From Anaerosacchariphilus polymeriproducens (GTDB lineage: Bacteria > Bacillota > Clostridia > Lachnospirales > Lachnospiraceae), in NCBI RefSeq assembly GCF_003363435.1, contig NZ_QRCT01000051.1:1-64000 (forward strand): a stretch of 64,000 nt of DNA, given 5' to 3'. Under the pieces are notes generated by a model. It was not told where the DNA came from. It did not search any database and saw only the letters and a program-made list of their open reading frames with translations. Shown here piece by piece: positions 1 through 64,000 of this stretch; within the stretch, counting starts at the first letter, position 1, and every line of letters begins with the position of its first letter. The position numbers were made by a program, and so were the translations under genes.

Positions 1-417
1 AAGAGCAATCCCCTCACCAAAGCACCCTTGGAGGAATCATGAATTTCAAAAACACGTTCCTTATGATCTCATTTCGAAATCAATGCTAACAGCATAGTTT
101 CACGAAAGCCTCTGATGAGGTCTGTTTGCCATCCCTTTTTTTAATAAAAAGCGCCAAAACAGACACATTACCTTCTACAAAAGCACCCCGTTAGGTGGTG
201 CTAATAAATTAATTTTTCCGAGACATAGTCAAAAATGCTTGACACTACTTTTACATATTTAAAGTTTTTATTATGCATGCCGTATTGCTCATAATTTTAC
301 AAAAAAATATGCAAAAGAACCTCCCATTCAGTGAAGTAGGAGGTTATGAATTGTATTGAGTTGTTCTTTTATAGTTTCAAACATATAAAAGAATTTCTTA
401 ATCAAGCATATTCCAAG
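1..417. other. Intergenic region with possible eroded coding sequence
   Basis: No intact gene is seen. On the minus strand, two overlapping frames between about 170 and 1 read as protein-like stretches (for example residues RGFRETMLLALISK, a TGA stop, then DHKERVFEIHD). This could be a gene broken by a stop and a frameshift, or chance. A short hairpin (AGCACC 182-187 with GGTGCT 197-202) followed by T-rich sequence could terminate a plus-strand transcript. I recognise no family. Confidence 0.3.
318..345 (-). terminator. Possible terminator after the HD-domain gene
   Basis: AACCTCC (318-324) and GGAGGTT (339-345) form a 7-bp stem with a 14-nt loop just downstream of the HD gene stop. The T-run on the minus strand starts about 10 nt after the stem, so this is a weak intrinsic terminator at best. 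Confidence 0.4.
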
Positions 418-1056
418 TTATCTTATTATTGATTTGTTTACAGGCTGAGTCCATAGTGGTGGAGATAATAGTGTTGTTTTTCCTATATTAGGCAAAACAT
501 CATAAACGGAGCATCCCATTTTTTCTTCAAAATATTCTTTTATTTCAAAAGTTTTATTCCATCCTTCTATATATTTTTGCATAATTCCATATCTACGTAT
601 TACATCAACAAATCTCTTTTCAATTATGACAAATCCGTAATCTGCTGCCAATGAATCACACAACTGGATCAGTAAATCAAAATCATCTGTCTGACAATTT
701 AAAATGTACTTTTTTATTTCCATCTCTTCGTTTTCGATTGGTTCATAATCAAATTCATCTTGCATCAATATATATGAATGAGTCATACACACTTTAGCAA
801 CTTCATTCCAACCCTTTTCTATACAAAATTTATATCCCTCATAGACATGTTTCGATATATTGACAACTCCAACACGCCTACCTATATCGTGTAATATGCC
901 TAAAATATATGCCTTTTCCATATCCATATTTTGGATTTTTTCTGCAATATTTCGTGCAGCTATCCCAACATTTATAGAATGTTTAAACCAAGGTCCTGGA
1001 TTTAAGGTTTCTGCAATCTCTAATTCCATTTCTGCCACTTTTATCGATGGTAACAT
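418..1056 (-). CDS. HD-domain phosphohydrolase family protein
   Basis: This is a 212-residue protein with an HD metal-dependent phosphohydrolase fold. Visible metal-ligand candidates are H26, the HD pair H56-D57 in the motif LHDIG, H93 and D134 in LCDSLA. Proteins of this family hydrolyse phosphoester bonds in nucleotides or similar small molecules, but the substrate cannot be told from the sequence. There is no signal peptide or membrane segment, so it is probably cytoplasmic. A run of six G residues lies 5 nt upstream of the ATG. It is the last gene before the left edge and sits beside a decayed region, apparently as its own transcript. The HD assignment is firm and the role is unknown. Confidence 0.75.
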   Translation of the reverse strand: MLPSIKVAEMELEIAETLNPGPWFKHSINVGIAARNIAEKIQNMDMEKAYILGILHDIGRRVGVVNISKHVYEGYKFCIEKGWNEVAKVCMTHSYILMQDEFDYEPIENEEMEIKKYILNCQTDDFDLLIQLCDSLAADYGFVIIEKRFVDVIRRYGIMQKYIEGWNKTFEIKEYFEEKMGCSVYDVLPNIGKTTLLSPPLWTQPVNKSIIR

Positions 1057-1108
1057 AATTTTCCCCCCTAAATTATTCCTAGAAATTTACCAAAAAACAA
1101 TATGAATC

Positions 1109-1128
1109 ATACCATAATTTCATGGTAT
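1109..1128. promoter_or_regulatory. Inverted repeat upstream of the HD-domain gene
   Basis: ATACCAT (1109-1115) and ATGGTAT (1122-1128) are perfectly complementary with a 6-nt gap, about 55 bp before the HD gene start. It could be an operator or a small leader hairpin. No regulator is identified. Confidence 0.35.
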
Positions 1129-1212
1129 AAAACTCACAATAAACGAATTCGCTTTCTGCAAATGCTTTAGCCATTATCCGTTACTTTCCCACTATCTTTA
1201 AGGATTTCTCTC

Positions 1213-1311
1213 TCATTGAATTGTAAGAATGCGTTCAATTTCTTTGACTAATCCTGCAGCGTCGCTGCTCTTCTTCAATAATCATGTGTCCAGCTTCTTA
1301 ATAGGAATCAT
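1213..1311 (-). pseudogene. Short broken ORF with intact promoter and RBS
   Basis: An ATG at 1311 follows a GGAGG site and a 17-spaced promoter, but the frame stops with TGA after nine codons (MIPIKKLDT). The same frame then continues as a protein-like stretch (LLKKSSDAAGLVKEIERI) to a second stop at 1213. The intact expression signals in front of a nonsense codon suggest a recently broken small gene. A nine-residue leader peptide is an alternative. No family is recognised. Confidence 0.35.
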
Positions 1312-1367
1312 TGCACATCCTCCAAATATCTTATTCAAAATTTAGTTTTTGAATTATTCTTTTGATT

Positions 1368-1396
1368 AGTATAGCAAAACTTTCTTAACAAATCAA
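1368..1396 (-). promoter_or_regulatory. Sigma-A-type promoter
   Basis: On the minus strand TTGATT (1396-1391) and TATACT (1373-1368) are separated by 17 nt. It points at the broken ORF at 1311 and could also serve the HD-domain gene further downstream. Confidence 0.6.
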
Positions 1397-1443
1397 TGTT
1401 TTGAAAAAACGAAGTATTATCAAATTAATATCTGTGCAAAAAA

Positions 1444-1483
1444 AGGATGTCTCAATCAGATAAATCCATCTGAAAAACATCCT
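1444..1483 (-). terminator. Intrinsic terminator
   Basis: AGGATGT (1444-1450) pairs with ACATCCT (1477-1483), and inside it TCAGAT (1456-1461) pairs with ATCTGA (1468-1473). On the minus strand the stem is followed directly by seven T residues. It would end transcripts coming from the decayed cassette at 1.8-3.4 kb. Confidence 0.7.
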
Positions 1484-1843
1484 AAAAATTTCTAATATTT
1501 GTGTCTTTTTAGTTACTTTCGTTCACTTGTTTGTTGCTTATATGTATTATATCCTACCCCTGTAAATAAGGCGCTTTCCAATTTTCCAAAAGTCATACAT
1601 ATTATCTCTTTGTCAACCGTTTAATAGCTTGAGAAGCCTGGAAACACATAGGTTTGTAGTATTATTGTTGCGCATGTGTTTCACACTCTCGACGTTTTAT
1701 TACGTCTCAGGACATTTCATAAACAGCAAATTGTTAATCCACCGGAATATCTAACCATTTAAATATATAATTATAAAGTTCTCCAAAAAGAGAGCCTTCT
1801 TTAAAATTATAAAACCTTTACACGGACTTTTTTGCTTATAAAA
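1484..1843. other. Intergenic region with a short coding-like tail
   Basis: No gene is supported. On the minus strand a frame open from about 1817 to a TAA at 1734 reads KEGSLFGELYNYIFKWLDIP and looks like the end of a lost protein, directly after the frameshifted gene at 1844. A small hairpin (GACGT 1691-1695 with ACGTC 1702-1706) is also present. Confidence 0.3.
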
Positions 1844-2952
1844 TTACTGTCTGCTCCCTACAACTGTAAAATTAATTACATGTCCTTGGTTACTATCATT
1901 ATTCGTCAATATAGGCTCTGCTTGTTCTGTATTTGTGTCATAATAGAATAAACCATTTTTTTGAACTTCATTACTATTTTTGAACCCGCCTAACACAAAG
2001 TATGTCTTACCTTGGTCCAATGTAACACAGTCTGTAATATATGTCACATTTTTAAATGGGCAATCAATTTCTTTGATTGATTTATTCACTAAATCAATTA
2101 AACAGAAAAATTGCTTACCCTCAACATCATCATCAACTTGTACCAAAATTGAGTTATCTGAAATTTGTGTTGCCATGTAAACGTCATTGGCAATCTTCAT
2201 CTTTTTAGCGAATATACTTTTTGTATTTAATAAGAGATTTGGAGAAACAAGTGCAATGTTATAGTCAATAGCAACTTCATTGGAATTGAATTTTGATGAG
2301 TAGAATTCATCTTGGTTAACAAATACATCTACAAATTTATTATAGATATAGTTATAGTTTATTCGTCCAGCCCTTGCGGAGTACAAGGAATCACTAATAT
2401 TATTCGCATCATATAAATAAGTAAATGTTCTACTATTCAAATCAAAAGTAGCAGGCCAATTACATTCATTTTTTTTGAAATTGCTGTTACAAGTAGAGTA
2501 TGATTATCAACTATTGCAATATCATTATATGTAGCATTTTCGTTTTCTAAAGCATGAGTTTGGCCAGTCTTTAGATCATATTCTATTATGGAATCATTCG
2601 TATTTTTTCCTGCTCTTCCAGAATAATAAAGCTTTTGATTTTCTAATGATACGACTCCTGTTCCGTATTGCGCTGCAAATGGAATACTGCATTGTAAATC
2701 AAGTTTATTTTTGTCTATGCTATATGTGTAATACTGTATTCGTCGACCACTGTCAGTAGTATTATCATTAATACCATAAGTAATTGATACATAAGGTCCT
2801 ATTTCGTTTTTTTCATTGAAAATTGTTTCGATAAAACTATTATCCATAAATAAAAAATTAATAATACAAAAAACTATAATTGATATTATGCTTATAAAAA
2901 TTATTCTTTTCTTTTTCACAATATCCCTCCATGTATTAACAAATTCAAACAC
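1844..2952 (-). pseudogene. Membrane-anchored exported protein, frameshifted
   Basis: Two adjacent frames form one gene. The first (2952-2437, 171 codons) starts with a cytoplasmic Lys-rich stretch and a membrane segment at about residues 16-36, followed by an extracellular region with motif YYSGRAG. It runs out of frame at eight consecutive A residues (T 2469-2476 on the plus strand). Adding one A there gives SKKNECNWPATFDLNSRTF and joins it in frame to the second part (198 codons, ending at 1844), which has the related motif YSARAGRINYN. The recurring motif and spacing suggest a beta-propeller-like extracellular domain of about 330 residues. It may be a pseudogene, a homopolymer sequencing error or a slippery phase-variable site. 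It lies directly downstream of a broken secreted-peptide gene. Function unknown. Confidence 0.6.
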
Positions 2953-3006
2953 AGAGAGACTTAAAAGTCTTTCTGTGTTTGCTCAAGTATAAAGTATTTA
3001 ATAACT

Positions 3007-3446
3007 TTATGATGCCTTATGGGTTATTTTGGCTGAATATACATTATCAAGTGTGCCTCCTGTTGTAATATCTTTTATAGGATAAGTTGTTCCATCAGTC
3101 CATATATCAAGTATTGCTGATGGAAGACTGCCACATGATTGTTTATAGAAGTATTGCGTTTTATTTTTATATGTGTTGGTAGCCGTTACTTTTGTACCAG
3201 AAGAAACATCATCAACAGATATTTTAGTTGCACAGTCATACAATTTCAAAGAATTATTATGATCGCCAATGGCCCCAGTAAAATATGTAATTCTTCCAGT
3301 GCCAGTCATGATGTTACTTGTACTGTTGGATTTCAATCCTTAATCATAATTCAATGTTTATCTATACTTAAATTTGTTGCATACGCACTAAATACTATGC
3401 TAAAAATCATAAATTATGTTACCATTAATTTCGTAAAATTTTTCAT
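3007..3446 (-). pseudogene. Secreted peptide gene, broken in its signal region
   Basis: An excellent AGGAGGTGGT site (3460-3451) precedes an ATG at 3446. The frame encodes MKNFTKLMVT, a TAA stop at 3416-3414, and then a signal-peptide-like hydrophobic stretch ending SAYA. A second lesion near 3350 shifts the frame. The mature-like part, open from 3336 to 3007 (109 codons), contains ISVDDVSSGTKVTATNTY. The intact secreted protein at 58.4-58.8 kb has the similar ISLDSSSQQNGTKVSAV, so the two look like diverged paralogs. The mature part alone has no RBS of its own. It is most likely an inactivated bacteriocin-like or surface-peptide gene. Confidence 0.55.
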
Positions 3447-3538
3447 GACTACCACCTCCTTTACGGAATTGGTAGTAAATTGTAAATTTGTTACCAAAAC
3501 GTTATATCATTATATGCACCACATACCGGGTCTTATGA

Positions 3539-3634
3539 TTGCATGGGCTACTCTCTGGAGCAATGACACTCACAGAGAAAGTTTATACTCACTTTGATAT
3601 CAAAGAGCTCGTCGATGCGATTAATAAGATATAA
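3539..3634 (+). pseudogene. C-terminal remnant of a tyrosine recombinase (integrase)
   Basis: A plus-strand frame ends with MTLTEKVYTHFDIKELVDAI and five further residues to a TAA at 3632. The pattern T-x(4)-YTH-x-D-I followed by an acidic helix is typical of the end of tyrosine recombinases, where the Y of YTH is the catalytic nucleophile. The rest of the gene, including the upstream R-H-R residues, is missing. It marks a former integrative element next to the ribosomal rpsI terminator. Confidence 0.5.
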
Positions 3635-3668
3635 CACGAACGGAAAGGAAAGTCCTTACAAAAAGAAA

Positions 3669-3708
3669 AGGACACTTTCCAATGAATTGCTTCAATGAAA
3701 AATGTCCT
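3669..3708 (-). terminator. Terminator of the rplM-rpsI operon
   Basis: AGGACA (3669-3674) pairs with TGTCCT (3703-3708), extended inward by TTTC with GAAA. On the minus strand it is followed by TTTTCTTTTTG. It lies 143 bp beyond the rpsI stop. Confidence 0.8.
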
Positions 3709-3850
3709 ATAATTATTACTGATATTTTTGATGCACACCTGTTGCAAACGTGTTGCACACGAAGTAATTTCCAATGCGTTTGACAACATTCCACAACGTC
3801 TGTAACCCTTGTAAAATCGGGCTTTTCTTGACAAATGCGTTGACCGCTTT

Positions 3851-4243
3851 TTATCTCTTTGAGAACTGTGGCGCACGACGTGCTGCTTTGAGACCGTATT
3901 TCTTTCTTTCTTTCATTCTTGGATCTCTTGTTAAATAACCTGCTTTTTTCAAAGTTGGACGATATTCCGCATCTACTTGAAGTAAAGCTCTTGCGATACC
4001 ATGTCTGATAGCTCCAGCCTGTCCTGTGTATCCACCACCATGAACGTTTACTAAAACGTCAAATTTATCCACTGTTTCTGTTGCAACCAATGGTTGACGA
4101 ACGATAACTTTCAAAGTTTCTAGTCCTAAATATTCATCGATGTTTCTTTTATTTATTGTAATATTACCTGTTCCAGGTACTAAATATACTCTTGCGATTG
4201 ATTTTTTTCTTCTTCCTGTTCCATAAAATCTTGCCTTAGCCAC
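3851..4243 (-). CDS. rpsI: 30S ribosomal protein S9
   Basis: S9 is 130 residues here, the usual size. It shows the family features: [14 protein letters not shown] at the N-terminus, the [19 protein letters not shown] segment in the middle, and a basic C-terminal tail ending QFSKR that reaches towards the P-site tRNA. The RBS GGAGG is 7-8 nt before the ATG. It follows rplM by 27 bp in the conserved rplM-rpsI operon and is ended by a hairpin at 3669-3708. Confidence 0.97.
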
Positions 4244-4270
4244 TGTAATTTACCTCCTTCACCTTTCTAA

Positions 4271-4699
4271 TTAAAATGTTAATACTTCTGGTTTTTGAGC
4301 TGCATGATCATGCTCTGGACCAGCGTATACATGAAGTTTCTTGTACATTTCTCTACCTAAAGGTCCTTTTGGAAGCATACCTTTAACAGCAAGTTCGATC
4401 ACTTTTTCAGGTTTCTTTGCTAACATTTCTCTTAAAGTTGTTTCTTTCATACCACCTACATAATCAGAATGGTGGTAATAAATTTTCTGATCTAACTTCT
4501 TACCTGTAACTTTGATTTTTTCTGCATTTACAACGATTACATAATCGCCAGTATCGATATGAGGTGTATAGATTGGTTTGTTCTTACCTCTTAATACTTT
4601 AGCAATTTCTGATGTTAAACGACCTAATGTATATCCTGTAGCGTCAACTACATACCATTTTCTTTCAATTGTTGCTGGACTAGCCATAAAACTTTTCAT
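4271..4699 (-). CDS. rplM: 50S ribosomal protein L13
   Basis: L13 (142 residues) is an early-assembly protein of the large subunit. Recognisable parts are [14 protein letters not shown] at 14-27, the [18 protein letters not shown] region and the C-terminal [12 protein letters not shown]. The AAGGAGG site is well placed for this ATG, although Met5 is a possible later start. It is the first gene of the rplM-rpsI operon, with its own promoter at 4800-4828 and a 5' leader of about 95 nt that contains a hairpin and may be autoregulatory. Confidence 0.97.
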
Positions 4700-4747
4700 T
4701 GGTTTTTACCTCCTTGAAATTTAAAACTCTTCATTTTATTGTAAAAG

Positions 4748-4772
4748 GTTCTACCGGGGCTTTGGCTAGAAC
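4748..4772 (-). promoter_or_regulatory. Hairpin in the rplM leader (L13-leader candidate)
   Basis: GTTCTA (4748-4753) and TAGAAC (4767-4772) form a stem in the leader between the promoter and rplM. Firmicutes often carry an L13-binding leader at this place. The match to that motif is an inference from position and fold only. Confidence 0.45.
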
Positions 4773-4799
4773 ACTTTCTAACATACGTCATACCTTGAT

Positions 4800-4828
4800 A
4801 TTATATAATACGTACCCGTGTGTGTCAA
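4800..4828 (-). promoter_or_regulatory. Promoter of rplM-rpsI
   Basis: On the minus strand a perfect TTGACA (4828-4823) and a perfect TATAAT (4805-4800) are separated by exactly 17 nt. The start site should fall near 4793. Confidence 0.9.
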
Positions 4829-4836
4829 TCATTTTT

Positions 4837-5400
4837 TTAAACCAAACCTGCTCTTTCAAGATTTTTTCTAATAATCGGTCCTGCAATAGCTGCTAATACG
4901 ATTTTAATTCCGTCACCTAAAAGATAGGGCAGCATTCCACTGATCATTGCCTGTTTCAATGTTAAATCCATTTGATATGCTAACCATACAACTCCAAATA
5001 CATAAACAACAATTGATCCTATTATCATACCAACAACATTCATGAAAATATTCCCAGGAAATCTCTCGATAAAAAGCCCGGAAATAACTGCTAGTAATGC
5101 AAAACCTATAATATAACCTCCAGTAGGCCCGACTAATTTCCCGAATCCACCTTCAAAACCTGAAAAGACAGGAAGCCCTGTGAGTCCAATTAATACATAA
5201 ATAAGATAACTAAGAGTCCCCATTTTCCATCCTAATATATAAACAACAAATAAGACAGCCAAATTCGTGAACGAAATAGGAACCGCGCTGATTGGTATTG
5301 GTATTGAAAGTGGTGCAAGTATACAAATAACTGCGCTCATTAATGCTACTAGAGCCATTTGATATGTACTAATTTTATTTTTTGATTTTTGTTCTTCCAT
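4837..5400 (-). CDS. bioY: BioY family biotin transporter substrate-binding subunit
   Basis: This 187-residue integral membrane protein matches the BioY family: six hydrophobic segments, the GLPVFSGFEGGFGKLVGPTGGY signature at about 77-98 and LLGDGIKIVLAA near the end. BioY captures biotin and works as the S component of an energy-coupling factor transporter. The shared EcfA1-A2-T module lies 1.6 kb upstream (7.0-9.5 kb), so these four proteins probably assemble. The start has a GGGAGG site. A biotin-repressor operator covers its promoter (5475-5508), so expression should rise when biotin is scarce. Assignment is firm. Confidence 0.93.
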   Translation of the reverse strand: MEEQKSKNKISTYQMALVALMSAVICILAPLSIPIPISAVPISFTNLAVLFVVYILGWKMGTLSYLIYVLIGLTGLPVFSGFEGGFGKLVGPTGGYIIGFALLAVISGLFIERFPGNIFMNVVGMIIGSIVVYVFGVVWLAYQMDLTLKQAMISGMLPYLLGDGIKIVLAAIAGPIIRKNLERAGLV

Positions 5401-5454
5401 AAGTAAAGCCTCCCGTTTTATTTTAGTTCATCAACTTAAATAGATACAACTAAA

Positions 5455-5483
5455 ATTATAACGAAAGGCTCGATAATTGTCAA
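5455..5483 (-). promoter_or_regulatory. Promoter of bioY
   Basis: Perfect TTGACA (5483-5478) and TATAAT (5460-5455) on the minus strand with a 17-nt spacer. The -35 box lies inside one arm of the BirA-type operator. Confidence 0.88.
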
Positions 5484-5508
5484 CCACGTTCGAATTAAGT
5501 TAACAATT
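5475..5508. promoter_or_regulatory. BirA-type biotin operator
   Basis: AATTGTCAAC (5475-5484) and GTTAACAATT (5499-5508) form an inverted repeat with a 14-nt gap. This matches the Firmicute biotin-repressor pattern (AATTGTTAAC, spacer, GTTAACAATT) apart from one base in one arm. It overlaps the bioY -35 box and, unusually, the stop codon of the preceding mgtC-like gene. Confidence 0.85.
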
Positions 5509-6204
5509 ATATTCTTCCACTGTCCTGATGCCCGGAATACTCCGCAATAGTTCTAAAACATCTGTACATGTTCTCATTCTTCCTGTTTCAATCGTTGCAA
5601 GAATAGAAATTCCCTCATCCTTCATTCTGGCTGGACCGATTTCAAAACTGGATACCTTACAATCTTTCTCTCGAATAAATTCTAAAAAACCTGAAATGTA
5701 TTGTGCAGACTCTAATTCTATATATACTTCTACAGCTCTCAAATGCTTATTTACATAATAATTAATAAGTTTAAAGTAACGGAAAATAAGCAAAAGCGCA
5801 GCTACAGATGCCAATGCACCACTATAAAATCCAATTCCTATTGCAAGCCCTATACATGAACAGGTCCACAAACTCGCTGCTGTCGTCAAACCCTTTACCT
5901 GATTATTACCAGTTACTATGATCGTACCAACTCCCAAAAAACCTACTCCGCTGATTACCTGTGCTCCTAATCTGGCCAAATCTCCACTGCCGCCATATTG
6001 TCTAAATATATATTCTCCTGTCAGCATAACTAGGGCAGCACCCAAACATACAATAGCATGGGTCTTATAACCCGCTACACGCCGCTTTTCACTTCGATCT
6101 ATCCCAATAATTGTACCTGCAACAACTGCACATACAATACGAAAAATAATTGTTACCAGGTTCATCTCATGCAAATATTCGTTTACAAAAACTAAATACT
6201 CCAT
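5500..6204 (-). CDS. MgtC/SapB family membrane protein
   Basis: The protein has 234 residues. The N-terminal 140 residues contain about five membrane segments with the MgtC/SapB hallmarks: GTIIGIDRSEKRRVAGYKTHAIVCLGAALVML and GVGFLGVGTI. The C-terminal 80 residues form a soluble ACT-like domain. Family members are linked to Mg2+ limitation, membrane potential or acid stress, and their molecular role is debated. GGGGGAG lies 7 nt before the ATG. It is 22 bp downstream of truA and probably belongs to that transcript. Its TAA stop lies in the bioY operator. Confidence 0.88.
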   Translation of the reverse strand: MEYLVFVNEYLHEMNLVTIIFRIVCAVVAGTIIGIDRSEKRRVAGYKTHAIVCLGAALVMLTGEYIFRQYGGSGDLARLGAQVISGVGFLGVGTIIVTGNNQVKGLTTAASLWTCSCIGLAIGIGFYSGALASVAALLLIFRYFKLINYYVNKHLRAVEVYIELESAQYISGFLEFIREKDCKVSSFEIGPARMKDEGISILATIETGRMRTCTDVLELLRSIPGIRTVEEYNC

Positions 6205-6226
6205 TAAAACTCCCCCTTTCTTCTCA

Positions 6227-6973
6227 TCAATTATCTATATATTTAATTCCTATCATGGTCAATCCTTTCGCTGGAGCTGTAGGTCCTGCTGCACTCCTAT
6301 TTTCTTTCTTCAAAATATCTGGGATTTTTTCCGGAGGGTATTTACCCATTCCAACTTCCAATAAGGTCCCTGCAATAATACGTACCATATTATATAAGAA
6401 ACCATTTCCGGAAACCCTTATTTTAATAATATCCTCTTCCTTTTTCACTTCTAATGCATAAATTTCTCTTACAGTATCTAAAACCTCAGTTTTGGGACTA
6501 CAAAAACTTTTAAAATTATGCTTTCCCACTAAATACCGGCCTGCTGCTCTCATTTTTTCAATATCTAAATGACCATAATAAAAATGCGTTGTAAATCTAG
6601 ATTCCGGTTTTGGAAATGTACAACTTAATATTCTATATTCATAAGTTTTGATACTGTTCGTAAATCGGGGATGAAAATTTGATTCTACTTCACATGACTC
6701 TTGAATCACTATATCCTCAGGAAGACTTACATTCAGAGCATACGCAATTTTCTCAGCAGGAATCTTTGTGTCTGTATCAAAAACTGCCACATTTCCCAAA
6801 GAATGAACCCCTGAATCCGTTCTGCTGGCACCTATTACTTTAATATCTTCCTTCAAAAGCCTTGTTAATTCTTTATTTAAGACTTCTTCAATGGTAACAC
6901 CATTTGGCTGTATCTGCCATCCACAATAGTTTGTCCCATCATAAGCTACTATCAATTTTATTCTTTTCATCAA
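6227..6973 (-). CDS. truA: tRNA pseudouridine(38-40) synthase
   Basis: TruA isomerises uridines 38-40 in the anticodon arm of many tRNAs. The 248-residue protein has the family features: YDGTNYCGWQIQPNG near the N-terminus, the catalytic Asp53 in GASRTDSGVHSLG, and the C-terminal RVSGNGFLYNMVRIIAGTLLEVG segment. Two ATGs are adjacent; the first has an AAGGAAGAAG site upstream. It follows ecfT by 58 bp, the usual clostridial order rplQ-ecfA1-ecfA2-ecfT-truA-rplM. Confidence 0.95.
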   Translation of the reverse strand: MMKRIKLIVAYDGTNYCGWQIQPNGVTIEEVLNKELTRLLKEDIKVIGASRTDSGVHSLGNVAVFDTDTKIPAEKIAYALNVSLPEDIVIQESCEVESNFHPRFTNSIKTYEYRILSCTFPKPESRFTTHFYYGHLDIEKMRAAGRYLVGKHNFKSFCSPKTEVLDTVREIYALEVKKEEDIIKIRVSGNGFLYNMVRIIAGTLLEVGMGKYPPEKIPDILKKENRSAAGPTAPAKGLTMIGIKYIDN

Positions 6974-7031
6974 TCTTCTTCCTTATTTCAATGTAAAACC
7001 ATACTGCATTTGCGGATCAGAATGCTATTTC

Positions 7032-7838
7032 CTATACAGGAACAAATTGATTTACTAATATGCAGATCAATAAATACATCGCTAATACTCCAAAACCTAT
7101 TCCATCTATTTTTTTATAGACAAGTGGTTTCATCTTCGTCCTGCCTGTTCCTCCCTGATAACATCTTGCCTCCATTGCCATTGCCAAATCATTGGCTCTT
7201 CGGAATGCTGATATAAAAAGAGGTACCAATAAAGGAACCAGACTTTTCGCTTTTTTTATCAAATTTCCACTTTCAAAATCGGCTCCACGCGCAATCTGTG
7301 CCTTCATAATTTTATCCGTTTCTTCTAATAATATAGGAATAAACCGCAGAGCGATAGACATCATCATTGCCACCTCATGAACCGGAACTCTTATTTTATT
7401 TAAAGGATTTAATAATTTTTCCAGACCATCCGTTAAATGATTTGGCGTTGTTGTTAAAGTCATGATAGATGAACCAACTATCAAATAAGCCAGACGCACT
7501 GCCATAAAGATTGCGGTTCTAAGGCCCTCTTTCGTTATTTTGAATATAAAAAATTCTATCAGTTTTTCGCCAGGTGTCAAAAAAAGATTGAATACCACAG
7601 TTATTATCAACAGTACAATGATAGATTTTAACCCTTTCATCATAAAATGAAAAGGCACCTTGGATATTTTGATCGATACCGCCAAAAAAAGAGTAGCTAA
7701 AAGATATCCAAAAAAATCTTTAAATAGAAAAAGAGATACAATAAACACGATTGTACCGATTAATTTTACTCTTGGATCTAATCTATGAATAATGGAATCA
7801 GTTGGATAATACTGTCCCAATGTAATATCTCGAATCAT
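7032..7838 (-). CDS. ecfT: Energy-coupling factor transporter transmembrane protein EcfT
   Basis: EcfT is the scaffold membrane subunit that joins the two ATPases to substrate-binding S components such as BioY. Several hydrophobic segments are visible, and the coupling-helix motifs are MAQIARGADF-like (KAQIARGADFES) and AMAMEARCYQGG, each with the Ala-Arg-Gly/Ala-Arg-Cys signature. An upstream in-frame ATG at 7868 would overlap ecfA2, but the ATG at 7838 has a well-spaced AAGGAG, giving 268 residues, the normal size. It starts 13 bp after ecfA2. Confidence 0.93.
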   Translation of the reverse strand: MIRDITLGQYYPTDSIIHRLDPRVKLIGTIVFIVSLFLFKDFFGYLLATLFLAVSIKISKVPFHFMMKGLKSIIVLLIITVVFNLFLTPGEKLIEFFIFKITKEGLRTAIFMAVRLAYLIVGSSIMTLTTTPNHLTDGLEKLLNPLNKIRVPVHEVAMMMSIALRFIPILLEETDKIMKAQIARGADFESGNLIKKAKSLVPLLVPLFISAFRRANDLAMAMEARCYQGGTGRTKMKPLVYKKIDGIGFGVLAMYLLICILVNQFVPV

Positions 7839-7851
7839 TTTCTCTCCTTGT

Positions 7852-8706
7852 TCATGCCTGTCTTCCAAGTGCTCTTAAAATTTCTGTGGCTGCTTCTTCA
7901 ATTTTCGTCACATTCACATCTACTCTAAACCCTTTTTCTTTTAACTGGTTCATAATATACGTGACTTGCGGCGCAGCCAACCCTATTTCTTCAAGCTCCT
8001 TATAATGCTGAAATACATTTTTTGGTGTTTGATCATACAAAATCTCACCTTGATTCATAACAATAATTCTATTTACATACCTTGCTACATCTTCCATGCT
8101 GTGAGATACCAATATAATGGTCATTTTCTTTTCTTCGTGAAGCTGTACAAGCTGATCCAAAATTTCATCCCGCCCCTTTGGATCTAATCCTGCTGTAGGT
8201 TCATCCAAAATTAAGACATCAGGATTCATTGCCAATACGCCGGCAATGGCTACTCGCCTTTTTTGTCCACCTGACAAATCAAATGGCGACTGATAAAATA
8301 AATCTTCCGGAAAACCTACACTTCGCAATGCTTCAAATGCACGCAGCTCAGCTTCATTTTTTGATAACCCCAGATTTTTTGGGCCAAAACATACATCTTG
8401 AAAAACGTCAACTTCAAAGAGCTGATGTTCCGGGTACTGAAATACAAGGCCTACCTTACTACGTAGTTTTTTCATATCAAAATCTTTATCATAAATGTCT
8501 TCCCCATTATAATAGATTTCACCTGATACTGCCTTTATCAATCCATTTAAATGCTGTATTAAAGTGGACTTTCCCGATCCAGTATGACCGATAATTCCAA
8601 TAAATTCTCCATCATTTATTTCCAAATTGATATTCTTTAACGCCTGTACTTCATATGCTGTTCCCGGACCATAGATATAATTAAGTTTATTCACGATAAT
8701 TGACAT
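7852..8706 (-). CDS. ecfA2: Energy-coupling factor transporter ATPase EcfA2
   Basis: This is a 284-residue ABC ATPase with Walker [10 protein letters not shown] at 40-48, a Q-loop in [11 protein letters not shown], the signature DLSGGQKRR, Walker [13 protein letters not shown] and a switch His in LVSHSMED. The EHQLFE motif and the C-terminal extension are typical of the EcfA2 paralog. With EcfA1 it hydrolyses ATP to drive vitamin uptake through EcfT. Its start overlaps the ecfA1 end by 16 bp, so translation is coupled. Confidence 0.93.
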
Positions 8707-9542
8707 AGTTGTTCCACCAATTCTTCCATAGTTAAAATACCATCTGTTAATGGGATGCCTTGCTTTTGCAGTTCATAAGCCAAAAGTGTGACCTGAGGCA
8801 CATCTAATCGATAACTTTTCAAAGTTTCGACTTGGGAAAAAATATCCCTTGGTGTCCCCTGCATCACAATTTTCCCTTGATCCATGACATAAACTTTATC
8901 GGCATAAATTACTTCTTCCATATAATGTGTAATTAAAATAATCGTTACGTTTTCAACATCATTCAATGCTCTCACGGCACGGATTACTTCTTTTCTTCCA
9001 TTTGGATCCAGCATGGCCGTCGGTTCATCAAGTACAATACATTTCGGATGCATTGCAACAACTCCTGCTATTGCTACACGCTGTTTCTGTCCTCCTGATA
9101 ACTTATTAGGAGAGTGTTTCCGATATTGATACATACCAACTGCTTTTAAGCTTTCTTCTACTCTTTCCCATATCTGCTCTGTCGGAATTCCTATATTCTC
9201 AGGTCCAAAACCAACATCTTCTTCCACTACAGTACCGATAATCTGATTGTCTGGATTTTGGAACACCATTCCTGCCGTTTGTCTAATATCCCATATTTTC
9301 TCTTCCTCTTTGGTATCTTTTCCATCTACCCAGACAGTTCCTTCTGTAGGTGCCAAAATAGCATTCATATGCTTAGCCAAAGTCGACTTGCCGGACCCAT
9401 TGTGCCCTAAAATTGCGATGAATTCACCTTCTTTAATATCAAGATCTACTTCATCTACTGCTCTTTGAATGGCTTCTACATTATCTTCTTCGTCTCTTCT
9501 TATATATTCAAAAACTAATTTATTTGTTTCAATGATCCCCAT
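8691..9542 (-). CDS. ecfA1: Energy-coupling factor transporter ATPase EcfA1
   Basis: This is the partner ATPase of EcfA2. From the ATG at 9542 it has 283 residues, with Walker [10 protein letters not shown] at 46-54, Q-loop [11 protein letters not shown], signature KLSGGQKQR, Walker [13 protein letters not shown] and switch His in LITHYMEE. The NPDNQ motif is the EcfA1 mark. A GTG three codons upstream is also in frame, but it overlaps the AGGTG that serves as RBS, so I prefer the ATG. It opens the ecfA1-ecfA2-ecfT-truA cluster; malQ lies upstream. Confidence 0.93.
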
Positions 9543-9656
9543 TTTATTCACCTGTTACTTTTTTAAAGTACTTTTTTCTTTATTAAATCAGCTTTTTATA
9601 TTGTATAAGATTCTTACTCGAATTGCAAGCGAAAGCCTTCCTACATAAATCATCGT

Positions 9657-11135
9657 TCATCGATTATATAACTTCGTCAATTTTCTTATTTCTTCTAACA
9701 AATCATCCGTAATCTCATCTTCTAATAATCTCCAAGTCCAATTATCTCCTAATGTAGATGGAATATTGATCCTTGCTTCATCTCCCAAGCCCAGATAATC
9801 CTGCATTGGTATAACAGCTGTTTCAGCCACACTGCTTAACGCCAAACGGATATAGTCCCAATGTATCTTCTCTATTTCATGTTCTCCATTATTTAAATAC
9901 TCAATAGAAAATTTTTTTTCGTATTCAGATATCGATTCAAACCAGCCTTTAATTGTATCATTGTCATGAGTTCCTGTATACACGATACAATTTTGAATAT
10001 AATTATGAGGCAGATAATCATTTCTTTCATCCGAACCAAAGGCAAACTCGAGAACTTTCATCCCCGGATATCCAGTCTTCTCAACTAATTCTTTTACACT
10101 TTCTGTAAGGAATCCTAAATCCTCTGCTATTACATTCATTTTCCCTAACCGGTCTTCTATTGCCGCAAAGAAATCATAACCGGGCCCTATCTCCCACTGC
10201 CCAAACTCAGCAGTTTCATCTCCATATGGTATGGAATAATAAGCATCGAATCCTCGAAAATGATCAATTCGAATTTTATCATACAAAGCAAGATGATATT
10301 GAATTCTATTTATCCACCAATGATATCCTGTTTTTTGATGATATCCCCAATCGTATAGTGGGTTGCCCCATAATTGTCCAAATCTGGCAAATGCATCAGG
10401 CGGACATCCTGCAACTGCCTTTGGCTCACTATTTTCATCAAATTGGAACAATTCTTTATTAGCCCAACAATCCGCACTATCTAACGCCACATAAATTGGT
10501 ATATCGCCAATGATCTCTATATTCCGTTCATTGGCATAGTTTTTTAACTGTATCCATTGAACGGTAAATATATATTGCAAATAGCTATAAAACTCTATTT
10601 CTTCTTCAAATTCTATACTTATATTAGCCAATGTTTCGGGATACCGCTCTTTTAAGTCTTCTTCCCACTCAAGCCAGCTGCACCCATTATTAATATCTTT
10701 TATCGTCATGTATAGACTGTAATCATCCAGCCAAAATTTGTTTTCTTCTTTAAATAATAAAAATTGTTCATTCCATTTACTATTACTGCGTTCATACGCT
10801 AGTTTCAGTAGTTTAAATCTCTCTAAATATATCTTTTCATAATCAATATAACGCTTGTCCTCTCCAAAATCACATGCTTCACATTCTTCTTCCAGCAAAA
10901 ATCCTTCACGTATGAAATATTCTAAATCAATAAAATATGGATTCCCGGCAAATGTGGAAAATGACTGATAAGGTGAATCTCCATATCCTGTCGGCCCTAA
11001 CGGTAGTATCTGCCAACACTTTTGCCCACTTCTTTCTAATTGATCCACAAATTGATATGCTTCCTTAGAGAAGCATCCTATCCCAAACCTTGATGGCAAA
11101 CTTGCAATTGGTAATAAAATTCCAGCTTTTCTCAC
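9657..11135 (-). CDS. malQ: 4-alpha-glucanotransferase (amylomaltase)
   Basis: MalQ transfers alpha-1,4-glucan segments between maltodextrins and belongs to glycoside hydrolase family 77. The 492-residue protein starts with GILLPIASLPSRFGIGCF and WQILPLGPTGYGDSPYQ. The nucleophile Asp is in IRIDHFRGFDAYY, the acid/base Glu in VIAEDLGFLT and the third carboxylate in YTGTHDNDT. It handles glycogen or starch breakdown products in the cytoplasm. It sits alone between the rplQ terminator and the ecf genes, with its own promoter at 11176-11204, so it appears inserted into the conserved rplQ-ecfA1 neighbourhood. Confidence 0.96.
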   Translation of the reverse strand: MRKAGILLPIASLPSRFGIGCFSKEAYQFVDQLERSGQKCWQILPLGPTGYGDSPYQSFSTFAGNPYFIDLEYFIREGFLLEEECEACDFGEDKRYIDYEKIYLERFKLLKLAYERSNSKWNEQFLLFKEENKFWLDDYSLYMTIKDINNGCSWLEWEEDLKERYPETLANISIEFEEEIEFYSYLQYIFTVQWIQLKNYANERNIEIIGDIPIYVALDSADCWANKELFQFDENSEPKAVAGCPPDAFARFGQLWGNPLYDWGYHQKTGYHWWINRIQYHLALYDKIRIDHFRGFDAYYSIPYGDETAEFGQWEIGPGYDFFAAIEDRLGKMNVIAEDLGFLTESVKELVEKTGYPGMKVLEFAFGSDERNDYLPHNYIQNCIVYTGTHDNDTIKGWFESISEYEKKFSIEYLNNGEHEIEKIHWDYIRLALSSVAETAVIPMQDYLGLGDEARINIPSTLGDNWTWRLLEDEITDDLLEEIRKLTKLYNR

Positions 11136-11175
11136 ATGTTTTTCTTCCTTTCATGTAATTTTGTTTATTATCCTA

Positions 11176-11204
11176 ATAATATACTATATATATTAAATTG
11201 TAAA
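11176..11204 (-). promoter_or_regulatory. Promoter of malQ
   Basis: On the minus strand TTTACA (11204-11199) and TATTAT (11181-11176) are 17 nt apart, about 40 bp before the malQ ATG. I see no obvious catabolite-response element. Confidence 0.6.
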
Positions 11205-11249
11205 GAATACAATATATTTGCAAAAGTTCCTAAGCCAACAAAAGAAAAA

Positions 11250-11271
11250 ACACTCGCTATTAAGCGAGTGT
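11250..11271 (-). terminator. Terminator of the S10-spc-alpha superoperon
   Basis: ACACTCGCT (11250-11258) and AGCGAGTGT (11263-11271) form a 9-bp stem with a 4-nt ATTA loop. On the minus strand it is followed by TTTTTTCTTTT. It is 15 bp after the rplQ stop. Confidence 0.93.
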
Positions 11272-11285
11272 AATATACTATCAGA

Positions 11286-11822
11286 TTATACAAGTTCCAA
11301 AAGAACTTCCATAGCTGCATCTCCTTTACGAAGACCGATTTTTACGATTCTGGTGTAACCACCTTTACGATCTGCATATTTAGGAGCAATTTCATCGAAA
11401 AGTTTTGCAACCATATCGATTTCTTTTGTATTTCTCTTTTTACCAGCTGCTTCTGCAGGTACTTCTGTTACTGGGTAAAGAACTTTTAACATTTGTCTTC
11501 TGGCATGTAAGCGAGAAGCCAAATCCTTTTTCACTTCTTTTTCTACTTCTTCATAAACAGTTACTTTTTTACCGTCTACTACTTCTTTAACTCTTTTTCC
11601 ATCAGCATCTTTTTTCGCTACTTTAGCTGTTACTTTCACTGTTTCAAAGTTATCTCTTTCTTTTACTGCTAAAGCAATTAGACCTTCTGCTACTTTACGG
11701 ATTTCTTTTGCTTTTGCTTCCGTAGTAACAATTTTACCATGTGCTAAAAGATTGGTTACCTGATTTCTAATCAATGCTTTTCTCTGACTTGAAGTTCTTC
11801 CAAGTTTTCTATATCCTGCCAT
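11286..11822 (-). CDS. rplQ: 50S ribosomal protein L17
   Basis: L17 lies near the polypeptide exit tunnel. From the ATG at 11822 (preceded by GGAGG) it has 178 residues and begins MAGYRKLGRTSSQRKALIRN. The core ends KGGYTRIVKIGLRKGDAAMEVLLEL. A frame extension upstream to 11888 exists but lacks support, because all L17 proteins start at MAxRKLGR. Relative to short L17 proteins there is a Lys/Glu/Val-rich insertion at about 70-110, known from clostridia. It is the last gene of the superoperon. Confidence 0.96.
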   Translation of the reverse strand: MAGYRKLGRTSSQRKALIRNQVTNLLAHGKIVTTEAKAKEIRKVAEGLIALAVKERDNFETVKVTAKVAKKDADGKRVKEVVDGKKVTVYEEVEKEVKKDLASRLHARRQMLKVLYPVTEVPAEAAGKKRNTKEIDMVAKLFDEIAPKYADRKGGYTRIVKIGLRKGDAAMEVLLELV

Positions 11823-11849
11823 CGTTTTACCTCCATTAGTGGAATATCC

Positions 11850-11875
11850 GGCAACGCTCGTTGGGCTTACTTGCC
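11850..11875 (-). repeat. Structured repeat copy 1, rpoA-rplQ spacer
   Basis: A 26-bp unit with GGCAA/TTGCC ends and an inner CAAC-GCTC-GTTG hairpin. The two stems share bases and so are mutually exclusive. A second copy with compensating base changes lies at 11910-11937. Confidence 0.5.
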
Positions 11876-11909
11876 AAATATTGTTCATCTTTCCATATAA
11901 TGAGAAGCT

Positions 11910-11937
11910 CTGCTACGCTCGTAGGACTTATAAGCAG
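11910..11937 (-). repeat. Structured repeat copy 2, rpoA-rplQ spacer
   Basis: A 28-bp unit with CTGCT/AGCAG ends and an inner CTAC-GCTC-GTAG hairpin. Compared with copy 1, paired bases change on both sides (AA/TT to TA/TA), which is what conserved RNA structure would produce. Confidence 0.5.
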
Positions 11938-11951
11938 AACATATCATTGTA

Positions 11952-12911
11952 TTATTCTTCACTTGAATTTAATTGTAATCCAAGTTCTTTCAATTTCGCT
12001 AATACTTCTTCTAATGATTTACGTCCTAAATTACGGACTTTCATCATGTCTTCTGATGTCTTATTTGTTAATTCTTCTACGGTATTGATTCCAGCTCTCT
12101 TCAAGCAGTTATAAGAACGAACTGACAATTCTAATTCATCGATGTTCATTTCTAAAACTTTCTCTTTACCATTTTCTTCTTTTTCTATCATTACTTCTGC
12201 TGTCTTAGCATTTTCTGATAAATCAACAAATAAATTAAGATGTTCGCTTAGAACTTTTGCTGCCAAACTTACTGCTTCATCAGGAACTAATGTCCCATTT
12301 GTGAATACATCTAATGTAAGTTTATCATAATCTGTGATCTGACCTACACGTGTATTTTCAACAGTCAAATTAACACGTTCAACTGGTGTATAAATTGAGT
12401 CAATTGCAATCACGCCAATTGGCAAATCTTCACTTTTGTTTTTATCAGCACCTACATATCCTCTACCCTTGGTAATAGTAAGTTCCATGTAAAGTTTGCT
12501 GTCTACACCGCCATTTAGTGTTGCAATAACCAATTCCGGATTTAAAATCTCAATGTCTTGGTCCACTTGAATATCAGCTGCTGTAACAACCCCTTCACCA
12601 TCAAATTCAATATAGGCTACTTTGGATTCATTTGTTTCACTGTTATTCTTGATTGCTAAACTTTTGATGTTCATGATAATTTCAGTAACATCCTCCTTAA
12701 CACCAGGAATAGAACTGAATTCATGAAGTATTCCATCAATTTTGACTTGACTTACGGCTGCTCCGGGTAATGAAGAAAGCATGATTCTTCTTAATGAATT
12801 GCCAAGAGTTGTACCGTATCCTCTTTCGAGTGGTTCAACTACGAATTTTCCGTATTTTCTGTCTTCAGAAATTTCCGCAATCTCAATTTTGGGTTTTTCA
12901 AAATCGAACAC
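11952..12911 (-). CDS. rpoA: DNA-directed RNA polymerase subunit alpha
   Basis: The alpha subunit (319 residues) dimerises to nucleate RNA polymerase assembly. The N-terminal domain has the family stretch [28 protein letters not shown] and the dimerisation region. After an acidic linker (about 230-245) the C-terminal domain contains [13 protein letters not shown] and [12 protein letters not shown], which bind UP elements and activators. GGAGGG precedes the start. It sits 47 bp after rpsD, as in other Firmicutes. Confidence 0.97.
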
Positions 12912-12958
12912 TACAAGTCCCTCCTTTTTTCGGGTTATTAAAGACTATTTAATGCATT

Positions 12959-13552
12959 CTATTTGGAATATAATTCGACAATGAGCATTTCGTTAACAGG
13001 AACATCAATGATTTCTCTTGATGGAAGTTCTTTTATCGTACCTTTTAAGTTCTCTTGATCAACATCAAGCCATTCTGGTACTAATCTTCCTCCTGTTAAT
13101 TCTAAAATATCTTTATATCTTTGAGATCCTTTGCATTTTTCTTTAATCTCAATGGTATCACCAGCTTTTACAAGATAGGAAGGAATGTTTACTTGTTTTC
13201 CATTCACTAAAACATGCTTGTGGTCAACGATTTGTCTAGCTTCTCGTCTAGTTCTTGCTAACCCCATTCTGAAAACAACATTATCTAATCTGCTTTCAAG
13301 GATTATCAAAAGGTTCGCACCTGTAATACCTTTCATTCTGTCAGCTCTTGAATAATAATTTTTAAATGGTTTTTCTAATACACCATAAATAAATTTTGCT
13401 TTTTGTTTTTCTCTTAGTTGAAGACCATATTCAGACATCTTTCTGTTGGCTCTTCTTAATTCTCTTTTTGATTTTTTATCTATTCCCATGAATATAGGAT
13501 CTAAACCTAAAGATCTACATCTTTTAAGAACAGGAACTCTATTTACTGCCAT
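12959..13552 (-). CDS. rpsD: 30S ribosomal protein S4
   Basis: S4 (197 residues) is a primary 16S rRNA-binding protein. It has the S4 RNA-binding domain SRLDNVVFRMGLARTRREARQIVDHKHVLVNG at about 91-122. The N-terminal region holds a single Cys (KRCRSLGLDP), so this is the zinc-free form. Here S4 is encoded in the alpha operon between rpsK and rpoA, as in clostridia; in Bacillus it is elsewhere. GGAGGTGCGATAAAA is the RBS region. Confidence 0.96.
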   Translation of the reverse strand: MAVNRVPVLKRCRSLGLDPIFMGIDKKSKRELRRANRKMSEYGLQLREKQKAKFIYGVLEKPFKNYYSRADRMKGITGANLLIILESRLDNVVFRMGLARTRREARQIVDHKHVLVNGKQVNIPSYLVKAGDTIEIKEKCKGSQRYKDILELTGGRLVPEWLDVDQENLKGTIKELPSREIIDVPVNEMLIVELYSK

Positions 13553-13570
13553 TTTTTATCGCACCTCCTA

Positions 13571-13966
13571 TTAGACTCTTCTACGTTTTGGTGGACGGCA
13601 ACCATTATGAGGTACCGGTGTAACGTCTTTAATACTTGTTACTTCAAGTCCACAAGCTTGAAGTGCACGAATAGCTGCTTCTCTTCCTGAGCCAGGACCT
13701 TTCACCATAACTTCTACTGTTTTCAAACCATGAATTAAAGCTGCTTTGGTAGCAGTTTCAGCTGCCATCTGCGCTGCATATGGTGTTGATTTTTTTGATC
13801 CTCTAAAACCTAGACCACCTGCACTTGCCCATGACAAAGCATTACCTTCAGAGTCTGTTATTGTTACGATTGTATTGTTAAAAGATGATTGAATATGTGC
13901 TTGTCCGCGCTCAATATGCTTCTTAACACGCTTCTTTGTCACTTTCTTTGTAACTTTTTTAGCCAT
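13571..13966 (-). CDS. rpsK: 30S ribosomal protein S11
   Basis: S11 (131 residues) is in the platform of the small subunit and contacts mRNA near the E site. Clear family parts are [41 protein letters not shown] and the C-terminal [17 protein letters not shown]. An N-terminal Lys/Val/Thr-rich tail of about 15 residues is common in clostridia. A 142-bp spacer with a hairpin separates it from rpsM. Confidence 0.97.
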
Positions 13967-14055
13967 TTTACTACCCTACTTTCTAAATTTGGTATCAATT
14001 TATGAACTCTTTCTTCTATGCCTTTTACATAATACTGCATACTAACTTAAAAAAA

Positions 14056-14103
14056 GTACATACTAAAAGCGTAGTGAATTACGTTACGCTTAAGTACTAG
14101 TAC
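14056..14103 (-). other. Long hairpin between rpsM and rpsK
   Basis: AAGCGTA (14067-14073) pairs with TACGCTT (14085-14091), extended outward by TACT (14061-14064) with AGTA (14093-14096) and GTAC (14056-14059) with GTAC (14100-14103). It has no T-run, so it is more likely a processing or regulatory element than a terminator. Confidence 0.5.
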
Positions 14104-14108
14104 ATTAA

Positions 14109-14477
14109 CTATTTCTTCTTATTAGCAACAGTTCTCTTAGGACCTTTTCTAGTTCTGGCATTTGTTTTGGTCTTTTGTCCACGAACCGGAAGTCCTTTTC
14201 TATGACGAATACCTCTATAACATCCAATTTCCTGAAGTCTCTTTATATTAAGAGCTATTTCACGACGCAAATCACCTTCAACAGTTTGTGATTCATCAAT
14301 TACGGAACTAATTCTTTTCACTTCTTCATCTGTTAAATCTCTAACACGTGTGTCAGGATTTACTTTTGCATCAGCAAGAATACGATTTGAACTTACTCTA
14401 CCAATACCATAGATATAAGTTAAACCGATTTCAACACGTTTTTCTCTTGGTAAGTCTACACCTGCGATACGAGCCAT
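14109..14477 (-). CDS. rpsM: 30S ribosomal protein S13
   Basis: S13 (122 residues) sits in the head of the 30S subunit and bridges to the 50S. It starts [21 protein letters not shown] and has the helix-hairpin-helix region [12 protein letters not shown]. The C-terminal tail [21 protein letters not shown] contacts tRNA. GGAGGTGTAATGCGCAC is upstream of the ATG. It lies 358 bp from rpmJ, the largest gap in the superoperon. Confidence 0.97.
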
Positions 14478-14835
14478 GTGCGCATTACACCTCCATCGTT
14501 TAATTAATTTATGAATGGCTTACCCATTCTATTGTCATGAGTTATAAAAGCAATAAACCTATGCAGCTCGGATAACTCCGCCTGAAATGTGTGCATACAC
14601 CCATTTGCTTTTTAAATAATCTAATTATTCGGAAATTTACTTTCCTTCCATCTATTGCTTCTCTCGGTATAAAAAAGCAATACGTACAGTAGTAAAATAC
14701 TGCATATATAAAATCAGTTGGACAACGCTTCCTAGCGTTCCTACTGCAGCCGCACTCATTCATTGAAGCTTTTGCTTCTTTTAAGATATAAAACAGATTA
14801 AATATCTAAACAAACAAAATCAAGCCCAATAAGAA
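14478..14835. other. Long spacer between rpmJ and rpsM
   Basis: 358 bp with no supported gene, in an operon whose gaps are mostly 10-40 bp. It has an AACGCT-TCCT-AGCGTT hairpin (14724-14739) and a GAAGC-TTTT-GCTTC hairpin (about 14766-14779). A 73-codon Cys-rich frame at 14763-14542 has no RBS and is probably spurious. The spacer may hold an internal promoter or a ribosomal protein leader. Confidence 0.5.
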
Positions 14836-14949
14836 TTAGCCTTGTCTTTGTTTGTGCTTAGGGTTTTCACAGATTACTCTGACGCTTCCCTTTCTTTTGA
14901 TTATTTTGCATTTTTCACAGATAGGTTTAACTGATGATCTAACTTTCAC
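14836..14949 (-). CDS. rpmJ: 50S ribosomal protein L36
   Basis: L36 is the smallest ribosomal protein, 37 residues. It begins [20 protein letters not shown] and ends [12 protein letters not shown]. Three Cys and one His form the zinc ribbon, so this is the zinc-binding form. Translation starts at a GTG (14949) preceded by AAAGGAGG at 7 nt spacing. The longer frame up to 15018 is not supported. It follows infA. Confidence 0.95.
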
Positions 14950-15069
14950 AGCAAATCCTCCTTTCCTCTGAATGCCCCAATTTATCGAGTATACAATGAC
15001 TAATTGGGTATTTCTCAAAACGTTCGCTCTAAATTATAACACACAGACTAATATAAATCAAGTCTTTTT

Positions 15070-15288
15070 TTATTTATCTCTCCAGATAATTCTTCCTTTT
15101 GATAAATCATATGGGGATAATTCAATAGTAACTTTATCACCCGGTAGAATACGAATAAAGTTCATTCTTAATTTACCACTGATATGGGCTAGTACTTTGT
15201 GACCATTTTCAAGTTCCACTTGAAACATTGCATTTGGTAACTTTTCTATTACAGTTCCTTCTACTTCAATAACATCTGCTTTTGACAT
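15070..15288 (-). CDS. infA: Translation initiation factor IF-1
   Basis: IF-1 (72 residues) is an S1-like OB-fold protein that blocks the A site during initiation. It starts [22 protein letters not shown] and includes [22 protein letters not shown]. The AAGGAGG before the ATG at 15288 decides this start; the frame extends to 15348 but that part overlaps the upstream gene. Its location between the KOW-domain gene and rpmJ is typical for clostridia. Confidence 0.96.
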
Positions 15289-15304
15289 ATGTTCCTCCTT
15301 ATAC

Positions 15305-15553
15305 CTATCTTTCATGATAAAGCTTAATAGCTCTCTTAATACCTTCATTGTTTAATAATTGACCATCTTTTATAAGTTCAGCCACATTGGTTGGAATTTC
15401 TTTAATTACTTGAACATGCTTTTTCCGCTTCTTTTTTGGATTATCTAAACTTCTATACTTTCCATCGCACAAATAAGTATATTCATCATCTTCCTTCAAT
15501 ATGACATATAATCTTCCCTTATCATGGCCGGCTTGCGAAATAGCTAATAACAT
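15305..15553 (-). CDS. KOW-domain RNA-binding protein (L14e-like)
   Basis: This 82-residue protein has a KOW-type beta-barrel: [39 protein letters not shown] at about 9-47, resembling the L14e/L6e RNA-binding fold. Small proteins of this kind commonly lie between map and infA in clostridia and are presumed to bind rRNA or the ribosome, though no role is established. GAGGTGG precedes the ATG. It starts 10 bp after map. Confidence 0.85.
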
Positions 15554-15563
15554 GTAACCACCT

Positions 15564-16322
15564 CTATTTGTTTATTAAGGTTAAAATTTCTGGCTCACCA
15601 TCTGTAATCAGTATCGTATTTTCATAATGAGCAGATAAAGAACCATCTTCTGTTACTACTGTCCAATCGTCATCTAGCCATTCTACGTCGTAACGTCCTG
15701 CATTAATCATAGGTTCGATTGCAAGAGTCATTCCGGCTTGAAGTTTTAAGCCTCTGCGCTTTTGCTTGAAATTCGGTATTTGTGGGTCCTCATGTAAATT
15801 TGTACCAATGCCGTGTCCAACCAAATCTCTAACGACTCCATATCCAAAACTTTCTGTATAATCTGCAATTGCATTTGAAATCTCAAATAAATGGTTGCCT
15901 TCTTTCGCAAATTTAATACCTTCAAAAAAACTTTGTTTCGTGACATCTATCAGCTGTCTGGCTTCTTTGCTGATTTCTCCAACTGCATGTGTCCTTGCAG
16001 CATCTGAATGGTAACCTTGATATATAAGTCCTGCATCCAAACTTACAATATCACCTTCCTTCAGAATTCTATCCTTCCTTGGGATTCCATGAACAACTTC
16101 TTCATTTACAGAAACACAGATGGAAGCTGGATATCCATTATAATGTAGAAAATTAGGAATACATCCGAAACTGCGAATGATTTCTTCTCCTTTTTTATCA
16201 ATATCCAATGTACTAATCCCAGGCTTTATGAAACTTTCTAATTCGTCATGAACGATTGCCAAAAGTCTTCCGGCTTCCCGCATCAGTTCGATTTCTCTTG
16301 CAGATTTAATTGATATGGCCAT
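15564..16322 (-). CDS. map: Methionine aminopeptidase, type I
   Basis: Map removes the N-terminal Met from nascent proteins. The 252-residue protein has the pita-bread fold with the five metal ligands: Asp in LDAGLIYQGYHSDAAR (two Asp), His in GHGIGTNLHEDP, Glu in AIEPMINAG and Glu in a late VTEDGSLSAHYENT. It starts MAISIKSAREIELMREAG. Only 4 bp separate it from adk, so the two are co-translated. Confidence 0.96.
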   Translation of the reverse strand: MAISIKSAREIELMREAGRLLAIVHDELESFIKPGISTLDIDKKGEEIIRSFGCIPNFLHYNGYPASICVSVNEEVVHGIPRKDRILKEGDIVSLDAGLIYQGYHSDAARTHAVGEISKEARQLIDVTKQSFFEGIKFAKEGNHLFEISNAIADYTESFGYGVVRDLVGHGIGTNLHEDPQIPNFKQKRRGLKLQAGMTLAIEPMINAGRYDVEWLDDDWTVVTEDGSLSAHYENTILITDGEPEILTLINK

Positions 16323-16326
16323 AATC

Positions 16327-16971
16327 CTATGCTCCTAATAATTCAACAATAGACTTGAAAACATCTTTCATTTCTTGAGTTCCGTCTACGTTTACTAAGA
16401 TTTCTTTGTTTTTATAATATTCTATTAGTGGTTGGGTCTGTTCATGATACACATCTAAACGTTTCTTGACTGTATCTTCTTTATCATCATCTCTCAAAAT
16501 CAGTTCTTTTCCACATGCATCACATATCCCATCAACTTTAGGTGGAATATTAACAATATGATATGTTGCTCCACAGCTTACGCAAGCCCTTCTTCCTGAC
16601 ATTCTTTTAATAATAGTTGCATCAGGAATAAGTATATTAATTGCATAATCAACATGATCGCTCATCTTAGCAAGTGCTTTATCTAATGCCTCTGCCTGAG
16701 GAATTGTTCTTGGAAATCCATCTAAGACGTAACCTTTCGAACAATCATCCTTTTGTACTCTATCTACAACCAAGTCTACAACTAACTCATCAGGAACTAA
16801 AAGTCCTTGATCCATAAAAGTCTTGGCTTTATTTCCTAACTCAGTCTTATTTTTTATATTGGCTCTAAATATATCACCTGTTGAGATATGCGGAATATCA
16901 TATTTATCTGCAATCTGTTTTGCCTGGGTACCTTTTCCTGCTCCAGGAGCCCCTAACATAATAATTTTCAT
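16327..16971 (-). CDS. adk: Adenylate kinase
   Basis: Adk balances ATP, ADP and AMP. The 214-residue long-type enzyme has the P-loop GAPGAGKGTQ at 7-16, the AMP-binding region HISTGDIFR and the LID domain. The LID carries four Cys (CVSCGATY...CDACGKE), the zinc-binding form usual in Gram-positives. FPRTIPQAEAL is also conserved. It follows secY after 93 bp that contain a UUCG hairpin. Confidence 0.96.
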   Translation of the reverse strand: MKIIMLGAPGAGKGTQAKQIADKYDIPHISTGDIFRANIKNKTELGNKAKTFMDQGLLVPDELVVDLVVDRVQKDDCSKGYVLDGFPRTIPQAEALDKALAKMSDHVDYAINILIPDATIIKRMSGRRACVSCGATYHIVNIPPKVDGICDACGKELILRDDDKEDTVKKRLDVYHEQTQPLIEYYKNKEILVNVDGTQEMKDVFKSIVELLGA

Positions 16972-17039
16972 GTCTTTCCTCCTCTATTAGCTTAAGTGAC
17001 ATTTTTACTTTTAAATGATATTTCTCTTAAATCAGCTTA

Positions 17040-17059
17040 AGTGTCCCCGAAGGGACACT
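17040..17059 (-). other. UUCG-tetraloop hairpin between secY and adk
   Basis: On the minus strand AGTGTCCC, the loop TTCG, then GGGACACT: a perfect 8-bp stem closed by C(UUCG)G. No T-run follows, so it is probably an RNA processing or stability element. The sequence CACTTAAGCT is repeated just after it (17043-17034) and again at 16998-16989. Confidence 0.7.
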
Positions 17060-17064
17060 ATGCT

Positions 17065-18378
17065 TTAATCCGTCAAAAATCCTTTATAATTACGTACCAG
17101 CATTTGAGACTCAATTTGTTTCAAAGTTTCTATAACAACTCCTACAATAATGATAATAGAGGTACCACCAAACGAGACATTCGCGCTATATACTCCATTG
17201 AAAAAGATAGGAATGACTGCAACGATAATTAATCCGACTGCACCAATAAATACAATATAATTCAATATCTTCGTCAAATAATCACTTGTCGGTTTACCCG
17301 GACGGATTCCCGGAATAAAACCACCCTGCTTTTTCATATTGTTAGCAACTTCTAATGGATTAAATGTTATTGATGTATAGAAATATGCAAATGCAATAAC
17401 CATAAGGATATAAAGAACTAGTCCCCACGAATTCTTCAGATTTTCGGGATCACACCAATTATTCTGCGTAAGCCCATCTAAGATAACCTTACTTAATCCG
17501 GAACCTTTTCCTTTACCAACAAAGCCAGCAATCATAACAGGAAACTGCAAAATAGACTGTGCAAAAATAATAGGAATAACGGACGCCGTATTAACTTTTA
17601 ACGGTATATGAGTTGATTGTCCTCCTACCATTTTTCTTCCTTGAACTTTTTTTGCATATTGAACCGGAATTCTTCTTTCTCCGCCTTGAAGAAAAATAAC
17701 AAATACAATCACCAAAAGTATAATAGCTAATATAATAGCAGCGGCAAGCATAGCAGGAGCAAACGCTTTTCCTTTTACAAATTGATTAAATAATTTAATC
17801 ATATCATCCGGAATACGTGAAACAATGTTAATCATCAATACGATTGAAATACCATTACCTACGCCCTTTTCTGTAATTCTTTCACCAACCCACATAAGGA
17901 AAGTGGAACCTGCAGTTAATGCTGTGGCTACTACCGCAATATACATAAATGTATTTCTTTCTAACAAATTTTGATTTCCAAAACCAACGCCCATTGCGAT
18001 TGATTCAACTAATGATAAACCAACAGCTAAATAACGGGTAAACTCATTGAGTTTCTTTCTACCATCTTCTCCCTCTTTTTGCATTTCCTCTAATTTGGGA
18101 ATCGCAATCGTAAGAAGCTGAATGATAATAGAGGATGTAATGTACGGTGTAATGCTTAATGCAAAAATGGACATATTCATTAACGAACCACCGGTGACAG
18201 CATCAAAAAAATTGAATGTGCCACCCTGGCTCGAGAACCATTCTGCAAAAACTTCACTCTTAACACCTGGTACAGGCAATTGCGCACCGATACGGATTAC
18301 AATTAGCATCAAAAACGTATATATAATTCTTTTTCTTATATCTTCAATTTTAAATGCATTTCTGAGTGTTTTTAGCAT
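17065..18378 (-). CDS. secY: Preprotein translocase subunit SecY
   Basis: SecY forms the protein-conducting channel in the cytoplasmic membrane. The 437-residue protein has ten membrane segments. Family landmarks are RIGAQLPVPGV in the first, GGSLMNMSIFALSITPYITSSIIIQLL, RRIPVQYAKKVQGRKMVGGQSTHIPLKVN, and GFIPGIRPGKPTSDYL followed by the C-terminal segments. Its start touches the rplO stop (1-bp overlap), so translation is coupled. Confidence 0.97.
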   Translation of the reverse strand: MLKTLRNAFKIEDIRKRIIYTFLMLIVIRIGAQLPVPGVKSEVFAEWFSSQGGTFNFFDAVTGGSLMNMSIFALSITPYITSSIIIQLLTIAIPKLEEMQKEGEDGRKKLNEFTRYLAVGLSLVESIAMGVGFGNQNLLERNTFMYIAVVATALTAGSTFLMWVGERITEKGVGNGISIVLMINIVSRIPDDMIKLFNQFVKGKAFAPAMLAAAIILAIILLVIVFVIFLQGGERRIPVQYAKKVQGRKMVGGQSTHIPLKVNTASVIPIIFAQSILQFPVMIAGFVGKGKGSGLSKVILDGLTQNNWCDPENLKNSWGLVLYILMVIAFAYFYTSITFNPLEVANNMKKQGGFIPGIRPGKPTSDYLTKILNYIVFIGAVGLIIVAVIPIFFNGVYSANVSFGGTSIIIIVGVVIETLKQIESQMLVRNYKGFLTD

Positions 18379-18818
18379 TAAATCACCTCAGCTTTTCCAC
18401 CAAGAGCTTCAATTTTTTCTTTTGCGCTAGCACTAAAAGCGTTCGCTTGTACTGTAAGCTTCTTAGTAAAATCACCGTTTCCAAGAATCTTAACACCATC
18501 TTTCGGATTGGTAACAATACCTGTTTCAATTAAAGTTGCAACTGAAACAACTGCATCATTATCGAATCTTTCAAGAGCATTTAAGTTAATTCCAACAATC
18601 GTTTTGGAATTTCTATTCGTAAATCCTCTTTTAGGAATTCTTCTATACAAAGGCATTTGTCCACCTTCAAAGCCTGGTCTTGTACCGCCTGAACGGGCTT
18701 TTTGACCTTTATGACCTTTTCCAGCTGTCTTACCATTTCCTGAACCATGTCCCCGACCTCTTCTGAAATTATCACTATGTTTTGAACCTTCAGCAGGTTT
18801 TAAGTTTGATAAGTCCAT
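18378..18818 (-). CDS. rplO: 50S ribosomal protein L15
   Basis: L15 (146 residues) has the Gly/Arg-rich N-terminal extension [35 protein letters not shown] that threads through 23S rRNA, and a globular C-terminal domain ending [31 protein letters not shown] is upstream of the ATG. It follows rpmD by 20 bp. Confidence 0.96.
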
Positions 18819-18838
18819 TGTGACACCTCCTTGTCTTT

Positions 18839-19021
18839 CTAGATTTCTTCTACTTTTACCATATGTCTAACTTGTTGAACCATACCCCTTACTGCTGCAT
18901 TATCAGGCATTTCAACTGTTTTATTTAATTTTCTTAACCCTAAAGCTTCTACCGTTTTTCTATTTTTAGGTACCGCTCCAATTGTAGATTTTATAAGTGT
19001 AATTCTTAATTTATCTGCCAT
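18839..19021 (-). CDS. rpmD: 50S ribosomal protein L30
   Basis: L30 (60 residues) starts [20 protein letters not shown], matching the bacterial family length. An upstream frame to 19078 overlaps rpsE and is not used, since GGAGGGTATTAAA precedes the ATG at 19021. It lies between rpsE and rplO. Confidence 0.95.
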
Positions 19022-19034
19022 TTTAATACCCTCC

Positions 19035-19544
19035 TTATCCAAGTATCTCTGCAACAGATTTTCCACGTAATTTTGCAACTTCTTCAGGAGACTTTAATTG
19101 TCTTAATCCTTCGATTGTAGCAAGTACAACGTTTTGTTTGTTGTTTGATCCTAATGATTTTGTTCGGATATTTTGAATTCCTGCAAGTTCACAAACAGAA
19201 CGAGCCGGACCACCAGCGATAACACCGGTACCTTCTGGAGCTCTTTTTAATAATACAGATGCACCAGTAAATTTTCCGATAGTGTCATGAGTTATACTAT
19301 TATTATCATCTAATTTAACAGAAATAAGTTTTTTCATAGCATCTTCTTTTCCTTTACGAATTGCTTCAGGAATTTCCGTTGCTTTACCTAAACCTGCACC
19401 AACATGTCCGTTGCCATCACCAACAACGACTAAAGCTGTAAATCTAAAATTACGTCCACCTTTAACAACCTTAGTTACACGTTTTATTGATACTACTTTT
19501 TCTGTTAACTCTAATTGACTAGCATCAATGATTGTACGTTTCAT
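19035..19544 (-). CDS. rpsE: 30S ribosomal protein S5
   Basis: S5 (169 residues) helps decoding accuracy. The N-terminal double-stranded RNA-binding domain contains [33 protein letters not shown], and the C-terminal part has [37 protein letters not shown] precedes the ATG. It sits in the spc operon between rplR and rpmD. Confidence 0.97.
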
Positions 19545-19572
19545 GTGTTTTCCTCCATATAATTTTAATCTA

Positions 19573-19941
19573 TTAGAAGTCTAAGCCAGCTTCTCTGGCT
19601 GCTTCTGCTAATGCTTTTACTTTACCTTTGTAAATGAATCCGCCTCTGTCGAAAACGACTTCTTTAATACCTTTATCTAAAGCTTTTTTAGCAATTAAAG
19701 TACCTACATATGCTGCTGCATCAACGTTATTGGTTTTTTCTAATTCCGCTTTTACATCTTTCTCAAGTGTAGATGCTGAAACTAAAGTATTTCCAACTGT
19801 ATCGTCAATAATTTGAGCATACATATGATTATTGCTTCTAAACACTGCTAAACGAGGTCTTTCAGCAGTTCCGCTAAAACGATTACGAATCTTCAAGTGC
19901 TTTTTCGCACGAACTTCGCTTCTGGATTTTTTATTAATCAT
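19573..19941 (-). CDS. rplR: 50S ribosomal protein L18
   Basis: L18 (122 residues) binds 5S rRNA. It has the basic N-terminus [20 protein letters not shown] and the family stretch [24 protein letters not shown], and ends [38 protein letters not shown] is upstream. It follows rplF by 18 bp. Confidence 0.97.
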
Positions 19942-19959
19942 CTTTTCACACGCTCCTTA

Positions 19960-20499
19960 TTATTTTTTACCAGTCTTACCAACTTTACGTCTAATAACTT
20001 CATCAGCATACTTAATACCTTTTCCTTTATATGGTTCAGGTCTTCTCTTATCTCTGATTTCCGCTGCGTATTGGCCAACTTTTTCTTTATCAATACCTTT
20101 GACAGTGATCTTATTTCCTTCTACAACTGCTTCTAAACCTTCTGGGTCTTGCATCTCTACCGGATGTGAATATCCTAAAGATAAAGTTAATTTTTTACCG
20201 GCTTTAGCTACCTTGTAACCTACACCATTAACTTCTAAAACTTTTTCATAACCATTTGTAACACCAACAATCATGTTATTTACTAATGTTCTTGTTAATC
20301 CATGTAAAGATTTCATTTTCTTTAAATCGTTTGGTCTAGAAACAATCACTTGCTCACCATCTAATTTAATTTCCATCTCTTTAGGTAAATCTCTTACAAG
20401 AGTCCCTTTTGGACCTTTCACAGTCACATGATTATTTTCTGCAATATCAACAGTTACACCTGCCGGTACTGCGATTGGCATTCTTCCTATACGTGACAT
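19960..20499 (-). CDS. rplF: 50S ribosomal protein L6
   Basis: L6 (179 residues) has two similar alpha/beta domains near the factor-binding site. It starts [19 protein letters not shown] and has [11 protein letters not shown], and the second domain ends with [22 protein letters not shown], the L6 signature. GGAGGTACGGGC lies upstream of the ATG. Confidence 0.97.
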
Positions 20500-20545
20500 G
20501 CCCGTACCTCCTATTTTGTTTTTTTATTAAATTGCTTTCGCAAAA

Positions 20546-20947
20546 TTACCATACGAATGCTAATACTTCTCCGCCAACTTCTAATTTTCTTGCATCTTTG
20601 TCTGTAACAATTCCTTTATTTGTTGAAATAATTGCAATTCCTAAACCACCAAGTACTTTTGGAAGTTCATCTTTACCAGCGTATACACGTAGACCTGGTT
20701 TGGAAATTCTCTTAAGTCCTGTAATAATCTTTTCATTTTTATCACTACCGTATTTCAAGGTAACACGGATTGTTTTGAATTCTCCATCTTCAACGATATC
20801 ATATTTTGAAATATAACCTTCGTTCAAAAGAATATCAGCGATTGCGACTTTCATTTTAGATGCCGGAACATCTACTGTATCATGTTTAGCAGTGTTTGCA
20901 TTACGAATTCTTGTAAGCATATCTGCGATTGGATCGCTCATTGTCAT
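20546..20947 (-). CDS. rpsH: 30S ribosomal protein S8
   Basis: S8 (133 residues) is a primary 16S rRNA binder. It begins [20 protein letters not shown] and ends [41 protein letters not shown] and [13 protein letters not shown] match the family. GGAGGCAACATAA fits the first ATG; a start two codons later is possible. Confidence 0.96.
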
Positions 20948-20967
20948 TTATGTTGCCTCCTTCCTTA

Positions 20968-21153
20968 TTACCAGCTTGCCTTTTTAACACCTGGTATTTG
21001 TCCTTTATATGCTAATTCACGAAAACATATTCTACAGATTCCGTACTTTCTTAAGTAAGCATGTGGACGACCACAAATTTTACAACGATTATATTCTCTT
21101 GTAGAGAATTTTTGTTTACGTTGTTGTTTCACTTTCATTGCTGTTTTAGCCAT
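20968..21153 (-). CDS. rpsN: 30S ribosomal protein S14 type Z
   Basis: This is the short zinc-binding S14 (61 residues). Four Cys form the zinc site in [20 protein letters not shown]. The sequence ends [17 protein letters not shown], as in other Firmicutes. GGAGGGAAAAGTTTC lies before the ATG. It is between rplE and rpsH. Confidence 0.96.
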
Positions 21154-21171
21154 GAAACTTTTCCCTCCTAT

Positions 21172-21711
21172 CTATTTTGTAAACGGCATATTGAATAATG
21201 TCAATAATTCACGAGCTTCTTCATCTGTTTTAGCAGTTGTAACAAAAATTACATCCATACCTCTTACTTTATCTATTTTATCATACTCGATTTCAGGGAA
21301 AATCACTTGCTCTTTAATTCCTAATGCATAGTTGCCTCTACCATCAAATGCGTTCGGATTCACACCTCTGAAGTCACGTACACGTGGTAATGCCAAATTA
21401 ATTAAGCGATCCACAAATTCGTACATTTTCTTTCCTCTAAGTGTAACTTTACATCCAATTGGCATTCCTTCTCTAATTTTAAAGTTAGCCACGGAGTTTT
21501 TCGCTCTTGTAACAACAACTTTTTGACCTGTAATAATTTCTAAGTCTTTTACAGCTGCATCTAAAATCTTAGCATTTTCTTTTGCTTCACCAACACCCAT
21601 ATTGATAACAACTTTCTCAAGTTTTGGTACTTCCATAGCATTTTTATATCCAAATTTTTTAATTAAAGCTTCTTTCACTTCATTTTGATAAGCTTCTTTA
21701 AGTCTACTCAA
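21172..21711 (-). CDS. rplE: 50S ribosomal protein L5
   Basis: L5 (179 residues) binds 5S rRNA and contacts P-site tRNA. Family parts visible are [68 protein letters not shown] and [31 protein letters not shown] is upstream of the ATG. It follows rplX by 23 bp. Confidence 0.97.
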
Positions 21712-21734
21712 CTTGCAAACCTCCTTTCTTCAAA

Positions 21735-22046
21735 TTAATCTATTGCTTCACCGGTTGATTTTGCAAAACGTACTTTCTTATCTCCATCCATCTTAAATCC
21801 CACTCTGGTAGGTTTTCCTTTATGAAGATACATTACGTTTGAAATATCTATAGGTCCTTCTTGATGTACAATTCCACCGTTTTGATTAGACATACTTGGC
21901 TTTGTATGCTTTTTAATCATATTAAGACCTTCAACTAAAACCGTATTGTTCTTTTTATTTACAACAATTACTTTACCTTCTTTATCTTTGTCTTTACCGG
22001 TAATTACCTTAACAGTATCACCTTTTTTGATTTTCATAGTTGACAT
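21735..22046 (-). CDS. rplX: 50S ribosomal protein L24
   Basis: L24 (103 residues) is an assembly initiator with a KOW motif: [22 protein letters not shown]. It continues with [14 protein letters not shown] and ends with [25 protein letters not shown] lies before the ATG; Met4 is a possible alternative. It is 12 bp after rplN. Confidence 0.96.
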
Positions 22047-22058
22047 CTAGGCACCTCC

Positions 22059-22427
22059 TTATAATACTTCTGGAGCCAAGGAAACAATTTTCATAAATTG
22101 TTTTTCACGAAGCTCACGAGCTACTGGTCCAAAAATACGAGTTCCTCTTGGATTATTATCATCTTTAATAACTACAGCAGCGTTTTCATCAAATTTTATA
22201 TAAGAACCATCTTTACGACGAGCACCTTTTTTTGTACGTACAACTACAGCTTTCACAACATCACCTTTTTTTACAACGCCACCTGGTGTTGCATCTTTGA
22301 CAGTAGCTACGATGATGTCTCCAATACTAGCATATCTTCTAGTTGAACCACCAAGTACACGGATACAAAGTAACTCTTTTGCACCTGTATTGTCAGCAAC
22401 TTTAAGTCTACTTTCTTGTTGTATCAT
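22059..22427 (-). CDS. rplN: 50S ribosomal protein L14
   Basis: L14 (122 residues) begins [20 protein letters not shown] and shows [44 protein letters not shown] and [28 protein letters not shown] at its end. It lies at the 30S interface. GGAGGTCTATTGGC precedes the ATG. Confidence 0.97.
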
Positions 22428-22445
22428 GCCAATAGACCTCCTTTA

Positions 22446-22700
22446 TTATTTTGCTCTTTCCATGATTTGTACAAGTCTCCATCTTTTATCTTTAGATAAA
22501 GGTCTTGTTTCCATTACTTTAACGATATCACCGATGTTACAGTCATTGTTTTCATCATGAGCTTTCAGCTTGTAAGTTCTCTTCATAATCTTATTATAAA
22601 GTGGATGCTTTACATGATCTTCAACAGCAACAACGATAGTTTTTTGCATTTTATTGCTTACAACTTTACCTGTACGTGTTTTTCTTAAATTTCTTTCCAC
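22446..22700 (-). CDS. rpsQ: 30S ribosomal protein S17
   Basis: S17 (84 residues) is an OB-fold 16S rRNA binder. It has [43 protein letters not shown] and [33 protein letters not shown] lies upstream of the ATG. It follows rpmC by 37 bp. Confidence 0.96.
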
Positions 22701-22737
22701 GATATTACTCCTTTCATTTCGTTTAAGCGGAGTTTAT

Positions 22738-22947
22738 TTACTCAGCAGCCCTTGCTTTTTCCGTGATAATTGTCTGGATTCTAGCAATATTTTTTCTAAC
22801 TTCTTTAATTCTACTTGTATTATCCAATTGATTTGTTGCATTCTGGAATCTTAGATTGAAAAGTTCCTTTTTAGCAGCTACTAACTCTTCTGTTAATTCT
22901 GCAGCTGATTTTGTATTTAAATCTTCTACATACTTATTAGTTTTCAT
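22738..22947 (-). CDS. rpmC: 50S ribosomal protein L29
   Basis: L29 (69 residues from the ATG at 22947) is a two-helix protein near the exit tunnel. It has the core [23 protein letters not shown] and [18 protein letters not shown]. An in-frame GTG at 22956 would add three residues. The start overlaps the rplP end by 11 bp, suggesting coupled translation. Confidence 0.95.
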
Positions 22948-23374
22948 TTGCTTCACCGCCTTCTAAATCTTCACGAGAAACAATCTTACATTTACATGGC
23001 AATTTATGAACTGCAAGACGTAACGCTTCTCTGGCTGTTTCTTCCGGAACTCCGGAGATTTCAAACATAACACGACCTGGCTTCACTACAGCAACCCAGT
23101 ATTCAAGTGTTCCTTTACCAGAACCCATACGTGTTTCAGCCGGTTTTGTAGTTACTGGTTTATCTGGGAAAATTTTAATCCATACTTTACCGCCACGTTT
23201 GATATAACGAGTCATAGCAATACGGGCAGCTTCTATCTGGTTTGATTTGATCCAGCATGGCTCCATAGCGACAATACCGAATTCACCATTTGAAATTTTA
23301 TTTCCTCTTAACGCCTTTCCACGCATACTGCCACGGAATTGTTTACGACGTTTTACTCTTTTTGGCATTAACAT
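22937..23374 (-). CDS. rplP: 50S ribosomal protein L16
   Basis: L16 (145 residues) organises the A-site region. It begins [20 protein letters not shown] and contains [28 protein letters not shown] and [22 protein letters not shown]. Its ATG overlaps the rpsC stop as TAATG. The C-terminus has a short acidic extension. Confidence 0.97.
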
Positions 23375-24033
23375 TATTTATCGCTCCCTTCCTTAACTGT
23401 TTCTTTTGTTGGAAGAACTTCGCCTTTGTAAATCCAAACTTTAACGCCTAATTTACCATAAGTTGTGTCTGCTTCAGCAAAACCATATTCAATATCAGCT
23501 CTAAGTGTCTGTAATGGAATTGTTCCTTCACTATAGAACTCTGTACGAGCCATATCCGCTCCGCCAAGACGTCCTGAAACTGATGTTTTAATTCCTAAAG
23601 CACCGGATTTCATTGTTCTTGCCATTGTAGATTTCATTGCTCTTCTAAAAGATATACGATTTTCTAATTGTAATGCGATATTTTCAGCTACTAATTGAGC
23701 ATCTTTATCTGGTCTTTTCACTTCTTTAATGTCTACAACTAACTTTTTATCAACAATTTTTTGAAGCTCTTTTTTTACTCTTTCAATCTCAGAGCCACCT
23801 TTACCGATTACTACACCCGGTTTAGCTGTATATATAATAATTTTAACTCTATCAGATGCTCTTTCAATCTCTATTTTGGAAACACCTGCACTATACAATC
23901 TGTTCTTAAGGAATTTTCTAATATTGTAATCTTCTACTAAATAATCTGCAAAATCAGCTTCCGCATACCATTTTGAGTCCCAATCTTTAATAATTCCGAC
24001 TCTTAAGCCATGAGGATTCACTTTTTGTCCCAT
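23374..24033 (-). CDS. rpsC: 30S ribosomal protein S3
   Basis: S3 (219 residues) helps form the mRNA entry channel. It begins [20 protein letters not shown]. The KH domain has the GxxG loop in [19 protein letters not shown], and the C-terminal domain includes [28 protein letters not shown] and [14 protein letters not shown]. The stop overlaps the rplP start. Confidence 0.97.
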
Positions 24034-24044
24034 GTTTGCCCTCC

Positions 24045-24431
24045 TTATCTTTCATTCAACACAATAGTAATATGGCTCATTCTCTTTTCGATTCTATAAG
24101 CTCTACCCTGTGCTCTTGGTCTGATTCTTTTCATTGTAGGTCCTTTATTCGCATAACATTCCTCAATATAAAGATTTTCTACGTTCATTCCATTGTTATT
24201 TTCTGCATTTGCAATTGCAGATTTTAATAATTTCTCTATTAAGCTTGATGCATATCTAGGATTGTAAGCTAAAATACCAAGTGCTTGTGTTACACTTTTG
24301 CCTCTAATTGCATCTAACACGAAACAAGCTTTTTGAACTGATACTCTTGCATATGACAATTTTGCAGATGGTCTTGTATCAACATTTTCATTTCTTTGTC
24401 TTTTTATCTGAGATCTATGTCCCTTTGCCAT
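24045..24431 (-). CDS. rplV: 50S ribosomal protein L22
   Basis: L22 (128 residues) has a globular part near the exit and a long loop reaching into the tunnel. Conserved regions are [23 protein letters not shown] and the hairpin [22 protein letters not shown], close to the C-terminus [22 protein letters not shown] lies upstream of the ATG. Confidence 0.96.
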
Positions 24432-24457
24432 GAATGAAACCTCCTTTCAAATATCAA

Positions 24458-24739
24458 CTAACGAACTCTTGATTTCTTTTCGTCTTTTCCATGTCCTCTA
24501 TATGTTCTTGTAGCAACAAATTCTCCTAATTTGTGTCCAACCATATCTTCTGTCACATATACCGGAACATGTTTTCTTCCATCATGAACTGCGATTGTAT
24601 GTCCAACCATTTGTGGGAATATTGTTGAACGGCGAGACCAAGTTTTAATCACTTGTTTTGCCCCGGATTCGTTCATTGCATCTATTTTCTTTAATAAGCT
24701 GCTATCTGCAAATGGTCCTTTTTTTAGTGAACGAGCCAT
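24458..24739 (-). CDS. rpsS: 30S ribosomal protein S19
   Basis: S19 (93 residues) is in the head of the 30S subunit. It starts [19 protein letters not shown] and has [43 protein letters not shown]. The tail ends [13 protein letters not shown]. It starts 11 bp after rplB with GGAGGTAG upstream. Confidence 0.97.
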
Positions 24740-24750
24740 AATCTACCTCC

Positions 24751-25593
24751 TTATTTGATTGCTTTTCCATCTCTTCTTCTTACGATCAATTTATTGGATT
24801 TTTTGTGTTTCTTTCTTGTCTTCAAGCCAAGAGCAGGTTTACCCCAAGGTGTACATGGACCCGGTCTACCAATTCCTGTCTTACCTTCACCACCACCATG
24901 TGGATGGTCATTAGGATTCATAACAGAACCACGAACGGTAGGTCTGATACCCATGTTACGCTTACGTCCGGCTTTACCAATATTAATAAGATTATGATCT
25001 GTGTTTCCAACAACACCGATAGTAGCTCTGCAAATGATTTGAACCATTCTCATTTCTCCAGAAGGTAAACGAAGTGTAGCATATTTTCCTTCTTTCGCCA
25101 TTAACTGTGCACTGTTTCCAGCTGAACGAACTAATTGTCCACCTCTGCCCGGATATAATTCAATATTATGCACTTGAGTACCAACAGGTATTTCAGATAA
25201 TGGTAAGCAATTTCCAACTTTGATTTCAGCTGTTGGTCCACTTACAACTTTCATTCCATCTGTTAATCCTTCTGGTGCCAAGATATATGCTTTTTGGCCA
25301 TCAGCATAACAGATAAGAGCAATATTAGCAGTTCTGTTTGGATCATATTCGATACCAACTACAGTTGCCGGAATACCGTCTCTTCTTCTTTTGAAATCTA
25401 TAAGTCTATATTTTCTTCTTGATCCACCTCCGCGGTGTCTTACAGTAATTTTACCTTGATTGTTACGACCGGAATTTTTATTTAATGATACACATAAAGA
25501 TTTCTCTGGAGTATCTTTTGTAACTTCTGAGAAATCAGAACCAGTCATATGTCTTCTGGAAGGTGTATATGGGTTATATGTTTTAATTCCCAT
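24751..25593 (-). CDS. rplB: 50S ribosomal protein L2
   Basis: L2 (280 residues from the ATG at 25593) is a core protein near the peptidyl transferase centre. It begins [17 protein letters not shown] and has [22 protein letters not shown], the His-containing [13 protein letters not shown] motif and [16 protein letters not shown] frame extension of 32 codons upstream lacks family similarity; GAAAGGAGAAAGACA sets the start. A 106-bp spacer separates it from rplW. Confidence 0.97.
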
Positions 25594-25699
25594 TGTCTTT
25601 CTCCTTTCATTTATCCATAATTTATCATCACGCTTTTGTTGCGTATAAACAGGGTCCGTTGAAAGCTCTGCCTGTGCATTGCTTATCAATCGCTAAATC

Positions 25700-25999
25700 T
25701 TATAACCCTTCAAAAATTTCAATATCAGCACTTTCCGCTGTTAATTGAACAATGGCTTTTTTGGTTTTTGCTGTTCTGCCAAATACATTTCCACGTCTTT
25801 TCTTTTTACCATCTAAATTCATGGTATTTACGTTTGCCACTTTTGTACCTGCAAACATTTTTTCAACTGCCTCTTTGATTTGAGTTTTATTTGCTTCTGG
25901 ATGAACTAAGAATGTATATTTCTTTTCTCCCATCGAACTCATACTTTTTTCAGTAATAACTGGTTTGAGGATTACATCATAATATTGAATATTAGCCAT
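25700..25999 (-). CDS. rplW: 50S ribosomal protein L23
   Basis: L23 (99 residues) lies at the exit-tunnel rim and docks trigger factor and SRP. It has [41 protein letters not shown] and [14 protein letters not shown]. Its start overlaps the rplD stop by one base. Confidence 0.96.
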
Positions 26000-26622
26000 T
26001 ACGCATACACCTCCTCAATTTTTGCTACAGCATCTTTCGTTACGATTACTGTATTATTGTTCAGTATATCATAAACATTGATTGTATTTGTTAATGCTGT
26101 TTTAACTGTAGGAATATTTCTTGCTGACAAAACAACATTTTGATTGTTTTCATTTAATACAACTAAAGCTTTTTTATTAACTTTTAAATTATCTAATACA
26201 GATTGGAAATTCTTAGTTTTAATTTCATCAAATTTCAACTCATCGATAACGATAAATTTTTGTTCATTTACTTTAGATGTTAATGCAGATTTAAGAGCTG
26301 CTCTCTTTTCTTTCTTATTTAATTTATAAGAATAATCTCTTGGTACCGGAGCAAATACTACTCCACCACCTGTCCATTGTGGAGCTCTGATAGAACCTTG
26401 TCTTGCATGACCTGTTCCTTTTTGTCTCCATGGTTTTCTTCCACCGCCACGAACTTCTGCACGAGTTTTTGCTTTCTGAGTTCCCTGACGTTTATTTGCA
26501 AGTTGTTGAACAACAGCCATGTGTACTAAGTGCTCATTTACTTCAACACCAAATATAGCATCATTAAGCTCAATTGTTCCAACTTCTTTGCCTTCCATAT
26601 TGTAAACAGATACGTTTGCCAT
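25999..26622 (-). CDS. rplD: 50S ribosomal protein L4
   Basis: L4 (207 residues) has an extended loop in the exit tunnel: [26 protein letters not shown] at about 54-79. The C-terminal globular part includes [14 protein letters not shown] and a late [21 protein letters not shown]. In some bacteria L4 represses its own operon; here a long leader lies upstream of rpsJ. GGAGGAACACACAG precedes the ATG. Confidence 0.96.
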
Positions 26623-26651
26623 CTGTGTGTTCCTCCTTTCCTATAAATGCA

Positions 26652-27287
26652 CTATTTTGCCGCTTTTACTGATTCTTTAATTGTTACTAATGATTTCTTA
26701 GGTCCTGGTACAGCACCTTTAACTAATAACAAGTTATTTTCAGCATCTACTTTTACTACTTCTAAGTTTTGGATCGTAATCTTCTTGTTACCCATTTGTC
26801 CAGGCATTTTTTTACCTTTGAACACTTTACTTGGATCAGAAGCAGCTCCGTTAGAACCAGCATGACGATGGAACTTTGAACCGTGAGTCATAGGTCCTCT
26901 TGATTGTCCATGTCTCTTAATAGCGCCTTGGAAACCTTTACCTTTTGAAATTGCTGTTGCATCAATCTTATCGCCTTCAGCAAAGATTTCAACTTTAATT
27001 TCATCTGCCACATTATATTCTGCAGCATTATCCAATTTGAATTCTCTTAAGAATCTTTTGTAAGCGACACCTGCTTTATCAAATTGTCCTTTTCTTGGTT
27101 TGTTAACTAATTTTTCTCTTTTGTCTCCAAAACCAATTTGAATTGCTTCGTAACCGTCATTTTCTGCTGTTTTCACTTGTGTTACTACACATGGACCAGC
27201 TTGAAGTACAGTTACAGGAGTTAACACTCCATTTTCATTGAAGATTTGAGTCATTCCTACTTTTGTAGCTAAAATTGCTTTCTTCAT
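26652..27287 (-). CDS. rplC: 50S ribosomal protein L3
   Basis: L3 (211 residues from the ATG at 27287) begins [20 protein letters not shown] and carries [34 protein letters not shown], the loop reaching the peptidyl transferase centre. AGGAGGTAAAGAA sets the start; the longer frame to 27332 has no support. A 164-bp spacer separates it from rpsJ, longer than usual. Confidence 0.96.
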
Positions 27288-27451
27288 TTCTTTACCTCCT
27301 GTTTTCCTACAGCGGATTACACTTTCATGCAATCATCCTAGAACAGTCAATATAAGTGGGATGCAACTCTATCGTTAACACTACTTCTATATTAACCTTA
27401 TTAAGGATTACTCTGTCTGCTTAGTATTACTTAATAATAACTAAATTTGCT

Positions 27452-27769
27452 CTACTTTTGTTTCATTTTGATATCAATGTATACACCAGCGGGCATTTCT
27501 AATCTAGATAATGCATCAACCGTTTTTTGTGTTGGTGTAATGATGTCAATAAGTCTCTTATGAGTTCTTTGTTCGAACTGCTCTCTGGAATCTTTGTACT
27601 TGTGTACAGCTCTAAGAATTGTTACTACTTCTTTCTTAGTAGGTAGTGGTACAGGTCCACTCACCTGTGATCCGTTCTTTTTCACAGTTTCAATGATTTT
27701 CTTAGCTGATGCATCGATTAATTGATGATCATAAGCTTTTAATGTGATTCTCATTACTTGACTTGCCAT
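27452..27769 (-). CDS. rpsJ: 30S ribosomal protein S10
   Basis: S10 (105 residues) is the first gene of the superoperon; it also serves as NusE in transcription antitermination. It shows [59 protein letters not shown] and [31 protein letters not shown] lies upstream of the ATG. A 220-nt structured leader and a promoter precede it. Confidence 0.97.
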
Positions 27770-27995
27770 AAAAAAAGTCGCCTCCTTTTCGCACTTAATA
27801 TCAGTACGACAAGCGGTGACTGTACACTCTCCCGTGTGTATCGCAAAATGTTCACACGTTGTTTCTACTTATTTTCGTAGACCGTTTATTTTGTACAGTG
27901 ACTTGTCGCCAGTTTCATAACTTGACATTCGCTCCACGGAAAACCTACCCCCAACGGTAGCAACCTCACGCTTCGCAGCTATCATGCCACAGCAA
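27770..27995 (-). promoter_or_regulatory. Structured leader of the S10 operon
   Basis: A three-way-junction fold is visible. The closing helix is CGACAAG (27807-27813) with CTTGTCG (27902-27908), continued by ACTGTACA (27819-27826) with TGTACAGT (27892-27899). Inside lie hairpins CGTGTG/CACACG (27833-27838, 27853-27858) and CTAC/GTAG (27865-27868, 27877-27880). Further upstream CTACC/GGTAG forms another hairpin (27946-27961). The leader probably mediates feedback by a ribosomal protein; which one is unknown. Confidence 0.65.
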
Positions 27996-28000
27996 AAATA

Positions 28001-28029
28001 AGTATACACGGTTTCGTTTGATATTTCAA
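28001..28029 (-). promoter_or_regulatory. Promoter of the S10 operon
   Basis: On the minus strand TTGAAA (28029-28024) and TATACT (28006-28001) with a 17-nt spacer. It is the only clear promoter between the superoperon and the candidate RNA gene upstream. Confidence 0.75.
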
Positions 28030-28088
28030 GTAGTTTTTATGTTTTTGTGTATTTTTTTTGATACAAGCCCATTTTATCAAAAATTTAA

Positions 28089-28116
28089 AAGCAGATATTC
28101 TTATGAACATCTGCTT
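28089..28116 (-). terminator. Intrinsic terminator of the candidate RNA
   Basis: AAGCAGAT (28089-28096) and ATCTGCTT (28109-28116) form an 8-bp stem; on the minus strand TTAAATTTTTG follows. It closes the candidate RNA and small peptide transcript before the S10 operon promoter. Confidence 0.7.
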
Positions 28117-28144
28117 ATCTATAATATTCCCATAAACTATTTGC

Positions 28145-28228
28145 TTAACTTTTCGTTTTTTCCTTCAACATTAATGCTAAACCAAGTAACATTATTACTC
28201 CAAATAACATCCCATATAATATAGCCAA
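28145..28228 (-). CDS. Possible 27-residue single-span membrane peptide
   Basis: A TTG at 28228 is preceded by AGGAG at 9 nt spacing and starts MAILYGMLFGVIMLLGLALM, followed by LKEKTKS and a stop at 28145. It is one hydrophobic helix of about 20 residues with a positively charged C-terminal tail, like small membrane subunits or type I toxin peptides. It lies at the 3' end of the candidate structured RNA, 29 bp before its terminator. The protein is too short to assign by similarity, and the start codon is weak. Confidence 0.4.
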   Translation of the reverse strand: MAILYGMLFGVIMLLGLALMLKEKTKS

Positions 28229-29131
28229 TTTTATACTCTCCTATTCTGTCACACTTCAATTTAACTCAACAACTAGTTTCAGCCAAATGATACCGCGCCG
28301 AATGAATCTTTGTGCATATACGCAACAGTAACGCTCACCCTCGTTTCTATTGCAAGAATTCTATTAACAAATACTCCCAACCTCAATTTGTTATTCATAT
28401 GATTTTCCGTCCGCAAACTTTTTTACGCACCAATCCGGCTGGTTTCGAATTCCAAACCTTTATTGTGCTTTAAATATGTATTATAGCAGCAAACCCAACC
28501 CCGATGACCCCTCTCGGTTTGTAAATTTGCAATTACCTTTAATCTATAATACATATTTACCCATAAACAGCACTTTCAATCTACACACATATCCGCTCTC
28601 AAATACCCTTCTTGATAGATTCTGCTACACTATATTCGCCCTGTTTTGTCCTAATCTTTAGATTAGAATAATTTCCCTTCACTCAAGCGTCCTTCTACTT
28701 CAATGGTCTCAACAGATAACGTTCCCCTCGCACTGTCTCTTTGCATCGTAAGAAACTCTGCAACCTTCATACCACCTAAGGAACTAATATAGTGTGATTT
28801 GTCCTATCAATAATTTCAATTATTTATACCCTTGCTAAATTTTATATAAATAATTACCCATCTAACTACTACTATTAACAGGAAAGCTATATTGGCTCCC
28901 AATTCCAACTGCTCCCCTATTACTTTTTGCTTACTTTACTTATGTAAGCGGTACCATCTAAACGACATCTTTCATCTTACTAACCTTAGAAACCGCCCTA
29001 GTCCCCATGGCACCATCGTTCTTGTATTAGATTGATTACTCTGCAATACACAAATACCAGATTTGCCCTTACTGTACTGCAGATTTTTCTTATTAAAATA
29101 TCCCCTCGATATTCATCTCTAATACAAGTTC

Positions 29132-29140
29132 ATTATAACA
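29132..29140 (-). promoter_or_regulatory. Extended -10 promoter of the candidate RNA
   Basis: On the minus strand TGT followed by TATAAT, a perfect extended -10 element (TGnTATAAT). No good -35 box is visible. Initiation would fall near 29125, right at the first long stem of the candidate RNA. Confidence 0.5.
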
Positions 29141-29158
29141 TCACACCAATTTAAAATT

Positions 29159-29174
29159 CCCCCACTTTAGGGGG
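29159..29174 (+). terminator. Terminator-like hairpin
   Basis: CCCCC (29159-29163) and GGGGG (29170-29174) with a 6-nt loop, followed on the plus strand by GGTATTTTTTTAATTTTT. No plus-strand gene is seen upstream, so it may isolate the methyltransferase gene from antisense transcription. Confidence 0.5.
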
Positions 29175-29513
29175 GGTATTTTTTTAATTTTTACCTATTT
29201 ACTATTATTTTTATCTTTTTTCTACAATATTGAACTATATTTGATTTTTTCAACTAAATAAAAAAACTTTTTTAAAGCATTCTTTCTATATTATATTACA
29301 TATTCTTTTCTCATTCTATTCCTATTCATTCTTTTTTTCTTTCACTACAAATGACTTTCTATATTTTTTATTATAATCTAATTTATTCTAATACCCTTTA
29401 TTATTCTTAAATTACCCACTTTATTATCTCTATATATGATGAGTTTTTAAGAAATATATAACAATTCACAAGCTATCGATTCTCAGTTTTACTTTAAAAG
29501 TATCATAATTATA
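29175..29513. other. AT-rich intergenic region
   Basis: About 340 bp of very AT-rich sequence (pyrimidine-rich on the plus strand) between the terminator-like hairpin and the methyltransferase promoter. I see no gene, repeat array or clear structure in it. Confidence 0.6.
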
Positions 29514-29541
29514 TTGACGCTAAACTGTATTATGATATAAT
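29514..29541 (+). promoter_or_regulatory. Promoter of the methyltransferase gene
   Basis: TTGACG (29514-29519) and TATAAT (29536-29541) with a 16-nt spacer. The predicted start at about 29548 falls at the first in-frame ATG (29549), which supports the later ATG at 29582 as the translation start. Confidence 0.75.
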
Positions 29542-29581
29542 TCAATTCATGATTAGATTTGAAACGGAAAGGATAATAACT

Positions 29582-30442
29582 ATGTGGATTGCTGAAAATT
29601 GGAAAGATTATGAAATAATAGATACTTCAAGCGGAGAAAAACTTGAACGTTGGGGAGAATACACTCTAATACGGCCAGATCCCCAAGTCATCTGGAATAC
29701 CGTTAAAAACAACAAGAAGTGGAAACAAATTAATGGACATTACCATCGCAGTAAAAAAGGTGGCGGTGAATGGGAATTTTTTAATTTACCCAAACAATGG
29801 TCTATTCATTATAAAGATTTGATATTTCATCTGAAACCCTTTAGCTTCAAGCATACAGGGCTCTTCCCCGAACAGGCAGTGAACTGGGATTGGTTCAGCA
29901 ATAAAATCAAATTGGCTGAAAGACCTATTAAAGTATTAAACTTATTCGCCTATACCGGAGGAGCTACCTTAGCCGCTGCGAAAGCAGGTGCACATGTGAC
30001 TCATGTGGATTCTTCGAAAGGTATGGTTACCTGGGCAAAAGAAAATGCAGCCGCCTCAGGACTTAGCGATGCTCCAATCCGCTGGATCGTAGATGATTGT
30101 GTGAAATTTGTGGAAAGGGAAATTCGGCGCGGCAATCATTATGATGCTATCATAATGGATCCTCCATCTTATGGTAGAGGCCCAAAAGGGGAAATTTGGA
30201 AGATTGAAGAATCGATTCATCCATTTATTCAACTTTGCGCAAAACTTTTATCAGATAATCCGCTATTCTTTTTGGTGAATTCTTATACTACAGGATTGGC
30301 TCCAGCTGTGCTTACTTATATGCTTTCTATAGAATTGAAAAATTTTAATGGTTATGTGGAATCTGAAGAGATTGGATTGCCGGTAAGTTCAAACGGATTG
30401 GTGTTGCCTTGCGGAGCTTCGGGGCGTTGGAGCTCTAGATAA
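29582..30442 (+). CDS. Class I SAM-dependent methyltransferase (RlmI-like)
   Basis: The only confident plus-strand gene. From the ATG at 29582 (RBS AAAGGA) it has 286 residues. The C-terminal Rossmann domain has SAM-binding motif I KVLNLFAYTGGATLAAAKAGA, the acidic end of strand 2 in VTHVDSSKGMV, and a catalytic DPPSYGRGPKGE motif typical of nucleic-acid N- or C5-methyltransferases of the RlmI/RlmK group. No PUA domain is present. It probably methylates rRNA or another RNA base; the exact target is unknown. It shares a bidirectional terminator with the convergent gene at 30594. Confidence 0.85.
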   Translation: MWIAENWKDYEIIDTSSGEKLERWGEYTLIRPDPQVIWNTVKNNKKWKQINGHYHRSKKGGGEWEFFNLPKQWSIHYKDLIFHLKPFSFKHTGLFPEQAVNWDWFSNKIKLAERPIKVLNLFAYTGGATLAAAKAGAHVTHVDSSKGMVTWAKENAAASGLSDAPIRWIVDDCVKFVEREIRRGNHYDAIIMDPPSYGRGPKGEIWKIEESIHPFIQLCAKLLSDNPLFFLVNSYTTGLAPAVLTYMLSIELKNFNGYVESEEIGLPVSSNGLVLPCGASGRWSSR

Positions 30443-30543
30443 ATATACGAGCTATATATTTAAGGGTACCTTTCAAACACTCAAGCCTTCAAGTCTATAA
30501 TTTGATATTGAATAGTAGTCTAGATACCAAAAATTGTATAAAA

Positions 30544-30579
30544 AAAGCAGAGTCAAGTGTTATCACCAAACTCTGCTTT
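30544..30579. terminator. Bidirectional terminator
   Basis: AAAGCAGAGT (30544-30553) and ACTCTGCTTT (30570-30579) form a 10-bp stem, with A residues before and T residues after. It serves the methyltransferase gene (plus) and the small membrane protein gene (minus). Confidence 0.88.
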
Positions 30580-30593
30580 TCTATTTAACTTAA

Positions 30594-30959
30594 TTATTGT
30601 GGTCCGATATACTCTGCATCACCAAAGGCTAAAATTGGATAGAAAATCACTCCCAATAATAATAAACCAAATCCAAAAGCTATTCCTTTACCGAACGCCA
30701 TCGCAAATTTAAAAATAGTAATTATTCCAAATATGCCATTTACAAATGGAACAAATAAAATCAAGAATAACCAACCATTCCCCCAAGCGATGTCCATAAT
30801 ACAATAAAAATTATAAATTGGTATTAAACTGCCCCAGCCCGGTTTGCCAGCTTTTTCAAAAATTTTCCACATTACCACAATTCCAAGCACTGTTAATGCC
30901 AAGTAAATCATTATAAACGGTAATGTAAATAAACCTGCAATTACATCATATGAATACAT
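30594..30959 (-). CDS. DUF5684-type small membrane protein
   Basis: This 121-residue protein has about three to four hydrophobic segments. The stretch GKPGWGSLIPIYNFYCIMDIAWG in the middle, FKFAMAFGKGIAFGFGLLLLGVIFYPILAFGDAEYIGPQ at the end, matches the DUF5684 pattern found widely in Firmicutes and Bacteroidetes, often beside signal peptidase or surface protein genes. Function unknown. GAGGAGG precedes the ATG, and a perfect promoter lies at 31003-31031. Its terminator is shared with the methyltransferase. Confidence 0.8.
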   Translation of the reverse strand: MYSYDVIAGLFTLPFIMIYLALTVLGIVVMWKIFEKAGKPGWGSLIPIYNFYCIMDIAWGNGWLFLILFVPFVNGIFGIITIFKFAMAFGKGIAFGFGLLLLGVIFYPILAFGDAEYIGPQ

Positions 30960-31002
30960 ATTTTATCCTCCTCATAAAATAATAATGTATTTTTACTGAT
31001 GC

Positions 31003-31031
31003 ATTATAACACAATAATGATACAGTGTCAA
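31003..31031 (-). promoter_or_regulatory. Promoter of the DUF5684 gene, with inverted repeat
   Basis: Perfect TTGACA (31031-31026) and TATAAT (31008-31003) with a 17-nt spacer on the minus strand. An inverted repeat AGTGTC/GACACT (31025-31046) overlaps the -35 box. It could be an operator or the 3' hairpin of the surface protein gene. Confidence 0.85.
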
Positions 31032-31056
31032 AATTTGTCGACACTATTTTAAATCT

Positions 31057-32172
31057 TTAAAAGTAGGACGCGCAATTATTAATGACAATTTCTACTTCAT
31101 CATATTTCGAAGCACATGAACCTTCTAAATTGCAATCTATTACTGAATAGCAGTCAACAAACTGCATGAAACTATTACTAAATCCAACAATATTTCCTTT
31201 ATATTTGTAAATAGCTATTAATTCAAAATCCAGTGCATAATATGAATTATTTCTTACTCTCACTCCTGATTTATATATACTTCCATTATAATTGAACCAT
31301 TTATTTTCCAATGACAAGCATGTGTTTTTGCTTTCACAATTTATATAAACATCATTTACTTTAAAATTAAATCCCCATCTTACATATTTTTTTCCAATGG
31401 GATGCGCAAATGTCATATAAAAACTTTCGTTCGCTCCAATACCTTCTATGTAGTCTATATAATTTCCATATATTTTCTTACCTTTTGCATCTATATAATA
31501 TATATCTGCAAGGACGTTACGAATGGTTTTGGAACTAATATTTGTAGCTTTTATAATAATCCCGTCTGCGGTATCTTTCATATAATCAATCTTAAAATAA
31601 GATTGCCAACTTACTTTTTTCAAACGGGCCGGCTTTTTTTCTTTTCTCTCCTTTACTGTAATATTCGTTGTAAAAGTAGATTTACCTACTTTTGCACTAA
31701 GTTTTGCAATGCCTTTACCTTTTGCTTTTATTTTACCTCTTTTCACTGTCGCAACGGATCTGTTACTTGAACACCAAATTACCCTACTTGCACTTACCCC
31801 CTCTAAATTTAATTTAGTCGCTTTTCCTACTGTCAACATAGTATCTTCAAAATTAACTTTAACTTTACAAGTATACTTTCTTTTCCCTACTTTTGCTGTA
31901 ATTCTTGTTGTACCTGCTGTTTTTGCTATTACTTTCCCCCTTTTGTTTACTTGTGCCACTTTGCTGTTTGAAGAACTCCATTTTGCTTTTTTGTTACTAT
32001 TCTTCAATTTTAGGACTTGCGACTGTCCTGTTTTAAGTGTTAAGTTTTTCTTGTTCAGTTGTGTACTTGCTGCATGAACCGTAAGTGTATTGACCTCCAA
32101 CATCGTTATTGATGCACCCATAACTGCCAATACCATAACTAATACCACCATAAGTCTTTTTACATTATTCAT
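31057..32172 (-). CDS. Secreted protein with bacterial Ig-like (Big2) repeats
   Basis: The protein has 371 residues from the ATG at 32172, chosen because GGAGG lies just upstream; the longer frame is unsupported. A signal peptide occupies about residues 1-36, ending VHAAS. Two Big2-type Ig domains follow, with repeated motifs KWSSSNSKVAQVNKRGKVIA and WCSSNRSVATVKRGKIKAKG. A C-terminal beta-rich domain of about 190 residues follows, with pattern IIIKATNISSKTIRNVLADIYY resembling FxLYD-type domains. It has no LPXTG anchor or SLH domain. It is probably an extracellular adhesin-like protein; the ligand is unknown. It is a single-gene transcript. Confidence 0.82.
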   Translation of the reverse strand: MNNVKRLMVVLVMVLAVMGASITMLEVNTLTVHAASTQLNKKNLTLKTGQSQVLKLKNSNKKAKWSSSNSKVAQVNKRGKVIAKTAGTTRITAKVGKRKYTCKVKVNFEDTMLTVGKATKLNLEGVSASRVIWCSSNRSVATVKRGKIKAKGKGIAKLSAKVGKSTFTTNITVKERKEKKPARLKKVSWQSYFKIDYMKDTADGIIIKATNISSKTIRNVLADIYYIDAKGKKIYGNYIDYIEGIGANESFYMTFAHPIGKKYVRWGFNFKVNDVYINCESKNTCLSLENKWFNYNGSIYKSGVRVRNNSYYALDFELIAIYKYKGNIVGFSNSFMQFVDCYSVIDCNLEGSCASKYDEVEIVINNCASYF

Positions 32173-32409
32173 CCTAGTACCTCCTTCACTTTTCTCTGAT
32201 GTCCAACTAGTATAATTATTATACATAAAAATACTTCTTATGTAAATCGTTTTTTACCAATTTATGTCAATATTTTCTCCAATCTGCTATTTATTGCATG
32301 TATTTTGCACAATTATTTTGTATTTGTTACATTTTATTTAGCAATATGTAACATATGTTCTTTTTTTGTTAATTCCCCATTTTTTTATATTAAATTATAA
32401 AATAAAAAA

Positions 32410-32439
32410 GAAACAGAAAGACGATAAATCTCCTGTTTC
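32410..32439 (-). terminator. Terminator of the dCTP deaminase family gene
   Basis: GAAACAG (32410-32416) and CTGTTTC (32433-32439) form a 7-bp stem; on the minus strand TTTTTTATTTT follows. Confidence 0.82.
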
Positions 32440-32478
32440 TACTTCCAATTAGCTCCCTTTAACAACATTATTCTTTAA

Positions 32479-32997
32479 TTAATCAAAGTCCTTATACATT
32501 AAGCTCGATTGAATCCCTGTATTATTTTGATATTTCCCACTTGAATATAAATCATATTCACCACTAATATCATGATAATAAATTTGACAAATCTCAACAT
32601 TGGGATATATTTTAACTGGCTGTACACAAAAAATTTCCAAAGTCCAAAATCCAGCAAAACCAATATCCCCGAACCCTGCTGTTACATGTATGAACAACCC
32701 AAGCCTTCCTGTAGAGGAACGACCTTCCAACATAGGTACATATTTATCTGTTTTTGTATATTCGTTAGTTCTTCCTAGATAAAGTTTATTCGGTTCCAGT
32801 AGCAACCCATTTTCCGGAATGATGATTTTCTTTGTCGGATTTTTCTGTTTCATATCCAAAATAGTGTTTTCATATACCAGTAATTCATTAAACAGAGATA
32901 AGTTATAGCTGTTTGGATTAATACGTTTCTTTTCAAAAGGCTCAATAATAATTTCTTTCCCTACGTGTTTCATTATTTCTTTTCCCGATAATATCAT
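32479..32997 (-). CDS. dcd: dCTP deaminase family protein
   Basis: The protein has 172 residues from the ATG at 32997 (GGAGG upstream). It has the dUTPase/Dcd trimeric beta-fold motifs: RINPNSYNLSLFNELLVY, LEGRSSTGRLGLFIHVTAGFGDIGFAGFWTLEI and VEICQIYYHD. RSSxGR and the T-AG-D-F segment match dCTP deaminase, with the catalytic Glu in FWTLEIF. It converts dCTP to dUTP, or is bifunctional and yields dUMP. Closest homologs are often seen in clostridia as a stand-alone gene. It stands alone between two terminators. Confidence 0.88.
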   Translation of the reverse strand: MILSGKEIMKHVGKEIIIEPFEKKRINPNSYNLSLFNELLVYENTILDMKQKNPTKKIIIPENGLLLEPNKLYLGRTNEYTKTDKYVPMLEGRSSTGRLGLFIHVTAGFGDIGFAGFWTLEIFCVQPVKIYPNVEICQIYYHDISGEYDLYSSGKYQNNTGIQSSLMYKDFD

Positions 32998-33104
32998 AAA
33001 CAACCTCCACTATACTAAAAAACATACCTATTTAAGTTTACTTGAAATAATTTAATATCATAATACATGCTTTTTCCGATATCAGCAAGTTAATTATTAG
33101 ATAA

Positions 33105-34601
33105 TTATATAAATAAATCTCTTTCACCTTTTGCTATTCTTTCATAATACTCATGAAACATAACTAATAAATTATGTTTTTGATAAAACTCTTCTTTATT
33201 CACTTCATCAATTTCCTTTTGTATTAATTTTTCTCCAAGCTCTTTCGTTTCTTCAGACGCATAATCATCTAGATATTCTCTATAAGTGAGAATAGCATTT
33301 AACTTACAAAATCTCCCTTCCGTACAGCTCTCCAAAAGCTTCATTATTTTTTCTCCGGTTCTGCCACATCTGTATCCGGCAGTACAAAACGAAGTTATTT
33401 TTTCATTATCAGCAAGATACTTTACAACTTCATCAAGCGTTCTTAAATCTCCAATCGCAAACTGTTGTTTATCTTCTTTCTCAGAATTAGCAGCTTTATC
33501 ATAAGCGCCGATACCAATTTTCGTAGACGCGTCTAATTGTGTACATCCCACATTTATAACATCATCTCTAATTTCCGGTTTTTCACGAGCAGTTATGATT
33601 AATCCAGTATACGGAACAGAAAGTCTTAAAACGGTTACTATTTTTTTGAAATCAGCATCATTAACCAGGTATTTGGAGGAGGTACTTAATTCCGAACCGG
33701 ATGCCGGTGTCAACCTAGGAAAGGATATAGTATGAGGACCTATACCAAAACGTTTTTCAAGATCTTCTGTGTGGCACATTAATCCCATTACCTCAAAACG
33801 CCAGTCATACAATCCAAAAAGCGCTCCAATCGCAACATCATCGATTCCCGCATCCATCGCCCGATGTAATGCATACAATCTCCATCTATAATCCGCCTTT
33901 AAGCCACTAGGATGAACCTCTTTATAAGTAGCTTTATGATAAGTCTCCTGAAATACCTGATAGGTACCAATACCAACTTCTTTCAATAATTTCAAATCTT
34001 CCACATTCATAGGTGCTGCATTCACATTAATCCTTCTAATTCTAGAAGTTGAACCACTTCTAGTTCTTTTATTTACTCCATAAATCGTTTTCATACTATT
34101 CGCTATATATTCAGCATCTGTTTGAGGATGTTCTCCAAAAACCACTATAATTCTTTTATGTCCTTGACTTAATATATATTCTACTTCTTTTTTTATTTCC
34201 TCTTTTGTCAACACCTTTCTTTCTTCTAGTTTATTTTCCTTTCTAAACCCACAATACTTACAACTATTTATACACAAATTACCACAATATAAAGGCGCAA
34301 AAAATACAAGTCTATTATCATATACTCTTTTCTTTACTTCTGCTGCCACTTCATACATTTCTTCCCACAAATTCTCATCTTTAACATTAAGCAATTTTGC
34401 CGTTTCATCTAAACTTAATCTTTCAATAGCTAATGATTTCTCTAATATTTGTTCTATTTCATCCTTACTACAGCTTTTATTCTTATCCAATTGATATCTA
34501 ATTTCACTCTCATGAATAAAGTCTTCTCCATTAATCAAATATCTGTCTACTTCATCCTGCCTCTTCACTTGCTCCATCCAACTTTTTGTATCCACATTCA
34601 T
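33105..34601 (-). CDS. HydG-like radical SAM tyrosine lyase, variant C-terminus
   Basis: HydG cleaves tyrosine into p-cresol, CO and cyanide for the [FeFe]-hydrogenase H-cluster. The radical SAM motif C-x3-C-x2-C (CINSCKYC) lies at about 110-117 from the ATG at 34601. The HydG body is clear: VFFAPLYCGNLC, GEHPQTDAEYI, YQVFQETYHKATY and ISFPRLTPASGSEL. The C-terminal auxiliary-cluster motif, normally C-x2-C-x22-C (CTACYR-GRTG...C), reads CTAGYRCGRTG: the second Cys is Gly409 and a new Cys412 appears three residues on. The protein (498 residues) is slightly long. It is downstream of a DUF5320-type gene and the NifX/ATPase genes; hydE and hydF are not in the window. The start is uncertain (a GTG at 34595 has better RBS spacing). 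Confidence 0.82.
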   Translation of the reverse strand: MNVDTKSWMEQVKRQDEVDRYLINGEDFIHESEIRYQLDKNKSCSKDEIEQILEKSLAIERLSLDETAKLLNVKDENLWEEMYEVAAEVKKRVYDNRLVFFAPLYCGNLCINSCKYCGFRKENKLEERKVLTKEEIKKEVEYILSQGHKRIIVVFGEHPQTDAEYIANSMKTIYGVNKRTRSGSTSRIRRINVNAAPMNVEDLKLLKEVGIGTYQVFQETYHKATYKEVHPSGLKADYRWRLYALHRAMDAGIDDVAIGALFGLYDWRFEVMGLMCHTEDLEKRFGIGPHTISFPRLTPASGSELSTSSKYLVNDADFKKIVTVLRLSVPYTGLIITAREKPEIRDDVINVGCTQLDASTKIGIGAYDKAANSEKEDKQQFAIGDLRTLDEVVKYLADNEKITSFCTAGYRCGRTGEKIMKLLESCTEGRFCKLNAILTYREYLDDYASEETKELGEKLIQKEIDEVNKEEFYQKHNLLVMFHEYYERIAKGERDLFI

Positions 34602-34675
34602 TCCCTCCCATTTTCTATAACCAAAAGCCATCCGTCTAACCTCAAAAAGGAAGTCGAAATACGACTCCCTCTTAA

Positions 34676-34966
34676 TTATTTAGCTTCTTTATTTAAATTT
34701 ACTAAACGCTCTTTTATAAGTTTTAATTCATTCTCTAATTTTGCTTCTTGATTCGCTAAAAACTCCTTTTCATCAAATCTGTCAACACATCTCTTATACC
34801 TACGGTTTCCTGCTTGAAAATATCTTCTACGATATTCTTTAACGCAACCATAGCCGCCTAAATAACCAAAGCCATTAACTTGCACATTACAAAATCTATG
34901 AATTCTACCAGTCTTCATTCCAATTCCCAGCGGTCCTGTTCCATCTCTTCTTGGCACAGTTGCCAC
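34676..34966 (-). CDS. DUF5320-type Gly-rich small protein
   Basis: This 96-residue protein starts MATVPRRDGTGPLGIGMKTGR and has a Gly/Tyr/Arg-rich middle (FGYLGGYGCVKEYRRRYF) and a C-terminal coiled coil (AKLENELKLIKERLVNLNKEAK). The N-terminal DGTGP-G-G-TGR motif marks the DUF5320 group, whose genes accompany NifX-like and ferredoxin-ATPase genes in anaerobes. No biochemical role is known to me; a metal- or cluster-related function is inferred from context. GGAGGTGGCAACTGTG-type RBS precedes it. Expression is from the operator-covered promoter at 35035-35078. Confidence 0.78.
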   Translation of the reverse strand: MATVPRRDGTGPLGIGMKTGRIHRFCNVQVNGFGYLGGYGCVKEYRRRYFQAGNRRYKRCVDRFDEKEFLANQEAKLENELKLIKERLVNLNKEAK

Positions 34967-35034
34967 CTCCTTCTTTTTCTAACGTTTTCATCATTTACTT
35001 ATGTTTCTATATTCTGTCTATTTTTCGTAATTGG

Positions 35035-35078
35035 CATATGCTCATAATTATAATAACTCTTTATTGAGCATATGTCAA
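35035..35078 (-). promoter_or_regulatory. Promoter with 10-bp palindromic operator
   Basis: On the minus strand TTGACA (35078-35073) and TATTAT (35055-35050) have a 17-nt spacer. A perfect inverted repeat CATATGCTCA (35035-35044) and TGAGCATATG (35065-35074), 20 nt apart, brackets the -10 box. The same motif recurs at the NifX promoter (37247-37264). Confidence 0.75.
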
Positions 35079-35111
35079 TAATATGTTTATGTTTTTTATT
35101 TATATAAAATA

Positions 35112-35134
35112 CCCAAGAACAAAATATCCTTGGG
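35112..35134 (-). terminator. Terminator of the NifX-ATPase operon
   Basis: CCCAAG (35112-35117) and CTTGGG (35129-35134) form a 6-bp stem; on the minus strand TATTTTATATAAA follows. It separates the ATPase genes from the DUF5320-HydG-like transcript. Confidence 0.7.
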
Positions 35135-35166
35135 CATCTTACAATAATGCTTTCTGTAATATTCAA

Positions 35167-36015
35167 TTATTTTATGAAACACTCTATACTTTTCCACATA
35201 TCCTCAATTGCTTCCTTAGCAATACTATCTTTAAATTCTGTAATAGGTTTTAATGTATTAATAGATTCCATAACCTTCTTGTCAAAAGGTATTTTCCCAA
35301 CAAGTGGCAATCTTTTTTCTTTTGCATAAGATTCAATCTGCGCTGTCATTTCAAGATTAATATCAAATTTGTTTATACAAACCATAACCTTAGTCCCAAA
35401 ATGTTCTGCTAACTCTATAACTCTCTTTAAATCATCTAAGCCTGATCTTGTCGGTTCCGTAACAATTAAAGCTATATCTGTATCCGTTATGGACGCAATT
35501 ACAGCACAACCAATTCCAGGAGAGCCATCAATAAGAGTTATTTCTTGATTTATTTCATATTGCTTTGCATTCTTTCTAAGATTGGTTATCAATTTACCTG
35601 AACCATCACTTCCAATTCCCATTACAGCCCTTGATATCATTCCCTTATCTGTTTCTGTTATAAAAGTATCTGCTGTCTTTTCATCTATTAATTGAATTGC
35701 ATTCTGTGCACATACCAAAGTACAAGCTCCACACCCTTCACAGGCAAACTCATTGATTTGTGCATTTTTTATCGCACCAAACTTACATATCTCTTCACAT
35801 ATATTGCATTCTACACAAAGATTTTTGTCAATTTCCGCCTTTTTGCTGCCATAAAAATCTTTTTTCTCAAGGTCTGTCCCTTTATAAAATAGATAAAGAT
35901 TAGGCGCATCTACGTCACAATCAATTTTTATGACCTTTTTGGCAAGTTCAGATAAAGCAGCCACAACAGTAGTTTTTCCTGTTCCGCCTTTTCCACTTAA
36001 CACTGCTATCTTCAT
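35167..36015 (-). CDS. Ferredoxin-containing MinD/Mrp-type P-loop ATPase (second)
   Basis: The protein has 282 residues. The deviant Walker A SGKGGTGKTT is at 7-16, and a two-cluster ferredoxin insert follows at about 58-112: CVECNICEEICKFGAI and CEGCGACTLVCAQNAI, eight Cys for two [4Fe-4S] clusters. Walker B-like LIDGSPGIGCAV and the nucleotide-base motif EPTRSGLDDLKRV come next. These paired ATPases are found beside NifX-like genes in anaerobes and are thought to move or insert Fe-S or metal clusters using ATP. Its start overlaps the previous gene as ATGA, so it is co-translated with its paralog. Confidence 0.87.
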   Translation of the reverse strand: MKIAVLSGKGGTGKTTVVAALSELAKKVIKIDCDVDAPNLYLFYKGTDLEKKDFYGSKKAEIDKNLCVECNICEEICKFGAIKNAQINEFACEGCGACTLVCAQNAIQLIDEKTADTFITETDKGMISRAVMGIGSDGSGKLITNLRKNAKQYEINQEITLIDGSPGIGCAVIASITDTDIALIVTEPTRSGLDDLKRVIELAEHFGTKVMVCINKFDINLEMTAQIESYAKEKRLPLVGKIPFDKKVMESINTLKPITEFKDSIAKEAIEDMWKSIECFIK

Positions 36016-36836
36016 CCGAAAGCCTCCTTTACCTTAGTTGCAATATTTTCAAACACTTCTTTATATCGCTCATCCTCACATAACATAACACCTTTTGAAT
36101 ATAATGCAGCCGCCTCCATACGATAGGGAACTGTACCTAATAATGGGATCTTACTCTCCTTACAAAATCCTTTTACGATATTTTCTTTTCCATCATCTTT
36201 ATTAATAACGATTCCAAATGGTATTTTATAAAGTTCAACAAGTTTAACAGCCATTTTCAAATCATGTAATCCAAATTCTGAAGGCTCTGTAACCAAAATA
36301 GCTGCATCTGCACATTTCAAAGCATTCACTACATTGCAGGATGTTCCCGGCGGACAGTCAATCAGAAAATTTTCCTGTGGTAAGCTTCCCAGTAATTTTC
36401 TGATCACCGGAACTGCCATAGGTTCTCCCACGTTTAAAATTCCTCTGTAACAATCAACCTTTTTTTGCTTACCATTTTCTATTTTTCCAATAGAACGTTT
36501 CTCATAGGTCAAAGCCCCTGTTTTACAAACAAGTTCACATGCTCCACAATCATGACACAACTTCTCAAATACAACTATTTCTTTTCCTGCCTTTGCCAAT
36601 GCATTGAACTGACATACTTTTGAACAGGCACCACACAATACGCACGTTTCACTATTTATAACTGGATATTCTACGTAAACCTCTTCTTTATTCCGGATGT
36701 CAGGATTCAGAAAAATAAACCCGTTCGGTTCTTCTACATCACTATCTGCATAACTAAAATCCAATGTCATTGCAAGATTTGTAGATATTGTTGTTTTTCC
36801 TGTTCCTCCCTTTCCGCTTAATATTGCTATATTCAT
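36012..36836 (-). CDS. Ferredoxin-containing MinD/Mrp-type P-loop ATPase (first)
   Basis: This is a paralog of the next gene, 274 residues from the ATG at 36836 (GGGGG upstream). It has Walker A SGKGGTGKTT at 7-16, ferredoxin insert CVLCGACSKVCQFNAL and CHDCGACELVCKTGAL, switch II LIDCPPGTSCNVVNAL and EPSEFGLHDLKMAV. A heterodimer of the two is likely, because the genes overlap and differ in the insert. The system resembles NifH/Mrp-like maturases; the client protein is not known. It lies 17 bp after the NifX-like gene. Confidence 0.87.
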   Translation of the reverse strand: MNIAILSGKGGTGKTTISTNLAMTLDFSYADSDVEEPNGFIFLNPDIRNKEEVYVEYPVINSETCVLCGACSKVCQFNALAKAGKEIVVFEKLCHDCGACELVCKTGALTYEKRSIGKIENGKQKKVDCYRGILNVGEPMAVPVIRKLLGSLPQENFLIDCPPGTSCNVVNALKCADAAILVTEPSEFGLHDLKMAVKLVELYKIPFGIVINKDDGKENIVKGFCKESKIPLLGTVPYRMEAAALYSKGVMLCEDERYKEVFENIATKVKEAFG

Positions 36837-36853
36837 GCTTGTCCCCCACATTA

Positions 36854-37213
36854 TTACATTCCGTGATGTGCATTACCGGCAGTATTAATCTCTGCCAACT
36901 GATTCTTCTGAAACATGTCTACCGCTTCCGATACCATAACTGCTTCACAGGTATAAGCTTTAATTCCTTCTTTTTCTAATAATTCGTAAGCATTCGGACC
37001 CAAATTCCCTGTGATGATTACATCCACTTTTTCATCTATGATCTGTCCTGCCGCTGCAATTCCTGCTCCTCCACCAGCTGTTGCTCCTTTGTTCTGGATT
37101 GCAGTATATTGTTCCTTCTCTGAATCATAAATCTGAAAAATCTCACACCTTCCAAACCTTCTATCCAATAAACATTCTTTACTACTTCCTGTTGCTGAAA
37201 TTACTATTTTCAT
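36854..37213 (-). CDS. NifB/NifX family metal-cofactor protein
   Basis: From the ATG at 37213 it has 119 residues, starting MKIVISATGSSKECLLDRRFGRCEIFQIYD. It has the dinitrogenase iron-molybdenum cofactor fold: DRRFGR near the N-terminus, GGGAGIAAAGQIIDEKVDVIITGNLGPNAYELL in the middle and a C-terminal HHGM that may bind metal. No nitrogenase genes are visible, so a role in iron-sulfur or another metal cofactor pathway is more likely. AGAGG lies upstream at 11 nt, the longer frame to 37249 being unsupported. Confidence 0.87.
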   Translation of the reverse strand: MKIVISATGSSKECLLDRRFGRCEIFQIYDSEKEQYTAIQNKGATAGGGAGIAAAGQIIDEKVDVIITGNLGPNAYELLEKEGIKAYTCEAVMVSEAVDMFQKNQLAEINTAGNAHHGM

Positions 37214-37246
37214 TAACTCTTTTACCTCTTTTCTATTAATTATGAA

Positions 37247-37290
37247 CATATGCTAATTATAATTTTAACCTGTGTTTTGTATATTGTCAA
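37247..37290 (-). promoter_or_regulatory. Promoter of the NifX-ATPase operon with operator motif
   Basis: On the minus strand TTGACA (37290-37285) and TAAAAT (37267-37262) with a 17-nt spacer. Directly after it comes ATTATAATTAGCATATG (37263-37247), closely matching the arm ATTATAATTATGAGCATATG of the operator at 35035-35054. The shared motif suggests one regulator. Confidence 0.65.
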
Positions 37291-37302
37291 ATTTAACTTG
37301 AA

Positions 37303-38058
37303 TTAAACTAAAAATTCTTTCAGCATTTTTAATTGTTTTTGCGGTTCACCAATAGACAGTTGCCCATGATTATATCCTTCTAAGCAGACAATTTTCATAT
37401 CAATAGTTTCCTGTAATTTTTTATATGGATTTTCCATATATAGTTTTTCTTTCGAACTGTATACAACAAGACATTTTGTTGTAATAAGATTTACATTTTC
37501 TTTTATTTTATAATTACAAACAAGTTTTTGAACATTTTTTATTGTACTAATAGACATATGTCTTAATAATTCTTTTGTATCACAACAAAGTTCCTTAGGC
37601 ATCTTAATATCTATTAGAAATTTCTCTATGAACTTTTCCCAATATCTATTCCCTCTAACACCCTTATACATGGCAGTTTTTGATATCCATATTAACGGTA
37701 TCGCTAATATTTTGTTAATACCTAAAGAACCCGATTCAATAAATGCATTCTCAGCAAAATTACCTTTTTGAAATAAAATTTCAATAATAATATCTGCTCC
37801 TAATGACGCTCCACACATACAATGAATTTTATTAATGTTCTTCAATTTAAAAAATTTCAGAATTTTAGAAGCTTCTTCTTCAATAGAATTCAATTCTGAT
37901 TTATCATTTATGTTATGTCCATCTAATAATGGTACAAATATATGATATCCTTTTTGCAACTCTTCTATCTGAATTTTTAATGTCTTATAACTTACATAAC
38001 CTCCATGTACTAAAAGGATATTTTTCTGGTTATTTATTCCATATTCTCTTATTTCCAT
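37303..38058 (-). CDS. Alpha/beta hydrolase
   Basis: The protein (251 residues) has an alpha/beta-hydrolase fold: oxyanion motif LLVHGGYVSY at about 15-24, nucleophile elbow GASLGA at about 85-90, and the late His in EGYNHGQLS. The acid residue is probably in the VVYSSKEKLY loop. It lacks a signal peptide, so it is a cytoplasmic esterase-like enzyme with an unknown substrate. GAGAGAGATAG lies before the ATG. It is a single gene, bounded upstream by the long hairpin at 38121-38172. Confidence 0.78.
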   Translation of the reverse strand: MEIREYGINNQKNILLVHGGYVSYKTLKIQIEELQKGYHIFVPLLDGHNINDKSELNSIEEEASKILKFFKLKNINKIHCMCGASLGADIIIEILFQKGNFAENAFIESGSLGINKILAIPLIWISKTAMYKGVRGNRYWEKFIEKFLIDIKMPKELCCDTKELLRHMSISTIKNVQKLVCNYKIKENVNLITTKCLVVYSSKEKLYMENPYKKLQETIDMKIVCLEGYNHGQLSIGEPQKQLKMLKEFLV

Positions 38059-38339
38059 ATTCTATCTCTCTCATTCTTTATATAGGTTCTCCTCTTCCAT
38101 ATTTATTGTATTATTTTAACAAAAAGGCCAATGGATATACAATACATGCATTGTATACCCATTGACCTTTTTGTTGAAGACCTTATTTCAAAATTATTAT
38201 TAATTATTATATAAACTTCATATTATATCCATTAACTAAACTTTCTCATACCTGTAATAATAAGTGTAGCCCAGAAAAAAACTATAAGTCTAGAAAACAA
38301 AATAACCCCTCAATTAAAAGGTGCATAAACCAAAAAATG
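38059..38339. other. Intergenic region with a long hairpin
   Basis: About 280 bp without a supported gene. It holds the 52-bp hairpin at 38121-38172 and the T-tract of the next terminator. The part from 38175 to 38330 is AT-rich with nothing recognisable. Confidence 0.5.
38121..38172. terminator. Long bidirectional terminator-like hairpin
   Basis: AAAAAGG (38121-38127) pairs with CCTTTTT (38166-38172), CAATGG (38129-38134) with CCATTG (38159-38164), and TATACAA (38136-38142) with TTGTATA (38151-38157). The stem is 20 bp of 22 with an 8-nt loop. It lies upstream of the hydrolase gene. Confidence 0.65.
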
Positions 38340-38356
38340 GCGGGTAACTTACCCGC
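38340..38356 (-). terminator. Terminator of the coiled-coil protein pair
   Basis: GCGGGT (38340-38345) and ACCCGC (38351-38356) form a GC-rich stem, enclosed by ACCAAA/TTTGGT. On the minus strand CATTTTTTGG follows, a typical intrinsic terminator, 112 bp after the stop at 38468. Confidence 0.85.
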
Positions 38357-38467
38357 TGTTTGGTGAACCAAAGTCTTTCATCAGACCAAATCTATAATGC
38401 ATTTCCAACGCAACATAATCTTTTCAGTACTGTCATTATATGCTCATACTCAAATTTTTCTTAAAAA

Positions 38468-39163
38468 TTATGCTGAAAAATTAAAACTTGGCATTGCATC
38501 TATGACATCCTGGATCGGTGACCAAGACATCGGATCAAAATTATCGTCCTGCTCCTCTGCATCTTTTTCGAAATTATCATTTTCCTTAACATTTCTTCTT
38601 TTAGCTAAATCAGCATCAGTATCCGGAAGTAGACTATAGCCTGGAGCAGATTTATACGCTTTAGCAACCTCATTCAATGCAGCGAGAACAAACTCCTTAT
38701 AAGGATCCTTATCAGACACACCACTCATAGATGTTGTGATAATATCGTTTGCCTGCTGTTTTGATTTTGCATGCTTAAGTTGCGCTGCCATTGCATCTGC
38801 CATTGCGCGAATTCTCTTATACTGCTGGAAAAGCATTGGATTTGTCTTTTGAAGATATCGTTCTTCTTCTGGAGTAAGCTTCTTACCAGATTTGATTTTC
38901 TGATAAATCTTTTCACTCATCTTTTCCTTTTCTTCTTCTGTCATCTCATTGCTACTATTTTTTATTTTATCTAAAATGTAGCTAGTAATATCTAGTTTGA
39001 ATGTATAAGCAACCTTTCCATTTTTAACTGAGCCCTCATACACAATTACTTCATCTGCTGAATTTTTTACTGATACTGTGGCTTTTTTGATTGCAGTTGC
39101 AGTCTTTGTAGATGCTGCATAATTTTTATACACTTCACTATTTATGTTAATACTTACGCCCAT
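38468..39163 (-). CDS. Uncharacterised protein, paired with next gene
   Basis: The protein (231 residues) begins MGVSININSEVYKNYAASTK. It has no signal peptide or membrane segment. The middle is helical and charged (EMTEEEKEKMSEKIYQKIKSG, KKLTPEEERYLQKTNPMLFQQY), and the C-terminus is acidic, ending DPMSWSPIQDVIDAMPSFNFSA. I recognise no domain with a known function. Similar paired genes occur in Lachnospiraceae, from general recollection. GGAGGTGG is upstream of the ATG. It follows a longer helical protein (39245-40222) by 81 bp in one operon ending at the hairpin at 38340. Confidence 0.75.
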   Translation of the reverse strand: MGVSININSEVYKNYAASTKTATAIKKATVSVKNSADEVIVYEGSVKNGKVAYTFKLDITSYILDKIKNSSNEMTEEEKEKMSEKIYQKIKSGKKLTPEEERYLQKTNPMLFQQYKRIRAMADAMAAQLKHAKSKQQANDIITTSMSGVSDKDPYKEFVLAALNEVAKAYKSAPGYSLLPDTDADLAKRRNVKENDNFEKDAEEQDDNFDPMSWSPIQDVIDAMPSFNFSA

Positions 39164-39244
39164 GTTACCACCTCCATTTGATGATTAATAAACTCATTTG
39201 GATATAAACTTTATAATCTTTATCTTAAATACTTGCAAATGTAT

Positions 39245-40222
39245 TTAGAAATTTAAATCGATTTCAATACCTTTTATATCTTCATTAACCATGTTATTGT
39301 CTTTAAGAATTTTTTGAATGTTTTTCTGAGCCTCCGCAACCTGAGTATTTGACTGTCTTTTTAAAGATACACCATTCTCTAGTCTGTCAGCTTCTACTGC
39401 TCCATCTATCAATTCTTTCTGCACTTTTCTTCGTTCCCTGGCATCTTCTATCCGTTCTTCTTCCTCTTCGCGCTTCTCATAAGTTTTTTCAGCTTTCTCC
39501 CTCTCTCCTTCTACCTTTTCATCAATAGCGTCTTTACCCACCTGCATTAGCATTCCAAAGATTTCCTTTTCAGTGGCTGTTACTATCTCATCCGCTGCAT
39601 CCGATGCTTTAAGCATATCATTTGATTTTAATTGTTCTAGTTTTGCATCTGTTATAGATTTTGTAAGTCCAATAATTTCGTTCTGTCTTTTACTAATTTC
39701 TTTATTAAGCGTTCCTTTGGTATTATTTACCTCAAGTACTGCACGCTGATATTTAGTAAGAGGTGTATCCTGCAGCTCTTTTAATCTGCTAATTTCTTCC
39801 TCAGAAAATGAATCAAAAGATGAACCATTTTTATTATTTTGATATTTTTCTATCAACTCTAAGTCCTTCTGCTCCTGGGCATCAGCAGTAACACCATACT
39901 CTTGTCTCAATACTTTTTTTGTATCATCTATGTCTTTTATCTTAGATATAAGATTGCGAATTTCTTCGTACATCTGTGACTTTTGTGTACTCATATTATC
40001 AAGATTGGCGACCGCTTTTTCATCCCTTCCCCAAGCTTCACTAATCAGTTGCATTGCCTGTTTTCTGGCATTTACTCTTTTTCTGTTAATCTGATTATTT
40101 ACATCAGAACCCATATTCAATCTTCTTGCATCTATTGATTTCGAAGTACCAAGCCCTTCTTTGTTTTTAGAAAATTCTGGTGCAATAATTGAATTTTTAT
40201 TAGCTTTAATCGTAATTGACAC
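39245..40222 (-). CDS. Uncharacterised coiled-coil protein
   Basis: The protein (325 residues) starts MSITIKANKNSIIAPEFSKN. Long coiled-coil stretches are visible at about 85-120, 165-200 and 225-270; the last is very rich in Glu and Arg (EREKAEKTYEKREEEEERIE). There is no signal peptide or membrane segment. Its N-terminus resembles the start of the next gene (MGVSININ versus MSITIKAN), so the two may be secreted or assembled by a common route. GGAGGGATTAACAAGTG-type RBS. Function unknown. Confidence 0.75.
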   Translation of the reverse strand: MSITIKANKNSIIAPEFSKNKEGLGTSKSIDARRLNMGSDVNNQINRKRVNARKQAMQLISEAWGRDEKAVANLDNMSTQKSQMYEEIRNLISKIKDIDDTKKVLRQEYGVTADAQEQKDLELIEKYQNNKNGSSFDSFSEEEISRLKELQDTPLTKYQRAVLEVNNTKGTLNKEISKRQNEIIGLTKSITDAKLEQLKSNDMLKASDAADEIVTATEKEIFGMLMQVGKDAIDEKVEGEREKAEKTYEKREEEEERIEDARERRKVQKELIDGAVEADRLENGVSLKRQSNTQVAEAQKNIQKILKDNNMVNEDIKGIEIDLNF

Positions 40223-40507
40223 TTGTTAATCCCTCCTATTATTAAAATCTCACACTATTCTTTAATAAGTCCTCCTAACGCCAGAAGTCTGTTTCTGCTT
40301 CTGCTATTTGGTATATCGTCACAATTTTCATATTACCTTATACCATAATTTTACATTTTTCTACTTAAACCAACTCAATAATATTTTATCTCACCCTTGT
40401 TAAACTAGAAAGAAAGGAAGCTCATGTCATAAGACCATTAGGAAAAAGAAAGTATTATAATATATTTAAAGACATGATAAATCTAATAACTCTAGACACA
40501 CCCAAAA
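40223..40507. other. Intergenic region between tuf and the coiled-coil operon
   Basis: No gene is supported. A small inverted repeat CAGAAG/CTTCTG near 40280-40301 lies in the presumed 5' leader of the coiled-coil operon. I could not find a convincing sigma-A promoter, which may point to an alternative sigma factor. Confidence 0.45.
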
Positions 40508-40537
40508 AAGGGCCCCCGAGAAATCTCGGAAGCCCTT
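40508..40537 (-). terminator. Terminator of tuf
   Basis: AAGGGC (40508-40513) with GCCCTT (40532-40537) and CCGAGA (40516-40521) with TCTCGG (40524-40529) form a strong stem; on the minus strand TTTTTTGGG follows. Confidence 0.93.
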
Positions 40538-40554
40538 GAATTTACTGAAAAATA

Positions 40555-41748
40555 TTACTCGATAATTGTTGCAACACGTCCTGAACCTACAGTACGTCCA
40601 CCTTCACGAATAGCAAATGTTAAACCTTGTTCCATAGCAATTGGATGAATTAATTCAATTGTCATTTCTACATTATCTCCAGGCATACACATTTCTGTAC
40701 CTTCTGGTAAATTACAAACACCTGTAACGTCAGTTGTTCTGAAGTAGAATTGTGGTCTATAGTTATTGAAGAAAGGAGTATGACGTCCACCTTCATCTTT
40801 TGTTAATACATAAACTTGAGCTGTAAATTTTGTATGACATGTTATTGAACCTGGTTTTACAATAACTTGACCTCTTTCGATATCTGTTCTTTGAACACCA
40901 CGAAGAAGTGCACCAATGTTATCACCTGCTTGACCTTCATCAAGAAGTTTACGGAACATTTCGATACCTGTACATACAGTTTTACGATTTTCTTCTTTAA
41001 TACCAACGATTTCAACTTCTTCATTTACATGAATCACACCACGTTCAACTCTACCAGTAGCAACAGTACCACGGCCTGTGATTGTGAATACGTCTTCGAT
41101 TGGCATTAAGAATGGTTGATCTGTAGCACGTTGTGGATCTGGAACCCATGAATCAACTGCAGCCATAAGTTCAAGGATTTTATCTCCCCATTCGCTGCTT
41201 GGATCTTCAAGAGCTTTTAATGCAGAACCTTGAATAACTGGAGTATCATCTCCTGGGAAACTATATTCAGATAATAAATCTCTGATTTCCATTTCTACTA
41301 ATTCAAGAAGTTCTTCATCATCTACCATATCACATTTGTTCATAAATACTACGATGTAAGGAACACCTACCTGACGTGAAAGTAAGATATGTTCTTTTGT
41401 CTGAGCCATAACACCATCTGTAGCAGCTACAACAAGGATAGCACCATCCATTTGAGCAGCACCTGTGATCATGTTTTTAACATAGTCAGCATGGCCTGGA
41501 CAGTCAACGTGTGCATAATGTCTATTTTCTGTTTCATATTCAACGTGAGCTGTAGAGATTGTAATACCTCTTTCTCTTTCTTCTGGAGCTTTATCAATAT
41601 TTTCGAATGCAACTGCTTCACCTGTACCCAATCTAGTATTAAGTGTCTTTGTAATAGCAGCTGTTAATGTCGTTTTACCATGATCTACGTGACCAATGGT
41701 TCCGATATTACAATGTGGTTTACTTCTTTCAAATTTAGCTTTAGCCAT
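40555..41748 (-). CDS. tuf: Elongation factor Tu
   Basis: EF-Tu (397 residues) delivers aminoacyl-tRNA to the ribosome. The GTPase motifs are GHVDHGKT at 19-26, [12 protein letters not shown] at 81-92 and NKCDMVDD at about 136-143. It has the usual effector region [13 protein letters not shown] and domains 2 and 3 ([29 protein letters not shown]). AGGAGGACG precedes the ATG. Its own promoter lies at 41826-41854 and a strong terminator follows, so it can be transcribed apart from fusA. Confidence 0.98.
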
Positions 41749-41825
41749 TTTAAAACGTCCTCCTTATTCCATGCGCCCTTAGGCTTTCTTTTTTATTGGT
41801 TTTTCTTGGTTATAGGCTATTAAAA

Positions 41826-41854
41826 TTATATTTCATATTTTTCATATTTTCAAG
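41826..41854 (-). promoter_or_regulatory. Promoter of tuf
   Basis: On the minus strand TTGAAA (41854-41849) and TATAAT (41831-41826) are 17 nt apart in the fusA-tuf spacer, about 80 bp before the tuf ATG. A GCTTCC/GGAAGC hairpin (41872-41897) lies between the fusA stop and the promoter. Confidence 0.82.
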
Positions 41855-41910
41855 CCTAATTTTTATTTTTTGGCTTCCCAGACCCAAGTTCAGGAAGCAT
41901 TAATATTAAA

Positions 41911-44028
41911 CTATTTATCTTTTGAATTAATGATTTTATCTTGGACTGATTTTGGTACCTGCTCATATTTTTCAAAGAACATAGAGTAGTTACCACGTCC
42001 TTGTGTTTTTGAACGTAAGTCTGTTGAATAACCAAACATTTCGGATAATGGAACAAAACCTCTTACCATTTTTCCTCCACCAATGTCATCCATACCTTCA
42101 ATACGTCCACGACGGCCATTGATATCTCCAATAACATCGCCCATATATTCTTCAGGCATTGTCACTTCAACTCTCATGATTGGCTCTAATAATACAGGTG
42201 AACCTTTTGACATAGCATCTTTAAACGCTAAAGAACCTGCAATATGGAATGCCATTTCACTTGAATCGACTTCATGGTAAGAACCATCATAAACAGTGGC
42301 TTTGATACCAAGTACCGGGAATCCTGCAAGTATACCTGCTTTTGATGCTTCCTCAATACCTTCACCAACTGCCGGGATATATTCTTTTGGAATAGCTCCA
42401 CCAACAACTTGGGATTCAAATCTGAATGTTTCTTCAGCATTTGCATCCATTGGCTCAAATCGTACTTTACAGTGTCCGTATTGTCCACGACCACCAGATT
42501 GTTTTGCATATTTACTGTCGACTTCAACTGTTTTTGTAAAGGTTTCTTTGTAAGCAACCTGAGGAGCCCCTACATTCGCTTCTACTTTGAACTCACGTAA
42601 AAGTCTGTCTACAATAATTTCAAGATGAAGCTCACCCATTCCGGCAATAATTGTTTGTCCAGTCTCTTGATCTGTATGTGCTCTAAATGTAGGATCTTCT
42701 TCTGCAAGTTTTGCAAGAGCCTCACCCATTTTTCCTTGACCAGCTTTTGTCTTTGGCTCTATCGCTAATTCAATAACCGGTTCCGGGAATTCCATGGATT
42801 CAAGAATAACCGGTGCTTTTTCATCACAAATCGTATCTCCGGTAGTAGTTAATTTAAACCCTACTGCTGCTGCAATATCACCTGCATATACTTTGTCTAA
42901 TTCTTCTCTTTTATTTGCATGCATCTGTAAGATACGGCCTACACGTTCCTTTTTGCCTTTTGTTGCATTCAATACATAGGAACCTGAATTCAATGTACCA
43001 GAGTAAACTCTAAAGAATGCTAATTTACCAACAAATGGATCTGCCATAATCTTAAATGCCAAAGCAGAAAACGGTTCATCATCTGAAGAATGTCTTTCAA
43101 CTTCATTTCCATCTTCATCGATACCTTTAATAGCCTCGATATCTGTTGGAGCCGGCATAAACTCAAGAATAGCATTCAAAAGTTTTTGAACACCTTTATT
43201 TCTATATGCTGAACCGCAGCAAACAGGTATCGCTGTACATTCACATGTACCTTTTCTTAAGCCTGCTTTCAATTCTTCTTCTGAAGGCTCTTCTCCTTCA
43301 AGGTAAGCCATCATTAAATCATCATCTAATTCACAGATCTTTTCAACTAACTCTGTTCTATATAATTCAGCGTCTTCTTTCATATCATCCGGTATCTCTA
43401 CAACATCGATATCATCGCCTTTGTCATCATTGTAGATGTACGCTTTCATTTCAAATAAATCAATAATACCTTTAAAATCATCTTCTTTACCAATTGGTAA
43501 TTGAAGTACGATTGCATTTTTACCTAATCTGGATTTGATTTGTTCTACTGCCCCGTAGAAATCTGCACCTAAAATGTCCATTTTATTGATAAATGCCATT
43601 CTTGGTACATTATAAGTGTCCGCCTGACGCCATACATTTTCAGATTGAGGTTCAACGCCTCCTTTGGCACAAAATACACCTACTGCACCATCAAGTACAC
43701 GTAATGAACGCTCAACTTCAACTGTAAAGTCAACGTGTCCTGGAGTATCAATAATATTGATACGATGTTCTTCAGCATCCGGATTGGCTTTCGCTTCATG
43801 CTGCATTGTCCAACGACATGTTGTAGCGGCTGAAGTAATTGTGATTCCTCTTTCTTGTTCCTGCTCCATCCAGTCCATGGTAGCAGTTCCTTCATGAGTA
43901 TCACCAATTTTATAATTAACACCAGTATAATATAGAATACGCTCCGTCAATGTTGTTTTACCAGCATCAATATGAGCCATTATACCAATGTTTCTGGTTC
44001 TCTCTAATGGATATTCTCTTCCAGCCAA
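41911..44028 (-). CDS. fusA: Elongation factor G
   Basis: EF-G (705 residues) drives translocation and ribosome recycling. Motifs: [15 protein letters not shown] at 17-31, [12 protein letters not shown] (switch I), [37 protein letters not shown] and NKMD. The later domains contain the [34 protein letters not shown] and [23 protein letters not shown] segments. GGAGGAAATCCCTTGG lies before the ATG. It is part of the rpsL-rpsG-fusA str operon. Confidence 0.98.
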
Positions 44029-44048
44029 GGGATTTCCTCCTTCAAAAA

Positions 44049-44519
44049 TTAAAATCTATAATGAGCAAATGCTTTATTTGCTTCTGCCATCTTATGCATA
44101 TCTTCTTTTTTCTTAACTGATGCGCCTGTATTATTGGCTGCATCTAAGATTTCGTTTGCTAATCTTTCTTCCATTGTTTTTTCTCCTCTTTTACGAGAAT
44201 ACAATGTAAGCCAGCGAAGTGCTAACGCTTGGCGTCTATCAGGTCTAACTTCGATAGGTACCTGATAAGTAGCTCCACCGATACGTCTTGCTTTTACCTC
44301 AAGTACTGGCATAATATTATTCATAGCTTCTTCAAATATTTCGATTGCTGGCTTATCAGCTTTTTCAGCAACTCTATCAAAAGCTCCATATACAATCTTT
44401 TGAGCAATTCCTCTCTTACCATCTAACATAATGTTGTTGATAAGTTTAGTAACCACTTTGTTATTGTATATTGGATCTGCTAATACATCTCTTTTTTGAG
44501 TATGTCCTTTACGTGGCAC
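44049..44519 (-). CDS. rpsG: 30S ribosomal protein S7
   Basis: S7 (156 residues) organises the head and the E-site region. It starts at a GTG (44519) with GGAGGGAAGG upstream: [20 protein letters not shown]. Conserved parts are [40 protein letters not shown] and AHYRF at the end. The longer frame to 44561 is not family-like. It follows rpsL by 195 bp. Confidence 0.96.
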
Positions 44520-44714
44520 GGTCCTTCCCTCCTTAATCACTTTTCTACTTGTATGATACAAGTTTAATTAATTCATAGGTACTCACATGTGTCTTTCTAC
44601 GTGTGTTTCGTGCTGAATATTTCAAAGTGAATGAATCTCTCAACACTAACCATATAGTAGTTCTGTTTGTGATACTTACTTAAGTAAATAAACTTTACTT
44701 AATTGAACTATTTT

Positions 44715-45134
44715 CTATTTTGCAGCTTTTGGTCTCTTAGCGCCGTATTTTGAACGAGCTTGTTTTCTATTGGCAACACCTGCAGTATCTAATGTTCCTC
44801 TGATGATGTGGTATCTTGTACCTGGTAAATCTTTTACCCTACCACCTCTGATCAATACAACACTATGTTCCTGTAAGTTGTGACCTTCTCCGGGAATGTA
44901 ACTTGTCACTTCAATTCCGTTTGACAGACGCACTCTGGCAATTTTTCTAAGCGCTGAGTTAGGTTTTTTAGGAGTTGCTGTTTTAACAGCTGTACAAACA
45001 CCTCTCTTTTGTGGAGCAGATGTATCTGTAGCTTTTTTTCTTAAAGAGTTGAAACCCTTTTGAAGAGCTGGAGCTGTAGATTTCTTTACAGATGTTTGAC
45101 GTCCTTTTCTTACTAACTGGTTAAATGTTGGCAT
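44715..45134 (-). CDS. rpsL: 30S ribosomal protein S12
   Basis: S12 (139 residues from the ATG at 45134) is in the decoding centre. It starts [19 protein letters not shown] and has the conserved loops [19 protein letters not shown] and [21 protein letters not shown]. The Lys residues of KKPNSALRK and GRVKDLPG that change in streptomycin-resistant mutants are wild type. AGGAGGTGAAAAG sets the start; the frame to 45212 runs into the promoter. Confidence 0.97.
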
Positions 45135-45218
45135 TCTTTTCACCTCCTGTATTTTAAATAGATTCATAAGATAAAAATCCCATGATTTAACAAAATGCAT
45201 TTGCATGCACACTAAGAT

Positions 45219-45247
45219 ATTATATATTCAATTGGATGTACTGTCAA
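45219..45247 (-). promoter_or_regulatory. Promoter of the str operon
   Basis: Perfect TTGACA (45247-45242) and TATAAT (45224-45219) on the minus strand with a 17-nt spacer, about 85 bp before rpsL. Confidence 0.9.
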
Positions 45248-45306
45248 GGCTTAATCTTATGAATTAGTCGTCAGTTGAAATTTACAGTGCAATTCCCAAT
45301 AAAATA

Positions 45307-45337
45307 AGCATCACCACTTATTAAAAGTAATGATGCT
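45307..45337 (-). terminator. Terminator of the flavin reductase-rubredoxin gene
   Basis: AGCATCA (45307-45313) and TGATGCT (45331-45337) form a 7-bp stem, followed on the minus strand by TATTTTATTG. It separates the redox genes from the str operon promoter. Confidence 0.72.
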
Positions 45338-45364
45338 ATCTATTATAATATATTCCTGTTATTT

Positions 45365-46024
45365 TTATACTTGTTTGACAAATACTGATTTGGGTTTCCC
45401 ACAGATCGGACAAGTATAATCTTCGGGTAATTCTTCAAAGGGGATATCTCCTGAATAGACATATCCGCATACACTGCAGACATACTTGGCTTCCTTCGTT
45501 TCTTCCATCGTTTCTTCCTGCTTTTCATCCGGAATGTAAGTTGGAGCATTCTTGGGACTCTTACCACGAATAACTTTATGATAATAGGAATATGTCATAG
45601 GGCTCTCTTGCGAAAGCACATCAGCATCTTGTACTTTTCCTAAAAACACTGTGTGAGTATCCGTTTCCATTTTGTTTACTACTTCACAAGTAATATAAGC
45701 ACAAGCTTCTGTGACTATTGGCATATCTCCTTTCACTTCATAATTAACAGAGTCAAATTTATTCACATCTTTTCCTGATTGAAAACCAAATGTCCCGATA
45801 ATTGAAGGATCTGAAGTCTCTGCTAAGATAGATACCGCGAAACGTCCTGACTTTTCAATACACTGATTTGTAAAATTCGCATGATTAATACTAACAGCTA
45901 TCGTAGCCGGATCCGATGTGATCTGCATACTACTATTTGCAATACAACCGGTCGGACGCTCATTGTCCCAAGTAGATATTACATATACTCCATATGATAT
46001 ATTACGAAAAGCATTACTATTCAT
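45365..46024 (-). CDS. Flavin reductase-rubredoxin fusion (Hrb-type)
   Basis: The protein (219 residues) has an N-terminal FMN-binding flavin reductase-like domain (about 1-160, with [21 protein letters not shown] and GKDVNKFD) and a C-terminal rubredoxin (about 170-219) with iron ligands CSVCGYVY and CPICGKPKS. This is the domain order of high-molecular-weight rubredoxin, which passes electrons from NAD(P)H to rubrerythrin or flavodiiron proteins for O2, peroxide or NO reduction. It follows the rubrerythrin gene by 29 bp, so a donor-acceptor pair is likely. GAGGAGG is the RBS. Confidence 0.9.
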
Positions 46025-46053
46025 AAATTCCTCCTCTTAGCCCTGAAATAAAA

Positions 46054-46590
46054 TTAATAGTTCTCCGCTTTTTCTTGGAAATAACTCTGCGGATGGTTAC
46101 ATACCGGACAGACTTCAGGTGCTTTCTTCCCAATTTGAATATGTCCACAATTTGAACATTGCCAAATAATTTCTTCATCCTTGGAAAATACTAAATCACC
46201 TTCGACATTAGCCAGTAGTTTTCTATATCTTTCTTCATGTTCTTTTTCAATCCTGGCAACTCCTTCAAACAAATCTGCAATATCTTCAAAACCTTCTTCA
46301 CGTGCTTCTTTTGCAAAATTAGCATACATATCGGTCCATTCATAATTCTCACCTTCTGCAGCTCTTTTTAAATTATCAGAGGTGGAGCCAATACCATCTA
46401 AAAGCTTGAACCATATCTTAGCATGTTCTTTTTCATTATTAGCAGTTTCTTCAAATAAAGAAGCTATTTGTACATATCCATCTTTCTTTGCCTTGGATGC
46501 AAAATAAGTATACTTATTTCTTGCTTCAGATTCTCCTGAAAATGCTGCCCTTAAATTTGCTTCTGTTTTACTACCTTTTAAATCTTTCAT
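46054..46590 (-). CDS. rbr: Rubrerythrin
   Basis: Rubrerythrin (178 residues) reduces hydrogen peroxide in anaerobes. The N-terminal four-helix domain carries the diiron ligands in [35 protein letters not shown] and a Glu in the [13 protein letters not shown] helix. The C-terminal rubredoxin-like [Fe(Cys)4] domain has CSNCGH and CPVCNHP. It has a good promoter at 46640-46667. I see no obvious PerR box. The downstream Hrb-type gene would supply its electrons. Confidence 0.94.
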
Positions 46591-46639
46591 AGCTTGTCAT
46601 CCTTTCTCTGTTATTTGCTCTGTGAAAATATACCCTTAA

Positions 46640-46667
46640 ATTATAACATGGGTAGCTCTTAAGTCAA
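46640..46667 (-). promoter_or_regulatory. Promoter of the rubrerythrin gene
   Basis: On the minus strand TTGACT (46667-46662) and TATAAT (46645-46640) with a 16-nt spacer, about 50 bp before the ATG. Confidence 0.78.
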
Positions 46668-46719
46668 GTCATTTCGTTTTTTGGCACCCGTTAGAGCGCG
46701 CCCCTGTTGCGCAAACACA

Positions 46720-46748
46720 AAAAAGCAGAAGATTACCCTCTGCTTTTT
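46720..46748 (-). terminator. Terminator of the V-ATPase operon
   Basis: AAAAAGCAGA (46720-46729) and TCTGCTTTTT (46739-46748) form a 10-bp stem; on the minus strand T residues follow directly. It lies 14 bp after the subunit D stop. Confidence 0.9.
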
Positions 46749-46761
46749 AATTTTACTTCAC

Positions 46762-47427
46762 TTATGCTCTTTCCCTTTGGCTATAATGATGAGCCTCCTC
46801 GAGCATCATATCTTTAATTTTCATTAACCTGATCTGAGTACTACGTTCGTTTTCATCTAACTTCATAATAATATATTTAATATTTTCTCTCAATTCAGGA
46901 ATCATTACGTGTTCTAGTGCATTTACTCTTCTTCTAGTCTTTTCTATCTCAGCAGCTAACAACTGGCAGGCTTTTTCACATTCTGCCAAACGAAGCATAC
47001 TTGGAAAAATATCTTGTAATGATTGAATGGAATCATCTAAATCACTGGAGGTAAATGCAAAACCATAAGAAAAAATATCATTGCTATCCGGTGTTTTGGT
47101 TTTGTAATCAAAGACCGGAATATCTACACTCATTACGTTTTTGGTCCCGACATCAAGATAAACTTCTTGTTTTGGTGACAGCAAAGCTACGTTTAATATC
47201 TCGTCTGTCATACCGGCACGGGCTAAAACAAAATTCTTGTTTGCCGCATGAATTCCAGCCTCTACTTTTTCCCTAAGCTCTTTATTCTCACGGACCAGCT
47301 CTAAAAATTGACGCATAAGCTCATCCCGTTTATCTTTCAGGAGTTTATGTCCTCTAACTGCTGTAACTAGTTTTTTCTTAAGACGGGTCAATTCCATACG
47401 TGTAGGATTTACATGTGTCTTGGCCAA
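46762..47427 (-). CDS. ntpD: V-type ATP synthase subunit D
   Basis: Subunit D (221 residues) is the central shaft of the V1 motor. It is almost entirely helical, with N-terminal VNPTRMELTRLKKKLVTAVRGHKLLKDKRDELM and a C-terminal coiled coil (EKTRRRVNALEHVMIPELRENIKYI) followed by the LDENERSTQIRLMKIKDM motif. It is the last gene of the nine-gene operon, 40 bp after subunit B. Confidence 0.95.
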   Translation of the reverse strand: MAKTHVNPTRMELTRLKKKLVTAVRGHKLLKDKRDELMRQFLELVRENKELREKVEAGIHAANKNFVLARAGMTDEILNVALLSPKQEVYLDVGTKNVMSVDIPVFDYKTKTPDSNDIFSYGFAFTSSDLDDSIQSLQDIFPSMLRLAECEKACQLLAAEIEKTRRRVNALEHVMIPELRENIKYIIMKLDENERSTQIRLMKIKDMMLEEAHHYSQRERA

Positions 47428-47467
47428 AAATCACACCTCCCTTTGGTAACATGTACACACTATCTGT

Positions 47468-48838
47468 TTATTTACCATAGTATTGATCCAAAAATGTATC
47501 TTTGATTCTCTTTAATTCTGTTCTTGGCAAAATAGATAACAGTTTCCAGCCCTGCGCCAATGTTTCTTCAATATTCCGATTTGTCATATAGCCCTGAGAA
47601 ACATATTCTTTTTCAAATGCATCTGAGAACTTTGCATAAATTTTATCGATATCTGTAAGCGCTGCTTCTCCTAAAACCACCATCAGTTCTTTTGCTTCTT
47701 TTCCTCTTGCATACGCCGAGAACAGCTGATTCATAGTGTTCGCATGATCTGCACGCGTTTTGCCTTCACCAATTCCTTTATCTTTCAAACGAGAAAGAGA
47801 AGGAAGTACGTCAATTGGAGGTTTCAAATTTTGTCGGTATAACTCACGGCTAAGTATAATCTGACCTTCCGTGATATATCCTGTCAAGTCAGGAATCGGA
47901 TGTGTTTTATCGTCTTCCGGCATTGTTAAAATTGGTATCATGGTAATACTGCCTTTTTTGCCTTTCAAGCGTCCTGCACGTTCATAAAGAGAAGCCAAAT
48001 CTGTATACATATAACCAGGATAACCTCTTCTACCAGGAACTTCTTTACGGGCAGCGGATACTTCACGCAAAGAGTCCGCATAGTTCGTGATATCAGTTAG
48101 AATAACCAAAACATGCATATCTTTTTCAAATGCTAAATATTCAGCTGCTGTCAACGCCATACGCGGAGTTGCAATACGTTCAACAGCCGGATCGTTTGCA
48201 AGATTTATAAACATGACACTTCGATCTATCGCCCCTGTTTCTCGGAAACTTTCCATAAAGAAATTGGCTTCTTCGAATGTAATACCCATTGCTGCAAAGA
48301 CAACCGCAAATGGCTCTTCTGTTCCACGTACTTTTGCCTGTCTTGCAATTTGTGCTGCAAGTTCAGCATGTGGCAATCCACTTGCTGAGAATATAGGTAG
48401 CTTTTGTCCACGTACTAGTGTATTCAATCCATCAATTGCGGATACTCCTGTTTGAATAAACTCCTGGGGATAATTTCTGGCTGCCGGATTCATTGGTATT
48501 CCATTAACATCCATTCTTTTTTCCGGAAGTATCTCAGGACCTTTATCTATCGGACGCCCAAGACCATCAAACACACGGCTCAACATATCTTCTGATACAC
48601 CAAGTTCCATACTTCTTCCTAAAAACCTGATCTTACTATTAGAAAGATTGATTCCTGTCGCACTTTCAAATAACTGTACCAGTGCATTTTCTCCATCTAT
48701 TTCCAATACTTTACAACGTCTTTTCTCTCCGCTGACCAATTCTATCTCAGCCAGTTCATTATAGGAGACATTCTCTACTCCATTCACAAGCATAAGAGGT
48801 CCTGCTACCTCTTGAATGGTTCTATATTCTTTTGGCAT
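47468..48838 (-). CDS. ntpB: V-type ATP synthase subunit B
   Basis: Subunit B (456 residues) is the non-catalytic partner of subunit A in the V1 hexamer. Landmarks are [50 protein letters not shown] (degenerate P-loop region) and [25 protein letters not shown]. Its ATG overlaps the subunit A stop by one base, and it ends with the [19 protein letters not shown] tail. Confidence 0.96.
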
Positions 48839-50607
48839 TAGGATTCCTCCTTCTGTAATAATTGACTAGTCTCACGATGTAAGCTTTCTAAAATTGTTTG
48901 ATACTCACCTTTCACATCGTTCGTATCAACATATTTAAAACGTCCAATTCTTTCTCTGACCGGAAGTTTTACCAACTCATTGATATCTGCGCCTTGTTCC
49001 AGCGCCTGCAAAGTGGTATCATAGAAACTTAACACTAATTCCATCATCATAAACTGCTTCTCTAATGGAGAATACGTATCTACTTCATGAAATGCATCCT
49101 GATGTAAAAAGTCTTCTCGAATTGAGCGGGCTGCTTCTAATTTTATACGGTCAGGAGCTGATAATGCATCCATACCTACAAGCTTTACAATTTCATCCAG
49201 CTCTGATTCATCGTGTAACAGATGCATAATTCTTGCTCTTAAATCCATCCATTTTTCATTGATACTATTATTGAACCATTTTCCCATGTTATCTACATAA
49301 AGCGAATAACTGCTCAACCAGTTAATTGCCGGGAAATGACGTCTATAAGCCAAGTTCGAATCCAAACTCCAGAACACTTTTACAATTCTCAAAGTTGCCT
49401 GAGACACTGGTTCTGAAATATCACCTCCGGGTGGTGAAACTGCTCCGATAACGGAAAGAGCACCTTCTCTTCCTTCTTTTCCTAAAGAAATAACCCTTCC
49501 GGCACGTTCATAAAATTGCGCCAAACGGCTTCCGAGGTAAGCCGGATATCCTTCTTCACCAGGCATTTCCTCTAATCTTCCTGACATTTCTCGTAATGCC
49601 TCTGCCCATCTGGATGTAGAGTCTGCCATAAGCGCAACAGAATAACCCATATCTCGGAAATATTCTGCAATTGTTATACCAACGTAGATAGAAGCTTCAC
49701 GTGCAGCAACCGGCATATCTGATGTATTTGCAATCAATACAGTCCTCTGCATAAGTGAATAACCGGTTTTTGGATCTTTAAGTTCTGGGAATTCGTTCAA
49801 AACATCTGTCATTTCATTTCCACGCTCTCCACAACCTATATAAACCACGATATCTGCCTCTGACCATTTCGCAAGCTGATGCTGTACAACTGTTTTTCCA
49901 CTTCCAAAAGGACCGGGCACTGCCGCAACTCCGCCTTTTGCTATTGGAAACAGCGTATCTATAACTCTTTGTCCTGTTACCAATGGCATATCCGGTGACA
50001 GTTTTTCTTTATATGGACGACCAACACGTACTGGCCATTTTTGCATCATTGTAATTTCTACTGATTGTCCTGCCTCTGTTTCAACCACTGCTACAGTATC
50101 CGTAATCGTGTATTCTCCTTCAGAAATAGACTTTATCACTCCCCTTATTCCATTGGGAATCATAATTCTTTGTGTTATGATCGGAGTCTCTTTTACTGTA
50201 CCAATGATATCTGCTTCTTCTACCAAATCGCCAACTTTAACTGTCGGCACAAAATTCCACTTTTTCTCTCTACTCAATGAGGGAATTTCAATCCCCCTCG
50301 TCAAACGGTCTCCTGTTTGATTTAAGATTTCTTCCAGCGGACGTTGGATTCCGTCAAATATACTTCCTATTAACCCAGGTCCAAGTTCAACACTAAGTGG
50401 TGCACCTGTAGATTCTACTGGCGTACCCGGACCCAGACCTGAAGTCTCTTCATATACTTGTACAGATGCCCTGTCTCCGTGGATTTCTATTATTTCACCA
50501 ATTAATCGTTGCTCACTTACACGCACAACATCGAACATATTTGCGTCATGCATGCCTTCTGCAATGACCAATGGGCCTGCCACTTTTTTAATGGTACCTT
50601 TGCTCAT
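48838..50607 (-). CDS. ntpA: V-type ATP synthase subunit A (catalytic)
   Basis: Subunit A (589 residues) hydrolyses or makes ATP. The catalytic P-loop is [18 protein letters not shown] at about 230-247; the arginine-finger region and [17 protein letters not shown] are conserved, as is [27 protein letters not shown]. The long non-homologous insertion (about 115-190) typical of V-type A subunits is present. It sits between subunits F and B, overlapping B. GGTGATTAGAAA-type weak RBS. Confidence 0.97.
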
Positions 50608-50623
50608 TTTCTAATCACCTGCT

Positions 50624-50950
50624 TTATTTATTTTCGTTATTAAAAATAATATCTGAGCCAACTGCCTGTTCCACAGAAGTCTTTACATTCCGCATACCCA
50701 TTCCTGTATTCCCGGAAACTCCCGGTATGGGGATAATTGCCGGTATCTGCACTGTACGATATCGGTCAATTTCTGACTCAATTTGTGCCTGAACCGCCTC
50801 TGTAACATAAATTACTGCAAATTTATCTTCTGCAAGCTTCTTTAATCTTTTCGCTGCTTCATCTGCACTATTTACCGGATACGTAGCCATACCAAGGGCT
50901 GCAAATCCATATATACTGTCGCGGTCACCTAATACTGCAATTCTATACAT
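50624..50950 (-). CDS. ntpF: V-type ATP synthase subunit F
   Basis: Subunit F (108 residues) binds the shaft subunit D. It has a Rossmann-like N-terminal half (MYRIAVLGDRDSIYGFAALGM, AVIYVTEAVQAQI) and a C-terminal segment with IPAIIPIPGVSGNTGMGM. Its start overlaps the subunit C end by 8 bp. Confidence 0.93.
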   Translation of the reverse strand: MYRIAVLGDRDSIYGFAALGMATYPVNSADEAAKRLKKLAEDKFAVIYVTEAVQAQIESEIDRYRTVQIPAIIPIPGVSGNTGMGMRNVKTSVEQAVGSDIIFNNENK

Positions 50951-51911
50951 ACATATCCCTCAATCTTTCTCGAATAACACTTTCTGAAAGATTATTAAGC
51001 TTACCAGAAAGCAAAATTCTTACCGACTTAATTTCATTTTCACGTGCTAAAATATATGCCGCTAATGGCGATATCGAAACCGGATTATACTTTTGTGGCT
51101 GAATATGCTTTATTATAAGATTATCGCACCATCTTTCAAACGATGAAGGAGATTCCTCAATCACTTCGACTGCATCGGCATAAACTGTAGTCTTCAGATA
51201 TTCGTAAATTTCCTCTACACCTGTCAATGCGGCTTCTGTCAATTGTTTTATATCAAGGCTGTCACATTCTGCCAAGGCCTTTTCATAAAATTCAAGACCT
51301 TTTCCGGTCTTTGCTCCACGAATTGCGATATTGATATCAGCAATTACTACTCTTAATTCTGCATACTCTGAAAATAGACTATTGCCAGTTTCTTTCCCTT
51401 TTTTATAAATCGTATCTAAGGTTGCTTTATCAAGAATAACATCACACAACTGTCCATCTCCCGTATGCATTTGAATATCATATGCTTCTTCTGCACTTTT
51501 CTGCATATATTCCGGCAGTTCTGAAAAGTCATGATTTTTTATGGCATCATATATTGTTTCAACTTCTATAATTCCATTATTTAAATATATATTATCGAAC
51601 TCATGGCTTGTATAAACTTGCTTGATAGCCGCTTTTAAATTATGAAAATCTATTTCATATAAAAAAGTATCAAATACAGACATATCCTCAACAAGTTCTC
51701 TCATCAGTGTCCATGTTTTTTCTCTCTCTGAAAGCAAAATTTCTTCAGCCGTTTCATCCGCAGAAGTTCCCCATCCTTTTTCTGCCAGGATTCGGAGACA
51801 CTCCTTATAATCCTTACAAGATAAAAGCTGCTCAAATACCGACTTATCTAAAAGTGCTAATTCCTTAGAACGTATACGCGCAACTGCATAAATGTATTGT
51901 TCTTGGGACAT
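50943..51911 (-). CDS. ntpC: V-type ATP synthase subunit C
   Basis: Subunit C (322 residues), called d in eukaryotes, is a three-lobed funnel that couples the shaft to the membrane ring. It is alpha-helical, with YIYAVARIRSKELALLDKSVFEQLL at the N-terminus and SPLAAYILARENEIKSVRILLSGKLNNLSESVIRERLRDMYV at the C-terminus, the family hallmark. It starts 17 bp after subunit E. Confidence 0.93.
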   Translation of the reverse strand: MSQEQYIYAVARIRSKELALLDKSVFEQLLSCKDYKECLRILAEKGWGTSADETAEEILLSEREKTWTLMRELVEDMSVFDTFLYEIDFHNLKAAIKQVYTSHEFDNIYLNNGIIEVETIYDAIKNHDFSELPEYMQKSAEEAYDIQMHTGDGQLCDVILDKATLDTIYKKGKETGNSLFSEYAELRVVIADINIAIRGAKTGKGLEFYEKALAECDSLDIKQLTEAALTGVEEIYEYLKTTVYADAVEVIEESPSSFERWCDNLIIKHIQPQKYNPVSISPLAAYILARENEIKSVRILLSGKLNNLSESVIRERLRDMYV

Positions 51912-51928
51912 ATAATCACCCTTCCTTT

Positions 51929-52537
51929 CTAAGCTGTATTTTGCTCAAAGAGCAGTTTACTGATTTTATCCTGAAGAACTTCGCGGTTTTCTAAAATTAA
52001 CGCGTCAAACGTACAATTTTCCTCTATTCCTTCATAAACTAAAATAAAACCACCATCTATTTTTCTTTCGCTATTTGAAATATTTAAAGAAGCACCTGGA
52101 ATATTGGATAATGCTTCTTTTATTTTTTTATCAAATTTTTTAGGGAGGCGTTTCTTATCTGCTTCTGAAAATATAATATCACCCGGCATCTTCTGAGCAT
52201 ACTTTAATAACATCTTAAGAAGTACGTTAAAATATTCCTCGTCACTCATATTAATTAATAACACTTTAGCCTTTTTGAGAATATCTTCTATCATCTGCTG
52301 CTTTGCACTAAGAATTTTTTTTCTTATATTCAATGCTGCAACAGATTCACCCCGGCTCAAACATATATTTACTTCTGCCTTGGTCATTTCTTCTATATTC
52401 TTTACTTGTCTTTCTCCTTCTGTACGTGCATCAAGAAGTATTTGATCCGCTCTCCTTTTTGCTTGTGAAATTTTCTCTTCAGCTAAAGCAGCCGCGTCCT
52501 CCTCTATATGCTTAATAATATTTTCTAATCCAGTCAT
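51929..52537 (-). CDS. ntpE: V-type ATP synthase subunit E
   Basis: Subunit E (202 residues) forms the peripheral stalk with subunit H/G. It has a helical, charged N-terminal half (about 1-90, including AEEKISQAKRRADQILLDAR and LSRGESVAALNIRKKILSAKQQMI) and a globular C-terminal half ending with a short anchor to V1 (GGFILVYEGIEENCTFDALI). It lies 18 bp after subunit K. Confidence 0.9.
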   Translation of the reverse strand: MTGLENIIKHIEEDAAALAEEKISQAKRRADQILLDARTEGERQVKNIEEMTKAEVNICLSRGESVAALNIRKKILSAKQQMIEDILKKAKVLLINMSDEEYFNVLLKMLLKYAQKMPGDIIFSEADKKRLPKKFDKKIKEALSNIPGASLNISNSERKIDGGFILVYEGIEENCTFDALILENREVLQDKISKLLFEQNTA

Positions 52538-52555
52538 AACGGACTCTCCTAACTG

Positions 52556-55055
<2,500 letters not shown>

Positions 55056-55091
55056 CTCCTTTCAAAGTTTAATAAGTCATATTATATCGAA

Positions 55092-55400
55092 CTAAATAAT
55101 TTCAGAAAGAACTAATGAAATCGCCTCACTTTCACGACTCGCTACTATTTTTTTTAACTGCTCAATTTCTTGTTCTGCTTTTTCATCGGAACTTTGTAAC
55201 AGCTTTTCACTCTGCTCTTTTGCTGCCTGCAGTTCTTTCTCAGCGTTCTTCTGTGCATTTGTTTTCATTGTGACAATTAATTCTTCTGCTTCACTCTCAG
55301 CTCTTTGAATAATCGCTTCGCTCTCTTTTATCGCCTCTTTCTCTTTTGCAGCCGCTTCTTGTTCAGCCTGGCGGACTACCTGTATTGTCTCCATTGCCAT
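55092..55400 (-). CDS. ntpH: V-type ATP synthase subunit H (G-like stalk)
   Basis: A 102-residue Glu/Ala/Lys-rich coiled coil (AEQEAAAKEKEAIKESEAII, AEKELQAAKEQSEKLL) with no hydrophobic segment. It pairs with subunit E in the peripheral stalk. It is the first gene of the operon; GGGAGGTG lies before the first ATG, and a second ATG two codons later is possible. Its promoter with a palindromic operator lies directly upstream. Confidence 0.88.
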   Translation of the reverse strand: MAMETIQVVRQAEQEAAAKEKEAIKESEAIIQRAESEAEELIVTMKTNAQKNAEKELQAAKEQSEKLLQSSDEKAEQEIEQLKKIVASRESEAISLVLSEII

Positions 55401-55428
55401 TTCTACACCTCCCGCCTATTTATTGTAC

Positions 55429-55469
55429 ATAGTATAAACAATTTTATACTATATAATTCCATTTTTCAA
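55429..55469 (-). promoter_or_regulatory. V-ATPase operon promoter with palindromic operator
   Basis: On the minus strand TTGAAA (55469-55464) and TAAAAT (55446-55441) with a 17-nt spacer. A perfect inverted repeat ATAGTATAAA (55429-55438) and TTTATACTAT (55443-55452), with a 4-bp centre, covers the -10 box and start site. It suggests repression of the operon by a dimeric regulator that I cannot name. Confidence 0.7.
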
Positions 55470-55487
55470 TATTTTTACCAAATATAT

Positions 55488-56132
55488 TTATCCTTTTTCT
55501 AATTTCAGTTGCTGGTCATCAAACTCATAAACTTTTTCACATAAAATATCGATATCATCTCTATTATGACTGGTAAGCAACAAAGTCCCGCCCTCATCTA
55601 TGTATTTTTTAAGTATTCCTCTAACTTTTTCGACCGAACTCTTATCCAGTCCGTTCATTGGTTCATCAAGAATAAGTATTTGTGGCTTTTCCATTAACGC
55701 TTGTACTAGTCTTAATTTTTGTTTCATACCTAATGAGTACTTTCCAACCTTTACATCTCTGTATTCAAATAATCCTAAAAGCTTAAGCGCTTCATTAATA
55801 TCATGATCAGATATTAACTTCTTAATGTTTGCAATAACTTTAAGATTCTTAAATCCTGACAAATCATTTAAAAATTCCGGCGCCTCAATCACTACTCCGG
55901 CATCACTTATAAAATCTTGCTCTTTTCCAATTAATTTATCTTGATAATAAATGGCTCCTTTATTTAATTTCGCTAAACCGCAGATGCATTTAAATAATAC
56001 ACTTTTTCCACACCCATTATATCCAACAAACCCATAACTTTTTCCCTTTTCTATTTCTAAATTTAAATCACTAAATACTTTAATATTTTTAAATTTTTTT
56101 GTCGCATTTTCAACTCTTATTATCGTCTTCAT
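55488..56132 (-). CDS. ABC transporter ATP-binding protein (BcrA/LanF-like)
   Basis: This 214-residue ABC ATPase has Walker A GYNGCGKSV at about 37-45, the signature YSLGMKQKLRL, Walker B LILDEPMNGLD and a switch His in LLTSHNRDDI. The LGMKQ signature in place of LSGGQ is typical of BcrA/LanF-type ATPases for lantibiotic or bacitracin immunity and peptide export. It is the last gene of the cassette, 18 bp after a membrane protein gene, so it energises the membrane subunits there. It probably moves the peptide at 58.4 kb or confers immunity to it. Confidence 0.9.
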   Translation of the reverse strand: MKTIIRVENATKKFKNIKVFSDLNLEIEKGKSYGFVGYNGCGKSVLFKCICGLAKLNKGAIYYQDKLIGKEQDFISDAGVVIEAPEFLNDLSGFKNLKVIANIKKLISDHDINEALKLLGLFEYRDVKVGKYSLGMKQKLRLVQALMEKPQILILDEPMNGLDKSSVEKVRGILKKYIDEGGTLLLTSHNRDDIDILCEKVYEFDDQQLKLEKG

Positions 56133-56149
56133 ACATACACCTCACTGCA

Positions 56150-56860
56150 TTATAGTAAATCGTATTTTTTGATACCTCTTGCCAGAATTATCTTCATTAT
56201 AACTATTAATATGCTAAACACAAATGTGCCAAAGATTAAATGCTTAACACTTCCATAAGTCAGAAGACTAATGTTTTCTATTGCAATATCAAAACTCAAG
56301 ATAAATGTTATGATGGTTACCAATATTATGATAGCTATCACGTCATTCCATCTTATTATACAAAAGATATTGATACTTACACATAAGAATAAAAATAAGA
56401 AGATATTTATAGTCAAAAAAATATATTTAATTTGCTCATTTAATGGAAAATTGAAACCGTATTCTAATTTAAAATACCCCAGGATAGGTACAATCATAAT
56501 AATTACTGTAGTTATAACAGCCGAAAAAGCGCCTTTTCTTTTCCACGATAAAATAAACTTTTCACTAGATACATATCTCATTATGATTAAACTTCTATAT
56601 TTTTTTGTTGCTCCATACATCCTAATTCCTAAATAAAATAAACTTAATAGAAAGCAGCTAAAAAGCCCTAAGTATAACAGCCAATCTACATTTGCAAATA
56701 AATAATCATTTTTATTTGTATATAAAAATATTGATTTAATTAAAAATGTAAAACTAATTTTATTTGTTGATCTATAATTTGTATAAGTCATAAAACACAT
56801 AAGTAGTTCTGTAATAATAAGAAGAAATGGAAATCCTAAAGTTCTTAATATCATTTTCAT
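56150..56860 (-). CDS. Membrane protein of the bacteriocin-like ABC cassette
   Basis: A 236-residue hydrophobic protein with about six membrane segments (for example LGFPFLLIITELLMCFMTY near the N-terminus, IIIMVPILGYF and FLFLFLCVSINIFCII further on) and no soluble domain. This pattern suits a BcrB-like ABC-2 permease subunit. I see no stronger family signature. Its start overlaps the previous gene as ATGA, indicating translational coupling. Confidence 0.72.
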   Translation of the reverse strand: MKMILRTLGFPFLLIITELLMCFMTYTNYRSTNKISFTFLIKSIFLYTNKNDYLFANVDWLLYLGLFSCFLLSLFYLGIRMYGATKKYRSLIIMRYVSSEKFILSWKRKGAFSAVITTVIIMIVPILGYFKLEYGFNFPLNEQIKYIFLTINIFLFLFLCVSINIFCIIRWNDVIAIIILVTIITFILSFDIAIENISLLTYGSVKHLIFGTFVFSILIVIMKIILARGIKKYDLL

Positions 56861-57450
56861 ATCTTAACCTCAACACGTTTCATATTCCTCAATTGACTAA
56901 ATAATATTGCTGATATAACTATATAGGTGCATATTACATTGATTGCTTTATTTTCTTGAAAAGCAAATATCAGAAATGAAAATTTTCTTATTGGAGTATA
57001 TATAAATGAAAAAATAAAACAAGTGACAATTATAAAAATATATATTAAATTGGCGATAGCAGTTCCGTATTTTAAAATCCACAGATAATAAAAGACCGAC
57101 AATAAGAAGAGATTAATTAAATTAAAGCAAATAAAACGCAAGTTATCACCTGATGTAAATGTAACACCACATAATTTCATATAAATCCAAAAAATCATAT
57201 TCACTATTGCCAAATATATTAATGTATTTTTACTTCTCCCCTTTATATAATAATATAATGCATTTCTTTTATTTTTTAATCTCAAAAAAAACATTTGATT
57301 CATTTTCATGTCATATTGCGTAAGCGTAACATACATAATATAAATCATCAAACAGGTAAAAGAACTGTCAGCATAATAATTGCAAAGCGGATATGTAATT
57401 ATAAATATAACAAAAAACAGTACTGTAATAAGAAATTTAACAATTTTCAT
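56857..57450 (-). CDS. Membrane protein of the bacteriocin-like ABC cassette
   Basis: A 197-residue protein of very high hydrophobicity with five or six membrane segments (FLITVLFFVIFIITYPLCNYY at the start, LIYLAIVNMIFWIYMKLCG, YIFIIVTCFIFSFIYTP and VISAILFSQL). It is probably a second permease-like subunit. It overlaps the genes on both sides by 1-4 bp, so the three membrane proteins are made together. Confidence 0.68.
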   Translation of the reverse strand: MKIVKFLITVLFFVIFIITYPLCNYYADSSFTCLMIYIMYVTLTQYDMKMNQMFFLRLKNKRNALYYYIKGRSKNTLIYLAIVNMIFWIYMKLCGVTFTSGDNLRFICFNLINLFLLSVFYYLWILKYGTAIANLIYIFIIVTCFIFSFIYTPIRKFSFLIFAFQENKAINVICTYIVISAILFSQLRNMKRVEVKI

Positions 57451-58271
57451 TATAATTTATTTCCTTCCGCATAAGAATAAAGAATCAATCCTATTGACAA
57501 AATCAAAGGAAACACTAAAGGAATAACACTCTGTATGATAGTTCCCGCTACAGTCAAAGAAACGATTGGATAGGCCGGGGACCAATCAACATGACCTAAT
57601 CCTATCGATATAATAATAGTAAGAAAAAAATAATATATTGTCGGTATAATAATACATTGATAAGTCTTTTTACAAATTAATGATAAACTACATGCAAAAA
57701 AAGTATATATAAATGGAAATATGAAACATTTTATAACACCTTCAATTAGATACCCAATCCATGCTAACTCACCAATTGAAAAACCTTGTCCAAAGGCCAA
57801 GTCAAAAGCCTCTACATTTACTTCGGGAGCTGTTTTACATAAAATAATTCCTACTATAAAAAAGCAGAAATAAGCCATAAAAAAAGTGATTCCCGAATAA
57901 CTACTTTGTATTAGAATATTGCTTATTATATTTTTCCTATAACTTACATTTCTTACGTATTTAAAGAAAAACAAACCACTTTTTTCCTTAATAAACAGTA
58001 TTACAAGCGCTGATGCCAATACTGGCAACACAAAGGATATAAAGTCTCCTGCACTTGTAACATAGTTAAATAAATTCAAAACTTGGTTAATTAATGAATT
58101 CTGTACTTCTTCTGCTCTTCCAACTATATCTGATGCATTTTTATCAAATCCTATTGTATATTCATACATGCCGCTCTTTAAGAACCACGAAATAAACAGC
58201 CCTGACAAAAAAACAAAAACTATTATTATTCTATATCGATTCACTATTCTATATTTATTTAACTCATCCAT
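57450..58271 (-). CDS. Membrane protein of the bacteriocin-like ABC cassette
   Basis: From the ATG at 58271 it has 273 residues and begins MDELNKYRIVNRYRIIIVFVFL. Six membrane segments are visible, arranged like an ABC-2 permease (first segment, a large external loop of about 50 residues, then five segments). The frame extension to 58319 runs through the attenuator hairpin and is not credible as coding. The RBS is weak (AAGG at 14 nt), fitting low expression after the hairpin. Confidence 0.7.
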   Translation of the reverse strand: MDELNKYRIVNRYRIIIVFVFLSGLFISWFLKSGMYEYTIGFDKNASDIVGRAEEVQNSLINQVLNLFNYVTSAGDFISFVLPVLASALVILFIKEKSGLFFFKYVRNVSYRKNIISNILIQSSYSGITFFMAYFCFFIVGIILCKTAPEVNVEAFDLAFGQGFSIGELAWIGYLIEGVIKCFIFPFIYTFFACSLSLICKKTYQCIIIPTIYYFFLTIIISIGLGHVDWSPAYPIVSLTVAGTIIQSVIPLVFPLILSIGLILYSYAEGNKL

Positions 58272-58300
58272 TATATTCGTCCAACCTTTTCCTAATCTTA

Positions 58301-58337
58301 AAGCAATCAGAAGAAACAAAAGTTCTTCTGATCGCTT
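58301..58337 (-). terminator. Attenuator-like hairpin between peptide and permease genes
   Basis: AAGCAATCAGAAGAA (58301-58315) and TTCTTCTGATCGCTT (58323-58337) form a 15-bp stem with a 7-nt loop. The one mismatch is a G-U pair only in the minus-strand RNA. Few T residues follow, so it should reduce rather than stop transcription, giving more peptide than transporter mRNA. Confidence 0.72.
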
Positions 58338-58355
58338 ACAAATCTATTTTATTTA

Positions 58356-58769
58356 TTAATGTGGTTCATCCGGACTCCAATATCCTGTAATCACACCACT
58401 TCCAACTAAAATATTTGTATACTGAAGGTTTAGATGATAATAATAACCCTTTGTACCAGTATTGCTAATCGCTGCAGTATTTCCAAGACTAACAGTTCCG
58501 CTTCCTCTGCTTTCATGATTTGAGTTATGCATAACAGCACTCACCTTCGTACCATTTTGTTGTGAAGAACTGTCTAAAGAGATTCTGAATTTTCCATATG
58601 TATCCCTGCCATGATGATACTTCAAAGCCTCACCTGTATCTTCCGCTCTATGACCACTTACACTGATATTATAAAATTTCACCTCTCTATCAGCTAAAGC
58701 TGTAGATACTATCATAGTAGATAAACATGCAACTATGCCTACTCCTGCAACACATTTTCTAAATAACAT
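58356..58769 (-). CDS. Secreted peptide of the bacteriocin-like cassette
   Basis: A 137-residue precursor. Residues 1-26 form a signal peptide (KCVAGVGIVACLSTMIVSTALA) with cleavage after ALA, giving a mature protein of about 111 residues that starts DREVKFYNISVSGHRAED. It is polar, rich in Ser, Gly and Thr, and ends VGSGVITGYWSPDEPH; it has no Cys, so no lanthionine or disulfide chemistry. Layout and context resemble lactococcin 972-like secreted bacteriocins with an ABC transporter, but sequence similarity is not evident to me. A related broken copy lies at 3.0-3.4 kb. AGGAGG precedes the ATG. Confidence 0.75.
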   Translation of the reverse strand: MLFRKCVAGVGIVACLSTMIVSTALADREVKFYNISVSGHRAEDTGEALKYHHGRDTYGKFRISLDSSSQQNGTKVSAVMHNSNHESRGSGTVSLGNTAAISNTGTKGYYYHLNLQYTNILVGSGVITGYWSPDEPH

Positions 58770-58780
58770 ATAAAGTCCTC

Positions 58781-59308
58781 CTATTCTTGATAACTATTGA
58801 TTATGATAGTCTTTTCGTTTGCTTCAGAATAACATTTTACCCAAACATCACTAACTTGTACTTGTTCTTCTCCAATTTTTTCTAATTCTTCCACATTTGC
58901 TGAAATGCCCAGAAAACCAAGAAGATCTTTATACACAATCTTATAATTTTGTTCTTTAGAATTTCTATCAATGATGCTTAATGTGTTGAAATTATCGGTA
59001 TTATCTTTTTGAAGCAAATCCAACTCCACGTTACCATCTCTGTATATATATTTTATACATGTTTCATTTGTATCTGTTGATTTTTTGAATTTAGAACTAC
59101 TTTCAATTTTTGTAATCAATTCTTCTTTACCAATTTTGAAATTAGCAGCAACCATCTCATTGTCTTCTTTCAGTTCTTCATTGTTTGTCACATCACTTGA
59201 CTTCTTTTGTTGTACAGAATTTTGAGTATCACTGATATCATTTTGCTTACATGAACTTAATGATATTACACAAAGTAATACTAAAATACTTATTTTACAT
59301 AATTGCAA
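58781..59308 (-). CDS. Lipoprotein of the bacteriocin-like cassette
   Basis: A 175-residue protein with a lipoprotein signal: charged start, hydrophobic ILVLLCVISLSSC with the lipobox LSSC (Cys20). The mature part is hydrophilic, with a Ser/Asn/Glu-rich linker and a domain ending VSDVWVKCYSEANEKTIIINSY. The start is TTG (59308), with an ideal AAAGGAGGTGA 5 nt upstream; an extended -10 (TGGTAGAAT) lies further up. It may be an immunity or sensing protein for the secreted peptide, 11 bp downstream. Confidence 0.72.
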   Translation of the reverse strand: MQLCKISILVLLCVISLSSCKQNDISDTQNSVQQKKSSDVTNNEELKEDNEMVAANFKIGKEELITKIESSSKFKKSTDTNETCIKYIYRDGNVELDLLQKDNTDNFNTLSIIDRNSKEQNYKIVYKDLLGFLGISANVEELEKIGEEQVQVSDVWVKCYSEANEKTIIINSYQE

Positions 59309-59397
59309 CTAATTCACCTCCTTTCGTATATTCTACCACAATCTTTTTTTTGATTTTCTTAACTTTTTCTTACGGCAATCATAGTATATGCATAAAT

Positions 59398-59429
59398 AAA
59401 AAGAACGACGAATACTCGCCGTTCTTTTT
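59398..59429 (-). terminator. Terminator of rpoBC
   Basis: AAAAAGAACG (59398-59407) and CGTTCTTTTT (59420-59429) form a 10-bp stem followed on the minus strand by T residues, right after the rpoC stop. It isolates rpoBC from the bacteriocin-like cassette. Confidence 0.9.
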
Positions 59430-59432
59430 GTT

Positions 59433-62400
59433 TTATTCTATTTCTACTGTATTTAATTCTTGTAATGTTTCTGTATTTGAATCTTCTTCTGCAAAATCCA
59501 TATTATCCACGATATCGTCCCAATCTTCTTCTATTTCTAGAACATCATCATTATTATAGTCTGTATCTAATTTAACTGAGCGATAACGCTTCATACCTGT
59601 ACCGGCAGGAATCAATTTACCTATGATAACATTTTCTTTTAATCCAATTAACGGATCCTCTTTTCCTTTGATTGCTGCTTCCGTAAGTACTTTTGTCGTT
59701 TCTTGGAAAGATGCAGCTGAAAGGAATGAATTCGTTGCAAGAGAAGCTTTGGTAATACCTAACATAACCTGTTTTCCTTCTGCAGGTTCTTTTCCTTCTT
59801 CCATTAACTTTTCATTCATTTCATCAAATTCCAGTACATCAACTAATGTACCTGGCAAGAAATCAGTATCACCGTTATTTTCGATTTTAATTTTCTTTAA
59901 CATTTGACGAACAATCACTTCAATATGTTTATCATTGATTTCAACACCTTGTAAACGATACACTCTTTGAACTTCTTGTATCATATAATCCTGTACAGCG
60001 CGGACACCTTTAATACCTAAGATATCATGTGGATTTACACTACCTTCGGTAAGCTCATCCCCCGCTTCCAATGCTTGCCCATCTTGGACCTTAATTCTGG
60101 AACCATAAGGTATCAGATATGTCTTCGCCTCACCGGTTTCATTGTTGGTAACAATAATTTCACGTTTCTTCTTAGTATCTTTTATATTTGCTACGCCGCC
60201 AAATTCAGTAATAATAGCAAGTCCTTTCGGCTTTCTTGCTTCAAAAAGTTCTTCGACACGAGGAAGACCTTGGGTAATATCATCACCGGCAACACCTCCG
60301 GTATGGAAGGTACGCATAGTAAGCTGTGTACCAGGCTCACCGATTGACTGAGCAGCAATAATTCCAACTGCTTCACCCACTTGAACCGGTTCTCCTGTTG
60401 CCATATTGGCTCCATAACATTTTGCACATACACTATGTGATTTACAAGTAAGAATCGTCCGAATCTTAACTGCCTGAATCGTTTTTCCATCTTTATCTAC
60501 ACCTCTGTTAACAACATCTGCTGCACGTTTTGGTGTAATCATATGATTTGCCTTAACTATAATATTACCATCAGCATCACAAATATCTTCACAAGAATAT
60601 CTTCCTGTAATTCTTTCTTGTAAGCTTTCAATCTCTTCATTTCCATCCATAAATGCAGTTACATACATTCCCGGAATTTCATCTTTACCTTCACAACAAT
60701 CAGTTTCACGAATAATCAATTCTTGTGAAACATCTACCAAACGTCTGGTCAGGTAACCAGAATCGGCTGTACGCAATGCAGTATCAGAAAGACCTTTACG
60801 AGCACCATGAGCAGACATGAAGTATTCCAATACATCAAGACCTTCACGGAAATTTGATTTAATAGGCAACTCAATTGTTCTACCAGTTGTATCTGCCATC
60901 AATCCACGCATACCAGCCAACTGTTTAATCTGTTTATCCGAACCACGGGCGCCTGAATCAGCCATCATATAAATATTATTATATTTATCAAGCCCTGAAA
61001 GCAATGCCTCTGTTAGCTCATCATCCGTTTCTTTCCAAGTCTGAACTACTTCTTTGTATCTTTCATCTTCGGTAATCAGACCACGCTTAAAGTTTTTGGT
61101 AATCTTATCTACAGTTTCCTGTGCCTTGGAGATAAGCTCAGGTTTCTTTTCCGGAACAGTCATATCTGAAATTGATACTGTCATTGCTGCACGAGTAGAA
61201 TATTTATAGCCCATTGCTTTGATATCATCAAGGACTTCTGCTGTTTTAGTTGACCCATGTGTGTTAATTACTTTTTCCAGAATTTGTTTTAATCCTTTTT
61301 TACCTACATGAAAATCTACTTCTAATTTAAATACATTTTCAGGATCACTTCTATCTACAAATCCTAAATCCTGTGAAAGAATCTCATTAAAGATAAAACG
61401 TCCTAATGTAGATTCTACATTCCCTGTAACCATTGTCCCATCTGGGGTTGGTCTAGTCATACGTACTTTAATCCTGGAATGAAGTGTAACCTCTCCATTT
61501 TCATAAGCCAAAATTGCTTCGTTGATACTTTTGAATATTTTTCCTTCTCCTTTGGCTCCAGGTCTTTCTTGTGTTAAATAGTATATACCAAGTACCATAT
61601 CCTGTGAAGGAACCGCAACTGGACCACCATCGGAAGGTTTCAAAAGATTGTTTGGAGATAGTAATAAAAATCTACATTCTGCCTGTGCTTCTACTGACAG
61701 AGGTAAATGGACAGCCATCTGATCCCCATCAAAATCGGCATTATAAGCAGTACAAACCAATGGATGAAGCTTGATTGCCTTACCTTCTACCAAGATTGGC
61801 TCAAATGCTTGAATACCTAGTCTATGCAATGTAGGAGCACGGTTCAACATAACCGGATGTTCTTTGATTACTTCTTCTAAGACATCCCAAACTTCCGGTT
61901 GAAGTCTTTCTACCATTTTCTTAGCACTCTTAATATTATGAGCCGTACCATTTCCTACCAATTCTTTCATAACAAACGGCTTAAATAATTCAATCGCCAT
62001 TTCTTTTGGAAGACCACACTGATAAATTTTTAATTCCGGTCCTACTACAATAACAGAACGTCCAGAATAATCAACACGTTTTCCTAGTAAATTCTGACGG
62101 AAACGTCCGGATTTACCTTTTAACATATCGGATAATGACTTAAGTGCACGATTACCCGGTCCTGTAACAGGTCTTCCACGTCTGCCGTTATCAATCAAAG
62201 CATCTACTGCTTCCTGTAACATTCTTTTCTCGTTACGTACAATAATATCAGGAGCACCTAACTCTAATAATCTTCTAAGACGATTATTGCGGTTGATGAT
62301 TCTTCTATATAAGTCATTCAGATCAGAAGTCGCAAATCGTCCTCCATCTAACTGTACCATCGGTCGCAAATCCGGAGGGATAACAGGTACAACTGACATA

Positions 62401-63104
62401 ATCATCCATTCCGGTTTGTTTCCGGAACCGCGGAATGCTTCTACTACCTCAAGCCTTTTAATGATTCTTGCTCTCTTTTGTCCTGTCGCATCTTTTAGAC
62501 CGGTCTTTAACTCGCGTACATCTTTTTCTAAATCAATATTTTGTAATAATTCCTGTATTGCCTCAGCACCCATTCCTACACGGAATCTGCTTCCGTATTT
62601 TTCACGTGCCTCCTGGTATTCTTTTTCTGATAATACTTGCTTATATTGTAATTCGGTCTCACCTGAATCCAGTACAATATAAGATGCAAAATAAAGAATT
62701 TTTTCCAACGTTCTAGGGGACAAATCCAAAATCAGCCCCATTCTGCTTGGAATTCCTTTAAAATACCAGATATGAGATACTGGTGCTGCTAACTCAATGT
62801 GCCCCATACGTTCTCTTCGCACACTGGCTTTGGTGACTTCTACTCCACATCTGTCGCAGACAACACCTTTATATCTGATTTTTTTATACTTTCCACAATG
62901 ACACTCCCAATCTTTGCTGGGCCCAAAAATCTTTTCACAGAACAAGCCGCCTTTTTCAGGCTTTAATGTTCTATAATTAATGGTTTCCGGCTTTTTCACT
63001 TCACCTCTAGACCACTCACGAATTTTTTCAGGTGATGCTAAGCCTATTTTAATCGAATCAAATGTCATTGGTTGATAACTTTCATTGTTTGCTACTTCTG
63101 GCAT
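59433..63104 (-). CDS. rpoC: DNA-directed RNA polymerase subunit beta'
   Basis: The beta' subunit (1223 residues) holds the active site. Zinc-binding Cys are near residues 60-90 ([22 protein letters not shown]). The catalytic triad is in [12 protein letters not shown] at about 460. The bridge and trigger regions ([24 protein letters not shown]) and a second zinc site ([20 protein letters not shown]) are present. GAAGGGAGC precedes the ATG. It follows rpoB by 16 bp and ends with a terminator. Confidence 0.98.
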
Positions 63105-63120
63105 CTATTGCAGCTCCCTT

Positions 63121-64000
<880 letters not shown>

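Follow-up and report, generated by a model that had tools for sequence, protein, structure and literature searches.

In the window, the 64-kb stretch of DNA analysed here, about 1 kb without a conventional gene lies between the ribosomal-protein (S10) operon and a gene for a SAM-dependent methyltransferase (Table 1). This region, 28081-29140, holds a candidate unit of about 1,050 nt on the minus strand; the host genome comprises 50 contigs and 3.8 Mb. A sequence-only reading had proposed a large, ornate non-coding RNA at this place, and its statement that no conventional gene is present was borne out: no ORF longer than 68 aa overlaps the region (ORFs of at least 40 aa were listed), and six read-through frames compared with Pfam, PHROGs and NCBIfam gave a best E-value of only 0.071. 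One minus-strand read-through frame was also compared with plasmids, with phages and with 199 other genomes of the family, and matched none of them. The frame GGMKVAEFLTMQRD, singled out in the sequence-only reading, matched no protein family and nothing in the sampled genomes, and it falls outside the set of small ORFs considered below, which had to be Shine-Dalgarno-led and to reach 20 aa.

Among the best 80 matches of the methyltransferase, Lachnospiraceae-type names predominate, with Eubacterium oxidoreducens at the top. Beyond its gene lie minus-strand genes for a DUF5684 protein (30594-30959) and a Big_2-domain protein (31057-32226). The stretch 29187-29450, of about 260 bp, is roughly 18-24% G+C and strongly skewed, the minus strand being purine-rich, and includes imperfect tandem units of 20 bp and 11 bp.

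Table 1. Features at the locus in order of coordinate; positions are those of the window.
Feature	Position	Strand	Basis or remark
rpsJ (S10)	27769-27452	minus	
S10-Clostridia ribosomal leader RF03136	27984-27903	minus	Rfam, 88 bits; directly downstream of the region
Predicted intrinsic terminator: 12-pair hairpin 28116-28089, then T-rich TTTTAAATTTTT	28077-28116	minus	
Small ORF, TTG start, 27 aa, hydrophobic, lysine-rich tail	28228-28145	minus	Shine-Dalgarno AGGAG 28238-28242
Predicted structured RNA body, about 830 nt	28300-29128	minus	Fold with controls, inverted repeats
Predicted 16-bp perfect helix 28544-28559/28471-28486, inner stems	28471-28559	minus	Probability 0.98
Predicted central domain with a long-range closing helix of 10 bp, 28786-28795/28627-28636	28627-28795	minus	Probability 0.91; basis of model R2
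Predicted 12-bp helix 28911-28922/28876-28887, three G-U pairs, inner 5-bp stem	28876-28922	minus	Pair probability mean 0.97
Predicted 5' domain, 11-bp closing stem 29118-29128/29021-29031	29021-29128	minus	Predicted pairing; basis of model R1
Predicted extended -10 element TGTTATAAT	29140-29132	minus	Sequence
Strong terminator-like hairpin CCCCCACTTTAGGGGG, then T-run	29156-29184	plus	
SAM-dependent methyltransferase gene	29549-30442	plus	

Bracketing sites and the small ORF

The region had been described as bracketed by an extended -10 promoter and an intrinsic terminator, and both predicted elements are indeed in place. The terminator hairpin stands at the end of the structured unit, at about 28083. 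Only 3 nt separate TGTTATAAT from the first helix, and a transcript would be expected to start at about 29125-29128; the usual start, 7 nt past TGTTATAAT, would cut up to 3 bp off the closing stem. Because 9-mers of the TGTTATAAT type are found in the window at chance frequency (7 against 6.2 expected), the element lends its support by position only. The plus-strand terminator-like hairpin stands just before this minus-strand promoter-like site, with no plus-strand gene seen preceding it; this strong hairpin counts against reading the region as a minus-strand unit. A near copy, also terminator-like, occurs in the same genome at position 366060 of contig C48. A dyad at 29159-29174, considered as an operator, is better read as this plus-strand terminator. 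As to an antisense RNA that would overlap the small ORF described next, as in type I toxin-antitoxin loci, the plus strand shows a TATAAT near 28121, and no plus-strand terminator is listed before 29156.

Directly before the minus-strand terminator, within the last 150 nt of the predicted transcript, lies the 27-aa ORF. By small-ORF criteria that were fixed after the ORF had been seen, no other Shine-Dalgarno-led ORF in the transcript reaches 20 aa (such ORFs average 0.30 in shuffles), and its peptide reaches a 15-residue hydropathy mean of 2.73, a Shine-Dalgarno-led ORF with a mean above 2.2 being obtained in 1 of 300 shuffles. The combination looked for in type I toxin-antitoxin loci, a hydrophobic small ORF with a ribosome binding site, is present by the same post hoc criteria. 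The 200-nt windows holding the ORF (28100-28299 and 28150-28349) carry no fold signal; two 7-bp stems are predicted within it (p 0.81 and 0.92), and the Shine-Dalgarno bases have a probability of 0.50-0.77 of being unpaired. Homologs of the peptide were sought without success in 119 other genomes of the family (E up to 0.1) and, with low-complexity filtering and E up to 10, in plasmids and phages; its best E-value in Pfam, PHROGs and NCBIfam was 0.29. The term non-coding, used in the sequence-only reading, therefore calls for a qualification.

Predicted fold and choice of strand

The 1,048-nt minus strand folds to a predicted -263.0 kcal/mol. Sixty dinucleotide shuffles average -219.6 (sd 7.3), which gives a z-score of -5.9, and the most stable of them, at -236.4 kcal/mol, does not reach the real sequence. 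With 24 shuffles (mean -218.5, sd 6.3) z had been about -7.1, and it dropped to -5.9 with 60; a 961-nt stretch of the region gave -5.6 with 20. In 850-nt segments with 10 shuffles each, compared with control segments from the same 64-kb window, the region scored z -5.1 on the minus and -5.5 on the plus strand, the two lowest values among 42 segments (best of 40 controls, -4.45), with energy ratios to shuffles of 1.21 and 1.27 against at most 1.18 in the 40 controls. Stability above both shuffles and the rest of the window, as generally expected of a large structured non-coding RNA, is therefore observed. Perfect inverted repeats of at least 10 bp, counted with loops of up to 250, point the same way and bear out the repeat richness first noted from the sequence: the region has four, against a mean of 0.3 and a largest value of 2 in 30 dinucleotide shuffles and a mean of 0.58 over 60 tiles of the window, and tiles clear of the region hold at most 2 each. 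Pairs with a probability above 0.8 number 173 in the region; the shuffle mean is 93, the largest of 24 shuffles has 180, and one of 12 control segments exceeds the region with 177. The composition of unpaired bases did not discriminate, control segments being similar.

The fold signal is patchy. It is concentrated in 28850-29199 (200-nt windows with z -2.2 to -4.4) and in 28400-28649 (-3.2 to -3.3), the window with the terminator (28050-28249) reaches -2.7, and elsewhere values run from -2.4 to +0.7, three windows across 28100-28399 lying at about 0. For the main predicted helices, which measure 11, 11, 12, 10 and 16 bp, the mean pair probability ranges from 0.91 to 0.99. The stem of 11 bp that closes the 5' domain is exactly as first proposed, and the domain that it closes also contains a hairpin (29096-29114) and an 11-bp stem (29073-29083/29040-29050) with mean pair probabilities of 0.91-0.99. 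A helix first given as 15 bp is present and in fact measures 16 bp. A 12-nt direct repeat (92%), 28642-28653 and 28795-28806, lies 5' of each arm of the 10-bp helix on the minus strand.

Choosing between the strands is less straightforward. The purine bias noted for the minus strand is real (A 35%, G 25%, U 30%, C 10%), and the plus strand of the region also folds beyond chance (full length, z -4.3 with 60 shuffles), which counts against an RNA specific to the minus strand. In predicted stability the minus strand exceeds the plus by 106.9 kcal/mol, where shuffles average a difference of 92.8 (sd 7.4) and only 1 of 60 is as asymmetric as the region. A mismatch test was also applied. In a fold restricted to Watson-Crick pairs, mismatches at helix ends and in 1x1 loops on the minus strand comprised 16 G-U and 1 A-C, a ratio that stood out from what base composition would give. 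Shuffles, however, average 13.8:2.6 and have at most one A-C in 9 of 40 cases, so that the difference is not significant. The strand argument therefore rests on the stability asymmetry over 60 shuffles, by which the minus strand is moderately favoured over the plus.

Search for relatives and comparison with known RNAs

Conservation in relatives, the lack of which the sequence-only reading had named as evidence against itself, was not found in the genomes sampled. In overlapping genome samples that excluded the host's own genome and held no second genome of its genus, BLAST of the region returned nothing convincing in 97 relatives and no convincing homolog in 396 genomes of the family, 391 of the order or 387 of the phylum (E up to 0.0001 for the last). 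Six of the 97 relatives were matched, five of them on 28021-28077 beside the S10 promoter-like site, and two of these five matches lie just upstream of rpsJ in their own genomes. At the order level, short matches (21-65 nt, E up to 0.01) occurred in 37 other genomes; one of these, L168, was rejected as a homolog, lying almost entirely inside a 499-aa ORF. Phages and plasmids searched with the region gave nothing, exact patterns of 22 and 23 bases were absent from 84,980 species genomes and from viral contigs, respectively, and three translated-frame scans of viral contigs gave no confirmed relative.

Covariance models built from the single sequence of the 5' domain (R1) and of the central domain (R2) did no better. 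R1 matched 13 of 298 other genomes at E up to 0.1. Four of the matches (L154, L158, L160 and L161) lie inside ORFs, and the nine others lie in spacers, taken between ATG-started ORFs of at least 70 aa, the longest of which, at about 640 nt, is too short for a 1-kb RNA. Compared at E 0.001, the 13 loci showed no similarity to each other or to the window, except for one pair sharing 115 nt away from the matches. The locus L162 shares 23 nt and was set aside as a chance match of the model, although it is unusual in its own right: a long imperfect palindrome spans about 1120-1575 of it, between two genes of another family genome (G305). R2 gave one unconvincing match in 39 genomes (G071, E 0.072), and both models applied to 99 of the 100 loci L040-L139 gave only weak, unconvincing matches (L101, L068 and L074), that at L101 upstream of a 444-aa gene and that at L068 within its spacer.

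In ten relatives the methyltransferase gene is divergent from S10 and no more than 1.5 kb away (4 of 20 and 6 of 80 loci). Their spacers have no similarity to the region; the host's own spacer measures 1,780 nt, eight of theirs only about 360-660 nt, and the remaining two (974 and 1,419 nt) have other sequence inside. To judge from these spacers, the added sequence is either lineage-specific or lost in the ten relatives. As no convincing homolog was found, no covariation could be counted and the stems show no sign of selection; the conservation with covariation that generally marks large structured non-coding RNAs did not appear in the genomes sampled. The lack of a convincing homolog anywhere searched counts against a structured RNA.

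The sequence-only reading had matched the region to no known family and had likened it in size to OLE, ROOL and GOLLD. The former is confirmed, as cmscan with Rfam release 15 listed no family in either half at E up to 10; the whole region at E up to 5 yielded only a rimP leader (E 2.6), at its edge, where the plus-strand terminator stands. Covariance models of OLE, ROOL, GOLLD and HEARO had no match at gathering thresholds, at E up to 5 or, for the halves, at E up to 10, and kinship with these RNAs is accordingly not supported, whereas folding, repeats and position support a separately bracketed, structured minus-strand unit of about 1 kb. GOLLD, ROOL and OLE are large RNAs with elaborate predicted structure and unclear function, which the region resembles; many GOLLD RNAs are over 800 nt, and all three assemble with themselves (PMC12286853). 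Those classes are backed by covariation across many sequences, and the region is a single representative. ROOL and GOLLD are found in phages or prophages, often near tRNA islands (PMC12286853); here there is no tRNA gene in the 64-kb window, the neighbours are the S10 operon and the methyltransferase gene, and phage records searched with the region gave no match. The literature searched offered no named match for the region.

A parallel in distribution may be the Soda Lake RNA (smtA motif), which is over 350 nt, supported by covariation and present only in Thioalkalivibrio (PMC11109978). It is intergenic, upstream of and on the same strand as smtA, which encodes a SAM-dependent methyltransferase (PMC11109978). 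Compared by description, both are large RNA candidates beside such a gene, and the region differs in being about 1,050 nt long and divergent from its methyltransferase gene. On this analogy, the Soda Lake RNA serves as a precedent for genus-limited large RNAs.

Interpretation of the unit

The physical observation of a bracketed, well-folding stretch of about 1 kb is sound, and from it we infer transcription, functionality and role. The explanation we put ahead of the others, tentatively and at a little under an even chance, is that minus-strand 29128-28083 is a lineage-restricted structured RNA transcript that acts as RNA and perhaps has a dual function. The minus strand from about 29128 to about 28083 would form one independent transcription unit, present in the host lineage and, it would seem, absent at the same place in those relatives that were compared. 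Roughly the first 830 nt of the unit would fold into a multi-domain RNA, and the last 150 nt, less structured up to the terminator, would encode a 27-residue membrane-type peptide. The RNA would most likely act as a scaffold or as a regulator in trans, and the peptide might be a second product of the transcript or the RNA's membrane partner. A bolder form of this proposal, a new class of giant RNA, about 1 kb long, whose 3' tail would code for its membrane peptide so that an ornate RNA and its membrane anchor or partner come from one transcript, is improbable in our estimate.

One alternative is that the transcript is an mRNA with a very long structured leader. The leader would govern the 27-aa membrane peptide, which would be toxin-like or a signal, and the RNA would matter only in cis, its folding setting stability or ribosome access. 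The mRNAs of type I toxins encode small hydrophobic peptides with a charged tail on structured transcripts, and the region resembles them in its hydrophobic peptide with a charged tail and its predicted structured transcript; it differs in its far longer leader and in that no peptide homology was found. The placing of the sole Shine-Dalgarno-led ORF directly before the terminator, the hydropathy of its product, the missing fold signal around it and the predicted probabilities of unpaired Shine-Dalgarno bases all favour such an mRNA. Yet the ORF criteria were chosen post hoc, no homolog of the peptide was found in the family genomes, plasmids, phages or libraries searched, two stems are predicted inside the ORF, and about 900 nt is an extreme length for a leader; we regard this as unlikely, if worth serious thought. 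About equally unlikely is that the region is what remains of an insertion, either a mobile element or a pseudogene, in which nested inverted repeats produce the fold signal and no function is involved. That would fit a sequence added relative to ten relatives in a single lineage with conservation not found, folding beyond chance on both strands with only a moderate strand preference, and the candidate outer inverted arms, imperfect and in A+T-rich DNA, at 28202-28224/29286-29308 (78%) and 28024-28044/29256-29276 (76%). It is the non-significant mismatch test and the drop in z from -7.1 to -5.9 that led us to lower our estimate for a structured RNA and to raise that for a decayed insertion. Against decay, the six frames hold no protein remnant detectable in the three libraries, one frame is unmatched among mobile elements and other genomes as described above, the region is single-copy in the genome, long direct repeats at its edges were not found, and the terminator coincides with the end of the structured unit. 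Two specific forms were rejected: a repeated mobile element, there being only one copy in the genome, and a pseudogene of a gene upstream of S10 in relatives, as the best of 16 relatives' proteins, four of them encoded between S10 and the methyltransferase, gave E 0.06.

Membership of a known class, as a remote or truncated OLE, ROOL, GOLLD, HEARO or group II intron, would account for the comparable size and the ornate predicted fold, but with no Rfam family at E up to 10 in either half and no tRNA in the window it is most improbable. Less probable still is that the regulatory leader of the S10 operon reaches back over the region, with transcription passing through the region's terminator. The region is on the same strand and stops some 50 nt short of the S10 promoter-like site; however, the S10-Clostridia leader is complete and separate, the region lies upstream of that leader's own promoter-like site (TTGAAA-17-TATACT), and the spacers of the ten relatives, compared by eye, keep the leader without the region.

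If the lineage-restricted RNA is transcribed and takes up the predicted fold, its length would surpass that given for many GOLLD RNAs (over 800 nt; PMC12286853), and it would be limited to one lineage. This would point to RNAs of this kind arising or spreading too rarely to be caught by comparative searches, which require many relatives, and the attached small ORF would allow a direct test of cooperation between an RNA and its peptide.
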